Shown one piece after another: positions 1 through 44,483 of a stretch of DNA of 44,483 nucleotides. Position 1 is the first letter of the stretch; every line of letters begins with the position of its first letter. Under the pieces are notes generated by a model that saw nothing but the letters and a program-made list of their open reading frames with translations, was not told where the DNA came from and made no database searches. This stretch comes from Mariniflexile gromovii (GTDB lineage: Bacteria; Bacteroidota; Bacteroidia; Flavobacteriales; Flavobacteriaceae): positions 1 to 44,483 of the forward strand of contig NZ_JAGJCB010000028.1 of assembly GCF_017814435.1 (NCBI RefSeq). The letters run 5' to 3'. The position numbers and the translations under genes were made by a program.

Positions 1-74
1 ATATTGATAATCCTATCGGAATTATCAACATTCCAACACCACAGAATCATCATTATGAGATAATTAAAATATAA
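1..74 (+). CDS. 3' end of a CDS entering from the left (unidentified)
   Basis: A plus-strand frame is open from the window edge and stops at TAA 72-74. The tail reads DNPIGIINIPTPQNHHYEII plus three more residues. The reading frame is too short to assign a family, and it could be a chance open frame, but it converges with the minus-strand gene that ends at 97, a normal arrangement for two gene ends. Function unknown. Confidence 0.35.
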   Translation, partial: IDNPIGIINIPTPQNHHYEIIKI

Positions 75-96
75 ATATTAACTTTGAAGAACTAGG

Positions 97-366
97 CTAG
101 TGCTTTTCATAGGATACGGTGTTCCAATGCTTTTTACTCATGTGGTATCCTGGTTGGATACAGCTGTATTCTGCACGAAGTTCTTCGGCGTAGTCGGGGT
201 CGCATTTTAGGTTGATGGCTTTTTCGCCATATTCCCATTTTTTCAACCCTATTAAGGCAAACATTTTTCCTAATACTTTAAACACAAGGGTATCTTCATC
301 AAAAGGAAAGTCTTCTGATACGCCTTTTTTGCTTAAACAATATTGATGTAGTTGTTCTATGTTCAT
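97..366 (-). CDS. MmcQ/YjbR family protein, probably C-terminally truncated
   Basis: The 89-residue product carries the hallmarks of the MmcQ/YjbR (CyaY-like fold, often called DNA-binding) family: an N-terminal FPFDEDTLVFKVLGKMFALI stretch, NLKCDPDYAEELR, and the near-terminal PGYHMSKKHWNTV. Family members normally continue for about 25-30 residues after HWNTV, ending with a helix rich in L, I and K. Here the frame meets TAG at 97-99 just after SYEKH, and none of the three downstream frames restores the missing helix. It overlaps the GNAT gene by one base (TAATG), so it is the last gene of the run that starts with ruvC. Family assignment is firm; whether the shortened product is functional is unknown. 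Confidence 0.8.
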   Translation of the reverse strand: MNIEQLHQYCLSKKGVSEDFPFDEDTLVFKVLGKMFALIGLKKWEYGEKAINLKCDPDYAEELRAEYSCIQPGYHMSKKHWNTVSYEKH

Positions 367-764
367 TATAAAAGTCTTTCCATTACTTTTTCAGGATGCT
401 TTAACTCAGTATATCCAAATTGCATATAAAGTTTATGGGCATCGGAAGTTTTCAGCATCCAAACTTTACACGATTGCAATTGCGGTTCTTCATTTATAGC
501 TTTCATCAATTGTTTTGAATAGCCTTTGCCTCTATATTCTGGCAAAATAAAAACATCCATCACATATGCGAAAACGGTATAATCGGTTGCAATTCTTGCA
601 AAACCTATTTGTTTCCCATCTATATAAACCCCAAAACACAAACAATTATCAATTGTTTTCTTTACTTCATCAAAAGTTCTTCCCTTTGCCCAATAGGTTG
701 TGGTTAAAAATTGATGAATCACATCCATTTGAAGTTTGCTTTTATCTGTAGAAATTTCAATCAT
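366..764 (-). CDS. GNAT family N-acetyltransferase
   Basis: The 132-residue protein is a single GNAT domain. The acetyl-CoA binding motif A is visible as VFILPEYRGKGYSKQLM at about residues 71-87 (R/Q-x-x-G-x-G/A form), preceded by a strand VYIDGKQIGFARIATDY. The C-terminal half, WMLKTSDAHKLYMQFGY, is the usual GNAT motif B with Y/F-x-x-x-G-F/Y. It is expected to transfer an acetyl group from acetyl-CoA to a small amine or amino acid; the substrate cannot be read from sequence. It overlaps DUF4260 upstream by four bases and the MmcQ gene downstream by one, so it is translationally coupled in the ruvC-hemW run. Confidence 0.88.
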   Translation of the reverse strand: MIEISTDKSKLQMDVIHQFLTTTYWAKGRTFDEVKKTIDNCLCFGVYIDGKQIGFARIATDYTVFAYVMDVFILPEYRGKGYSKQLMKAINEEPQLQSCKVWMLKTSDAHKLYMQFGYTELKHPEKVMERLL

Positions 765-1114
765 GGCTTTCCTATGTCACCTAAATGCGTATGCTTAAAA
801 TTATCAAAATATTTCAATCCATAACCAAAAATTCTATCAAAAGAAGCATGAGAGAACAACATAACGCCCAACAACTGCACAATCTCATTTTGAAAATACA
901 TACCAACTACATAAACCAAAATTGCAATGCCCTTGTGATGAAACACATTATATGCTATGGCTCCAACTTTTGTATTTACAAAATACCCCAGCATGCTAAT
1001 ATCAGGAAGCAGAATTAAAACCAAAAACCACCACCAACTGAAACTTAATTGGCTAAAAGCAAAAATTCCTAGAAGGAACATCATGAGTTCTTCTAATTTT
1101 AAAACAATCTTCAT
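761..1114 (-). CDS. DUF4260 family membrane protein
   Basis: This 117-residue protein has three or four hydrophobic helices (about residues 8-26, 28-45, 52-72 and 75-90) and the DUF4260 signatures LLPDISMLGYFVN, GAIAYNVFHHK and DRIFGYGLKYFDNFKHTHLG. The conserved Asp, His and Asp residues in a small integral membrane protein hint at a metal site or catalytic function, but the family has no established role. It overlaps the cyclase gene by one base and the GNAT gene by four. Family call is confident; function is unknown. Confidence 0.85.
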   Translation of the reverse strand: MKIVLKLEELMMFLLGIFAFSQLSFSWWWFLVLILLPDISMLGYFVNTKVGAIAYNVFHHKGIAILVYVVGMYFQNEIVQLLGVMLFSHASFDRIFGYGLKYFDNFKHTHLGDIGKP

Positions 1115-1863
1115 TATTCTATAATTTTATATAAAACTGGCTTGCTAGGTGTGGCATCATTTTCAAAAGGGGCTATTTGAAGGTTTAAAATATAACTGCC
1201 ATCTTCAATTTTATTGGCAACATAAATAAATTCTGTTATGGTAGCGTCCAGCCTTAATTTGCCATCAAAATTCCAAAAGGCCTTGTGCGCCAATAATTTT
1301 CCGCCGTCGTATTCCCTATCCACACTTGGCAAATCAATCAGCAAATGTTTAATGCCTTTATTGCGAATAAACACCATGGCTTCTTCTGTAATATAGGTCC
1401 AATTGGTATTGGAATACTGGCGTTTTTTTTTATCTTTTGTATTCGGCATCGTTCTTATAACCAATGCCTCAGGTGTATTATCTTTTAACAGAAGTTCTAT
1501 TTGCTTTTTTGAAATAACAGTATCTTTCATGTATTTTTCGGCAGCCACAGAAATTAATTCTGCCGTGAAAAAAAACTGTTTTAGGTTCTTGTTTACGGAA
1601 TGAAACGCTTTAGTTATATGCCCAACGCATTCGGTATGGGTTCCATGGGCATGCGGACTGAATTGAATGTTGTTGAAATTAACCGATGCACCTTTTTCGA
1701 CGCTTCCCACCCAATCATCAATAATTACGGGCTCCATTTTAGGCTCTCCAATATACCATGCATTTACGTTGCTTTTTGAAGCTTTTAAGGGTATTGAAAT
1801 ATCGAGCGGTTTAGATAAATCTATTTGATATTTTTTAGACTTGTATTGAATGGTAGCAATCAT
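1114..1863 (-). CDS. Cyclase family protein (kynurenine formamidase-like metal-dependent hydrolase)
   Basis: The product belongs to the Cyclase (PF04199) superfamily, which includes kynurenine formamidase and polyketide cyclases. The metal-binding loop HAHGTHTECVGHI (about residues 72-84) corresponds to the family HxGTHxDxxxH pattern with Asp replaced by Glu. Other family features are LIDLPSVDREYDGG and the terminal IAPFENDATPSKPVLY. I chose ATG at 1863 (MIATIQYKSKKY), giving 249 residues; a longer reading from TTG at 1881 would overlap hemW but adds only MIIFET. It follows hemW after 14 bases and overlaps DUF4260 by one. Whether it hydrolyses N-formylkynurenine is not shown: no other kynurenine pathway gene is nearby. 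Confidence 0.88.
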   Translation of the reverse strand: MIATIQYKSKKYQIDLSKPLDISIPLKASKSNVNAWYIGEPKMEPVIIDDWVGSVEKGASVNFNNIQFSPHAHGTHTECVGHITKAFHSVNKNLKQFFFTAELISVAAEKYMKDTVISKKQIELLLKDNTPEALVIRTMPNTKDKKKRQYSNTNWTYITEEAMVFIRNKGIKHLLIDLPSVDREYDGGKLLAHKAFWNFDGKLRLDATITEFIYVANKIEDGSYILNLQIAPFENDATPSKPVLYKIIE

Positions 1864-1877
1864 AGTCTCAAATATAA

Positions 1878-3113
1878 TCAAATCATAAACAAATCGGATG
1901 CTATACCATCGGCTAAAAATTTGCCTTTTTTAGTGGTTGTTAAAACGCTTTCATGCGATTGCTCACTAAGTTTTGAAATGCTAAGCAGTTCTAAATTCAC
2001 AAATTTCTCTGAAGTTTTAAGCAGATGTTCTAAAAATGGCTTCCCAAAATCCTGCTCCACTTTTTCTAAGGAAACGCCCCAAACCGTTCGTAAACCTGTC
2101 ATGACATATTCGTTGAATTTATCTGTTTTGGAAAGTGTTTCCGTTTCTATTGGCAGTATATCTTGTTCTAACGATTTTATATATTTTGAATTATTACGCA
2201 CATTCCAACCCCGTTCATTGCCATTGAACGAATGTGCCGATGGGCCAATACCCAAGTACGATTTCCCTTGCCAATAAGCCGAGTTGTTTTTACTAAAATA
2301 ATCAGGTTTTCCAAAGTTTGACAATTCATAATGTACAAACCCTGAAGCTTCTAATACTTCAATTAAAATATGGAATTGCTGTTGCGCCAAATCATCATCA
2401 ACATTTTTAATAAGCCCTTTTTTTATAAAAGCATCCAAAGCGGTTTTAGGTTCTACTGTTAAGGCATAACTTGATATGTGTGGAATGTTGAAGCCTAAAA
2501 CAGTTTCAATGTTTTTTATCCAGTTCTCATTTGTTAGCCCTGGAATTCCGTAAATCAAATCGATGGAAATATTATCAAAATGTTTTGTAGCTTCTTGCAA
2601 ACATTTTTTGGCTTCGTCGGCATTGTGTGCGCGATTCATAAGTTTTAGATCGGCTTCGAAGAAGGATTGGATGCCTATAGAAAGTCTGTTAATTCCAATT
2701 TCTAAGTAATTTTCAAAAATGGAATTACGAGTGAGACCTCTCGACTGCGCTCGAGGTGACATTTGGGATTGAATCAAATCATCTGGATTTGCTTCCAAAG
2801 TAATCTCTGGATTTTCTGCAACTTTATAGTTTTTATAAACCGTATCAATCAAAAATCGTAACTCATCAATCGTCAATAAAGAAGGTGTGCCGCCTCCAAA
2901 ATAAATGGTTTCAACGGTTTTGTTTTTGAATTCATCTTTACGCAAAACCAATTCTTTGGCCAAAGCATTCACCAACGCATCCTTCTTATTCAACGATGTT
3001 GAAAAATGAAAGTCGCAATAATGACATGCTTGTTTGCAAAATGGAATATGGATGTAAATGCCAAAAGCCCCACCTAGCCTCCCCAAAGGGGAGGAAATCT
3101 CACTCAAAATCAT
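1878..3113 (-). CDS. hemW: Radical SAM heme chaperone HemW
   Basis: HemW is a radical SAM protein related to HemN that binds haem and has a role in haem delivery rather than coproporphyrinogen oxidation. The cluster motif is IHIPFCKQACHYCDFHFS with Cys26, Cys30 and Cys33; the HemN-type fourth cysteine is replaced (CxxxCxxC followed by D-F). IYFGGGTPSLL, EANPDD, GINRLSIGIQSF and the C-terminal HemN_C winged helix region are present. At 411 residues it is longer than the usual about 375-385. The excess comes from two repeat-derived stretches: residues 4-17 (SPLGRLGG region) from the element over the ruvC junction, and about residues 116-131 (SPRAQSRGL region) from a palindromic repeat read in frame. 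Start overlaps the ruvC stop by four bases (ATGA), and no internal ATG lies before IYIHIPF. Confidence 0.93.
   Translation of the reverse strand: MILSEISSPLGRLGGAFGIYIHIPFCKQACHYCDFHFSTSLNKKDALVNALAKELVLRKDEFKNKTVETIYFGGGTPSLLTIDELRFLIDTVYKNYKVAENPEITLEANPDDLIQSQMSPRAQSRGLTRNSIFENYLEIGINRLSIGIQSFFEADLKLMNRAHNADEAKKCLQEATKHFDNISIDLIYGIPGLTNENWIKNIETVLGFNIPHISSYALTVEPKTALDAFIKKGLIKNVDDDLAQQQFHILIEVLEASGFVHYELSNFGKPDYFSKNNSAYWQGKSYLGIGPSAHSFNGNERGWNVRNNSKYIKSLEQDILPIETETLSKTDKFNEYVMTGLRTVWGVSLEKVEQDFGKPFLEHLLKTSEKFVNLELLSISKLSEQSHESVLTTTKKGKFLADGIASDLFMI
2727..2772. repeat. Palindromic dispersed-type repeat read in frame inside hemW
   Basis: The segment contains ACCTCTCGACTGCGCTCGA followed by GGTGACA, an imperfect palindrome around 2736-2757. 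It encodes the MSPRAQSRGLTR stretch between the conserved EANPDD and GINRLSIGIQSF parts of HemW, where other HemW proteins have a short helix. GC content is clearly higher than its surroundings. It resembles short palindromic repeats common between genes in Bacteroidota; that recollection is not checked here. Confidence 0.6.
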
Positions 3114-3157
3114 TTCTTTACGCTTTTTATCCCCCCTTTGGGGGTAAGGGGGCTTTT
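3063..3157. repeat. 95-bp inverted-repeat-bounded element spanning the hemW/ruvC junction
   Basis: The left end, AAAAGCCCCACCTAGCCTCC followed by CCAAAGGGG, and the right end, CCCCCTTTGGGGGTAAGGGG followed by GCTTTT, are imperfect inverted copies of each other. Each arm is itself a small palindrome around CCCCAAAGGGG. The centre (about 3093-3130) contains the hemW start codon and the ruvC stop codon. The left arm therefore encodes the HemW N-terminus and the right arm the RuvC C-terminus. A second copy with the same architecture lies at 27207-27320. Confidence 0.7.
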
Positions 3158-3706
3158 GGATATTCTGGTGCTATTCTGCTTTACAAAAGCATCCCAACCG
3201 GAATAGCTTTTTCCAATTTCTACTTTTCCTTCGTTATAAAAATGGCACACCGCAGCTGCCAAACCATCGGTAGCATCCAGATTTTTTGGCAATGTTTTCA
3301 AACCCAATAAACTTTGAAGCATTTTTGCCACTTGTTCTTTAGTGGCATTTCCGTTGCCGGTAATAGCCATTTTAATTTTTTTTGGCGAATACTCTGTAAT
3401 GGGGATTTCCCGACTTAAACCTGCTGCCATGGCAACACCTTGGGCACGCCCTAGCTTTAACATACTTTGCACATTTTTACCAAAAAATGGTGCTTCAATG
3501 GCAATTTCGTCTGGGTTGTGGGTGTCTATAAGTTCAATAGTCCGTTCAAAAATGAGCTTTAATTTTAGGTAGTGGTCGTCGTACTTTTTTAAATCGAGTT
3601 CGTTCAATTGTAAAAAAGACATGGTTTTACCCACAACTTTAATAAGTCCGAACCCCATAATGGTAGTTCCAGGGTCAATACCTAAAATAATTTTTTCTTT
3701 ACTCAT
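3110..3706 (-). CDS. ruvC: Holliday junction resolvase RuvC
   Basis: RuvC cleaves Holliday junctions with RuvAB in recombination repair. The 198-residue product begins MSKEKIILGIDPGTTIMGFG, carrying the first catalytic Asp in IDPGT. The second acidic residue is in EIAIEAPFFGKN and the final pair in NLDATDGLAAAVCHFY. The sequence AKMLQSLLGL is the usual DNA-binding region. I chose ATG 3706 because an upstream TTG reading adds 40 residues with no family counterpart. The ordinary protein would end near SGWDAFVKQN; the last 16 or so residues (SKSPLTPKGGIKSVKK) come from the inverted-repeat element. It overlaps hemW by four bases and diverges from the membrane protein gene at 3765. Confidence 0.95.
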   Translation of the reverse strand: MSKEKIILGIDPGTTIMGFGLIKVVGKTMSFLQLNELDLKKYDDHYLKLKLIFERTIELIDTHNPDEIAIEAPFFGKNVQSMLKLGRAQGVAMAAGLSREIPITEYSPKKIKMAITGNGNATKEQVAKMLQSLLGLKTLPKNLDATDGLAAAVCHFYNEGKVEIGKSYSGWDAFVKQNSTRISKSPLTPKGGIKSVKK

Positions 3707-3764
3707 TAACGTACGCTTATTTGATATGATACCAGAATAATGGTTTAATTTGCAGCTTGAGTTT

Positions 3765-4727
3765 ATGATATACCTGTTGCCATACAAAACTAAACAATTC
3801 TTTTTTGTGCTTATTAAAATAAGCATTGTTGTTGCAGCATTTTATTTTATATACATAAAACTGACCCAAAACACAGATTTTGATTACCCAATCTTTTTTG
3901 ACTTTTCAACCAAAAACAACCTGTTTTCCATAAAAATCATGCTTTTTTTATTGGTTTTAACTGGTTTTAACTGGTTTTTTGAAATTCTAAAATGGCAAAA
4001 ATTAACCGCTTCAGTAAAAAAAATAAGTTTTAAAAATGCCTTAGAACAAAGTTTGGGTTCTTTAACCGCTTCGTTATTTACACCCAACCGCATTGGTGAA
4101 TATGGCGCCAAAGCCATTTACTACACAAAGGATTACAGAAAACGCATCATGCTAATCAACCTATTAAGTAACGTTTTGCAAATGGGCGTTACCTGTATTT
4201 TGGGTGTAGTTGGGTTTAGTTTTTTTGTTTCAAAATATCCTATTTCAATTAATTATTCTAAAATATTGCTTCTATCCATACTCACGGTTTTTCTAATAGG
4301 CTTTGCAATTTTCATATTAAGCAAAACGAAATTCCGTATTAAAGGGTTTTCTTTTGAAAAAATAAAGACGTTCATTTTAAATTTTCCTAAAAAACTCATT
4401 GTTTACGGGTTTTGTTTTTCGCTATTGCGTTATGCGTTTTTTTCATTTCAATTTTATTATTTATTAACCGTTTTCGGAATAAACATTTCCTATTTACAGG
4501 CGATGATGGTAATTTCCACCATGTATTTATTAGCCTCCATATTGCCTTCTATTTTTATTTTTGATGTGGTTATAAAAGGAAGTGTTGCTGTTTATTTATT
4601 CAGCTTTCTTGGAATAAATACATTAACCGTTTTAAGCATCGTAACCGTAATGTGGTTTTTTAATTTTGTGCTCCCAAGCATTATGGGTAGCTATTTTGTT
4701 TTAAATTTTAATTTCCCTAAAGATTAA
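3765..4727 (+). CDS. Flippase-like / lysylphosphatidylglycerol synthase TM-domain protein
   Basis: The product has about eight hydrophobic segments and matches the LPG_synthase_TM (UPF0104, PF03706) family: early FNWFFEILKWQKLT, the conserved SLGSLTASLFTPNRIGEYGAK and the late LASILPSIFIFDVVIKGS. Family members are polytopic membrane proteins, some of which move aminoacylated or glycosylated lipids; there is no C-terminal catalytic (DUF2156) domain here, so it is not a full MprF. I chose ATG 3765 (MIYLLPYKTKQF), 320 residues; a TTG five codons upstream is possible. The GT2 gene follows after two bases, so the pair likely handles a glycolipid together (inference). Confidence 0.82.
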   Translation: MIYLLPYKTKQFFFVLIKISIVVAAFYFIYIKLTQNTDFDYPIFFDFSTKNNLFSIKIMLFLLVLTGFNWFFEILKWQKLTASVKKISFKNALEQSLGSLTASLFTPNRIGEYGAKAIYYTKDYRKRIMLINLLSNVLQMGVTCILGVVGFSFFVSKYPISINYSKILLLSILTVFLIGFAIFILSKTKFRIKGFSFEKIKTFILNFPKKLIVYGFCFSLLRYAFFSFQFYYLLTVFGINISYLQAMMVISTMYLLASILPSIFIFDVVIKGSVAVYLFSFLGINTLTVLSIVTVMWFFNFVLPSIMGSYFVLNFNFPKD

Positions 4728-4729
4728 CC

Positions 4730-5869
4730 ATGATTTTAATCAGTATTACCATAACTGTTTTGTACTTACTTTTAATTGGAAGTTTCACCATTGGCTTTGA
4801 CAAGGTAACACTTTTTAAACTTGAAGATTTACCTGCTAAAACAAAATTTTCAGTGGTGATTCCCTTTCGAAATGAAGCTGAAAATTTATCTGCTTTATTG
4901 CAAACCATCCGTTCTTTAGAATATCCCAAGGAATTATTTGAAGTTATTTTTGTTGATGACGCATCGGAAGATGATTCAGTAGAAATTATTAAAAACTTCA
5001 TAAATGAAAGATCCTTTGATGATGCTCTGATAAGCATTCGAGTTATTTCAAACGAACGTAAAACAAATTCACCAAAAAAAGACGCCATTACCACAGCCAT
5101 AAAACAAGCAAAAAATGAATGGATTATAACCACCGATGCCGATTGTTTAGTACCTAAATACTGGCTTGATAGTTTTGATGAATACATTCAAAAAAGTAAT
5201 GTCCAATGTATAGCGGCACCTGTAACCTATGTTATAAAAAATAGCTTTCTAGATCGGTTTCAGCTTTTGGACCTATTCAGTTTACAAGGCGCAACCATGG
5301 GCGGTTTTGGCATAAACAAACCCTTTTTGTGCAATGGTGCTAATTTTGCCTATACCAAAGCTCTGTTCAATGAATTACATGGGTTTGATGGCAATACCCA
5401 CACGGCAAGCGGCGACGATATTTTTATGTTGGAGAAAGTCGCTAAAAAACACCCAAAACAACTCCACTATTTAAAATGCGAATTAGCTACTATTTTTACC
5501 AGAACACAACCAACCTGGAATGCTTTACTATCACAACGTGTACGTTGGGCAGCAAAAACCAGCACTTACAACAATTGGTTTGGAAAGCTTACAGGACTTG
5601 TAGTTTTACTTATGAACGCGCTCATTATAACCTTACTGACACTTACAGTTATTGGCATTTTCAATTTGAAGGTTTTTATATATCTAGTAATAATAAAATT
5701 TAATATCGATTTCTTTTTAATTTATAAATCGGCTATATTTTTCAATCAAAAAGGGGTGCTAAAAAGCTTTATTGTAAGTTTTATGTACTATCCTTTTTTT
5801 AGTGTTTATGTAGCTTCTACATCGCTATTTTCAAGCTATAAATGGAAAGGGCGCACTTTTAAAAAATAA
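4730..5869 (+). CDS. Family 2 glycosyltransferase, membrane-anchored
   Basis: This 379-residue GT-A fold glycosyltransferase has an N-terminal membrane helix (residues 1-22), the GT2 start SVVIPFRNEAENLSALL, the nucleotide-binding VDDAS at 75-79, the metal-binding TTDADC (DxD-like, residues 135-139), SGDDIFML, and the processive-type (Q/R)xxRW motif as QRVRWAAK. Two to three C-terminal membrane helices follow (about residues 285-355). It should transfer a sugar from a nucleotide-sugar donor to an undetermined acceptor at the cytoplasmic membrane. It is separated by two bases from the flippase-like gene. It converges with the lipoprotein gene that ends at 5872. Confidence 0.9.
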   Translation: MILISITITVLYLLLIGSFTIGFDKVTLFKLEDLPAKTKFSVVIPFRNEAENLSALLQTIRSLEYPKELFEVIFVDDASEDDSVEIIKNFINERSFDDALISIRVISNERKTNSPKKDAITTAIKQAKNEWIITTDADCLVPKYWLDSFDEYIQKSNVQCIAAPVTYVIKNSFLDRFQLLDLFSLQGATMGGFGINKPFLCNGANFAYTKALFNELHGFDGNTHTASGDDIFMLEKVAKKHPKQLHYLKCELATIFTRTQPTWNALLSQRVRWAAKTSTYNNWFGKLTGLVVLLMNALIITLLTLTVIGIFNLKVFIYLVIIKFNIDFFLIYKSAIFFNQKGVLKSFIVSFMYYPFFSVYVASTSLFSSYKWKGRTFKK

Positions 5870-5871
5870 CA

Positions 5872-6348
5872 TTAATTGGCTTGTATAATAACCGGTAGTT
5901 CGAATTCAGTTTTTACTTGCTGACCTCGTTTTATAGCCGGAAATACTTTGGGCAATGAATCTAAACTTGAATAAATTAAAGCTTCAATATTTGGTATTTC
6001 TTTCATTATTAAACTATCTGTATCAATATTTAAAAGTGACAGAATACCTGTTTCAGATACTTGGAATTTTAAATTGATGGTATCGGTTACATCTTGGGTT
6101 ACAACTATGGAGTCTTTTTGGAGCTTTTCTAAAATATGAGTGGTTAAAACCTCAGTAAAACAAGTGGTTTTCCCGTTTTTGGTTTCAATAGAATCACACT
6201 CCGAAAAAGTTGGATAAACATCTACATCGTTCCAATTAAACGTTTGCAACTCTTCATTTAAAATGGCTTCGGGAGTTGTTTTTTTTGCATTGAAATACTC
6301 GCAAGACGTAAGCGCTAAAACTAATATAAAAACACAAATTTGCTTCAT
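5872..6348 (-). CDS. Lipoprotein with TonB_C-like C-terminus
   Basis: The 158-residue protein begins with a lipoprotein signal, MKQICVFILVLALTSCEYF, with Cys16 as the lipidation site. The remainder resembles the periplasmic part of the M56 protein next door: PTFSECDSIETKNGKTTCF parallels the PIFPDCETLETNEERKACM stretch there, and LPKVFPAIKRGQQVKTEFELP parallels its LPKMIPGEQKGKKVTVPYSL. It is therefore a stand-alone TonB_C-like domain, probably in the periplasm. A hairpin terminator at 6405-6434 separates it from the M56 gene, so it probably has its own promoter. Exact partner is unknown. Confidence 0.75.
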   Translation of the reverse strand: MKQICVFILVLALTSCEYFNAKKTTPEAILNEELQTFNWNDVDVYPTFSECDSIETKNGKTTCFTEVLTTHILEKLQKDSIVVTQDVTDTINLKFQVSETGILSLLNIDTDSLIMKEIPNIEALIYSSLDSLPKVFPAIKRGQQVKTEFELPVIIQAN

Positions 6349-6404
6349 AGATTAAAACTGAAGCCGAAAAGTACAATTTTTTTGGTTTTTATATAATCAA
6401 AAAC

Positions 6405-6434
6405 AAAAAAACCGAAGCTTTAACTTCGGTTTTT
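6405..6434 (-). terminator. Intrinsic terminator after the BlaI-M56 unit
   Basis: The arms AAAAACCGAAG and CTTCGGTTTTT form an 11-bp stem with a 6-base loop, and the minus strand continues into a T-rich run. It lies 17 bases after the M56 stop codon and can act on both strands. Confidence 0.8.
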
Positions 6435-6450
6435 ATCTAATTTACTTAAA

Positions 6451-8037
6451 TTACTCTTTTTTATCCTGAGATTTATCGTCTTGAACCTGAAAAACTATTG
6501 GTAAAGAATAAGGTACAGTTACTTTTTTGCCTTTTTGTTCCCCAGGAATCATTTTTGGCAAGGTTTTAATAACACGAATGGCTTCTGCCTCTAAAGCGGG
6601 ATGTGGTGCTCTAGAACGGACTTCTGTAATATTCCCTTCTTTATCAATTTTAAAAATAACGTTTATACGCTGCCTTCCAACTAAATTGTTTTCTTCAGCT
6701 ATTTTAGTATTAAAATTTTTATTTACATGATCTGCAATACTTTTTGACATACACGCTTTCCGTTCTTCATTGGTTTCTAATGTTTCACAATCTGGAAATA
6801 TAGGGACATGCTCTACCACACCAAATGGCACTTCTACATCATTTAAATATTTTTTCTCACTCTTATCACTAAACTTAGATGGAGAATACAACCTATAAAG
6901 GTTGCCTTCCTTTGAATAAATTTCCAATAGTCCGTAACCCTCAGGAATTTGCTCACTTTCATTATGCAGACTATAAACTAACTCTTGATTTTCTGAGTTG
7001 AAATCTGCCCAAATCACATAATTTGGGTTCGATTTTAAAAAATTTTCTTGTTTTTGTTTTGACTCATTAGCCTCTTCTAAAGCCAACTTATCAGAATTGA
7101 CCTCTACAATATTAACCGTGTAAGTGTATTCACTTAAATCTTTACTCAATATTCCCATTTCATTTTGAACGGTACAAGCTGAATAAATAAGCATTGCAAC
7201 AACTAACGGAATTAATAAAGCATACTTTAACAAATTAATTTGTTTTGATTTTGATTTTTGTAACATAACGATTCGTTTTTTGATTAATGATTGTTTAAAA
7301 AATGGATTGATGAATGAAATATTTTTAGTTTCGAAAACTTGTGATAGAAGATTTTGATAATAACTGGCCTTATCCTCATTTACTACCATTTTTGCATCGG
7401 CAATAAACTCATGAAGCAACATGATTCTGTTTTGATACATATACACTAAAGGATTAAACCAAAAAAGAATGCGCAGTACTTCAAAAAACAACAAATCTAG
7501 CGTGTGTTTTTCTTTAACATGAATAATTTCGTGCTTTAAAATGGAGGCTTTTTCATGGTCGTTTAAACGCTCTCCCAAAAATATAAAGTGTAAAAATGAA
7601 AAAGCAACATTACTGTTTTGGAGTTTTACAATAGATAACTGCCCTAGTTTACTTTTAGGGTTTCTAGCAAGCAACCAAACAATTTTTGAAACTTTAAAAA
7701 CAAAACCAATGAATGCTAATAGCACGCCCATGTACAGAATTATTTCCCAGTTAAATAGTGCTGCAGACTCAGTTATTAATGCGTCTAGTTGTAAATTTGA
7801 TGGATTATTTTGCTTGACATTGCCAATAACAACTTCTGGAAGGTTTATTATAAATTCTTGAGGCAACGTTTCTTTAAAACTATCAATTTTAATAAACGGG
7901 ATAATAACTGATGCTAATGCTGAAGTGATTAAATAAACCCTGTTCCAATTAAAAAAAGTTTCTCTTTTTAAAAACGCATCATAAATGAGCAAAAAAACTA
8001 ATTGAAACGCTACAACCTGTATAATATAATGTGCCAT
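6451..8037 (-). CDS. M56 family (BlaR1/MecR1-like) membrane metallopeptidase with TonB_C domain
   Basis: The 528-residue protein has four predicted membrane helices: about residues 4-22, 35-50, 98-118 and 268-286. The zinc motif is HEIIH at 169-173 in the cytoplasmic loop, followed by the M56 signature FNPLVYMYQNRIMLLHE. Unlike BlaR1 it has no penicillin-binding domain. The periplasmic part ends with a TonB_C domain at about residues 430-515 (INVIFKIDKEGNITEVRSRA, ALEAEAIRVIKTLPKM). By analogy with BlaR1 it would sense an envelope signal and cleave its BlaI partner, which is encoded two bases upstream; the stop-start spacing suggests coupled translation. The signal is unknown. Confidence 0.9.
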   Translation of the reverse strand: MAHYIIQVVAFQLVFLLIYDAFLKRETFFNWNRVYLITSALASVIIPFIKIDSFKETLPQEFIINLPEVVIGNVKQNNPSNLQLDALITESAALFNWEIILYMGVLLAFIGFVFKVSKIVWLLARNPKSKLGQLSIVKLQNSNVAFSFLHFIFLGERLNDHEKASILKHEIIHVKEKHTLDLLFFEVLRILFWFNPLVYMYQNRIMLLHEFIADAKMVVNEDKASYYQNLLSQVFETKNISFINPFFKQSLIKKRIVMLQKSKSKQINLLKYALLIPLVVAMLIYSACTVQNEMGILSKDLSEYTYTVNIVEVNSDKLALEEANESKQKQENFLKSNPNYVIWADFNSENQELVYSLHNESEQIPEGYGLLEIYSKEGNLYRLYSPSKFSDKSEKKYLNDVEVPFGVVEHVPIFPDCETLETNEERKACMSKSIADHVNKNFNTKIAEENNLVGRQRINVIFKIDKEGNITEVRSRAPHPALEAEAIRVIKTLPKMIPGEQKGKKVTVPYSLPIVFQVQDDKSQDKKE

Positions 8038-8039
8038 AA

Positions 8040-8399
8040 CTATTCTTCTTTATTAATCTCTTTTAGTACAGATTCTAGTTCTTTTAAACTGATATCATTT
8101 TTCTTCATAAAAAATGACACCATACTTTTAAAAGACCCTTGAAAATAATTATCTACCAAACTATTAATAGATTGATTGCTATATTCTTGTTGTTGTAACA
8201 ATGGAAAATAGATATGCCCCTTGCCTTCTTTCTCATAATCTACAAAACCTTTGCTCTCTAATATTCTAACAATGGTTGAAACCGTATTGTAAGCTGGTTT
8301 GGGTTCTGGAAATTCTTCTATTATGGCTTTCACATTGGCTTTTTTAAGTTTCCAAAGTATTTGCATAATATCCTCTTCTGCTTTTGTAAGTTGTTTCAT
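8040..8399 (-). CDS. BlaI/MecI/CopY family transcriptional repressor
   Basis: The 119-residue product is a winged-helix repressor of the BlaI type. Features are LTKAEEDIMQILWKLKKA at the start, PAYNTVSTIVRILESKGFV as the recognition helix region, and a C-terminal dimerisation helix FFMKKNDISLKELESVLKEI. I chose ATG 8399 because family members start right before LTKAEE, and AAGG lies a few bases upstream; an ORF starting at 8465 adds 22 unsupported residues. It sits between the TlpA-like gene (77-base gap) and the M56 gene (2-base gap). The likely operators are the tandem palindromes at 9531-9564, in front of the first gene of this unit. Confidence 0.93.
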   Translation of the reverse strand: MKQLTKAEEDIMQILWKLKKANVKAIIEEFPEPKPAYNTVSTIVRILESKGFVDYEKEGKGHIYFPLLQQQEYSNQSINSLVDNYFQGSFKSMVSFFMKKNDISLKELESVLKEINKEE

Positions 8400-8476
8400 T
8401 TTTATACCTTTTTTTAAACTTTGTCTTGTGCCAAAATCCTCTTGGATTTTTTCATAAATAAGCAAGAATAAGCAAA

Positions 8477-9499
8477 TTAATTATAGCCTTTCTTATCAAC
8501 TGATATTAGTTCGGCAAGTTTTATATTTAGTTTATCCCCTTGTAAATTTCTATCCACGATTGTTCCATCCCTATCAATTAAAAAATTCGCGGGAATTGTA
8601 TGGATTCCATAAATTAATGAAGCAGAATTATAACTACCTTTTAAATCACTAACATGAAGCCACGGCAATTTGTCTTTTGCTATTGCATTAAGCCAATTTA
8701 TTTTGTCAGAATCTAATGAAACAGCAAATATTTCAAAGCCATAAGGATTATATTTTTCATAAGTTTTTACCAAATTTGGATTTTCCTTTCTGCATGGCCC
8801 ACAAAGCGAGCCCCAAAACTCCAATAAAACAATTTTATCTTTAAGGTCTGAAAGTTTTTTAATTTTCCCATTTGTATCTTCCAGTTCAAAATCAATATAC
8901 CTTTCACCTACATTTGGAGTTTTGTTCAGTTCAATAAATTTTGAAATTCTTTTTCCGTACTCTGAATTTTTATTTTCTGTAGAAAACAGATCGAAAAGTT
9001 CTTTAGTCTTTTCCTTTCCCCATGTTTTAGAATATACAGCTAAAACGGCCATACTAACAATACTATTAGGGTTGTTTTTTACAAATTCCATTTCTTTTTT
9101 TTGTCTTTCATCTTTAGAAAGACCATCAATTTCTTTACGAAGTCTTTGTTTTAAATCTTCTGTAATAGAACCCGTAACATTTGCTTGCTTGAAATCAGTT
9201 TTTCTTGCATCAAATATCATTTCATTATTTTCAAGCCATAAATACCTGTATTTAGAACGGTCTTTTGTATGTAAAACAACTCTTAAAGGTGATTCAGTTA
9301 ATTTAGTATGAAAGTAAAAAGAATTATTTTCGACTTTTGCAGAGTCTATTATTTTCTTCTCTAAAATATTATCTAAATAAAGGAATGTTCCGTTTTGAAT
9401 TGCGTTTGTAAATCCTGTTAAAGAAAATTCTTTTGTAGTTTTTTGTGAATTACAAGAAATAGCTGTTAAAGCTAATAACCCGAAAATTATTTTTCTCAT
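8477..9499 (-). CDS. TlpA-like thiol-disulfide oxidoreductase lipoprotein with DUF4369-like domain
   Basis: The 340-residue protein starts MRKIIFGLLALTAISCNS, a lipoprotein signal with Cys16. Residues 25-115 resemble the DUF4369 beta-rich domain that is common on the N-terminal side of Bacteroidota TlpA/ResA proteins. A thioredoxin-fold domain runs from about 195 to 335, with VLLEFWGSLCGPCRKENP giving the active site Cys233-Gly-Pro-Cys236 and a cis-Pro in IHTIPANFLIDRDG. It should reduce or exchange disulfides in the periplasm. ATG 9499 is chosen because it directly precedes the signal peptide. It heads the unit with BlaI and M56, linking envelope thiol chemistry to the BlaI sensor. Confidence 0.88.
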   Translation of the reverse strand: MRKIIFGLLALTAISCNSQKTTKEFSLTGFTNAIQNGTFLYLDNILEKKIIDSAKVENNSFYFHTKLTESPLRVVLHTKDRSKYRYLWLENNEMIFDARKTDFKQANVTGSITEDLKQRLRKEIDGLSKDERQKKEMEFVKNNPNSIVSMAVLAVYSKTWGKEKTKELFDLFSTENKNSEYGKRISKFIELNKTPNVGERYIDFELEDTNGKIKKLSDLKDKIVLLEFWGSLCGPCRKENPNLVKTYEKYNPYGFEIFAVSLDSDKINWLNAIAKDKLPWLHVSDLKGSYNSASLIYGIHTIPANFLIDRDGTIVDRNLQGDKLNIKLAELISVDKKGYN

Positions 9500-9523
9500 A
9501 ACTGTTAATTTAGTTGAATAAAA

Positions 9524-9531
9524 CAAATATA
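9524..9531 (-). promoter_or_regulatory. -7 box of the TlpA-BlaI-M56 unit
   Basis: On the minus strand this reads TATATTTG, an exact match to the Bacteroidetes TAnnTTTG box, 25 bases before ATG 9499. A TTTG lies 15 bases further upstream, slightly closer than usual for a -33 element. The box abuts the first operator palindrome. Confidence 0.55.
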
Positions 9532-9564
9532 ACTAAAATTTTAGTTCAAACTAATTTTTTAGTT
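9531..9564. promoter_or_regulatory. Tandem palindromic operators, probable BlaI sites
   Basis: AACTAAAATTTTAGTT at 9531-9546 is a perfect 16-bp palindrome, and AACTAATTTTTTAGTT at 9549-9564 has the same AACTAA/TTAGTT arms. The two centres are 18 bp apart. They overlap the core promoter of the TlpA-BlaI-M56 unit, the expected location for an autoregulated BlaI operator. Confidence 0.6.
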
Positions 9565-9584
9565 ACAAATTTTTGTAAAAGAAG

Positions 9585-9617
9585 AAACCCTATGGGTCTC
9601 TCACATCCATAGGGTTT
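9585..9617 (-). terminator. Hairpin terminator downstream of the LuxR-type regulator
   Basis: AAACCCTATGG (9585-9595) pairs perfectly with CCATAGGGTTT (9607-9617), followed on the minus strand by CTTCTTTT. It lies about 210 bases after the regulator stop at 9827. Between them, at 9720-9742, is a second smaller hairpin (AACCCGTA/TACGGGTT). The rest of 9618-9826 shows no gene. The terminator separates the kinase/regulator transcript from the TlpA promoter. Confidence 0.6.
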
Positions 9618-9826
9618 ATGTAAATTGCTATTATCAACAAAAAAATTGAGGGATTACAAGTTTTTTAGAAGTGTTGATAGTACAAAGGTACAAATAACAT
9701 ATCTTTTTGAGTTACGGTAAACCCGTAATAATACTACGGGTTAAACATAGAATTCAAGTATAGCAAGCAAATTGGGGCCAAAAAAAATTAAAAAAAATTA
9801 CATAAACATCAACTCTTTGCGCTTCA

Positions 9827-10501
9827 TTACACAAATCCTTTACTTTTTGCAGCATTCACAAGTGTTTCATCTTGTCCATCCTGCACATCAAAAATCTCTC
9901 TTAATTGTTTTTTACGTTTTTCAATGGCGCTTAATGAAAGATCTAAATGAGGTGCTAAATTTTTAGTTTTAATACCTTGAGACAATAAGTGAAGTATTTT
10001 TCGATTTTTTTCATCAATTACAATATCACTAGCAATTGCTTTTCTTATATAACTATTAACGGTACCGCTGTAAAATGGTGGATTGTTAAGTACTGCTTGA
10101 AAAGCACTAGCAAGTTCACTGGATGTTAAATCACTTTTAATTAAAAACCCTTCCGGATCTATAGTTTTTATAATGTTATGAATTCTAAACGATTCATTAA
10201 ACATGGTTAAGATTATAATTTTCGATTTTGGCAATACCTTACGTGCATAAGCTGCTAAATCTTCACCTGAAGTCATTAAACCATCCGATGATGGTGGCAA
10301 ACTAATATCAACAAACAACACATCGTATAGATTATCTTTTTCTACAGATTTATCCATAAATGCTATGGCTTCATCACAATTGTTGGCGATATCAATTTCT
10401 AATTGCTGACTTTCTTTTTTTGTAAAAAGCAACGTGTTTTGATAACCTTCAATAATCATTGGGTGGTCATCAATCATTAAAATTCTAATTTTTTGGTTCA
10501 T
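9827..10501 (-). CDS. LuxR/NarL-type response regulator
   Basis: The 224-residue protein has an N-terminal receiver domain (about 5-130) with the acidic pair in LMIDDHP, phospho-acceptor Asp in VLFVDISLP and conserved Lys in FLIKSDLT. A short LuxR/GerE-type helix-turn-helix occupies about 150-215 (KILHLLSQGIKTKNLAPHLD, LSLSAIEKRKKQLREIF). It is the cognate partner of the kinase encoded eight bases upstream. Such regulators bind DNA as phosphorylated dimers; targets are not evident. The loop PPSSDGLMTSGED after the phospho-acceptor is longer than in classic NarL proteins. Confidence 0.9.
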   Translation of the reverse strand: MNQKIRILMIDDHPMIIEGYQNTLLFTKKESQQLEIDIANNCDEAIAFMDKSVEKDNLYDVLFVDISLPPSSDGLMTSGEDLAAYARKVLPKSKIIILTMFNESFRIHNIIKTIDPEGFLIKSDLTSSELASAFQAVLNNPPFYSGTVNSYIRKAIASDIVIDEKNRKILHLLSQGIKTKNLAPHLDLSLSAIEKRKKQLREIFDVQDGQDETLVNAAKSKGFV

Positions 10502-10509
10502 AAATTTGG

Positions 10510-12348
10510 TTAGGTCATTGGGACTTGTATGGTTACTTTTGTGCCTGTATCTTTTTCAGATGTTATATCTATAACACCATTTATTTCATTAATTCTAGAG
10601 TTCATGTTTTTTAAGCCAATACCCGATTTGGCTTTTTGAACATCAAATCCAGTACCGTCATCGATTAGCGTTAGCCAAATTACATTATTTTTTAATTCAA
10701 AACTAACATTAACTTGAGTTGCACTTGCATGCTTATAAATATTATGTAAAGATTCTTGAATAATTCTATAAATATGTATCTTTTTCTTATTAGAAACTTC
10801 ATCCCAATTTATAGTATCATCATGGTTGAATTTATATGAAAGTTTATAAACTGTTGCCTGCGTTATTACAAGTGTTTTAATTATATCTACAAATCCAGAA
10901 CCTGAAACAAAATCGGTATTTAACTCGTGCGATACTTTTCTAATATCCTCTTCAATTGTTTTTAGCTCATTAATGTATTGTTCTCTATTTTTAATAGCTT
11001 CCATAGAACTACTCATATTTAAGCTATCCAAGCTCAATCTGGTTCCAAACAAACGCCCTAAAATACCATCGTGTAATTCTTCTGAAATACGCTTTTTCTC
11101 TAAAGTTCTTGCTTCTTCAATTTTTTCGTTTTGAGAAAGCATTAGGTTATAAATTTCTTCGTTCGTTTCTTGTTGTTCTTGTATAAACTGTAGTTCTTTA
11201 TTTTTACTTCTTTGCATAATTACAAGGTATAATAAAAATGATGCAATAATAACAGCTACTGAAATGACTAAAAGCCACAATCTCTCTTTGGCTATTTGAA
11301 TATTTTCTTCTTCTATTTGGTTGGTTTCAAAACGGATTCTTGCAAATTTGTTTCTAATGGTTCGTTCGTTTTTTTGCAAACTATCATTTAAGCTTATATA
11401 GGATTTTAAATGTTTAACAGCAAGCTCTCCTTCTTCAATTTTTGAAAGTAACAATAGTGATTTTAATAAATCGTCGTTATGGTATTTCTCTGAAATATCC
11501 TTAGCTATATATGCATAATGTTTAGCCAAATCTTTATTCCCTTTACCATTGTAATATTCCGCTATATGCTCATTGATAATAATAGTGTTATAACCTCTGT
11601 AATTTATACTATCACTAATCTTTAATGCTTTAAAATATAATCCAGGAAGCTGTTCATGCTTATTTAATAAATATAAAGTATGCGCATAATTATCCAATAC
11701 AAGTGCATACATACTACGGTTTTCCTTAATAAACTCTTTATCCTGTAATATTTGATTATAATAATTTATAGCTAAATCAAATTGCTTTGCGTTTTTGTAA
11801 GTATTCCCTATATTATTCTTAGAGATATTTATTGTTTCTTTATTATTGCCTTTTAATTTCTCCTTAAGTTCAATAGCCTTCGTATGGTATTTAATGGATT
11901 CATCAAATTGCTCTAGTTCTTTAAAAACTATCCCAAGGTTATTATATATAAAAGATTTTAAATTTATTATATCATCTGTTTTATTTAATGATTCCAACAA
12001 TGATAATGCATCAACGCACGACACTTCGCTACCAATAAAATCTTTTTCATTCTTTTGTATAACAGCAATACCATATAATGTTAAAGCTAGTCTATACTTA
12101 GTTTTTAATTGTCTAAATATTTTCTCAGCATGATGGTAATGATAAAAAGCACTATCGGTTAAAGGAGTTGCTTTTCTATAATATTCCGCAATGGTATAAT
12201 GGGCCTCTGCAATTGAAGAAGAGTCTATTTCTTTCGAATTTAGAACAAATTGCTTTAGGGAAGCAATCTTTTTTAAATCTTTACTTTGTTGCCCAAAGGA
12301 ATAATTTAAAAAAACTATAATTGCTATATATAAGAAATTAAATTTCAA
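10510..12348 (-). CDS. TPR-containing sensor histidine kinase (HisKA_3 type)
   Basis: The 612-residue protein has a signal peptide (about 1-19), a periplasmic or extracytoplasmic TPR region up to about residue 330 (for example FIYNNLGIVFKELEQFDESI and ISKNNIGNTYKNAKQFDLAI), one membrane helix (about 345-368) and a cytoplasmic kinase. The HisKA_3 box is KKRISEELHDGILGRLFG with His426. The ATPase has SLHNIYKHA, IDDGTGF and GIGLKNM. This architecture is frequent in flavobacteria, where TPRs probably sense a protein or peptide partner. It is paired with the LuxR-type regulator eight bases downstream. A 48-residue lipoprotein is encoded just upstream beyond a terminator. Confidence 0.92.
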   Translation of the reverse strand: MKFNFLYIAIIVFLNYSFGQQSKDLKKIASLKQFVLNSKEIDSSSIAEAHYTIAEYYRKATPLTDSAFYHYHHAEKIFRQLKTKYRLALTLYGIAVIQKNEKDFIGSEVSCVDALSLLESLNKTDDIINLKSFIYNNLGIVFKELEQFDESIKYHTKAIELKEKLKGNNKETINISKNNIGNTYKNAKQFDLAINYYNQILQDKEFIKENRSMYALVLDNYAHTLYLLNKHEQLPGLYFKALKISDSINYRGYNTIIINEHIAEYYNGKGNKDLAKHYAYIAKDISEKYHNDDLLKSLLLLSKIEEGELAVKHLKSYISLNDSLQKNERTIRNKFARIRFETNQIEEENIQIAKERLWLLVISVAVIIASFLLYLVIMQRSKNKELQFIQEQQETNEEIYNLMLSQNEKIEEARTLEKKRISEELHDGILGRLFGTRLSLDSLNMSSSMEAIKNREQYINELKTIEEDIRKVSHELNTDFVSGSGFVDIIKTLVITQATVYKLSYKFNHDDTINWDEVSNKKKIHIYRIIQESLHNIYKHASATQVNVSFELKNNVIWLTLIDDGTGFDVQKAKSGIGLKNMNSRINEINGVIDITSEKDTGTKVTIQVPMT

Positions 12349-12404
12349 CTAAAGGGATTATTATTCATTCCCTCAAAAGTATTTATAATTTCTTGATAAA
12401 AAAA

Positions 12405-12444
12405 GCCCTTTACAATACTACTGTAAAGGGTCTTTTTTTTTTAT
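12405..12444. terminator. Strong bidirectional intrinsic terminator
   Basis: CCCTTTACA (12406-12414) pairs with TGTAAAGGG (12422-12430), with a T-run on the plus side and an A-run (T-run on the minus strand) on the other. It lies 22 bases after the small lipoprotein stop and about 57 bases before the kinase start, so it should stop the lipoprotein transcript before the kinase gene. Confidence 0.85.
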
Positions 12445-12465
12445 TTAAATAATAAAATAATTTTT

Positions 12466-12612
12466 TTATTGATCAATATCTCCTCCTGTATAAAGCGTTT
12501 CTTGAGTATTTGGAGATCTTAATACATCATCCTCATTCAAGTCTTGTTTAGTGCAAGAAGTTAGTGATGCGAAAATAACTGCTACAATTAAAGTAATTTT
12601 TAGGGATTTCAT
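12466..12612 (-). CDS. 48-residue lipoprotein upstream of the kinase gene
   Basis: Translation from ATG 12612 gives MKSLKITLIVAVIFASLTSC with Cys20 as an evident lipidation site, followed by an acidic 28-residue tail ending YTGGDIDQ and TAA at 12466-12468. The ORF is too short for a usual length cut-off but has a convincing lipobox (LTSC) and its own terminator at 12405-12444. Mature protein would be a lipid-anchored peptide of 29 residues. Proximity to a TPR sensor kinase makes a ligand, or a secreted peptide substrate, a reasonable guess. No family can be named. Confidence 0.75.
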   Translation of the reverse strand: MKSLKITLIVAVIFASLTSCTKQDLNEDDVLRSPNTQETLYTGGDIDQ

Positions 12613-12962
12613 AAATATTTGGTTTTAAGGTTAATTTATTTTTTCTTACAAATTCTAAAACAAACGTTAACTGGACTTTGAAAAACAAAATCGTTGTTAG
12701 AGGGAAAAAATGGATAATTAACTTAAAATCAAACGCACACAAAAGCACACAGATTCTTTAAATACTATTTTGAGGGAAATATGACTTTTCAGTCAAAAGG
12801 GAATGGATTAATATAACTTAAAATTGTAGGCCAAATTTAGGAAAACAATTTTTAAGCGGACTCTAATGTAAACTAAATTAGATTCACAAAAAAACTTAAT
12901 TAGATTAAATGCATGTTTTTATCGATTAAGTGCAATTCAATTAACAGAATATATTATTTTTA
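12613..12962. other. 350-bp intergenic region
   Basis: This AT-rich stretch holds the upstream region of the small lipoprotein and the downstream side of the LacI gene. I see no open reading frame of note and no perfect TAnnTTTG box. TTTATCGATTAA at 12918-12929 is a nearly perfect 12-bp palindrome with a central CG, the general shape of LacI-family operators, but its position after the lacI-type gene is not obviously regulatory. Confidence 0.4.
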
Positions 12963-13967
12963 CTACAATGTGGATTTGCTTTTTATCAATGTTGTCTTGA
13001 CAATTTTTGTCTTAACATCCATATCACTCGACTTATTTTGAAGTCTGTTAATTAATAATTGAGCAGCACTAGCGCCAATTTCTTTGGCATGCTGTCTTAT
13101 AGTAGTTAATTGAGGAATGGTATGATAAGAATCTGATTTACTTGCGTAACCTATTACCGATATGTTTTTAGGCACTTTCAAACCTAATTTAACCGCTGTA
13201 TTTATCGCAATAATTCCTGAAGCACTATCGGCAGCAATTATACCATCTATAGTTGTATTCTTTTTAAAAAAAGACATTATTTTTTTTTGTTGATCGTCTT
13301 TCTTTTTAATCTTTAAAATCAATGGTTCAGAAATGTTATTTTCCAATATTGCTTTTCTATAACCACGCTCTCTTAATTTACCCACACTAATTCCATCTAA
13401 AGTGCTTATAAATGCAATGTTTTTGCGTTTTTCAGAAAATAAAAATTTAGTAGCGTTGTAGGTAGAATCAAAATCGTCCACTATAACCTTATCACAAAGT
13501 ACATCATGCGCCACTCTATCAAACATAACAATTGGCAAGCCTTGGCTAATTGTTTTTTTAAAATGATCAATTTCATTTTTTACCTGGGTTTCTTCTGCCA
13601 AACACATAATAAAACCATCAACACTTCCATTAGCCAACAACCTCAAGCTTTCTTTTTCCTGCTCTAAAGATTCGTTTGAAATACAGGTAATAATATTATA
13701 ACCATACTTGGCAGCCTCTCTTTCAACACCAAAAAGCACTTTTGCCAAAAAATGGTTTAATATATCTGGAATAATAACCCCAATCGTTTTAGTCTTATTT
13801 TGTTTAAGGCTTAAAGCAACTTTATTGGGCTTATAATTATATAATTCTGCAAGCTCTTTTACACGCTTTACTGTTTCTTCGCCAATTTCCTCACTATTAT
13901 TTAATGCTTTAGAAACCGTAGATATTGAAACATTCAACTCTTTTGCCAATTGTTTTAAAGTAACCAT
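12963..13967 (-). CDS. LacI family transcriptional regulator
   Basis: The 334-residue regulator begins MVTLKQLAKELNVSISTVSK, the LacI helix-turn-helix with hinge helix NKVALSLKQNKTKTIGVIIP following. The periplasmic-binding-protein-like sensor domain covers about 60-330 (LLANGSVDGFIMC, IVMFDRVAHD, DGIIAADSASGIIAI, PKNISVIGYAS, LTTIRQHAKEIG). ATG 13967 is the family-typical start; 36 upstream codons in frame are unsupported. A TATTTTTG box on the minus strand at 14010-14003 could be its -7 element. It diverges from the HAD phosphatase gene at 14134. No SusCD or glycosidase genes are in view, so the effector sugar is unknown. Confidence 0.92.
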   Translation of the reverse strand: MVTLKQLAKELNVSISTVSKALNNSEEIGEETVKRVKELAELYNYKPNKVALSLKQNKTKTIGVIIPDILNHFLAKVLFGVEREAAKYGYNIITCISNESLEQEKESLRLLANGSVDGFIMCLAEETQVKNEIDHFKKTISQGLPIVMFDRVAHDVLCDKVIVDDFDSTYNATKFLFSEKRKNIAFISTLDGISVGKLRERGYRKAILENNISEPLILKIKKKDDQQKKIMSFFKKNTTIDGIIAADSASGIIAINTAVKLGLKVPKNISVIGYASKSDSYHTIPQLTTIRQHAKEIGASAAQLLINRLQNKSSDMDVKTKIVKTTLIKSKSTL

Positions 13968-14133
13968 ACTTGTTAACGTGTAAATAAATTTATTGCAATT
14001 TACAAAAATAGATATATCTAAATAAAGATTAATATTCAACCAAGCTATTTTCACTAATAAGCACAATAGATTCACATTAATCTAACACTTATTAAGTTTT
14101 AGAATGGTATTTTTGTCCATATATAATATTCCT

Positions 14134-14967
14134 ATGAATTTTTCAAAAGTAAAATTGGTTGTTACAGATATGGATGGCACTTTGCTTAATCCAAAAAGTG
14201 AAGTCAGCCCACGGTTTTTTAATCAGTTTAATGAATTAAAAAAGAAAAACATTCACTTTGTTGCCGCCAGTGGCAGACAATATCAAAGCATTTTAGAAAA
14301 ACTAGAAGCCATAAAAGACGAAATTTCAATTATTGCCGAAAATGGAGGCATGATGAAACATAATAATACAGAACATATTTTATTAAAATTAACCACAGAA
14401 AACATTGCAAAGTCTATTGAAATTTTACGTCAAATAGATGGTGTTTTTATTGTTTTATGCGGAAGAAAATCGGCTTACATAGAAAATACCAATCAAGAAT
14501 TCGTTTCAAAATTCAATAAATATTACTCAGAATATCAAATTGTTGAAGATTTAACAAAAGTGACGGGTGATGATTTTCTAAAAATAGCGGTTTATCATTT
14601 TGAAAGTTCAGAAAAACACATTTTACCTTATATTGGCGAATTAAAAAATAATTTACAAGTTATTGTTTCTGGACAACATTGGTTGGACATATCGCATGCC
14701 AACGCCAATAAAGGATTTGCACTAAGCATGCTTCAAGAAAGCTTAGGAATAACCAAAGATGAAACCATGGTTTTTGGTGATTACAACAATGATTTACAAA
14801 TGTTAGATCTGGCATATTTCAGTTTTGCTATGGAAAATGCCCACGATGATGTTAAAAAAGTAGCTCGCTTTCAAACCAAAAGCAACTCTGAAGAAGGTGT
14901 TGAAGCCATTTTAGAGCAAGTTATTAGCCATATTAATAATGATATTGACAAACCTATTACGCATTAA
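14134..14967 (+). CDS. Cof-type HAD-IIB family hydrolase (sugar-phosphate phosphatase-like)
   Basis: The 277-residue protein carries all HAD motifs: motif I VVTDMDGTLLNP (Asp12, Asp14), motif II FVAASGRQYQS, a Lys in ANANKGFALSML, and motif III/IV MVFGDYNNDLQML. The IIB cap lies between residues about 85 and 190. Cof-like enzymes dephosphorylate sugar phosphates or nucleotide derivatives such as pyridoxal phosphate or FMN; the substrate is not predictable. I chose ATG 14134 (MNFSKVKLVV); an upstream ATG at 14104 adds ten hydrophobic residues that the family lacks. It diverges from the LacI gene, which may regulate it. A terminator follows at 14993-15032. Confidence 0.9.
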   Translation: MNFSKVKLVVTDMDGTLLNPKSEVSPRFFNQFNELKKKNIHFVAASGRQYQSILEKLEAIKDEISIIAENGGMMKHNNTEHILLKLTTENIAKSIEILRQIDGVFIVLCGRKSAYIENTNQEFVSKFNKYYSEYQIVEDLTKVTGDDFLKIAVYHFESSEKHILPYIGELKNNLQVIVSGQHWLDISHANANKGFALSMLQESLGITKDETMVFGDYNNDLQMLDLAYFSFAMENAHDDVKKVARFQTKSNSEEGVEAILEQVISHINNDIDKPITH

Positions 14968-14992
14968 CCAATAAAACTCATTTATATAAAAA

Positions 14993-15032
14993 CAAAAACA
15001 GGTCCAGTTGTTATAAACTAGACCTGTTTTTG
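14993..15032. terminator. Bidirectional terminator between HAD and DUF5679 genes
   Basis: CAAAAACAGGTC (14993-15004) pairs perfectly with GACCTGTTTTTG (15021-15032); T-rich tracts lie on both sides. The two converging genes end at 14967 and 15055, so it can serve both. Confidence 0.85.
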
Positions 15033-15054
15033 TTTCTTTTAATGTATGAGACTG

Positions 15055-15195
15055 CTATTTACCTAAAATCCTGAACATACCAGTACCACAAGATGGGCAT
15101 TTACCTTTCATTGCTTTTCTACCATTTTTCATAGTTACTTCAGCAGCATCTTTTATTTCTTTTTTGTCTTTACATTTTACACAGTATCCTTCCAT
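15055..15195 (-). CDS. DUF5679 zinc-ribbon protein
   Basis: Translation from ATG 15195 gives 46 residues beginning MEGYCVKCKDKKEIKDAAEV and containing KNGRKAMKGKCPSCGTGMF. The two CxxC pairs (Cys5/Cys8 and Cys33/Cys36) make a zinc ribbon typical of the DUF5679 family, which is widespread in bacteria and has no defined role. The gene is shorter than common ORF cut-offs. It is monocistronic and converges with the HAD gene across a shared terminator. Confidence 0.85.
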   Translation of the reverse strand: MEGYCVKCKDKKEIKDAAEVTMKNGRKAMKGKCPSCGTGMFRILGK

Positions 15196-15698
15196 GATGA
15201 TTGAGTTTTATTTTTATTAAAATTAATTTTTATAAATGTAAGTTTTATTCTAAGTGCGTGCAAATAAAAAATAAACATTATCTACTTTTTATTTAAAAAA
15301 CTGTGCTTAAAACTCCTTTTGTAAGCACAAATAGGATTAACGGCGTTAATTACGCCATAAAATTTCTTAAAATCACCGAGAAAAAGATAATAAAAATGCT
15401 CCAATTATAAAAAAGGAGCATTTCATTTTTAACCAACAACGTAAGTTTTGATAACATTGTTGATTCGCTATTAATTTAGTTCAAAATTAATTTCTTTAAA
15501 TTTTTATATGATATTTCCAAAACGGTTTGAATTCATTTTTTGATTTTGCTATAAACACACATGGCCAAATAGCCTTCAATATTTCCTTCTTCATGCTTTA
15601 GATTTAAACTCACTCAATGATATAAGACTGATGTAGCTACGTTGTTTTCTATAAATTTTAGCATAGCAATCTCAGGATTAACTCGCCACATATAATGG
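15196..15698. other. 500-bp intergenic region with terminator hairpin and possible gene remnant
   Basis: The region contains the hairpin at 15394-15423 and otherwise AT-rich sequence. On the minus strand, from about 15690 to 15535, one frame reads 25 residues (MWRVNPEIAMLKFIENNVAT and five more), a TGA, then about 26 further open residues. It may be a decayed coding segment, but the signal is weak. Confidence 0.35.
15394..15423 (-). terminator. Hairpin terminator downstream of the STAS-like gene pair
   Basis: AAATGCTCC (15394-15402) pairs with GGAGCATTT (15415-15423), and on the minus strand the stem is followed by a T-rich run (TTTTATTATCTTTTTC). It lies 275 bases after the stop of the second STAS-like gene. 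Confidence 0.65.
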
Positions 15699-16124
15699 CT
15701 ACTTATCTTCATCAAGCATCATTTTGGTGTTTATAGAATATGTTAATGCTTCATCAAAATTCTTGAAAATTGCACAAGGCGTATGAGGTTCGTAAATTCT
15801 TTTATAGGAATTAATCAATAATTTAGTGTTTATCGAATTAATTACAAACGCTTCAGAAACTCTAACTTTCTTAAAAACAGAGCTGTTGGCAAAAAACTTG
15901 GCTGCTTCTGTACTAAAGGTTCCATGACAATCTCTTATGTCTATTAAAAAAGGCATGGGTTTACCTTGCGACAAGGAAAAAATAGCTTTTTCATATGTTT
16001 CAACAGTATCTACACTTAGCGTGAGATTAGTGTCTTTATTCTTGAATTCACAAAAAAGAATACCTAAAGAGTTTGTCCAGAATAGAGCTTTATTGAGTTT
16101 TATTACTTTTTTAGGAAAATCCAT
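15699..16124 (-). CDS. SpoIIAA/STAS-like small protein (DUF7793-type), second of a tandem pair
   Basis: The 141-residue protein resembles the flavobacterial STAS/SpoIIAA-like proteins annotated as DUF7793: an N-terminal beta strand pair ALFWTNSLGILFCEFKN, a helix around YEKAIFSLSQGKPMPFLIDI with the characteristic P-x-L-(I/V)-D-(I/L)-R, a helix TEAAKFFANSSVFKKV, and a C-terminal FKNFDEALTYSI. Such proteins are cytoplasmic and may act as partner-binding switches, but no phosphorylatable Ser/Thr can be assigned with confidence. It overlaps its upstream paralogue by one base. Pairwise similarity with that paralogue is visible only in motif positions, so the two have diverged. Function is unknown. 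Confidence 0.65.
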   Translation of the reverse strand: MDFPKKVIKLNKALFWTNSLGILFCEFKNKDTNLTLSVDTVETYEKAIFSLSQGKPMPFLIDIRDCHGTFSTEAAKFFANSSVFKKVRVSEAFVINSINTKLLINSYKRIYEPHTPCAIFKNFDEALTYSINTKMMLDEDK

Positions 16125-16537
16125 TAAGATACGGCATTAAAATTATGATTAATCCCTAACGAATAAGCGAATGCACTATCGTAATTGGTAAAAATTTTAT
16201 TAGGAATTACAGGATCTTGAATCCCTCTTAATAAAATAAGCAAAACTTGTACAAAATAAGAATTAACAACAAAAGACTTTGAAAGTATTTCCGATTTAAT
16301 TTCTGGATTAAACGCTAAAATTCTAACTACCGATAAGGCATAATGATCATTCAATTGTCTAAGATCAACAAGTAATGGATAGTACATACCATCAGATAAC
16401 GTTGTGATAGCTCTTAAATATTCTTCTAAAAACTCTTCGCTAAATTGCTTTTTACATTCGCTACTTATAAACTTGCAAAAAAGAACACCGTCTTCTAACC
16501 AAAATTTAGCTTTTTTACATTTTATTTGCTTATTCAT
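16124..16537 (-). CDS. SpoIIAA/STAS-like small protein (DUF7793-type), first of a tandem pair
   Basis: The 137-residue product starts MNKQIKCKKAKFWLEDGVLF. It shares the family order with its downstream neighbour: strand pair FWLEDGVLFCKF, helix YLRAITTLSDGMYYPLLVDLR with the P-L-L-V-D-L-R strand, a middle helix, and FTNYDSAFAYSLG at the end. I chose ATG 16537; a TTG 60 bases upstream would overlap the promoter. A -24/-12 sigma54-type promoter ends 28 bases before this start, and two inverted repeats lie further upstream toward the activator gene. The pair is therefore the most likely target of the adjacent sigma54 activator. Confidence 0.65.
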   Translation of the reverse strand: MNKQIKCKKAKFWLEDGVLFCKFISSECKKQFSEEFLEEYLRAITTLSDGMYYPLLVDLRQLNDHYALSVVRILAFNPEIKSEILSKSFVVNSYFVQVLLILLRGIQDPVIPNKIFTNYDSAFAYSLGINHNFNAVS

Positions 16538-16560
16538 ATCTGTTATTCTATTATAAACAG

Positions 16561-16580
16561 AATGACAATTGGTGTGCCAA
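16561..16580 (-). promoter_or_regulatory. Candidate sigma54 (-24/-12) promoter of the STAS-like pair
   Basis: On the minus strand, TTGGCACACCAATTGT begins at 16580. It matches the consensus YTGGCAC-N5-TTGC closely: GG (16578-16577) and the -12 dinucleotide (16566-16565) are separated by the required 10 bases. The -12 pair is GT rather than GC. Transcription would begin near 16553, leaving a leader of about 16 bases before ATG 16537. Confidence 0.65.
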
Positions 16581-16668
16581 AGCTTAATGTAAGACAATTA
16601 TATTTAACTATTTATTTGATTATTAAATAGTTACAAATTAAACGAAAGAAACGGCCTATCTTTTAAAT

Positions 16669-16680
16669 AACGGAATACCG
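16669..16680. promoter_or_regulatory. Candidate activator-binding site (proximal)
   Basis: AACGGAATACCG contains the inverted repeat CGG-AATA-CCG. An identical 12-mer lies exactly 40 bases away at 16709. It lies about 120 bases upstream of the predicted start site, a usual distance for a sigma54 enhancer. Confidence 0.5.
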
Positions 16681-16708
16681 CCACTTAAATAAACAATAAC
16701 CTACAAAA

Positions 16709-16720
16709 AACGGAATACCG
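16709..16720. promoter_or_regulatory. Candidate activator-binding site (distal)
   Basis: This is the second copy of AACGGAATACCG, here extended to the perfect-arm palindrome ACGG-AATA-CCGT (16710-16721). It sits five bases downstream of the sigma54 activator stop codon and about 160 bases upstream of the predicted transcription start. Confidence 0.5.
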
Positions 16721-16725
16721 TAATT

Positions 16726-19700
16726 TTATAAAGGTTTGACAATATTAAGTTTAGCCATTTTATCACGAAGCGTACTTGGTTTTAAATCAAGCAAAATAGC
16801 GGCGCCTTTGGGACCACTGATTTTCCAATTACATTGTTCTAACACTTGTAGAATATGATGGCGCTGAACAGCATCTAAAGATAGGTTTTTAGTATTAATT
16901 GAAATTTTTGAGTTTTGAGTTTTAGATTCAAAACCTGGAATTAGTAATGTTTCATTTGTTGACAGTATTGAGGCTCTTTCAATTAAATTTTCCAATTCAC
17001 GAATATTTCCAGGCCAGTCATACCCTATTAATTGGTTCATGGCTTCATCAGATATGTATTTAATGTTTTTGGAATATGCTTTATTAAACTTATCCACAAA
17101 ATGCTCTACTAATAATGGAATATCATCCTTACGCTTTCGTAAGGGCGGTACTTCTATAGGAAATACATTCAATCGAAAATATAAATCTTCCCTAAACTGT
17201 TTTTTTTCAACTTCTTCTTTAAGGTTTCTATTTGTTGCCGCTATAACTCTTACATCTAACTTTTTAATAACTGCACCACCTACCGTTTCTATTTCACCTT
17301 CTTGTAAAAACCTTAATATTTTTGGCTGCATATCTATAGGCAACTCGCCAATTTCATCTAAAAACAAAGTGCCACCATCTGCCAATTCAAATTTTCCTGT
17401 TTTGTCTGCAAAAGCACCTGTGAAAGAACCCTTTTTATGACCAAACAGCTCACTTTCAATAAGTTCTCTTGGTATTGCAGAACAATTAACCTTGATTAAT
17501 GGTTTATTATTTCTTAAACTTATATTATGAATTGCTCTTGCCAATAATTCTTTTCCAGTACCAGATTCCCCTAATAACAATACCGTGGCGGTAGTGGGAG
17601 CTACTTTTTCTACCTCGGTAAGTACATTACTGAACGTGGCACTTCCATAAACCATTTCCTCATAATTAAAAACTAGATCTAGCTCGTTTCTTAGGTAAAT
17701 GTTTTCTCGTTCTAACTTATTTCTTAATACATTTAGTTCTTTATTAGCTTTTGTAAGCTGCTCGTTTGCCTTAATAGCTTCATTTTCTGCTAATTTTCGC
17801 TCTGAGCTTTCAACCATTAACGATACTAAATTTGCAATGGAAGTAGCGAATTCTTCATCATCTTTACTCCATACCCGTTTTGACCCAACATGCTCAAAAC
17901 AAACGATACCATACAAATCATTCGACACTTGAATAACCACATCAAGTATAGAATTAATTCCTAATGGCACAAGGTACTCTCGTTTTAAACCATCTGTAAT
18001 ATTATTAGTAAAAGCATCATGAATACTTATTATTTTATTTTTAAATATTGCTTCAAAATAATTGGGACTATTCGTTTCTTTAAGTATTATTCCCTTTTCA
18101 CTATCTTGATTATTCAAATCAAACAAATCTTCTAGCTTAATTTCGTTTTTTTTGTCATTAAATTCCCATATAGAAACACGTGCCACATCTAAAGTTTCTG
18201 CTGAAAGCTTGGTTATTTTTTTTAGAGCTTCTCTATAATCGGTACCAACAAGACTGGCTAATTCTAATATTACATTCTTCTTTTGATTGGATTTGGCTGC
18301 ATTATCTTCCAATAGTTTTTTGGCTCTTTCCTCTTCAGAAACATCTTTTACAGTACCAAATAATGCAATAACCTCTCCCACATCGTTTGTAATATTACCT
18401 GCTAAAAATGAAGCCCAAAACTTTTCTCCATTTTTTCTAATAAACTCAAATTTAAAAAATGGTGCCTCTCCAGTTGCAACCCTATCTTTAGTCTTAGACA
18501 TTTCCCCAAAATCTTCCTCTTTAGCAAATGGGTATGGTAGGTTAAGCCCTATTAACTCTTCTTTGGAATAACCAAGCATGTTACAGAAAGCATCGTTAAC
18601 CATCATAATTTCTGCCTTAGGATTAACTATTAACAACCCCTCTTGCATGGACATGATAAGCTTATCTGTAAATTCTTTGGCTAGTTTTAAGTCTATTTCT
18701 GCTTTTTTTAGGCTGGTTACATCACGCGCAATACCTAATATTTTCCCATCTTTTTGAAGTTTTGCAGATATCTCAACGTCTAGTACAGATTTATCTTTCC
18801 GAATAAACTTTCTAGAAAATATTATGGACTCTCCTTTAAGTAACTTTTTTAAATTATTTTGATCTTGAATTATTTCACCAACAATGAAATCTTGAATTTT
18901 AAGTTTAGAAAATTCCTTTTCCGTATAGCCCAAACTAGTATAAGCAACCTTATTATAGTTGTATATTATGCCATCCAATGAATACGTGATGATAGCATCA
19001 GTGGCCTGGTCTATTAATGATTTATAGGATTCATCCTTCTTTTTAATTTCTTCAACAATCCTGAATTTTTCAATGGCAATAGTTGCTAAACTAACAGCAA
19101 AATTAAGCTCTCGAACCTCATCCAATGATGGTGTGTTTGTATCTTTGCTATAAATAGCAAAAGTTCCTAAAACAGTATTGTTCTTTGATATTATTGGCAA
19201 AGACCAACATGACCTTAAATTGTTTTCTAAAGCAACGACTTTATAATCTACCCATAATTTATCTGTACTAATATCCGAAACAATTACAGGTTTTTTGGTA
19301 AATGCAGCAGTACCACAAGAGCCGGCATTTTTCCCTATCACACCACGTTTTATGGCTAAGTTATAAGGTTCTGGCATTGAAGGCGCAGACACTAAATCAA
19401 GATGTACACCATCTTCATCCAGCAAACTAATTGAACCAAAATAATCTGGGTGAACAGACTCATAGTTTAAAAGAAGCTTGTCAAAAATTTTATTTAAAGG
19501 TGTGTTTACGGCAATTAAATCTAAAATTTCATTTTTATGGATTAATAATTGCTCTGCTTTTTGTCGTTCTACAACTTCATTACCAAGATCTAAACTTTTT
19601 TGTTCTAGCTTATTAATAAGTCGTTCACTATAAAGTTTTAAGACTTCGTCTCCAGAAATTCTTACTTTTTTAAGATACTTTACTTGGGTTTTTGCAGAAT

Positions 19701-20070
19701 TGAAAATATCGTTTACCGTAAAAAGTAACTGGTCGTGATCTATAGGTTTTCTTAAAAATTGTGCTGCACCTAATTTTAGCGCAAAATCTTCATCCAGTTT
19801 ATCCGTATAGGTAGAAGTGTAAAATACAAATGGTATGCTTTTAAATAATTTTTCCTTTTTACAGGCTTGACAGAACAAATACCCATCCATTATAGGCATT
19901 AAAATATCTGAAATAATAAGATCGACACCATTATGTTCGTATAGCTTTTTTAACCCTTCACTACCGTCATTGGCTTCAATAACATTAAAACCTGCTTCTT
20001 CAAGAATGACTCTTAATAGATATAAGTTTTCAAAAATATCATCTACAATTAAAATAGTTTTATTGTCCAT
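16726..20070 (-). CDS. REC-GAF-PAS-PAS-GAF sigma54-dependent activator with Fis-type HTH
   Basis: The 1114-residue protein begins with a receiver (about 1-125; ILIVDDIFENLY, LIISDILMPIMDGY, LRKPID). Then come a GAF (about 180-335; GKNAGSCGTAAFTKKPVIVS), two PAS domains (about 345-455 and 465-585), a second GAF (about 600-760) and a coiled coil (about 765-800). The AAA+ domain has Walker A GESGTGKE at 834-841, the sigma54-contact loop GSFTGA at 881-886 (GAFTGA with Ala to Ser), Walker B GGTLFLDEIGE and FREDLYFRLNVFPIEVPPLR. A Fis-type HTH ends it (GPKGAAILLDLKPSTLRDKM). It is six bases downstream of a CheY-like gene. It should open sigma54 promoters in response to phosphorylation and ligands. 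Strong -24/-12 and candidate binding sites follow directly after its stop. Confidence 0.93.
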   Translation of the reverse strand: MDNKTILIVDDIFENLYLLRVILEEAGFNVIEANDGSEGLKKLYEHNGVDLIISDILMPIMDGYLFCQACKKEKLFKSIPFVFYTSTYTDKLDEDFALKLGAAQFLRKPIDHDQLLFTVNDIFNSAKTQVKYLKKVRISGDEVLKLYSERLINKLEQKSLDLGNEVVERQKAEQLLIHKNEILDLIAVNTPLNKIFDKLLLNYESVHPDYFGSISLLDEDGVHLDLVSAPSMPEPYNLAIKRGVIGKNAGSCGTAAFTKKPVIVSDISTDKLWVDYKVVALENNLRSCWSLPIISKNNTVLGTFAIYSKDTNTPSLDEVRELNFAVSLATIAIEKFRIVEEIKKKDESYKSLIDQATDAIITYSLDGIIYNYNKVAYTSLGYTEKEFSKLKIQDFIVGEIIQDQNNLKKLLKGESIIFSRKFIRKDKSVLDVEISAKLQKDGKILGIARDVTSLKKAEIDLKLAKEFTDKLIMSMQEGLLIVNPKAEIMMVNDAFCNMLGYSKEELIGLNLPYPFAKEEDFGEMSKTKDRVATGEAPFFKFEFIRKNGEKFWASFLAGNITNDVGEVIALFGTVKDVSEEERAKKLLEDNAAKSNQKKNVILELASLVGTDYREALKKITKLSAETLDVARVSIWEFNDKKNEIKLEDLFDLNNQDSEKGIILKETNSPNYFEAIFKNKIISIHDAFTNNITDGLKREYLVPLGINSILDVVIQVSNDLYGIVCFEHVGSKRVWSKDDEEFATSIANLVSLMVESSERKLAENEAIKANEQLTKANKELNVLRNKLERENIYLRNELDLVFNYEEMVYGSATFSNVLTEVEKVAPTTATVLLLGESGTGKELLARAIHNISLRNNKPLIKVNCSAIPRELIESELFGHKKGSFTGAFADKTGKFELADGGTLFLDEIGELPIDMQPKILRFLQEGEIETVGGAVIKKLDVRVIAATNRNLKEEVEKKQFREDLYFRLNVFPIEVPPLRKRKDDIPLLVEHFVDKFNKAYSKNIKYISDEAMNQLIGYDWPGNIRELENLIERASILSTNETLLIPGFESKTQNSKISINTKNLSLDAVQRHHILQVLEQCNWKISGPKGAAILLDLKPSTLRDKMAKLNIVKPL

Positions 20071-20076
20071 TACTCA

Positions 20077-20445
20077 TTATTCATTTATAATACTTTCCAT
20101 TTGATGAACAAAAGTTTCAGGATTAATTGGTTTCTCCAAATACCCATCGGCTCCAGCTTCAATGGCTTTTTCTTTGTCACCACCCATGGCGTAACTGGTT
20201 ACAGCTATGATTTTTGTGTTTTTAGGCAACCCATTATGTCTTAGTTTATTACATATTTCATAACCATCCATATCTGGAAGTTGTATATCGATCAAAATAA
20301 TCTCGGGGTTGTTTTCATGCGCCAATTTTAATCCATCTTTTCCATTATAAGCCTTAAGCACGTTATAATTACTTTGTGAAAGGAGATAAGATAACATGTA
20401 CATATTTTGTTCATTATCTTCTATGATTAGTATTGTAGGTTTCAT
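20077..20445 (-). CDS. Single-domain (CheY/DivK-like) response regulator
   Basis: The 122-residue protein is a stand-alone receiver: acidic pair in ILIIEDNEQNMYML, phospho-acceptor Asp in IILIDIQLPDMDGYE, Thr/Ser in IIAVTSYAM, and Lys in YLEKPINPETF. With no output domain it works through protein contact or as a phosphate relay. It lies 75 bases after the histidine kinase gene and six bases before the sigma54 activator gene, so it may shuttle phosphate between them. ACAGGAAATATTT just before the start could act as a weak ribosome binding site. Confidence 0.9.
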   Translation of the reverse strand: MKPTILIIEDNEQNMYMLSYLLSQSNYNVLKAYNGKDGLKLAHENNPEIILIDIQLPDMDGYEICNKLRHNGLPKNTKIIAVTSYAMGGDKEKAIEAGADGYLEKPINPETFVHQMESIINE

Positions 20446-20520
20446 AAATATTTCCTGTAATATAATTCTTTAAATATAACAAATGTTTTAAATAGACAAC
20501 TAAAAATTTATACAATTTAG

Positions 20521-23049
20521 TTAATCGACAAATTCTTCTGCTATTGGCAATTTGAATATAAAATTACTTCCTTCACCTACTTTACTATGCACTTCTATGG
20601 TACCCCCTAATTTTTCGATTAGATTTTTACATATAGCCAGCCCCAACCCTGTGCCTTCATGACTTCTACTTAATCCTCCGTTTAATTGAATAAATGGCAT
20701 AAATAATTTATTAATATTCTTTTTACTAATACCTATTCCTTGGTCTATAACTTGAGTAACAAGCATATCGTCTTCTACATCCACTTTCACTTTTATGGTT
20801 CCCTTATTTGAAAATTTAATGGCATTGGATAACAAATTGAGCAACACCTGTTCAATTCTTCGTTCGTCACTATTTAAAGTAATATCCATTCTGGATATTT
20901 CGGTTTTTAGAACAAGCCCTTTTTTAGAAGCTTGTGGGTCTAAAAAATCGATTGTCTTTTCTAAAGTTGTTAAATAATTAAAAGGATAATGAAATACTTT
21001 TAATTTTCCTGCTTCAATTTTAGAAATATCCAAAACATCATTAATTAAACGCAATAAGTGTTCACTACTAGCTTTAACCATAGATAGTTGTTTTTTCTGC
21101 TCCTCATTAAGTGGTCCTGCAAATTCTTTTAAAAGTATTCCTGTAAACCCGATAATTGAGTTCATTGGTGTTCTTAATTCATGCGACATGGTAGCCAAAA
21201 ACGCTGATTTCATCAAATCGGCAGATTGTGCTTTAACTTTTTCCTTTTCCAATTCAATGGATTGAAGATTTAAGTCTTCTAAAAGGTTTAATAAAGCCTC
21301 TTTGCCGTCATTTAATTCTTCGGTTCTTAAATCGACCAACTTCTCGAGATTATTTTTGTAGTTTAATAATTCATTTTGATTGTTGATTCTTTCAGTAATA
21401 TCAGTAGCCGTACCGATATATCCGTACAAATTATTATTAGTATCAAACAAACCAATACTTTTAGCTTCTATAAATGTAATTTTTCCTTTCTTATCCTGAA
21501 ATCGCATTTCCGTTTTAAATTCACCACCTTTTAAAACGGCCGCTTTCCATTCATTTTCTATACGTTCTCTATCCTCTGGGTGCAATGCCTTAAGCCAACC
21601 ATATCCCATGGCATCATCAAAATTCATCCCTGAATATTTCATCCATTCTTCATTTACATAGGTACAAGCCCCTTGTGTGTCTGTATGAAAAATTCCTACT
21701 GGTGCATGAGATGTAAGACTACGGTATAACAACTCGCTATTTTCTAATACTTCTTCAATTTTTTTTCTATCTGTAACATCCTGCATAATACCAATTGATT
21801 TAACAGGATTTTGTTTTTCATCATAAAAAGTTTCACATTGATCATCTACATATTTAACTTGCCCATTATTAAACACCAACCGATAATTTATACGATAGGG
21901 CGTATTGTTTTTAACGGATTCGTTGTATGCGCTTATAACCATATTTCGATCGTCTGGATGAATTGCATTATAAAACATCTCTTGGGAGACCTCAAACTTT
22001 TTAAAATCTTTTCCGAATATCCTAAACATGCCTTTGGACCACAACAATTTTTTTGTTTTAAAATCGAGTTCCCAACTTCCAATCTTAGCAATCTCTTGCG
22101 CTTTATTTAATCTCGACTCGCTTTTTTTTATTTGCTTACTGGTAAATTCATGAATTGATTTTAACTCTGCTTCTTGTTCTAGTAATTTCTTGTTAATAAG
22201 CTTATCCAATCTTTCGGATTGTCCTAAAAAATACCAAACTCCCAAACTTCCCAAAACAGAAATTAAAAAACCAAATAGCGCAAACCAAATAGCTGTATTA
22301 AATTTCTGTTGAGCTGGAATAACATATAGTTTCCATTCGCCAGCAGACATTTCTATGGGCACTGCATATTCCTTAAAGGTTGACACATCGTTTTCTAAAA
22401 AGTATTCTTCCCTGCCTGTCTCAAAATCAACCTTTGACAATTGGTACTTAAAACGATCATCAATATCAATCCCAATATTTAGGTCGTTAAAAAAAGTGGA
22501 AAGTTTAGTAACAACTGCAGAAAACCCAGAAAATTTGCCATCAATAAAAATAGGCTGCCTGCTTATTATACCAACCCCTCCTTGTTTAAGGTTTACTGGT
22601 CCTGCAATAAAAAAATCTTTTCTTTTTATGGTTGCTAGCGCACCGCTACTTGCAGAATCACTTTTTAAAATATTTAAACCAATGACATCATTACCTTTTA
22701 ATGGATAAACGTGGGTAATATAGCCCTCGCCATCAACTAATTCTACGACATCAAAATATTTATTTCGTTCTAATAATTCTTTTGCTACATCATCAAAATC
22801 TTCCGGTATGCCATTACGTTCTACATTATAAGCAAGTGTTTTAGTAGCTGTGTAGCTGTACATAACCAACCCTTGCAGCTTCTCTTTGATTAAATTAACT
22901 TGATTATTAATTTCTTTTTTCTGCGTATTCTCATTAATTATAAACTTTTGATAAGCAATGTATTGGCTAATAATGAGTAGAATTATAAAAGTAACTACTC
23001 CAGCTATCAATGGTCTTTTTAGAAAAAGATAGATAGGGTGATTTTTCAT
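20521..23049 (-). CDS. CHASE-PAS-PAS sensor histidine kinase
   Basis: The 842-residue protein has a membrane helix (about 12-33), an extracytoplasmic CHASE-type sensor (about 70-200; GYITHVYPLKGNDVIGLNIL, IISRQPIFIDGKFSG) and a second membrane helix (about 252-274). Cytoplasmic parts are two PAS domains (about 315-435 and 438-560), a coiled coil and a HisKA domain with SHELRTP (His623). The HATPase shows NLLSNAIKFS, IDQGIGI and GTGLGLAI. There is no receiver, which fits the separate CheY-like gene downstream. It follows the five-PAS gene after 49 bases and probably shares its transcript. Confidence 0.93.
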   Translation of the reverse strand: MKNHPIYLFLKRPLIAGVVTFIILLIISQYIAYQKFIINENTQKKEINNQVNLIKEKLQGLVMYSYTATKTLAYNVERNGIPEDFDDVAKELLERNKYFDVVELVDGEGYITHVYPLKGNDVIGLNILKSDSASSGALATIKRKDFFIAGPVNLKQGGVGIISRQPIFIDGKFSGFSAVVTKLSTFFNDLNIGIDIDDRFKYQLSKVDFETGREEYFLENDVSTFKEYAVPIEMSAGEWKLYVIPAQQKFNTAIWFALFGFLISVLGSLGVWYFLGQSERLDKLINKKLLEQEAELKSIHEFTSKQIKKSESRLNKAQEIAKIGSWELDFKTKKLLWSKGMFRIFGKDFKKFEVSQEMFYNAIHPDDRNMVISAYNESVKNNTPYRINYRLVFNNGQVKYVDDQCETFYDEKQNPVKSIGIMQDVTDRKKIEEVLENSELLYRSLTSHAPVGIFHTDTQGACTYVNEEWMKYSGMNFDDAMGYGWLKALHPEDRERIENEWKAAVLKGGEFKTEMRFQDKKGKITFIEAKSIGLFDTNNNLYGYIGTATDITERINNQNELLNYKNNLEKLVDLRTEELNDGKEALLNLLEDLNLQSIELEKEKVKAQSADLMKSAFLATMSHELRTPMNSIIGFTGILLKEFAGPLNEEQKKQLSMVKASSEHLLRLINDVLDISKIEAGKLKVFHYPFNYLTTLEKTIDFLDPQASKKGLVLKTEISRMDITLNSDERRIEQVLLNLLSNAIKFSNKGTIKVKVDVEDDMLVTQVIDQGIGISKKNINKLFMPFIQLNGGLSRSHEGTGLGLAICKNLIEKLGGTIEVHSKVGEGSNFIFKLPIAEEFVD

Positions 23050-23098
23050 AATAAATCAAAATTGAAAAGATGCTTTGTATTAATCATTAATTTATTTA

Positions 23099-25195
23099 TC
23101 ATTTTTTTGACTGTAGTTCTTTTATAATGTTTTTAAGTTCCTTCATTTTTAATTCTCTTCCAACAAATAATTTGTTCATGCGCTGTAATTCCACATTTTT
23201 TACATTGACCTCTTCTGTTCTTATTTTTACTAATTCTTCCAGATTATTTCGATGGTTTTCTAATTCTGCTTCAGCAATTTTCTTTTCAGTGATATCTAAA
23301 ACTGTAATTAACACGTGTTCTTCGCCATGTAGCTGGAGAGCTTGTAAGGAAATTGATATAAAAAGAAATCTTCCATCGTGCATGAGGTACTTTAATTCAA
23401 TATTTGATACATACCCCTTTTCGCTAAACTGGCTCCACAACAATTTTTCGTTTTCCAGATTGTTTATATCATCTAAATTAAATAAGCCTATTTCCTCAGC
23501 AGTTTTATTTAACATGTTTTCTCTTTTAAATCCAACCATATTAGCCAACGCTTCGTTTACTTCAACAATCTTTTTTTCCTTATTAAGTATTGCTTTTCCA
23601 ATAACATTAGATTTAAAAGCTTTAGAAAATTTCTCTTCACTTTCTTTTAATGACATCTCCATGGTTACCCTTCCGGTAATATCATGTACCAAAGAAAAAA
23701 TGGTTTCTATTTGCCCATCAGGAGATTGCAAAACAGAGTTATACCATTCACAATAAATTACTTTTTTAGTTTTGGTATAATTCCGATTAACTATCTTATT
23801 ATTTTTTACTTCACCCCCCATTAATTCATTAGCAATAACTGTAATAGCTTCAACATCATCTTCATAAACCATATTCAAGTCGTTAAAATGTTTCCCCACA
23901 GCTTCTGACTCTTCCCATCCAAATATATTTTTGGCTTTCGTTGACCACTTCTGAATGATTAAATCTTTATCCCATTCTATGATGGCTAGTGGAGAATTAT
24001 TCAAATGTGTAGTAAGGCGTTGATGTGCCATCATAATTTCCTCTTCTGCTTTCTTTCGCTCGGTTATATCTCTAATTATTCCAATTAAGAATTTATTACC
24101 AGCATCATCAGTAAATCTGGTTTTTTTTGTTGAAATTATTCGTTTTTCTTGACCTTTAAATGTGAAGGTTTCTTCATTAATATTTTCAACACCAGTTAAT
24201 AGTACCTCTCTATCAATTTTTAAAAAACCATCTCTTTCATCTTGAGGAACGTCTTCAGCAAGTGTTTTTCCTATAATATCGTCTTTAGGGAGATTGAAAA
24301 AAGAACAAAACGCATCATTTACTAAAAGTAAACGGCTTTCACTATCCTTTACCATTAAAGGATCTCCAATATTATTAATAATATTATCTAAATATTTTTG
24401 GTTTTTTATTAAAAGCTCTCTAGCCTTTTTGCGTTCTGTTATATCCTGAAAAAACACTGAAACGCCATCTTTAGATGGAATTACTCGGTTATCAAACCAA
24501 CGGTCCCAAGGATGGTAATAATTTTCAAATGAAATGATTTGTTGCGTATCAGCAGCCTTATGATAATTAGTATAAAAAGGCAATCCCACAATTTCAGGAA
24601 ACTCCGTCCAAATATGCTTCCCTATTAAGTCTTCTGCCTTTCTACCCAACATGAATGCGGCACTCTTGTTAACATAAGTATAGTTCCAATCATTGTTCAA
24701 TGAGAGAAAACCATCTGTCATACTTTCAATGGAATCCACATTAAAGTTTTGGGCAAGTAACACTTGTTCCTTCTTTTTATTTAACACCTGTTTCTCCTTA
24801 TATATGCTCTGCCTTTCAAGATTATTAATGGTGTTAAGCACAAATTCTTCTCCATTAAGAACTATGACATAAAAAGACAGTGAAACCTTTTTTACAAGTC
24901 CATTTTTTAACTTAATGGAACATTTGTAAGAAATGATCTCTTTGTTCTTTAATAATTTTTCTCTTATCAAAGCTCCATCTTCTATGCTTACTAATTCAAG
25001 ACCGTATACGGTTTTGTTAATTGCTTCACTGTTGCTGTAACCCGTAAACGTTTCCCAAGCTGAATTAACAAAAACATATTTTTTTGTAGTAACACTTGAA
25101 ATGGTTTTTGGGATTGGGCTATTTTGGAAAAGACTAACAAAGAAATTCATTTCCTCTTCTTTAGAATTTTCATTTGAGTCTTTTGGGATTTTCAT
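23099..25195 (-). CDS. Five-PAS protein with C-terminal coiled coil, no kinase domain
   Basis: The 698-residue protein is built of five PAS modules, at about residues 17-130, 150-265, 270-390, 395-520 and 525-645. Each ends with a DITERKKA-like linker (FFQDITERKKA, GIIRDITERKKAE, LVHDITGRV, VLDITEKKIA). A coiled coil follows and the protein ends RMNKLFVGRELKMKELKN and a few more residues. That ending normally precedes a histidine kinase or sits at the end of PAS-only proteins; no HisKA or HATPase is present. No membrane segment is seen, so it is cytoplasmic. ATG 25195 is chosen over the TTG at 25234. Most likely it delivers a redox or ligand signal to the kinase encoded next. Confidence 0.88.
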   Translation of the reverse strand: MKIPKDSNENSKEEEMNFFVSLFQNSPIPKTISSVTTKKYVFVNSAWETFTGYSNSEAINKTVYGLELVSIEDGALIREKLLKNKEIISYKCSIKLKNGLVKKVSLSFYVIVLNGEEFVLNTINNLERQSIYKEKQVLNKKKEQVLLAQNFNVDSIESMTDGFLSLNNDWNYTYVNKSAAFMLGRKAEDLIGKHIWTEFPEIVGLPFYTNYHKAADTQQIISFENYYHPWDRWFDNRVIPSKDGVSVFFQDITERKKARELLIKNQKYLDNIINNIGDPLMVKDSESRLLLVNDAFCSFFNLPKDDIIGKTLAEDVPQDERDGFLKIDREVLLTGVENINEETFTFKGQEKRIISTKKTRFTDDAGNKFLIGIIRDITERKKAEEEIMMAHQRLTTHLNNSPLAIIEWDKDLIIQKWSTKAKNIFGWEESEAVGKHFNDLNMVYEDDVEAITVIANELMGGEVKNNKIVNRNYTKTKKVIYCEWYNSVLQSPDGQIETIFSLVHDITGRVTMEMSLKESEEKFSKAFKSNVIGKAILNKEKKIVEVNEALANMVGFKRENMLNKTAEEIGLFNLDDINNLENEKLLWSQFSEKGYVSNIELKYLMHDGRFLFISISLQALQLHGEEHVLITVLDITEKKIAEAELENHRNNLEELVKIRTEEVNVKNVELQRMNKLFVGRELKMKELKNIIKELQSKK

Positions 25196-25459
25196 ATTAT
25201 TATTAAGTGTGTGTAATAAATGTATCACTTCCAATATAACACTTTTTTATTTTGTAAGAAAATATTATTAAAATAAATTTGATAGTTATTTTTTAACCAT
25301 CAAAACTTTCAATTTCGCATCGCTGTTTAAGTGTTTTGGAAACTATTGTATCAAAAAAATAAAACAATAAAGCCTCCCAATTTTCTTCCCATGATACTTC
25401 GGCAATACATACAACTCTTTACAAACACCAAAGTTCGCTAAATTTAATAGAATACAAAA

Positions 25460-25885
25460 TTATCCGTTCAAATCTACTTTAATATCAGTATCATTTTTTC
25501 TAAAATTGTCATTACCTTCTTTTAGCCTTAAGTTTTCTGCCTCCAATAATTCTATTATACGTTGAGCATCTTTTATACGCGCCTCTAGATGTTTTAACAA
25601 CCTTTCCTCAATTAAAACACCACTATGCTCTTCTACATAATTGGACTTCTCCTCCAAAACCTTAAACCATTCGACTGTAATTTCTGGAAACCTTTTCATT
25701 ACAGCCTTCAAAACAGCTGTACTTTTTAAAATTGATGGATAGCAATCTGAACGAGGATCTAATCTAAAAAATCTATTTATGTGAGTTGGCGAGACACCAA
25801 TTTCTTTCGCAAAAGCACTATTGTTTCCTAATGCTTTCTTCTCAATTAACTCTTTAAGTTTCTTATTTTCAATCGAAAATTCCAT
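25460..25885 (-). CDS. Phage CI repressor-like HTH protein with coiled coil
   Basis: The 141-residue protein has an N-terminal HTH of the phage CI repressor type (AFAKEIGVSPTHINRFFR, about residues 24-41) and a strongly helical C-terminal half (IEERLLKHLEARIKDAQRII, LLEAENLRLKEG) expected to form a coiled-coil dimer in place of a peptidase or S24 domain. GTTTAA-N5-TTAAAC (25895-25911) and two ACGGGAAAA repeats 11 bases apart (25920-25939) lie immediately upstream and could be its operators. It sits between the five-PAS gene and tRNA-Asp; no phage structural or integrase gene is in view. Target unknown. Confidence 0.72.
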   Translation of the reverse strand: MEFSIENKKLKELIEKKALGNNSAFAKEIGVSPTHINRFFRLDPRSDCYPSILKSTAVLKAVMKRFPEITVEWFKVLEEKSNYVEEHSGVLIEERLLKHLEARIKDAQRIIELLEAENLRLKEGNDNFRKNDTDIKVDLNG

Positions 25886-26068
25886 TTATGACTTGTTTAA
25901 TTGTTTTAAACATCTAATTACGGGAAAATGACGGGAAAAACAATCTCTAAACAAAAAAGCATCCCAATTTTCTAGAAAGAAAAAAGGAAAGCTTCTCATT
26001 GGTTTAACTACTTAAACCTTTAGCAAACACAATGTGCTTACTAACAACACAACTTCTTTATAAGTGCC

Positions 26069-26098
26069 AAAAAAAGCCCTAATCTCTTAGAGCTTTTT
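26069..26098 (-). terminator. Terminator of tRNA-Asp
   Basis: On the minus strand AAAAAGCTCTAA pairs with TTAGGGCTTTTT across a GAGA loop: a 12-bp stem with one G-T wobble, followed by a T-run. It begins 12 bases after the tRNA. Confidence 0.85.
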
Positions 26099-26109
26099 AG
26101 CAATTTTCG

Positions 26110-26183
26110 CGGTCTGGACGGGACTCGAACCCGCGACCTTCGCCGTGACAGGGCGACATTCTAACCAACTGAACTACCAGACC
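26110..26183 (-). tRNA. tRNA-Asp (anticodon GTC)
   Basis: The minus strand folds into a 74-base cloverleaf: acceptor GGTCTGG pairs with CCAGACC, discriminator G, D-loop AGTTCAGTTGGTTAGA, anticodon stem-loop CGCCCTGTCACGGCG with GTC, and T-arm GCGGGTTCGAGTCCCGT. GTC reads Asp GAC/GAU codons, and G73 is right for AspRS. CCA is not encoded. A strong terminator follows. Confidence 0.96.
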
Positions 26184-26263
26184 GTTGCTTTATTGCGGTT
26201 GCAAATATACACGCCTTTTTTAATATCTCAAATCTTTTTTAATGTTTTTTTAAAATATTTTTG

Positions 26264-27193
26264 CTAAACAAATTTTTTGCGTTCTATCATATAGGTTGTC
26301 AATATGTTATTGAAATCTTTATTTACATCTGCCTCAACATATTTGATTTGATATTGTAAACATTTAAGCTTTAAGGCTTCAAAATATCGACTTACTGCCA
26401 TGCTGTAATTTTCCTTTATACTATCGGCATATAGGTTGATATAATCACCCGTTTCAACGTCAATAAAGCGTTTTGGCTTGTTATCAAAATCAAAATTCAG
26501 CTCCTTTTCCTTATCAAAAACATGAAATAATATAACTTCGTGCTTATTGTATTTTAAATGCCGAAGTGCTTCAAACATCTTTGCTTCATCTTCCGAAGTT
26601 TGAAACATATCGGTAAATAAAAAAATCATAGAGCGTTTATGTATTTTCTCTGCAATTTGATGCAAGTACCTATAAGTCTCCGTTTCTTTATTTACAGGTT
26701 TTGATACAACCGCTTCACTTAAATGGCTCAACAACATTTGATGGTGGCGTTCACTCCCCTTTTCTGGTGCATAATAATCGTAAGCATCACTATAAATACT
26801 TAAACCAACGGCATCACGCTGCTTTTTTAGAATATGCATTAACGATGCTGCTGCCAATACCGAAAACCCAATTTTATTTAGATTTTCAATGGAAAACGAA
26901 CGCATTTCTGGATAATGCATCGAGCTACTATTATCTAAAATAATGTGGCAACGTAAATTGGTTTCATCATCATAACGCTTGGTATACAGCTTTTCGGTTT
27001 TTGCAAACAGCTTCCAGTCTATATGGCGGGTACTTTCTCCTTTATTATAAATTTTATGTTCTGCAAATTCGGCAGAGAACCCATGAAACGGACTTTTATG
27101 CATCCCAGCAATAAACCCTTCAACTACTTGTTTTGCAAGTAATTCCAGATTTTTAAAACCTTCTGCTTTATTTAGTTCGTTTTGTATGTTCAT
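26264..27193 (-). CDS. DUF58 domain-containing protein
   Basis: The 309-residue protein is a DUF58/vWA-like protein: early GMHKSPFHGFSAEFAEHKIY and DIDWKLFAKT-type motif (HIDWKLFAKTEKLYTKRYDD), then a MIDAS-like start IILDNSSSMHYP, and a Thr/Asp strand FLFTDMF. DUF58 proteins are usually partnered with a MoxR AAA+ ATPase and BatA/BatB vWA proteins; none is adjacent, so its partners are encoded elsewhere or it acts alone. No membrane helix is seen. A repeat element separates it from the ClpP-like gene. Confidence 0.9.
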   Translation of the reverse strand: MNIQNELNKAEGFKNLELLAKQVVEGFIAGMHKSPFHGFSAEFAEHKIYNKGESTRHIDWKLFAKTEKLYTKRYDDETNLRCHIILDNSSSMHYPEMRSFSIENLNKIGFSVLAAASLMHILKKQRDAVGLSIYSDAYDYYAPEKGSERHHQMLLSHLSEAVVSKPVNKETETYRYLHQIAEKIHKRSMIFLFTDMFQTSEDEAKMFEALRHLKYNKHEVILFHVFDKEKELNFDFDNKPKRFIDVETGDYINLYADSIKENYSMAVSRYFEALKLKCLQYQIKYVEADVNKDFNNILTTYMIERKKFV

Positions 27194-27206
27194 CCCCTCC
27201 TAACCT

Positions 27207-27320
27207 AAATCCCCACCTGGCCTCCCCAAAGGGGAGGTACTCTTATGAGGCAATACTAAATTCTCTAATTATATTATATCTTAACTTAATTTGTCCCCCC
27301 TTCGGGGGTTAGTGGGATTT
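27207..27320. repeat. 114-bp inverted-repeat-bounded element between clpP-like and DUF58 genes
   Basis: The left end AAATCCCCACCTGGCCTCCC followed by CAAAGGGGAGG, and the right end CCCCCCTTCGGGGGTTAGTG followed by GGATTT, form imperfect inverted ends, each with its own small hairpin. It has the same architecture as the element at 3063-3157. Its right end coincides with the ClpP-like stop codon (27319-27321); the left end lies 13 bases from the DUF58 start codon. Confidence 0.7.
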
Positions 27321-27861
27321 AAATTATCCCATCAACAATACCGTATTCAACCGATTCTTGTGCACCCATCCAATGGTCGCGGTTAAAATCTTTCATAACT
27401 TTTTCAAAGGTTTGTCCGCAATTATCAGCTAAAATTTGGGCACTTAATTCTTTAGTTAAAACAATTTCTTTGGCTGTAATTTCAATATCACTAGCTTGCC
27501 CACGCGCACCACCGCTTGGTTGATGTATCATAACACGGGCATGGGGCTGTATAAAACGTTTCCCTTTAGCGCCTGCAGATAAAATGATTGACCCCATAGA
27601 CGCCGCAAAACCGGTGCAAATGGTTGAAACTTGGCTGTTTAAAGACTTAATACAATCGTAAATAGCAAAACCAGAAGTTACATAACCTCCAGGGCTATTT
27701 ATATATAAATGGATATCGGCGTTACCCAAAGCATCTAAATACATCAATCTATCAATCACGTGTTTTGCTGATTTATCATCGACCTGACCCCACAAAAACA
27801 CCTTACGTTGTTCAATTAATTTGCTATCAATAGCATCTTGCACTTTTATTTTATCACTCAT
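27319..27861 (-). CDS. clpP: ClpP family serine protease (paralogue)
   Basis: The 180-residue protein has the complete ClpP triad: Ser88 in GFAASMGS, His113 in VMIHQPSGG and Asp162 in DFNRDHWMGA. INSPGGYVTSGFAIYD and VEYGIVDGI are also typical. It is shorter than the usual 190-225 residues and lacks an N-terminal propeptide; the C-terminus ends immediately after GIVDGI. No clpX, clpC or tig gene is adjacent, so it is likely a second ClpP rather than the clpX-linked copy, which would lie elsewhere. It follows trxA across a terminator and may be expressed independently. Confidence 0.9.
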   Translation of the reverse strand: MSDKIKVQDAIDSKLIEQRKVFLWGQVDDKSAKHVIDRLMYLDALGNADIHLYINSPGGYVTSGFAIYDCIKSLNSQVSTICTGFAASMGSIILSAGAKGKRFIQPHARVMIHQPSGGARGQASDIEITAKEIVLTKELSAQILADNCGQTFEKVMKDFNRDHWMGAQESVEYGIVDGII

Positions 27862-27890
27862 TTTTGTTCTTTAATTTTTAACTAAAATAA

Positions 27891-27921
27891 AAAAAGGTTT
27901 ACCATTACGGCAAACCTTTTT
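27891..27921 (-). terminator. Intrinsic terminator after trxA
   Basis: AAAAAGGTTT (27891-27900) pairs with AAACCTTTTT (27912-27921). The minus strand runs into a T-tract. It lies 20 bases after the trxA stop and 30 bases before the ClpP-like start. Confidence 0.85.
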
Positions 27922-27941
27922 AATTTCTTTTTCAATTTCTA

Positions 27942-28259
27942 TTACAAAAGGGCATCAATAGCCTCTGTATATGCATTTTTAGGCGCTACACCTACTTGAC
28001 GGCCAACAACCTCACCGTTTTGAAATACCAAAACCGTAGGAATGTTACGTACGCCATATTTTGCAGCAAATTCTTGGTTTGCGTCTACATCAACCTTACC
28101 AACAACTGCTTTTCCTTCATATTCGTCACTTATTTGTTCAATAATTGGACCAACCATTCTACATGGACCACACCAAGCTGCCCAAAAATCTACCAAAACA
28201 GGTTTACTACTTTTTAATACTGTCTCCTCAAACGTTGCATCTGTTATTTCTAATGCCAT
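27942..28259 (-). CDS. trxA: Thioredoxin
   Basis: The 105-residue protein is a canonical thioredoxin: the active site FWAAWCGPCRMVGPI has Cys30 and Cys33, Asp is buried in VDFW, the cis-Pro is in VRNIPTVLVF, and length is standard. It reduces cytoplasmic disulfides with NADPH and thioredoxin reductase. A minus-strand TAATTTTG box (28305-28298) fits the TAnnTTTG promoter form 39 bases before the start codon, and a terminator follows. Confidence 0.97.
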   Translation of the reverse strand: MALEITDATFEETVLKSSKPVLVDFWAAWCGPCRMVGPIIEQISDEYEGKAVVGKVDVDANQEFAAKYGVRNIPTVLVFQNGEVVGRQVGVAPKNAYTEAIDALL

Positions 28260-28297
28260 AATATTTATATTTTAATTCGTACTTTATTTTAATTACA

Positions 28298-28305
28298 CAA
28301 AATTA
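28298..28305 (-). promoter_or_regulatory. -7 box of trxA
   Basis: The minus strand reads TAATTTTG, matching TAnnTTTG, 39 bases before the trxA ATG. I see no clear -33 TTTG upstream. Confidence 0.45.
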
Positions 28306-28415
28306 GTCAAAAAATTCTCTAAAGCTTACAACGTAGCAATTTGTTTTCTTTATACTAACATTGTTTTGCACTATTGTAGGTTTCTTGGAAGCATAAAACA
28401 GGTTTTCCGTTATTT

Positions 28416-28510
28416 CTTTTTTGTGCTGAACATGTTTCAGTACCTCATCAAGTTTTCAATATTCATGAATATTAAATGCCTAAATCAAATTTAGTATCAG
28501 CACAAAAAAG
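28416..28510. repeat. 95-bp element with 14-bp perfect inverted ends
   Basis: CTTTTTTGTGCTGA at 28416-28429 and TCAGCACAAAAAAG at 28497-28510 are perfect inverted copies. Inside lies the perfect 16-bp palindrome AATATTCATGAATATT (28458-28473). There is no ORF. It has the look of a small non-coding inverted-repeat element. Confidence 0.65.
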
Positions 28511-28718
28511 GATGCCTCTTCAAATGTGAAGCATTCACGATTTCCTTAATTTTAAAAAATAAAATCCAAAGAGTAACCCTTTGCGCAGGGGCTAACTTTC
28601 AAAAATCAATTTACTAATTATTACACTTTTAAACCATTTTTTAACTTTTAATTATACTATCCAACCTTCCTCCTAAACACATAGCGATTCAAAATAAAAC
28701 CTAAAATATTTTATTTTA

Positions 28719-28740
28719 TTAGGATTCCTTACTATATTTG
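28719..28740 (+). promoter_or_regulatory. Operator and -7 box of the CPVC redox gene
   Basis: TTAGGATTCCTTA (28719-28731) is a copy of the palindromic motif found three more times before the MarR gene. It is directly followed by TATATTTG (28733-28740), an exact TAnnTTTG box, 34 bases before ATG 28775. A bound regulator would cover the promoter. Confidence 0.6.
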
Positions 28741-28774
28741 TATTGCAATAGTGCTTTAATTAAAACTTAAAACC

Positions 28775-29008
28775 ATGAGTAAATCCGTTTTCTATCACGC
28801 TGGTTGTCCTGTTTGCGTAAGTGCAGAACACGACATTGTAGAACTAATAGGTGCCAACAATGTAGAAATTGTACATTTTGGCAAAGACAAATCTAGAATT
28901 GAAGAAGCAGAGAAAAAAGGTGTAAAATCGGTTCCTGCACTGGTTACCCCAACCGGTCATGTCCTGCACATTAACTTTGGAGCTTCTATGCAAGATGTAA
29001 AAGGCTAA
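28775..29008 (+). CDS. Glutaredoxin/thioredoxin-like CPVC protein
   Basis: The 77-residue protein opens MSKSVFYHAGCPVCVSAEHD, with Cys11-Pro-Val-Cys14 at the start of a glutaredoxin-like fold, and a cis-Pro region KGVKSVPALVTPTG followed by the ligand-binding-like HVLHINFGASM. It is probably a small thiol-disulfide or thiol-transfer protein in the cytoplasm. It is followed after 123 bases by a Cys-rich MarR regulator, and both promoters carry the same TTAGGATTCCTAA-type operator, so the regulator likely controls both. Substrate unknown. Confidence 0.82.
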   Translation: MSKSVFYHAGCPVCVSAEHDIVELIGANNVEIVHFGKDKSRIEEAEKKGVKSVPALVTPTGHVLHINFGASMQDVKG

Positions 29009-29028
29009 TTTTTTTTAACCTCACAAAA

Positions 29029-29063
29029 GTTAGGATTCCTAATTTTTTAAATAGAATCCTAAC
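29029..29063. promoter_or_regulatory. Two operator copies upstream of the MarR gene
   Basis: GTTAGGATTCCTAAT at 29029-29043 is a palindrome with arms TTAGGA/TCCTAA. GAATCCTAAC at 29054-29063 is an inverted half-site of the same motif. They lie between the redox gene and the MarR gene. Confidence 0.55.
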
Positions 29064-29083
29064 TTTTTAATTTTATCCAACGG

Positions 29084-29102
29084 GTTAGGATTGCTAACTT
29101 TG
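29084..29102 (+). promoter_or_regulatory. Operator overlapping the -7 box of the MarR gene
   Basis: GTTAGGATTGCTAAC (29084-29098) is a palindrome with GTTAG/CTAAC arms and overlaps TAACTTTG (29095-29102), a TAnnTTTG box located 29 bases before ATG 29132. The arrangement suggests autoregulation. Confidence 0.6.
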
Positions 29103-29131
29103 TAAAACCATTTTAATTTGGCAGTTTATAT

Positions 29132-29734
29132 ATGAACAGTCCTTTATTTAACCCAAACAATCAAGAAACCGATTTAGCTAACAAAATAGTTGCCGGTTTA
29201 GAGCGTATTTCGGAAGCTTTTAAAGTACTCCTTTGGGAAAAAGCAAAGGCACTGGGGTTAAGCCCTATACAAATTCAAATACTTATTTTCATTGCCTACC
29301 ATAAAATGGAATTTTGCAACGTTACCCATTTGGCAAAAGAATTCAACGTCACCAAACCAACCATAAGCGATGCGGTACGGGTGTTGATTAATAAAGGTTT
29401 TATTGAAAAAATATTCCCAACGTCCGATAGCCGTAGTTACACCATACAATTAACCAATGAAGGCAAACACATGGTTTCTGAAACCGAAAACTTTGCGCTT
29501 CCTATAAAAAAGCAACTTAAAAATACAGAGACATCCGATTTGAATGCTCTTTTTAAAACCATTAGCAATCTTATTTTTCAACTGAATAGAAGTGGTGTTT
29601 TAACGGTGCAACGTACTTGTTATGCTTGTAAATTCCATCAAAAAATTCAAGATTCAGATTATTGTAATTTATTGGAAAAGGAATTGTTGAATTCTGAAAT
29701 TAGAATTGATTGTCCGGAGTTTGAGGAAAAGTAA
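29132..29734 (+). CDS. MarR family regulator with C-terminal cysteine cluster
   Basis: The 200-residue protein has a MarR winged helix (about 30-120; LGLSPIQIQILIFIAYHK, HLAKEFNVTKPTISDAVRVL, DSRSYTIQLTNEGKHM) and an additional C-terminal region with four cysteines: TCYACKFH, DYCNLL and RIDCPEF. The spacing Cx2C-x14-C-x15-C suggests an iron-sulfur or zinc site, or a thiol switch. A plausible role is redox or metal-responsive control of the CPVC gene and of itself through the shared palindromic operators. It is a separate transcription unit from the toxin-antitoxin genes, which converge from the minus strand. Confidence 0.88.
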   Translation: MNSPLFNPNNQETDLANKIVAGLERISEAFKVLLWEKAKALGLSPIQIQILIFIAYHKMEFCNVTHLAKEFNVTKPTISDAVRVLINKGFIEKIFPTSDSRSYTIQLTNEGKHMVSETENFALPIKKQLKNTETSDLNALFKTISNLIFQLNRSGVLTVQRTCYACKFHQKIQDSDYCNLLEKELLNSEIRIDCPEFEEK

Positions 29735-29797
29735 TTTATTAAATTCTATCGAACTTATCCTTAACACCAAACTTTGTGATAGCTGGCGTTAAGGTTT

Positions 29798-30088
29798 TCA
29801 AATAGGCTCTTGTTTGGTTCCTCTAAAATTAATAATTTCTATAAGTTGGTTCTTTGCTTGTATCCTGTAGATGATGTAGTTGTTTTTATCTACTAATCCT
29901 TTATGCACATTTTTATATTTACCTGTACCAGGGCAGATTTTTGGATATTTGCTTATGCGAATTAAAAGATCTTTTAAATTTTGTTCTAAATTAAGAATCT
30001 CATTAACGGTCCATTTCTCTTCTAAATATTCTACAACCTTATCTAAACCTCTTTTAGCTTGGGGTGTCCAAACAATTTTCAATGCCAT
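29798..30088 (-). CDS. RelE/ParE superfamily toxin
   Basis: The 96-residue protein matches the RelE/ParE fold: an N-terminal strand and helix KIVWTPQAKRGLDKVVEYLE, LIRISKYPKICPG, and C-terminal strands NYIIYRIQAKNQLIEIINFR ending GTKQEPI. ParE-like members poison gyrase and RelE-like members cleave mRNA; the sequence does not decide between them. It overlaps the antitoxin gene upstream by ten bases, the usual antitoxin-first order. It converges with the MarR gene that ends at 29734. Confidence 0.85.
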   Translation of the reverse strand: MALKIVWTPQAKRGLDKVVEYLEEKWTVNEILNLEQNLKDLLIRISKYPKICPGTGKYKNVHKGLVDKNNYIIYRIQAKNQLIEIINFRGTKQEPI

Positions 30089-30306
30089 TTATCAAAACGT
30101 TTCATTACGGCTTCATTAGTAATGTAGTCTTCTTTATCTGCTTCGTTTATTCCTGTTTTGATTTCCTCTTGCTCTTCTTTAGACATATCGCTCCACCAAT
30201 CTCCCTGCTCTTCTTCAAAAACTTTTTTCAGCTTCGCAAGTAAACTTTCTTTCTGCGTTTGCAACAAAAGATGCATTAACTCTAATTTTGTGGCTTCAAT
30301 GTTCAT
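30079..30306 (-). CDS. Antitoxin of the RelE/ParE pair
   Basis: The 75-residue acidic protein, MNIEATKLELMHLLLQTQKE at the start, then KKVFEEEQGDWWSDMSKEE and a tail VMKRFDKWH, has the size, helical nature and position of a type II antitoxin. The WWSDMSKEEQEEI stretch resembles the toxin-wrapping helix seen in many Bacteroidota antitoxins of this kind. A minus-strand TATCTTTG box (30333-30326) 19 bases before the start supports a promoter. It lacks an obvious DNA-binding domain. Confidence 0.82.
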   Translation of the reverse strand: MNIEATKLELMHLLLQTQKESLLAKLKKVFEEEQGDWWSDMSKEEQEEIKTGINEADKEDYITNEAVMKRFDKWH

Positions 30307-30325
30307 AATATAAATTATTATAGTA

Positions 30326-30333
30326 CAAAGATA
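30326..30333 (-). promoter_or_regulatory. -7 box of the toxin-antitoxin operon
   Basis: TATCTTTG on the minus strand matches TAnnTTTG and lies 19 bases upstream of the antitoxin ATG. I see no -33 TTTG. Confidence 0.5.
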
Positions 30334-30461
30334 AATTTTATTTCATTTACTAATTTACGAGTTTTATTTCTAATTCTATTCCCAAACAAAATAGTTTATA
30401 GTTCTTATTGTTGCCACCACTAAGAAGATCTTAACGGAAACGGAGAAAGATTTTTTTTATA

Positions 30462-31283
30462 TCAAAAAGGCAAGTCTGAGTTTTTATTTTGCTCATATTC
30501 AATTACCTTTTTCATCCTTGCTTCAATAGATTCTATAAACTTGATTGTATTGGAAACATTGTTGAAAATTAATACACTTTCTTGGTAATTCAACACTGAA
30601 TTGTCATGTGCGAAACTTTTATTATTTCTAATGTCATTAAAAGCCTCAATTAAATTGATTGAATATTTTAGTATTTTCTCAGCCATGGTAGATTCAATAT
30701 GCTTATTATCAACTATAAATTTTATGTACTTTCCAAATACTGAATTTAATGAATTTGATTTATCATATTCAATTTGATGCTTGTCACAAAGTTCTCTTAA
30801 ATATCTAAATGTAAACGTATGAAGTCTATCTAAACCCGCTTCAGGTTCATTTTTTTCAACACTTTCTCTAATCGACTTTGCAAGTAACTTAAAGTCTTTA
30901 TCCTCTACATTTGGTTGAATGGCATCAATATGTTCAACAATACTATCTTGTTTAAGTCTGTCAGCAATTCTTGTACATTCTTTATAAATGTTTTCTTCTG
31001 CAAGATAATCTATATCGCCCATGTAGACTTTAGAAAGCCAATAGTCGCAAAATGCAGATAATAGTTTCCCAAAAGTATAGTTTGATTCTACTTTAATAAA
31101 CTGCCTCAGTCGGTTTGCTTTTGAATTAGATGCATAATGATATTTTTCACTATCTATATCTAAACTAACAGCTTCTACAACAAATTCCTGAAAAGTTCGA
31201 TCAGAAAAATCCATAACATAACCACTTTTCATTCCTAAAAATTTCTCAATGCTCGTTTTCTCAATAAATGTTAATTCCGCCAT
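30462..31283 (-). CDS. Abortive infection (Abi_C-domain) family protein
   Basis: The 273-residue protein has a C-terminal region typical of the Abi_C domain (PF14355): HTFTFRYLRELCDKHQIEYD, LNSVFGKYIKFI, and LIEAFNDIRNNKSFAHDN. The RNNKSFAH segment has the HEPN-like R-x(4-6)-H pattern, suggesting an RNase active site. The N-terminal half (about 1-130) is helical and unclassified, with SVEKNEPEAGLDR-like linker between. Members are phage-defence or toxin-type genes. It stands alone (no obvious partner ORF in the 150-base flanks) next to a toxin-antitoxin pair and before dnaE. Confidence 0.78.
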   Translation of the reverse strand: MAELTFIEKTSIEKFLGMKSGYVMDFSDRTFQEFVVEAVSLDIDSEKYHYASNSKANRLRQFIKVESNYTFGKLLSAFCDYWLSKVYMGDIDYLAEENIYKECTRIADRLKQDSIVEHIDAIQPNVEDKDFKLLAKSIRESVEKNEPEAGLDRLHTFTFRYLRELCDKHQIEYDKSNSLNSVFGKYIKFIVDNKHIESTMAEKILKYSINLIEAFNDIRNNKSFAHDNSVLNYQESVLIFNNVSNTIKFIESIEARMKKVIEYEQNKNSDLPF

Positions 31284-31360
31284 TTTAAAAAATTCTTAAT
31301 TTATTAATGCTTCACATTTAACATAGAACAATACATTTTAAGCATTTAAAGATTTTAAAG

Positions 31361-31380
31361 ATTCCTGCTTTCGCAGGAAT
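31361..31380. repeat. Palindromic repeat at the dnaE 3' end
   Basis: ATTCCTGCTTTCGCAGGAAT has an 8-bp stem, ATTCCTGC/GCAGGAAT, with a TTTC loop. It directly abuts the dnaE stop codon (31380-31382) and could end transcription; the same motif is, to my recollection, a common short repeat in Bacteroidota genomes. Confidence 0.6.
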
Positions 31381-34300
31381 TAGTTTAGCTTAAACATAAC
31401 CTGTTCGCTCTCCAACTCATGCAACAGTTCTTGCGAAACTTTTACTTTTTGCTTTCTGCTTGGCATGGTTAATTTTATTTGTTCTTTATGATCGTACACC
31501 ACAAAATTGAGCATTTGGCTTCCTGGGTGCATTTGCAACAGTTCTTTTAATTTTAATATTTTGGATTCTTGCAGATCGTCTATGTTAAGTTGTATGGATA
31601 GCTTTTTTGCATAGTTTTCCATAACATCGTGCAGCAACTGGAAACTATTGAATTGTAACCTTGGTTCGCTTTTTTTGCCTGTATCTTTATTTACCCAACC
31701 TTCGCGCACAAACGATTTTACAAATACAAAACTATTTTGCAGTAAAAAGTGCCTGAACTTTAAGTATTCTTCGCCAAAAATGCGGAACTCGAAACTATCG
31801 GTATAATCTTCAATGGTAAACATAGCCCACCCTTTACCCTGTTTACTAACGCGGTGCTGCACATCGGTAACCACTCCTCCAAAAACAAGTTCGCGGTTTA
31901 CATAAGGTTCTAAATTTTTAAATAAGGCTAAATTGGCATTGCAAAAAGTATTCATTTCTATTCTAAAATCATCCAACGGGTGTCCAGAAATATAAATACC
32001 CACTACTTCGCGCTCTTGCGCCAATTTTTTCATAGTGCCCCATTCTTCGCATGGTGGCACTTGGGGTTCTGCTATTTGTACATTGCTGGCATCGCCAAAC
32101 AAACTTACTTGTGCTGAGTTTTCGTTTTCTTGATGTTTCGCTCCATAACGAATGGCTTTTTCCAAAAAGGTAATGCCATCGCCATCATCATGGAAATATT
32201 GTGCACGGTGTGTTTCATTAAAACAATCAAACCCACCTGCTAAAGCTAAATTTTCAAAGGCTTTTTTATTGGCTGCTCGTAAATCGATACGCTTCGCTAA
32301 GTCAAAAATCGATTTATAATGGCCGTCTTTTTTTCTATTGTCAACTATGGTCATAACCGCACCATGACCAACACCTTTAATGGCGCCCATACCGAAACGT
32401 ACCGCATTGTCTTTATTTACAGAGAATTTATAAAACGATTCGTTTACATCTGGACCTAGTACATCCAACTTCATACGCTTACATTCTTCCATAAAGAAGG
32501 TAACTTGTTTGATGTCGTTCATGTTGTTAGAAAGTACCGCAGCCATATACTCCGCAGGGTAATGCGCTTTTAAGTAAGCTGTTTGGTAAGCTATCCACGC
32601 ATAACAAGTGGAATGCGATTTATTGAAGGCATAACTCGCAAACGCTTCCCAGTCTTTCCAAATTTTCTCAAGGGTTTTAGCATCGTGTCCATTAGCACTC
32701 GCCTGCTCTACAAACTTGGGTTTCATTTTATCCAGTACCGCAATTTGCTTTTTACCCATGGCTTTTCTCAGTACATCGGCTTCACCTTTGGTAAATCCCG
32801 CCAGTTTTTGGGAAAGTAACATTACCTGCTCCTGATATACCGTAATACCATAGGTTTCCTTTAGGTATTCTTCCATGGCATCCAAATCGTATTCAATAGG
32901 CTCATCACCATGTTTACGACGGGTAAAACTTGGAATGTACTCCATTGGTCCCGGACGGTACAGGGCATTCATGGCAATTAAATCTTCAAAAACGGTTGGT
33001 TTTAGTTCTTTAAGGTGTTTTTGCATCCCGGGCGACTCGTATTGGAACACCCCAACGGTTTCACCTCTTTGGAACAACTCATAGGTTTTTTCATCATCCA
33101 ACGGAAAATTATCGGGATCGAGTAAAATACCATGTTTCGCTTTTACAATTTTAACGGTATCTTTTATAAGGGTAAGCGTTTTTAACCCCAAGAAATCCAT
33201 TTTTAGTAAGCCTGCTTCCTCTACCACGGAGTTATCAAACTGGGTAACATACAAATCGGAATCTTTTGCCGTTGCTACCGGAACGAATTTGGTTATATCA
33301 TCGGGCGTAATGATAACACCGCAGGCATGAATACCCGTATTACGAACCGAACCTTCCAATATTCTTGCAAGATTTACGGTTTCAGCTTCTAAATCGCTTC
33401 CTTCGGAAATGTTTAAAAGTTGATTGACTTTCTCTAAATCTTCTGCCCTGAATTTACTGCCCAATTCCTTTTCGCTTAAACCGAAAATTTTATTCAGTTT
33501 AGACATGGTAGGAATCAATTTCGCAATACGATCGGCATCAAATAATGGCAGATCGAGTACACGAGCGGTATCGCGAATGGAGGATTTTGCAGCCATTGTA
33601 CCATAAGTGATAATTTGCGCTACCTGATTGCTTCCGTATTTTTTGATAACATAATCCATAACTCGACTTCGGCCTTCATCATCAAAATCGATATCGATAT
33701 CAGGCATACTCACACGGTCTGGATTTAAGAAACGCTCAAAAAGCAAATCGTACTTAAGCGGGTCTATATTGGTAATCCATAAACAATACGCAACCACCGA
33801 ACCTGCTGCAGAACCACGACCTGGACCCACCGACACATCCATATTTCGGGCTTCGCGAATAAAATCTTCAACAATTAAAAAGTAACCTGGATAGCCTGTG
33901 TTTTGAATAACGTCGAGTTCAAAATCCAAGCGTTCTATAACTTCTTCCGAAAGTTCTTCACCATAACGTTTTTTAGCCCCTTGATAGGTTAAATGGCGCA
34001 AATAGGCGTTTTCACCACGTTTACCTCCATCAACTAAATCTTCTTCATGTTTAAATTCTTCTGGAATACCGAATGCAGGCAGTAAAACCTCTCTCGCCAA
34101 TTCGTAAGCTTCCACTTTATCTACAACTTCTTGGATGTTACTAATCGCTTCAGGAATATCCTTGAAAAGCGATTTCATGTCATCCGAAGACTTAAAATAA
34201 TACTCCTGATTTGGTAATCCGTAACGGTACCCTCGACCGCGACCAATGGGTGTCGCCTGCTTTTCACCATCTTTGACGCACAGTAAAATATCATGCGCAT

Positions 34301-35768
34301 TGGCATCTTGCTTTTTACAGTAGTATGTATTGTTAGTAGCTACTAATTTAACGTCATGTTTTCTGGCAAGCTCTATTAATACTGTATTTACGCGATTTTC
34401 ATCTTCTTGGTTGTGGCGCATGATCTCCACATACAAATCATCTCCAAACTGTTCTTTCCACCAAATAAGCGCTTCTTCAGCCTGATTTTCACCTATATTC
34501 AATACTTTACTGGGTACTTCACCATACAAGTTACCCGTTAAAACAATAACATCTTCTTTATATTTTTCAATTAAAGCCTTATCAATTCTTGGCACATAAT
34601 AAAAACCATCGGTAAACGCGAGTGATGATAATTTTGCCAAATTATGATAGCCATTTTTGTTCTTAGCCAACAGTACAATTTGATAACCGTTATCTTTTCG
34701 GGTTTTATCGGTATGGTCTTCACATACAAAAAACTCGCAGCCAATAATGGGTTTTATTTCAACAGCTTTTGGAGTTTCACCTCTTTCAATAGCAGCATCA
34801 TTCTTAGCTTTTACACCTCTATTGTGGTTGCTAACCGCTTTCACAAAGTGAAAAGCACCCATCATGTTCGCATGGTCTGTTAACGCAACAGCTGGCATGT
34901 TATGTTCGGCAGCGACGGATACCAAATCGGCAACACTGATGGTGGATTGCAACACCGAAAACTGCGAATGGTTATGCAGATGTACAAAATCAACTTCCTT
35001 TAAATCGGATACATTTTGTTTGATTTCTTCGGTTGAAATCGTTTCAACCTGAGCACTTTTTAGGCGTTCCCTAATTTTAGCACTTTCCTTTTTAAGGTTG
35101 ATATGTTTTAATCCTATAAGCTGAATTTCAGCAGGATTTGCTTCCTTGAACTTTTGAAAATAATCGGGTTGAACATCCAACTGTTCTTTGGTGTATTCCT
35201 CTAAACGAATCAGTTCTAAAAAACAACGCGTGGTTGCTTCCACATCGGCAGTCGCGTTATGAGCCTCCGCAAAAGGCTCATTAAATAAGAACTCGTGCAA
35301 TTCGGTAAGTGTTGGCAACTTAAATTTACCATAACGACCACCGGGAATTTGGCATAAACTGGCCGTATGCTCGGTACAGGTGTCTAAAACCGGCAGTTCC
35401 TGCAATGGGTTTGCTACATCACCTCGCACAAATTCGGCACCCATAATGTTAAAGTCGAACTTCACATTTTGCCCAACAACAAATTTGGTTTTACTTAAAG
35501 CTTCATTAAATTTTTCTAAAACTTCTGCTAAGGAAATGCCTTGCTCCTGCGCCAACTCCGTAGAAATACCGTGAATTTTCTCAGCATCATACGGGATATT
35601 AAAGCCGTCCGGTTGCACCAAATAATCTTGATGATCGATACAATTTCCCAACCCATCGTGTAATTGCCATGCAATTTGAATACATCGTGGCCAATTATCG
35701 GTATCGGTAATGGGTGCGTCCCAACGCTTAGGCAAACCAGTGGTTTCGGTATCGAAAATTAAGTACAT
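31380..35768 (-). CDS. dnaE: DNA polymerase III alpha subunit with fused N-terminal exonuclease
   Basis: The 1462-residue protein is the replicative polymerase. It starts with a DEDDh 3'-5' exonuclease (about 1-190: YLIFDTETTGLP, KFVVGQNVKFDFN, AHNATADVEAT), a fusion that is typical of Bacteroidota. The PHP domain follows (about 250-430; FVHLHNHSQFSVLQS, VALTDHANM). The polymerase core has PDIDIDFDDEGR with catalytic Asp residues, GPGRGSAAGSVVAYCL, GIHACGVII and MDFLGLKTLTLI. HhH and OB-fold (FGGVVTDVQHRVSKQGKGW) regions end it. It is monocistronic with a promoter region at 35769-35948; a palindromic repeat follows its stop. Confidence 0.97.
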   Translation of the reverse strand: MYLIFDTETTGLPKRWDAPITDTDNWPRCIQIAWQLHDGLGNCIDHQDYLVQPDGFNIPYDAEKIHGISTELAQEQGISLAEVLEKFNEALSKTKFVVGQNVKFDFNIMGAEFVRGDVANPLQELPVLDTCTEHTASLCQIPGGRYGKFKLPTLTELHEFLFNEPFAEAHNATADVEATTRCFLELIRLEEYTKEQLDVQPDYFQKFKEANPAEIQLIGLKHINLKKESAKIRERLKSAQVETISTEEIKQNVSDLKEVDFVHLHNHSQFSVLQSTISVADLVSVAAEHNMPAVALTDHANMMGAFHFVKAVSNHNRGVKAKNDAAIERGETPKAVEIKPIIGCEFFVCEDHTDKTRKDNGYQIVLLAKNKNGYHNLAKLSSLAFTDGFYYVPRIDKALIEKYKEDVIVLTGNLYGEVPSKVLNIGENQAEEALIWWKEQFGDDLYVEIMRHNQEDENRVNTVLIELARKHDVKLVATNNTYYCKKQDANAHDILLCVKDGEKQATPIGRGRGYRYGLPNQEYYFKSSDDMKSLFKDIPEAISNIQEVVDKVEAYELAREVLLPAFGIPEEFKHEEDLVDGGKRGENAYLRHLTYQGAKKRYGEELSEEVIERLDFELDVIQNTGYPGYFLIVEDFIREARNMDVSVGPGRGSAAGSVVAYCLWITNIDPLKYDLLFERFLNPDRVSMPDIDIDFDDEGRSRVMDYVIKKYGSNQVAQIITYGTMAAKSSIRDTARVLDLPLFDADRIAKLIPTMSKLNKIFGLSEKELGSKFRAEDLEKVNQLLNISEGSDLEAETVNLARILEGSVRNTGIHACGVIITPDDITKFVPVATAKDSDLYVTQFDNSVVEEAGLLKMDFLGLKTLTLIKDTVKIVKAKHGILLDPDNFPLDDEKTYELFQRGETVGVFQYESPGMQKHLKELKPTVFEDLIAMNALYRPGPMEYIPSFTRRKHGDEPIEYDLDAMEEYLKETYGITVYQEQVMLLSQKLAGFTKGEADVLRKAMGKKQIAVLDKMKPKFVEQASANGHDAKTLEKIWKDWEAFASYAFNKSHSTCYAWIAYQTAYLKAHYPAEYMAAVLSNNMNDIKQVTFFMEECKRMKLDVLGPDVNESFYKFSVNKDNAVRFGMGAIKGVGHGAVMTIVDNRKKDGHYKSIFDLAKRIDLRAANKKAFENLALAGGFDCFNETHRAQYFHDDGDGITFLEKAIRYGAKHQENENSAQVSLFGDASNVQIAEPQVPPCEEWGTMKKLAQEREVVGIYISGHPLDDFRIEMNTFCNANLALFKNLEPYVNRELVFGGVVTDVQHRVSKQGKGWAMFTIEDYTDSFEFRIFGEEYLKFRHFLLQNSFVFVKSFVREGWVNKDTGKKSEPRLQFNSFQLLHDVMENYAKKLSIQLNIDDLQESKILKLKELLQMHPGSQMLNFVVYDHKEQIKLTMPSRKQKVKVSQELLHELESEQVMFKLN

Positions 35769-35948
35769 GCTTTGTGTTTATTTGTTGATGCGTTTATTTG
35801 TTTATCTCAAATAACGAGCATATAAAATTACGTAGAAATAATACTTTTTCGGTATGAAGTTATCAAGAGTTTTAAACAAAAACCAAACAGCTATTGCTAA
35901 ACGAAATTCATTTAAAAAGTCTATTTTTGAATACATCAAACCAACACC

Positions 35949-37010
35949 ATGAAAATCAAACTATTGTTTCTAAGCTTTTCCTTCAGTTTTCTAATTGTTA
36001 CTGGACAAAACACCCCCATGTACGTAGGCACCTATACAGATGGCTTTAGCGAAGGCATCTATAAATTTGATTTCAACCTTAACACCGGAGAACTTACCAA
36101 CTTGCAATTGGCAATAGCTACCGAAAACCCTTCGTTTATAGCTTACTCACCAAATAAAAAATATTTATATGCTGTTAGCGAAAGCTTAGGAGGCACCATA
36201 GCTTCATTTAAAATTCAAGAATATGGTCAGCTCAAATTCTTAAATAAAGTAAGCAGCCATGGTGAAGGACCTTGCCATGTTTCTTTAAACAAACAAGGCA
36301 ACAAAGCCGTGGTTTCAAATTATCGTGGTGGCAGTGCTGCTATTTATAACATTTCAAGAGACGGGAAACTTAATGAAGCTTCCCAGGTTTTCAACTACAA
36401 CACCACAGATAAGGAATCGCACGCACATTCAGCTCAATTTTTTAAAGACGAATTGTATATTGCAGACTTAGGCATGAATGCAGTTTACCAATACAAACTA
36501 AAAAACAACATCTACGAATTAACCACACCTTCTATTTTTAAAACTACCGAAAACCCGGGTCCTAGGCATTTTGCATTAACAAAAAACGGAGAATTTATTT
36601 ATATTATCAACGAACTTAGCGGTTCGATAACTTCGATTAAAAAAAAAGCATCTGGATTTGAACAAATTGACTTCGATGCTACTTTAGAAGATACCTACGA
36701 AGGCAAAAATGCCTGTGCCGATATTCATTTATCTAAAAACGAGCTTTATTTATATGGCTCTAACAGGGGAGAAAATTCCATTGCAGTTTTTAAAAGAAAC
36801 AAGGTTGATGGTACTATTGAAAAAATTCAAACCATGCCCGTTCATGGCGATTGGCCCAGAAATTTCACATTAGATCCCTCTGGAAAATTTCTATTGGTTG
36901 CCAATCAAAAAAGTCAAAATATCTCCGTTTTCAGCATTGAAGCAGCAACAGGAATGCTGACTTTTTTACACAGCGTAAAAGCACCAAGACCCGTTTGTTT
37001 ATTGTTTTAA
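35949..37010 (+). CDS. Lactonase family beta-propeller protein
   Basis: The 353-residue protein has a signal peptide (about 1-20, ending before QNTPMYVGTYTDG). It is a member of the PF10282 lactonase family: MYVGTYTDGFSEGIYKFDFN, HGEGPCHVSLNKQGNKAVVSN, ENPGPRHFALTKNGEFIYII, and HGDWPRNFTLDPSGKFLLVA, each a blade repeat. Relatives are 6-phosphogluconolactonases or other sugar lactonases, but the exported location here argues against a role in the pentose phosphate pathway. A function on an extracellular lactone is plausible. It is probably monocistronic and precedes rpsP. Confidence 0.88.
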   Translation: MKIKLLFLSFSFSFLIVTGQNTPMYVGTYTDGFSEGIYKFDFNLNTGELTNLQLAIATENPSFIAYSPNKKYLYAVSESLGGTIASFKIQEYGQLKFLNKVSSHGEGPCHVSLNKQGNKAVVSNYRGGSAAIYNISRDGKLNEASQVFNYNTTDKESHAHSAQFFKDELYIADLGMNAVYQYKLKNNIYELTTPSIFKTTENPGPRHFALTKNGEFIYIINELSGSITSIKKKASGFEQIDFDATLEDTYEGKNACADIHLSKNELYLYGSNRGENSIAVFKRNKVDGTIEKIQTMPVHGDWPRNFTLDPSGKFLLVANQKSQNISVFSIEAATGMLTFLHSVKAPRPVCLLF

Positions 37011-37039
37011 AAAAATCGATTTCAAACTGAAATAAAGCA

Positions 37040-37069
37040 TTGATAATTAGAAATAAAAGAGTATCTTTG
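37040..37069 (+). promoter_or_regulatory. Promoter of rpsP
   Basis: TTGA at 37040-37043 and TATCTTTG at 37062-37069 are spaced by 18 bases, a good fit to the Bacteroidetes -33/-7 pattern. The leader contains the small hairpin GAGGT-CGAGA-ACCTC at 37087-37101. Confidence 0.6.
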
Positions 37070-37116
37070 CGCCCTCATTAATAACCGAGGTCGAGAACCT
37101 CAAATAATTAATTATT

Positions 37117-37632
37117 ATGCCAGTAAAAATTAGATTACAAAGACATGGTAAAAAAGGGAAACCTTTTTACTGGATTGTTGCAGCCGATGTACGATCAAAA
37201 AGAGATGGTAAATATCTTGAAAAATTAGGTATTTATAACCCAAACACAAACCCAGCAACTATAGATTTAAATGTTGATGGTGCTGTAAAATGGTTACAAA
37301 ACGGTGCACAACCAACCGACACAGCTAAAGCGATTCTATCTTACAAAGGTGCCTTACTAAAAAATCACCTTGCAGGTGGTGTTAGAAAAGGCGCTTTAAC
37401 CGAAGAACAAGCGGAAGCTAAATTTACTGCTTGGTTAGAAGAAAAAGCTGGTAAAGTTGGTGCAAAAACTGATGGTTTAGCAAAAGCACAAGCGGAAGCT
37501 AAAGCAAAAGCTTTAGAAGCTGAAAAAGCTGCAAACGAAGCTCGTATTGCTGCCGCTGCTCCTGTTGTTGAAGAGGAAGTTGCAGAAGAAGCTCCTGCTG
37601 CTGAAGTAGAGGCTTCAAACGAAGAAGAATAA
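37117..37632 (+). CDS. rpsP: 30S ribosomal protein S16
   Basis: The 171-residue protein starts with the S16 fold: MPVKIRLQRHGKKGKPFYWI, VAADVRSKRDGKYLEKLGIY, NPNTNPATIDLN and KWLQNGAQPTDTAKAIL. The remaining about 85 residues are an alanine/glutamate-rich extension (for example KAQAEAKAKALEAEKAANEA) seen in Bacteroidota S16 and not in E. coli. It begins a two-gene unit with rimM, although a hairpin with a T-run lies between them. Its promoter is at 37040-37069. Confidence 0.97.
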   Translation: MPVKIRLQRHGKKGKPFYWIVAADVRSKRDGKYLEKLGIYNPNTNPATIDLNVDGAVKWLQNGAQPTDTAKAILSYKGALLKNHLAGGVRKGALTEEQAEAKFTAWLEEKAGKVGAKTDGLAKAQAEAKAKALEAEKAANEARIAAAAPVVEEEVAEEAPAAEVEASNEEE

Positions 37633-37654
37633 AAAATATTTTTTTTATACTTTT

Positions 37655-37683
37655 AAACTCCGGTACTTGTATCGGAGTTTTTT
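37655..37683 (+). terminator. Hairpin terminator between rpsP and rimM
   Basis: AAACTCCG (37655-37662) pairs with CGGAGTTT (37673-37680) and is followed by a T-run. It would partly or fully separate rpsP from rimM expression. Confidence 0.75.
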
Positions 37684-37702
37684 ATGCAAAATGGTTTTGC
37701 GT

Positions 37703-37770
37703 TATGCTGAATTTATTTCAGCATTCTAAAAATTTAATTAATGAGATCCTGAATCCAATTCAGGATGACA
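37703..37770. repeat. Two-hairpin dispersed-type repeat between rpsP and rimM
   Basis: TGCTGAA-TTTAT-TTCAGCA (37705-37723) and ATCCTGAA-TCCAA-TTCAGGAT (37746-37766) are two hairpins with related arms, joined by an AT-rich spacer. The layout (GTTATGCTGAA..TTCAGCAT..GAGATCCTGAA..TTCAGGATGACA) is one I recognise as a widespread intergenic repeat type in flavobacteria; I cannot check copy number. Confidence 0.6.
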
Positions 37771-37783
37771 AATAAAATTTGTC

Positions 37784-38308
37784 ATGAAAAAAGAAGATTG
37801 TTTTTACTTAGGTAAAATTGTAACCAAATATAGTTTTAAAGGCGAACTTTTAATTAAGTTGGATACCGACCAACCTGAATTATACGAAAACTTAGACGCT
37901 ATGTTTATTGAGGTTCGTAATACGTTGATTCCGTTTTTTATTGAAAGTTCACAGCTTCATAAATCTGATTTATTGCGTGTGCGCTTTGAAGATGTTACCA
38001 ATGAAGCCGATGCCGATGCTTTAATAAAAAGCGATGTGTATTTACCTTTAGAATTTCTTCCGAAACTTGAAGGCAACAAATTCTATTTTCACGAAGTTAT
38101 TGGTTTTACCATGGAAGACCAAAACTTTGGCACAGTAGGAAAAATTGTAGGCGTTAATGATTCTACTGCTCAAGCCTTATTTGAAGTAGAAAATAATCGC
38201 AAAGAAATACTTATTCCCATGAACGATGAATTCATTGTAAAAGTTGACAGAAAAACAAAAACCATCATAGTGAATACACCAGATGGTTTGATTGATTTAT
38301 ATCTTTAA
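37784..38308 (+). CDS. rimM: Ribosome maturation factor RimM
   Basis: The 174-residue protein is RimM, which binds S19 and helps 30S maturation. MKKEDCFYLGKIVTKYSFKG is the typical N-terminal start; ISY-region FIESSQLHKSDLLRVRFEDV and the PRC-barrel half (FYFHEVIGFTMEDQNFGTVG, AQALFEVENNRKEILIPMND) follow. It is downstream of rpsP as in most bacteria. It ends four bases inside the converging DUF2383-like gene (overlap of stop regions). Confidence 0.95.
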   Translation: MKKEDCFYLGKIVTKYSFKGELLIKLDTDQPELYENLDAMFIEVRNTLIPFFIESSQLHKSDLLRVRFEDVTNEADADALIKSDVYLPLEFLPKLEGNKFYFHEVIGFTMEDQNFGTVGKIVGVNDSTAQALFEVENNRKEILIPMNDEFIVKVDRKTKTIIVNTPDGLIDLYL

Positions 38309-38781
38309 GACGCTTTATAAGGCATAGATTGTTGTACATAGAAGTCTTTATAAACCTCAATACCATATAATGATTTCACGATGATATCTTGTTGACTTTC
38401 TAACAATTCTTCATCAGTATCTGAAAACTCAACATTATTAAGGATTTTTTGATATTTTTCAATATCTAACATTTGAATTTTTCCTGCTTCATTAAGTAAC
38501 AACTGAACATCTTGAGTTTTTAATGCTTTAATTAGGCTTGAGTTTTTCATAGAATTATTGATATCTGACACATCGTAATATGTAGGAACATCACCATTTT
38601 CTCTGATGCTTGCATCCAAAGACTTAATGAAACTCGTTCTTTCGTAGCCAGCTACACTAAAAAAATTCTTTAATATCTTATCTTCAACTTGGCAAAGCGC
38701 ATATAAAAATAATTTTTCAGTTTCGCAGTTTAAAATTAGTAAGTCGTTTAGGACACTAACACTTTGTTCGGATTTTTTCAT
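38305..38781 (-). CDS. DUF2383/PA2169-like four-helix-bundle protein
   Basis: The 158-residue helical protein has the N-terminal pattern of the DUF2383/PA2169 family, MKKSEQSVSVLNDLLILNCE, then TEKLFLYALCQVEDKILKNF, FSVAGYERTSFIKSLDASIR and a long C-terminal helix. Such ferritin-like bundles are of unknown function, often stress-related. It overlaps the rimM 3' end by four bases on the opposite strand. The related gene at 39073-39522 is 290 bases upstream on the same strand, so they are diverged duplicates. No promoter box was identified. Confidence 0.7.
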   Translation of the reverse strand: MKKSEQSVSVLNDLLILNCETEKLFLYALCQVEDKILKNFFSVAGYERTSFIKSLDASIRENGDVPTYYDVSDINNSMKNSSLIKALKTQDVQLLLNEAGKIQMLDIEKYQKILNNVEFSDTDEELLESQQDIIVKSLYGIEVYKDFYVQQSMPYKAS

Positions 38782-38991
38782 AACTATTAAGTAGGTTTTA
38801 ATTTAGGGCAAAAAAATTAATATTCCTGTTTAACGGGCTATTAAATAGGATGAAAAGCAATAAAATCTGTTAATTTATCTTACTTTTTGGAGCAATTTAG
38901 TAAAAAAAGATTCTTATAACCAATTATAATTATAAATTTCGATGAGTGGTAAGTTTTATTTTAAAATAAATCTAAATTGGAGCAATAAAAA

Positions 38992-39033
38992 TACGCCAAT
39001 AAAATCGGTATCTAACCCGAGTTTATTGGCGTA
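38992..39033 (-). terminator. Terminator after the second DUF2383-like gene
   Basis: TACGCCAATAAA (38992-39003) and TTTATTGGCGTA (39022-39033) form a perfect 12-bp stem with an 18-base loop; the minus strand continues TTTTTATTG. It lies 40 bases after the stop at 39073. Confidence 0.8.
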
Positions 39034-39072
39034 TAATTTCTTTTTGAAAAACCTTTTACAATCGTGTATTTA

Positions 39073-39522
39073 TCAAACAACAAATTGTTCTTGTCGTTTC
39101 ATAGCATTCATATTGCTAAAAATCCTATCACGTTGTTTTATCAATGTTTTGCAAGTAGATAATGGTAATTTAATTTCTCTTAAAAGAGCGTCATATTTTT
39201 CAATACTTGCTTGTTTCAAATTATAAATTTCTTCCAACAAATCACCTTGAAGGTTTAGTAACATATAATTTTTAAAGTTTGTCAAAATTCTACCAAATTT
39301 ACCACTTAATGCATCAAACTGTTTAGGTTCACCATCTAATTTTTCAATTTCACCTCTCAACTGCCTACCGAATTCATTTCCTTCGAATCCTCTTTCTCTA
39401 AAAAACGATTTTAAATTATCATCCGTAGACAAATCATGAGCTTCTAAATAAACTTTTTCAATCTCATAATTCATAATTAACAAATTATTGAGCTTACTTA
39501 AAATTTTTTCTGAAGACTTCAT
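39073..39522 (-). CDS. DUF2383/PA2169-like four-helix-bundle protein
   Basis: The 149-residue protein shares the family start MKSSEKILSKLNNLLIMNYE and the order of helices with its neighbour at 38305: IEKVYLEAHDLSTDDNLKSF, GFEGNEFGRQLRGEIEKLDG and LQGDLLEEIYNLKQASIEKY. I chose ATG 39522 because it aligns with the neighbour; an upstream frame to 39603 is unsupported. It diverges from trmN6 across 190 bases that contain repeated TTTTTTAACAT motifs. Function unknown. Confidence 0.7.
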   Translation of the reverse strand: MKSSEKILSKLNNLLIMNYEIEKVYLEAHDLSTDDNLKSFFRERGFEGNEFGRQLRGEIEKLDGEPKQFDALSGKFGRILTNFKNYMLLNLQGDLLEEIYNLKQASIEKYDALLREIKLPLSTCKTLIKQRDRIFSNMNAMKRQEQFVV

Positions 39523-39630
39523 ACAAATAATCTTTAGTTTAGCATTTTCAATAAATTTTTTAATGATGCGTATTGATTTCACATCCATCATATAATCGTA
39601 CAATATAATAACGCAAATAGTGATAATTTA

Positions 39631-39685
39631 TTTTTTAACATTATTTAGTATATATTGTGATTTTTTAACATCAAATTTTAACATA
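39631..39685. repeat. Iterated TTTTTTAACAT motifs between DUF2383-like gene and trmN6
   Basis: TTTTTTAACAT occurs at 39631-39641 and 39661-39671, exactly 30 bases apart, and a shorter TTTTAACAT lies at 39677-39685. They lie in the shared upstream region of two divergent genes. Confidence 0.45.
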
Positions 39686-39712
39686 TCTTCTTAAAATATT
39701 AACAGCTAATAC

Positions 39713-40429
39713 ATGTCGGACAAACCATTCCAATTCAAACAATTCACAATAAAACAAGACCGGTGTGCTATGAAAATTGGTACCGATGGTGTACTACTTG
39801 GTGCTTGGGCCTCTACACAGCACAACCCCTTTTCTATATTGGATATTGGTGCGGGTACCGGAATTATCGCGCTTATGCTGGCACAGCGTTGTAACGCGGA
39901 ACTTATAGATGCTCTTGAAATGGATGATGATGCTTACGAACAATGTGTGGATAATTTTGAAACCTCACCTTGGGGAGATCGTTTGTTTTGTTACCATGCT
40001 TCATTGGACGAATTTGTTGATGAAATTGAGGACCAATACAACCTGATTATATCAAATCCACCATTTTATTCTGAAGATTTTAAGTCGGATAACGAGCAAC
40101 GTGATTTAGCTCGATTTAGCGAAGCTTTGCCGTTTGACCATTTAATTGAAAGTGCCTCAAAACTACTTTCGGAAGATGGTGTTTTTTCAGTAATCATACC
40201 TAATAAAGAAGAAAATTTATTTATCAATTTAGCTTCAAATTTCAACTTGTTTCCTAATAGGATATTGCACGTAAAAGGCTCCCCTACTTCAGATATTAAA
40301 CGAAGCCTTATGGAATTCTCGTTCCGCGAAAGCGATATTAAAAAAGAAACGCTAATTATTGAAACGGGGCGCCATGAGTATACCCAAGACTATATAAACT
40401 TGACGAAAGATTTTTATTTAAAAATGTAA
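39713..40429 (+). CDS. trmN6: tRNA1(Val) (adenine(37)-N6)-methyltransferase
   Basis: The 238-residue protein is a class I SAM-dependent methyltransferase: motif I SILDIGAGTGIIALMLAQR, acidic EMDDDAYEQ and the N6-adenine signature NLIISNPPFYSEDF. The start KPFQFKQFTIKQDRCAMKIG with TDGVLLGAW is characteristic of the E. coli YfiC/TrmN6 group, which methylates A37 of tRNA1(Val). It diverges from the DUF2383-like gene. It is probably monocistronic. Confidence 0.9.
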   Translation: MSDKPFQFKQFTIKQDRCAMKIGTDGVLLGAWASTQHNPFSILDIGAGTGIIALMLAQRCNAELIDALEMDDDAYEQCVDNFETSPWGDRLFCYHASLDEFVDEIEDQYNLIISNPPFYSEDFKSDNEQRDLARFSEALPFDHLIESASKLLSEDGVFSVIIPNKEENLFINLASNFNLFPNRILHVKGSPTSDIKRSLMEFSFRESDIKKETLIIETGRHEYTQDYINLTKDFYLKM

Positions 40430-40532
40430 TTGAATACTAAGAATTAATTAAATTTGAGGAATTATAATGACAAATTCTTAAAAAAATACAGGTTTTACTA
40501 ATTATTTTATTCTGAATAGGTCATAAAACCCA

Positions 40533-40576
40533 AAATTAATGTCGCAAACGGAATAAACGCCTTCGGACATTAATTT
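40533..40576. promoter_or_regulatory. 11-bp inverted repeat upstream of the acyl-CoA dehydrogenase gene
   Basis: AAATTAATGTC (40533-40543) and GACATTAATTT (40566-40576) are perfect inverted copies with 22 bases between them, ending 16 bases before ATG 40593. It may be an operator or a leader hairpin; no known riboswitch is recognised. Confidence 0.45.
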
Positions 40577-40592
40577 AAAATAAAGTAGCCAG

Positions 40593-41771
40593 ATGAAACC
40601 AGATTTATTTGAAGCACCAGATTACTATCATTTAGATGATTTACTTTCCGAAGAACATAAATTAGTTAGAAATGCTGCCCGAGCATGGGTAAAACGAGAA
40701 GTCTCACCCATCATTGAAGAATATGCGCAAAGAGCTGAGTTTCCCATGCAAATTATTAATGGTTTGGCAGAAATTGGCGCTTTTGGCCCTTACATACCCG
40801 TTGAATATGGTGGCGCTGGTTTAGATCAAATTAGCTATGGTTTGATTATGCAGGAAATTGAGCGTGGCGATTCTGGTGTACGTAGCACCGCTTCGGTACA
40901 ATCAAGCTTGGTAATGTATCCCATTTGGAAATACGGCACCGAAGCCCAGCGCAAAAAATACTTACCGAAACTAGCAAGTGGCGAATGGATGGGCTGTTTT
41001 GGCTTAACGGAACCTGACCACGGCAGTAACCCAGGAGGTATGGTTACCAACTTTAAAGACATGGGCGCCCACTATGTATTGAACGGTGCCAAAATGTGGA
41101 TTAGCAATGCGCCTTTTGCACAAGTTGCGGTTGTTTGGGCCAAAGATGAAACGGGAAAAATTCATGGTTTGCTTGTTGAACGTGGTATGGAAGGATTTTC
41201 TACACCAGAAACACACAACAAATGGTCACTTCGTGCATCGGCAACCGGCGAACTTATTTTTGACAATGTAAAAATACCCAAAGAAAATTTATTGCCCAAC
41301 AAATCTGGCTTGGGCGCGCCATTAGGTTGCTTAGATTCGGCACGATACGGCATTGCTTGGGGTGCTATTGGCGCCGCTATGGATTGCTATGATACGGCAT
41401 TACGTTACAGTAAAGAACGCATGCAGTTTGGCAAACCTATTGGGCAGTTTCAACTTCAACAAAAAAAATTAGCTGAAATGATTACTGAAATAACCAAAGC
41501 CCAACTTTTAACGTGGCGCCTTGGTGTTTTACGCAATGAAAACAAAGCAACTTCGGCACAAATATCGATGGCAAAACGCAACAATGTGGATATGGCCATA
41601 AACATTGCCCGTGAAGCGCGACAAATTTTAGGCGGCATGGGAATAACCGGAGAATACTCCATCATGCGGCATTCAATGAATTTGGAAAGCGTCATTACTT
41701 ATGAAGGGACGCATGATATTCATCTACTTATTACTGGTTTGGACATTACGGGTTTAAATGCTTTTAAATAG
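40593..41771 (+). CDS. Acyl-CoA dehydrogenase, glutaryl-CoA dehydrogenase-like
   Basis: The 392-residue flavoprotein follows the acyl-CoA dehydrogenase order: N-terminal helices, CFGLTEPDHGSNPGGM, WISNAPFAQVAVVWAK, and RQILGGMGITGEYSIMRH. The glutaryl-CoA dehydrogenase hallmarks are SGVRSTASVQSSLVMYPI (Arg binding the glutaryl carboxylate) and the end SVITYEGTHDIHLLITGLDI with the catalytic Glu of TYEGTHDIH. It would oxidise and decarboxylate glutaryl-CoA to crotonyl-CoA in lysine/tryptophan breakdown, passing electrons to ETF. It is monocistronic with an inverted repeat upstream and a terminator downstream (41811-41834). Confidence 0.9.
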   Translation: MKPDLFEAPDYYHLDDLLSEEHKLVRNAARAWVKREVSPIIEEYAQRAEFPMQIINGLAEIGAFGPYIPVEYGGAGLDQISYGLIMQEIERGDSGVRSTASVQSSLVMYPIWKYGTEAQRKKYLPKLASGEWMGCFGLTEPDHGSNPGGMVTNFKDMGAHYVLNGAKMWISNAPFAQVAVVWAKDETGKIHGLLVERGMEGFSTPETHNKWSLRASATGELIFDNVKIPKENLLPNKSGLGAPLGCLDSARYGIAWGAIGAAMDCYDTALRYSKERMQFGKPIGQFQLQQKKLAEMITEITKAQLLTWRLGVLRNENKATSAQISMAKRNNVDMAINIAREARQILGGMGITGEYSIMRHSMNLESVITYEGTHDIHLLITGLDITGLNAFK

Positions 41772-41810
41772 TTGCCAAAAAACTTGTTTTATTTTACATA
41801 ATATAAATTC

Positions 41811-41839
41811 ATGCTTCTTACTTTTAGGAAGCATTTTTT
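41811..41839 (+). terminator. Terminator after the acyl-CoA dehydrogenase gene
   Basis: ATGCTTCTTA pairs imperfectly with TAGGAAGCAT around a CTTT loop and runs into TTTTTTA. It lies 40 bases after the stop codon and before the metallophosphoesterase. Confidence 0.75.
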
Positions 41840-41865
41840 ATTGAAATTTGTTTAAATTTACTTTT

Positions 41866-42765
41866 ATGTTTTCATCCAGAAAGAGATTAGACAACGCTTT
41901 TAAAAATGCCAAAATCATCAACTTTGATGATTCCAGTAAGTTTATCTTATTTAGTGATTGCCACCGGGGCGACAATAGTTTTGCTGACGATTTTGCCAAC
42001 AACCGAAACATTTATTTCCATGCCTTAAAGCATTATTATGCTGAAGGTTTCCAATATTGCGAAATTGGTGATGGCGATGAACTATGGGAAAACCTATCGT
42101 TCACACCTATTTTTGAAGCCCATAAAAATGTGTATATGATAATGAGGGAATTCCATAAAGGCAACAATCTACACATGATATGGGGAAACCACGACATGGT
42201 TTACAGAAATCCTAGCTACGCAAAAAAGTATCTTTATACTTATTTTGATAAAACATTGGGAATAGACGTAGACTTATTTCCGGGCATTGAATACCATGAA
42301 GGCATTATTTTAAGGCATACCACTACAAACCAAGATATATTTTTAACTCACGGACATCAAGCAGATTGGTGGAATTATCTGTTCTGGAAATGGAGTCGTT
42401 TTATGGTAAGGGTCCTTTGGAAACCGCTCAATGTTATGGGAATTGCCGACCCTACAAGTCCTGCAAAAAACTACAGCGAACTTATACGAATTGAACGCAG
42501 AACTAAAAAATGGATTATTGAAAACAATAATTTAGTTACCATTGTTGGGCATACCCACAGACCCCGATTTCCAGAACCTGGCGATATTGCTTATTTTAAT
42601 GATGGCAGTTGTGTACACCCCAGAAGCATCACCGGTATTGAGATTGAAAACGGAGAAATAGCACTCATTAAATGGTATATAGATACCAATGATGATGGCG
42701 TGCTTCAAATAGTAAGAGTTTTGCTTGAAGGCCCCAGAAAATTGATTGATTATAAAACTGCTTGA
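41866..42765 (+). CDS. Metallophosphoesterase
   Basis: The 299-residue protein is a calcineurin-like phosphoesterase. The metal-binding motifs are LFSDCHRGDNS (D-x-H), GDGDELWE (GDxx), IWGNHDM (GNHD), LTHGHQADWW (GH) and TIVGHTHRP (GHTH). The sequence FHGN/Q-type DWW and the size resemble UDP-2,3-diacylglucosamine diphosphatase-like proteins, but no LpxH-specific assignment is safe. I chose ATG 41866 over an upstream TTG. Its last residues (GPRKLIDYKTA) are encoded by a 22-base stretch that is repeated after the DUF1853 gene. The DUF1853 gene follows after 18 bases. Confidence 0.88.
   Translation: MFSSRKRLDNAFKNAKIINFDDSSKFILFSDCHRGDNSFADDFANNRNIYFHALKHYYAEGFQYCEIGDGDELWENLSFTPIFEAHKNVYMIMREFHKGNNLHMIWGNHDMVYRNPSYAKKYLYTYFDKTLGIDVDLFPGIEYHEGIILRHTTTNQDIFLTHGHQADWWNYLFWKWSRFMVRVLWKPLNVMGIADPTSPAKNYSELIRIERRTKKWIIENNNLVTIVGHTHRPRFPEPGDIAYFNDGSCVHPRSITGIEIENGEIALIKWYIDTNDDGVLQIVRVLLEGPRKLIDYKTA
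42737..42758 (+). repeat. Left copy of a 22-base direct repeat
   Basis: The 22 bases beginning GAAAATTGATTG and ending ATAAAAC recur identically at 43628-43649. This copy encodes the C-terminus of the metallophosphoesterase (KLIDYKT). Confidence 0.85.
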
Positions 42766-42783
42766 TGGGTTAAATCCGAAATA

Positions 42784-43578
42784 ATGATTCAAAAAAGATA
42801 TGAAGGTTTTTTAAAAACACCCTGCTTATGGAAAAGTAAGGATGTTTTTTCTTTACAACAATTTGAAATCATTTCTGAATCGCAAACCTTAAATATTGAA
42901 ATAGACGAACAACTTCGTTTGGGAAAATATGTAGAACGTTTAGTCGCTTTTGAACTCGAAATGCAAAGTAATATTTCCATAATTGCGGAAAATATTCAAA
43001 TTCAAGATGAAAAAACAACTTTAGGTGAAATAGATTGTTTACTTTTAAAAGATGGTGAACCCATTCATTTAGAAATCATTTATAAATTTTATTTATATGA
43101 TGCTTCTGTTGGAACTACCGAAATCGATCATTTTGTTGGTCCCAACAGAAAAGATTCCCTAAAAGAAAAACTTACCAAATTAAGAGACAAGCAACTCCCT
43201 CTTTTGTACAATAACATGACTGAAAAATATTTAACTGCTTTAGAATTAAACCAACATGAAATTAAACAGCAGGTATATTTTAAAGCCCAACTATTCGCTC
43301 CTTTTGCCAATAAAAACATCCAACTTAAAGTTTTAAATACAGCATGTTTTGCAGGATTATATGTTAATAAAAACCAACTGCATGAACTTGAAGATTGCAA
43401 ATTTTACATCCCTAACAAAAAAGATTGGTTGATAGTTCCTCACCCACATGTAAATTGGATGCTTTTTGATGCATTCAACCACCTGGTTAAAGATTATTTT
43501 CAACAACAATACTCACCCTTATGCTGGATCAAATTTAAAAATGGGCAGTTAACAAAAATATTCTTGGTTTGGTGGTAA
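42784..43578 (+). CDS. DUF1853 family protein
   Basis: The 264-residue protein matches DUF1853: KTTLGEIDCLLLKDGEPIHL, EIIYKFYLYDASVGTTEIDH, FVGPNRKDSLKEKLTKLRDK and QLPLLYNNMTEK. The E-I-D..(H)LE-x-x-YKF arrangement is like a PD-(D/E)xK nuclease core (Glu/Asp, then Glu and Lys), so a nuclease-type fold is possible; activity is unproven. It lies 18 bases after the metallophosphoesterase on the same strand and is flanked by the two copies of a 22-base direct repeat. Confidence 0.85.
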   Translation: MIQKRYEGFLKTPCLWKSKDVFSLQQFEIISESQTLNIEIDEQLRLGKYVERLVAFELEMQSNISIIAENIQIQDEKTTLGEIDCLLLKDGEPIHLEIIYKFYLYDASVGTTEIDHFVGPNRKDSLKEKLTKLRDKQLPLLYNNMTEKYLTALELNQHEIKQQVYFKAQLFAPFANKNIQLKVLNTACFAGLYVNKNQLHELEDCKFYIPNKKDWLIVPHPHVNWMLFDAFNHLVKDYFQQQYSPLCWIKFKNGQLTKIFLVWW

Positions 43579-43627
43579 GTGTTGGCTCCGCTACCGCCAA
43601 CCAGAGCTTAACAGTAGCAGGGCGCCC

Positions 43628-43649
43628 GAAAATTGATTGATTATAAAAC
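43628..43649 (+). repeat. Right copy of a 22-base direct repeat
   Basis: This copy is identical to 42737-42758 but sits in non-coding sequence after DUF1853. It is preceded by GC-rich sequence with a GTTGGC/GCCAAC hairpin (43581-43601), unlike its surroundings. Confidence 0.85.
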
Positions 43650-43713
43650 AAATTATTAGTTAATAGACGCAACCAAATAGTGCTTTTTATATCTAATAAG
43701 AAAATAGACCTCA

Positions 43714-44178
43714 ATGAAAAAAGTAATTTTAATTTTACTGGCATCCATTTTTATTTACGGTTGCAGCTCCAAAGATAACGTGAAGGTATATGATGCCGAT
43801 TATTTAATATTTGGCCATTTTTATGGATTTTGTATTGGTGAAAGTTGCATTGAAACTTTTAAATTAACATCCGATACATTATATGAAGATACTAACGACC
43901 AGTTCGCACATGCCTCTTTTAATTTTGAAGCGTTGGATGACGCTAAATTTGAAGCAGTAAAAGATTTGGTAGATGCTTTTCCAACAAAATTACTTGAAGA
44001 AGAAAAAACGACTTTTGGTTGTCCTGATTGTGCCGATGGTGGCGGACTTTATATTGAATATTCTAAAAATGGCGTTGTTAAAAAATGGAGGATAGATAAA
44101 ATGAAATACAATGTACCTGAATATTTATATCCTTTTATGGATGCTGTGAATGATAAAATTGCACTAATTAATAAGTGA
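43714..44178 (+). CDS. Lipoprotein of unknown function
   Basis: The 154-residue protein starts MKKVILILLASIFIYGCSSK, a clear lipobox (IYGC, Cys17). The mature part is acidic with paired cysteines in FCIGESCIE and the sequence FGCPDCADGGGLYIEYSKNG near the C-terminus, so disulfides or a metal site are possible. It is predicted to be anchored at the periplasmic side. I do not recognise a family. Confidence 0.78.
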   Translation: MKKVILILLASIFIYGCSSKDNVKVYDADYLIFGHFYGFCIGESCIETFKLTSDTLYEDTNDQFAHASFNFEALDDAKFEAVKDLVDAFPTKLLEEEKTTFGCPDCADGGGLYIEYSKNGVVKKWRIDKMKYNVPEYLYPFMDAVNDKIALINK

Positions 44179-44300
44179 TAAACCCCAAAATAATTATATA
44201 TCATTCACGATTTCAATTTTAAAATAGAAATGCATGGGTACAAACCCTCACGCGGAGGCAAGTTAGGTTGGTTATTATCGTTTTTTGCCTCATGAAGCTA

Positions 44301-44368
44301 GTGCGAGCGTCTCGTTCGTACTGAAATATATAATAAATGTATTGTTGGCACGAACGGGATGCTCGCGC
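44301..44368. repeat. Imperfect inverted repeat, GC-rich
   Basis: GTGCGAGCGTCTCGTTCGTA at 44301-44320 matches the reverse complement of CACGAACGGGATGCTCGCGC (44349-44368) at 16 of 20 positions. Arms are much more GC-rich than the spacer between them, suggesting a mobile-type repeat. Confidence 0.6.
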
Positions 44369-44398
44369 TCAATGTCATTAAGTTAAGCTTCTATTCAA

Positions 44399-44462
44399 TT
44401 GATTATCAATGGTTTATTGTTGTTTTTATGGCATTGTTTTCGTATATTACATTGATAATCAA
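44399..44462. repeat. 13-bp perfect inverted repeat before a possible start codon
   Basis: TTGATTATCAATG (44399-44411) and CATTGATAATCAA (44450-44462) are perfect inverted copies separated by 38 bases. The right arm ends six bases before ATG 44469. Confidence 0.6.
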
Positions 44463-44468
44463 ATACAT

Positions 44469-44483
44469 ATGACCTTGAAAAAA
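44469..44483 (+). CDS. Possible 5' end of a CDS leaving the window
   Basis: ATG at 44469 opens MTLKK up to the window edge. Only five codons are visible, so the gene is inferred from the preceding operator-like repeat and not from coding content. Confidence 0.25.

Follow-up and report, generated by a model that had tools for sequence, protein, structure and literature searches.

The window, by which we mean the whole 44,483-nucleotide stretch of Mariniflexile gromovii DNA that was analysed, contains a gene for a 1114-residue sigma54 activator (16726..20070, minus strand) followed by two small genes on the same strand. The activator consists of a receiver, a GAF domain, two PAS domains, a second GAF domain, an AAA+ domain and a Fis-type helix-turn-helix (HTH; residues 1065-1108). 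The AAA+ domain matches PF00158 with an E-value of 9.9e-70 and carries GESGTGKE at 834 and GSFTGA at 881, as in an enhancer-binding protein, and the Fis-type DNA-binding domain scores 22.4 bits against the PF02954 cut-off of 22. A 122-residue CheY-like receiver is encoded 6 bp upstream of the activator gene (20077..20445, minus strand), and beyond it lies the gene for an 842-residue PAS sensor histidine kinase (20521..23049, minus strand; HisKA plus HATPase by domain matches), the probable partner of the receiver or of the activator. RpoN is encoded once in the genome (PF04552 on C4, E 3.6e-52), and the sigma54 activator domain has 12 matches there, six of them near-full-length. The two small genes encode DUF7793 proteins with a predicted STAS/SpoIIAA-like fold, referred to here as copy a (137 residues, 16124..16537, minus strand) and copy b (141 residues, 15699..16124, minus strand). 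The first base of copy b is the last base of the copy a stop codon; both proteins pass the DUF7793 (PF25056) cut-off, and they are 33% identical over the matched part. Elsewhere in the window, an S16-Flavobacteria ribosomal protein leader lies on the plus strand at 37077-37112 (Rfam RF03138, 59.2 bits).

The gap between the activator gene and copy a is organized around two palindromes and a promoter, all on the minus strand. Palindrome 1, CGGTATTCCG (16709..16720; ACGG-TATT-CCGT with the preceding base included), begins 5 nt past the activator stop codon (16728-16726) and is followed by a T6 run. Palindrome 2, again CGGTATTCCG (16669..16680; GCGG-TATT-CCGT with the preceding base), repeats the same 12-mer, so that CGGTATTCCGTT is read at 16720-16709 and again at 16680-16669 with an offset of exactly 40 bp. 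The sigma54 (-24/-12) promoter TTGGCACACCAATTGT (16565..16580) has the form TTGGCAC-N5-TTGT, which fits the sigma54 pattern TGGCAY-N5-TTG, with GG at 16578-16577 and GT at 16566-16565 (GG-N10-GT). An earlier note on this DNA had reported two identical 12-mers 40 bases apart and a GG-N10-GT element at 16580-16565, and these coordinates are correct to the base. Transcription would be expected to start near 16553, with ATG 16537 about 16 nt further on. The ORF caller also offers an upstream start for copy a, TTG 16597; the ATG seems the better fit, because a TTG start would overlap the promoter. The architecture of dyads plus promoter given in that note is present but incomplete: a de novo motif search revealed a third conserved element, AT-rich and with a consensus close to AAATNNCTNATNATCAR (16616..16632, minus strand), whose distances in the window are 48 bp to palindrome 2 and 53 bp to the sigma54 site, and which there overlaps a 10+10 bp inverted repeat at 16633-16605.

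This arrangement, called the cassette below, was compared among loci chosen by DUF7793 or HTH similarity. The sources were the window, a second genome of the genus (G002), 27 + 20 further loci, three activator loci without DUF7793, an unlinked operon and one second cassette. Removal of 10 duplicates (identity above 90% across 180 nt) reduced the 54 segments to 44; the second cassettes of loci L114 and L119 lie outside this set, and that of L117 is included. Because the scan sought palindrome 1 in the first 30 nt of a segment and palindrome 2 at a spacing of 36-45, it partly sets the ranges itself; shuffled sequences were scanned likewise. Both palindromes match in at least 7 of 8 positions in 41 of the 44 non-redundant cassettes, as against 1 of 4,400 shuffles, and they are perfect (8/8) in 19 cassettes and no shuffle; the sigma54 site is perfect (9/9) in 41 cassettes and 3 of 4,400 shuffles. 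The poor palindromes are the second of L157 (4/8), the first of L162 (6) and those of L088 (7 and 6), and the loci without a perfect promoter are L095, L096 and L112. The palindromes are spaced by 40 bp in 27 cassettes, 39 in nine, 42 in four, 41 in three and 38 in one. When the 27 cassettes with a spacing of 40 are compared in pairs, the mean identity of the palindromes is 0.87 and 0.85, values inflated by their selection through a pattern match, and that of the spacer between them is 0.36, where composition leads one to expect 0.31.

Gene order is conserved along with the motifs. Downstream of the G002 activator come CGGTATACCG and CGGAATACCG, at a spacing of 40 bp, and then the promoter TGGCACGTCAATTGT, with a diverged spacer; the operon contains two genes for DUF7793 (identities to those of the window 70% and 74%) and a PAS gene. 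The activator end PSTLRD[KR] lies upstream in 27 of 29 family loci (L069-L097), the exceptions being L073, which is an unlinked operon, and L097, which by eye adjoins an AraC-like gene. A scan of 20 named loci (19 assigned by title to a genus or family, plus one bin labelled 'Bacteroidia') found the PSTLRD[KR] activator end upstream and at least one cassette in every case, 23 cassettes in total. Among the named genera, Confluentibacter and Lacinutrix are Flavobacteriaceae, and we take the remaining ones to be so too. The earlier note had made its reading depend on conservation of the 12-mers beside homologous activator genes, and they are indeed conserved there. Because the key parts are held at fixed spacing in many relatives as the surroundings change, the control region is in all probability the switch by which the regulator turns on its own neighbours.

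In 37 of the 44 cassettes, 98-102 bp separate palindrome 2 from the promoter. The seven outliers measure 88, 89, 90, 104, 111, 112 and 112 bp, and six of them are about one helical turn shorter or longer than the rest. These six (L112, L129, L162, L084, L089 and L157) come from four differently numbered genera plus Algibacter and Flavivirga records, and their change in length is confined to one side of the third element. When L157, the 111-bp outlier with the poor second palindrome, is left out, five of six outliers are in phase (binomial p 0.003, a value that assumes independent events and an arbitrary null and serves only as a guide). The cassettes thus show what is expected of a bacterial enhancer, dyads 100-200 bp upstream that are kept in helical phase. 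The earlier argument that 40 bp approaches four turns needs adjustment: the spacing amounts to 3.8 turns at 10.5 bp per turn, and phasing is better argued from the distance between palindrome and promoter.

The gap is best read as a local bacterial enhancer and sigma54 promoter through which the adjacent activator would switch on the DUF7793 operon, a reading to which we assign a probability of about 0.88. The enhancer-plus-promoter interpretation was already that of the earlier note, and it now draws strong support at the sequence level from the conservation of motif, spacing and gene order, from a cassette at an unlinked target and from cassette duplication.

Cassettes outside the usual setting are instructive in this respect. 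In genome G237 the DUF7793-kinase operon and the activator are on different contigs, and the operon retains CGGTATACCG, CGGTATTTCG and TTGGCATACCCTTTGG. Lacinutrix loci L114, L117 and L119 have two cassettes each, one before DUF7793 and the second at 118-334 nt ahead of a gene whose product has a signal-like start. (Members of this protein family lie near the module in eight of the 20 named loci, L113, L114, L117, L119, L122, L123, L126 and L128, with short forms in L122 and L123.) In G204 and G093 (loci L157 and L162) the cassette directly precedes a PAS kinase-like gene and DUF7793 is absent. At L161 (G088) the pair and sigma54 site are followed about 140 nt later by a terminator-like hairpin, with no same-strand gene in the stretch seen; this cassette perhaps drives a sigma54-dependent small RNA or is left from a lost operon. 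A search for the pair across the class detected it in 4 of 395 genomes, with none for the reversed control among the genomes listed. The activator and a sigma54 site accompany it in the M. gromovii genome, G532 and G500; the pair in G620 was set aside as chance, being inside an open reading frame and without a promoter. G532 and G500 belong to another family and share the order activator, pair, promoter, Crp-like gene (identified by Pfam in G532 and by similarity in G500) and PAS-like protein, and in G532 a DUF7793 gene sits between activator and cassette. A degenerate cassette before DUF7793 was recognized by eye in G720 (L170). Given these various arrangements, the activator and the cassette appear to form the constant core, and the first target varies.

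The third element emerged when the DNA from palindrome 2 to the promoter was searched for motifs de novo. Its motif scores 10.9-11.0 bits; with as many restarts for the control as for the real run, the figures are 11.0 bits and at most 6.5 bits in 20 mononucleotide-shuffled sets. The element mostly lies 48 bp from palindrome 2 and 52 bp from the promoter, and in many loci it comes near the IHF consensus. Hairpins at this site are strong in seven of the 44 loci (z -3.4 to -8.5 relative to mononucleotide shuffles) and weaker in the window (z -2.2). The element may act in DNA bending, possibly as an IHF site, or as the activator terminator. At L071, L080, L086 and L112, palindrome 2 appears by eye to be centred in a long inverted repeat, as if a terminator had been built around the enhancer. 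In view of these four inverted repeats and the seven hairpins at the third element, part of the conservation may serve transcript ending. The enhancer region of some species may thus include the 3' end of the activator transcript, and for this reason bending and termination are not separable by sequence.

One could go further and regard the palindromes themselves as hairpins of the activator's intrinsic terminator, with the operon read from an ordinary promoter. They start 0-11 nt past the activator stop codon in 42 cassettes, and the stretch with palindrome 1 is more stably folded than its mononucleotide shuffles (mean z -2.3); the T6 run in the window and the inverted repeats around palindrome 2 would also suit a terminator. 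However, it is the sequence that is conserved and not the pairing. The CG..AT..CG positions are each retained in at least 85 of 88 palindrome copies, and the outer pair is something other than A-T in 26 of the 88, and in 21 of these it is unpaired, mostly with no compensation. A second copy at fixed spacing would be unnecessary for termination, and the pair is also found at the unlinked operon of G237 and in second cassettes that are not behind an activator gene. Termination as the main role of the palindromes was rejected on the pairing data and seems very unlikely, with an overlap of the two functions retained for some loci.

The enhancer reading also presupposes that the palindromes belong to the adjacent activator. 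A CGG-N4-CCG dyad suits many HTH proteins, and a different regulator, such as a repressor, might bind here while the activator acts elsewhere. The distribution of the activator HTH makes this very unlikely: 28 of its 32 best matches (E 1.6e-15 or lower) adjoin DUF7793 matches, and the other four are those of G237, whose cassette stands at the unlinked operon, and of G204, G088 and G093, where palindrome-like sites (some degenerate) and a sigma54 site follow the activator. Moreover, no other regulator gene is constant at the cassette among the loci inspected, and the distance of the palindromes to the sigma54 site is kept in phase.

Taken singly, the motifs are at or near chance level, and single-motif enrichment was rejected as evidence. 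The palindrome CGGNATNCCG occurs twice in the window, a count attained by none of 100 shuffles, but it is not enriched in the genome as a whole (16 sites, versus 22 for the pattern read backwards); its 14 sites outside the window comprise 13 inside open reading frames and one outside (CGGAATTCCG, L005). The promoter consensus TGGCACN5TTG has 24 exact matches genome-wide and the reversed control 13, so about half of the matches would be expected by chance. With one mismatch allowed, the window contains 8 matches where 8.7 are expected, and the promoter string alone is thus weak evidence. The combination behaves differently from its parts: the M. gromovii genome has a single exact pair at 40 bp, and such a pair is present in 12 of 397 family genomes, with none for the reversed control. 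All 12 family pairs lie 131-154 bp from a DUF7793 match, and all 12 of the stretches fetched contain the activator end PSTLRD[KR]. A search of the same genome for other activator targets, with up to three mismatches in the pair, gave four places as against two for the reversed control, and the three outside the window (2, 3 and 3 mismatches) were taken as chance occurrences and not as further targets. In addition, contig C1 of G000 has three intergenic sigma54 sites within 4 kb (358100-361954; L019, L020 and L021), two of them with TGGCACGCAAATTG, which precede proteins without a Pfam match; another site, L017, precedes a Lon protease gene. A chance conjunction of a promoter-like string with two short palindromes in an AT-rich sequence, for all that the single-motif counts would allow it, is refuted by the conservation of the pair among family genomes and of the 44 cassettes.

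To ascribe a SpoIIAA-like fold to the DUF7793 products is fair on the evidence of predicted structures. AlphaFold models of the two copies (pLDDT 84 and 87) have as their best PDB matches the SpoIIAA-like 2q3l and the STAS domain 4xs5, then RsfB, RsbS and SpoIIAA, at TM scores of about 0.5-0.6, with enoyl-CoA hydratases lower among the matches. The E-values are modest, at best 1.5e-4 for copy a and 1.8e-3 for copy b, and only copy a has matches at or below 0.001 (two). The Pfam STAS model has no match in either copy, and DUF7793 is the only model matched at E-values up to 0.1; the description of these genes as STAS/SpoIIAA-like in the earlier note is therefore borne out by predicted fold and not by the Pfam sequence model. 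Of 26 copies b, 22 begin helix 2 with a serine or threonine, as do 6 of 13 copies a, which suggests that copy b more often retains a putative STAS-type phosphorylation site.

In many relatives the operon is longer. A PAS/kinase-family gene is present in 14 of the 20 named loci and a receiver of one family in 13 of the 20, and the H-box AHDLKAP was found in all four kinases inspected (L110, L113, L123 and L126). What is left of the PAS (kinase) gene in the window is a broken beginning (15617..15703, minus strand), recognized by eye in frame 2 against the PAS proteins of L061 and L110. Judged from this comparison, the kinase-receiver part of the operon is decayed in M. gromovii, and the complete regulator-plus-target set seen by the earlier note is complete as to the activator and two genes but has lost the PAS kinase and receiver of its relatives.

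DUF7793 itself is more widespread than the cassette. It is present in three of six genomes of the genus, M. gromovii included, and DUF7793-like proteins occur in 79 of 385 genomes across the class; relatives of the 137-residue protein were found in 32 of 397 family genomes. The window proteins belong to DUF7793 (PF25056), as do other members in the same genus that lie without a cassette, namely the other copies in G002 and those of G004. Among distant DUF7793 loci (L165-L193, 1.5 kb flanks) the strict pair is absent from 28 of 29, the sole exception being L176, where it lies after DUF7793 and before a Crp-like gene. The family is thus not tied to the cassette. One cassette-less member in the same genus, L062, adjoins an AraC-type regulator, and a single 280-residue protein at L072 and L116 (Ulvibacter litoralis) represents a fusion of the two DUF7793 genes.

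The enhancer reading leads to a simple scheme. Motifs, spacing, gene order, domain content and the link with the activator HTH are there in the DNA; binding, sigma54 dependence, bending and the action of the STAS-like proteins are what we infer from them. Activator dimers would bind the two CGGTATWCCG palindromes 40 bp apart through the Fis-type helix (PSTLRD[KR]), and a bend at the AT-rich element midway would bring the AAA+ ring to the RNA polymerase-sigma54 complex about 100 bp further on, where ATP hydrolysis by the activator would open the promoter. The output would be the STAS-fold DUF7793 proteins and, in many relatives, also a PAS histidine kinase and a CheY-like receiver. Because the operon adds a kinase and a receiver, an upstream signal arriving through the kinase, the receiver and the sensor domains of the activator would install a second signalling layer. 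In M. gromovii, from which the downstream kinase part has apparently been lost, the two DUF7793 proteins would be the remaining product, and these STAS-like proteins most likely act by regulatory binding to a partner.

A more speculative proposal, which we think rather unlikely as a whole, is that of a two-stage module of the Bacteroidota. The sigma54 activator would induce two STAS-fold proteins, of which one usually has a phosphorylatable serine or threonine that the other has often lost, and the pair would target the co-expressed kinase, or the activator itself, in a partner-switching mechanism; genes for surface proteins would have been recruited by copying of the enhancer cassette. If this proposal is true, a STAS switch is wired into sigma54 control as a feedback loop.

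The general mechanism is a textbook one. Activators of the NtrC, NifA and NorR type act from dyad enhancers that lie 100-200 bp ahead of a -24/-12 promoter, and an IHF bend is often found in the intervening DNA. The present system shares with them the two dyads, the looping distance, the AT-rich element between and an AAA+ domain with a GxFTGA loop, and differs in its dyad, ACGGTATWCCGT, and in having the enhancer against the activator's own stop codon. The closest precedent, though a partial one, comes from Vibrio fischeri, where two papers describe SypG as a sigma54-dependent response regulator that controls the syp locus via upstream activating sequences, with the first gene of the locus, sypA, encoding a single STAS domain (PMC4517449, PMC10162802). 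There too a sigma54 activator switches on a locus that begins with a STAS gene. However, the recognition site given for Vibrio, TTCTCANNNTGMDWN (PMC10162802), is unlike the present palindrome; sypA encodes a STAS domain, whereas in DUF7793 the Pfam STAS model finds no match; and syp makes polysaccharide, whereas the present operon, in another phylum, adds a kinase and a receiver in many relatives. The main text of a comparative study of sigma54 regulons names other functions for Flavobacteriia and does not contain the word 'STAS' (PMC12316311). Searches of the open-licence literature found no description of an enhancer of a sigma54 activator in Bacteroidota, and searches of mostly open-licence literature found no paper naming DUF7793 and, among the papers listed, no description of this module, those listed for the palindrome letters being unrelated by title. 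As far as these searches reach, the site, the geometry, the STAS-like targets and the lineage appear to be new, and the claim of the earlier note that such a set is undescribed holds for site and lineage but has to be qualified by the SypG-sypA case.

What the analysis offers for tests in cultured bacteria is an exact site (two copies of ACGGTATWCCGT at an offset of 40 bp), together with its geometry and a set of targets. Among its relatives a natural experiment has taken place: the promoter distance shifts mostly by whole turns, and the cassette stays with its target where the activator gene is at another location and has been copied to new targets. For DUF7793, the association with the activator provides a first functional setting.
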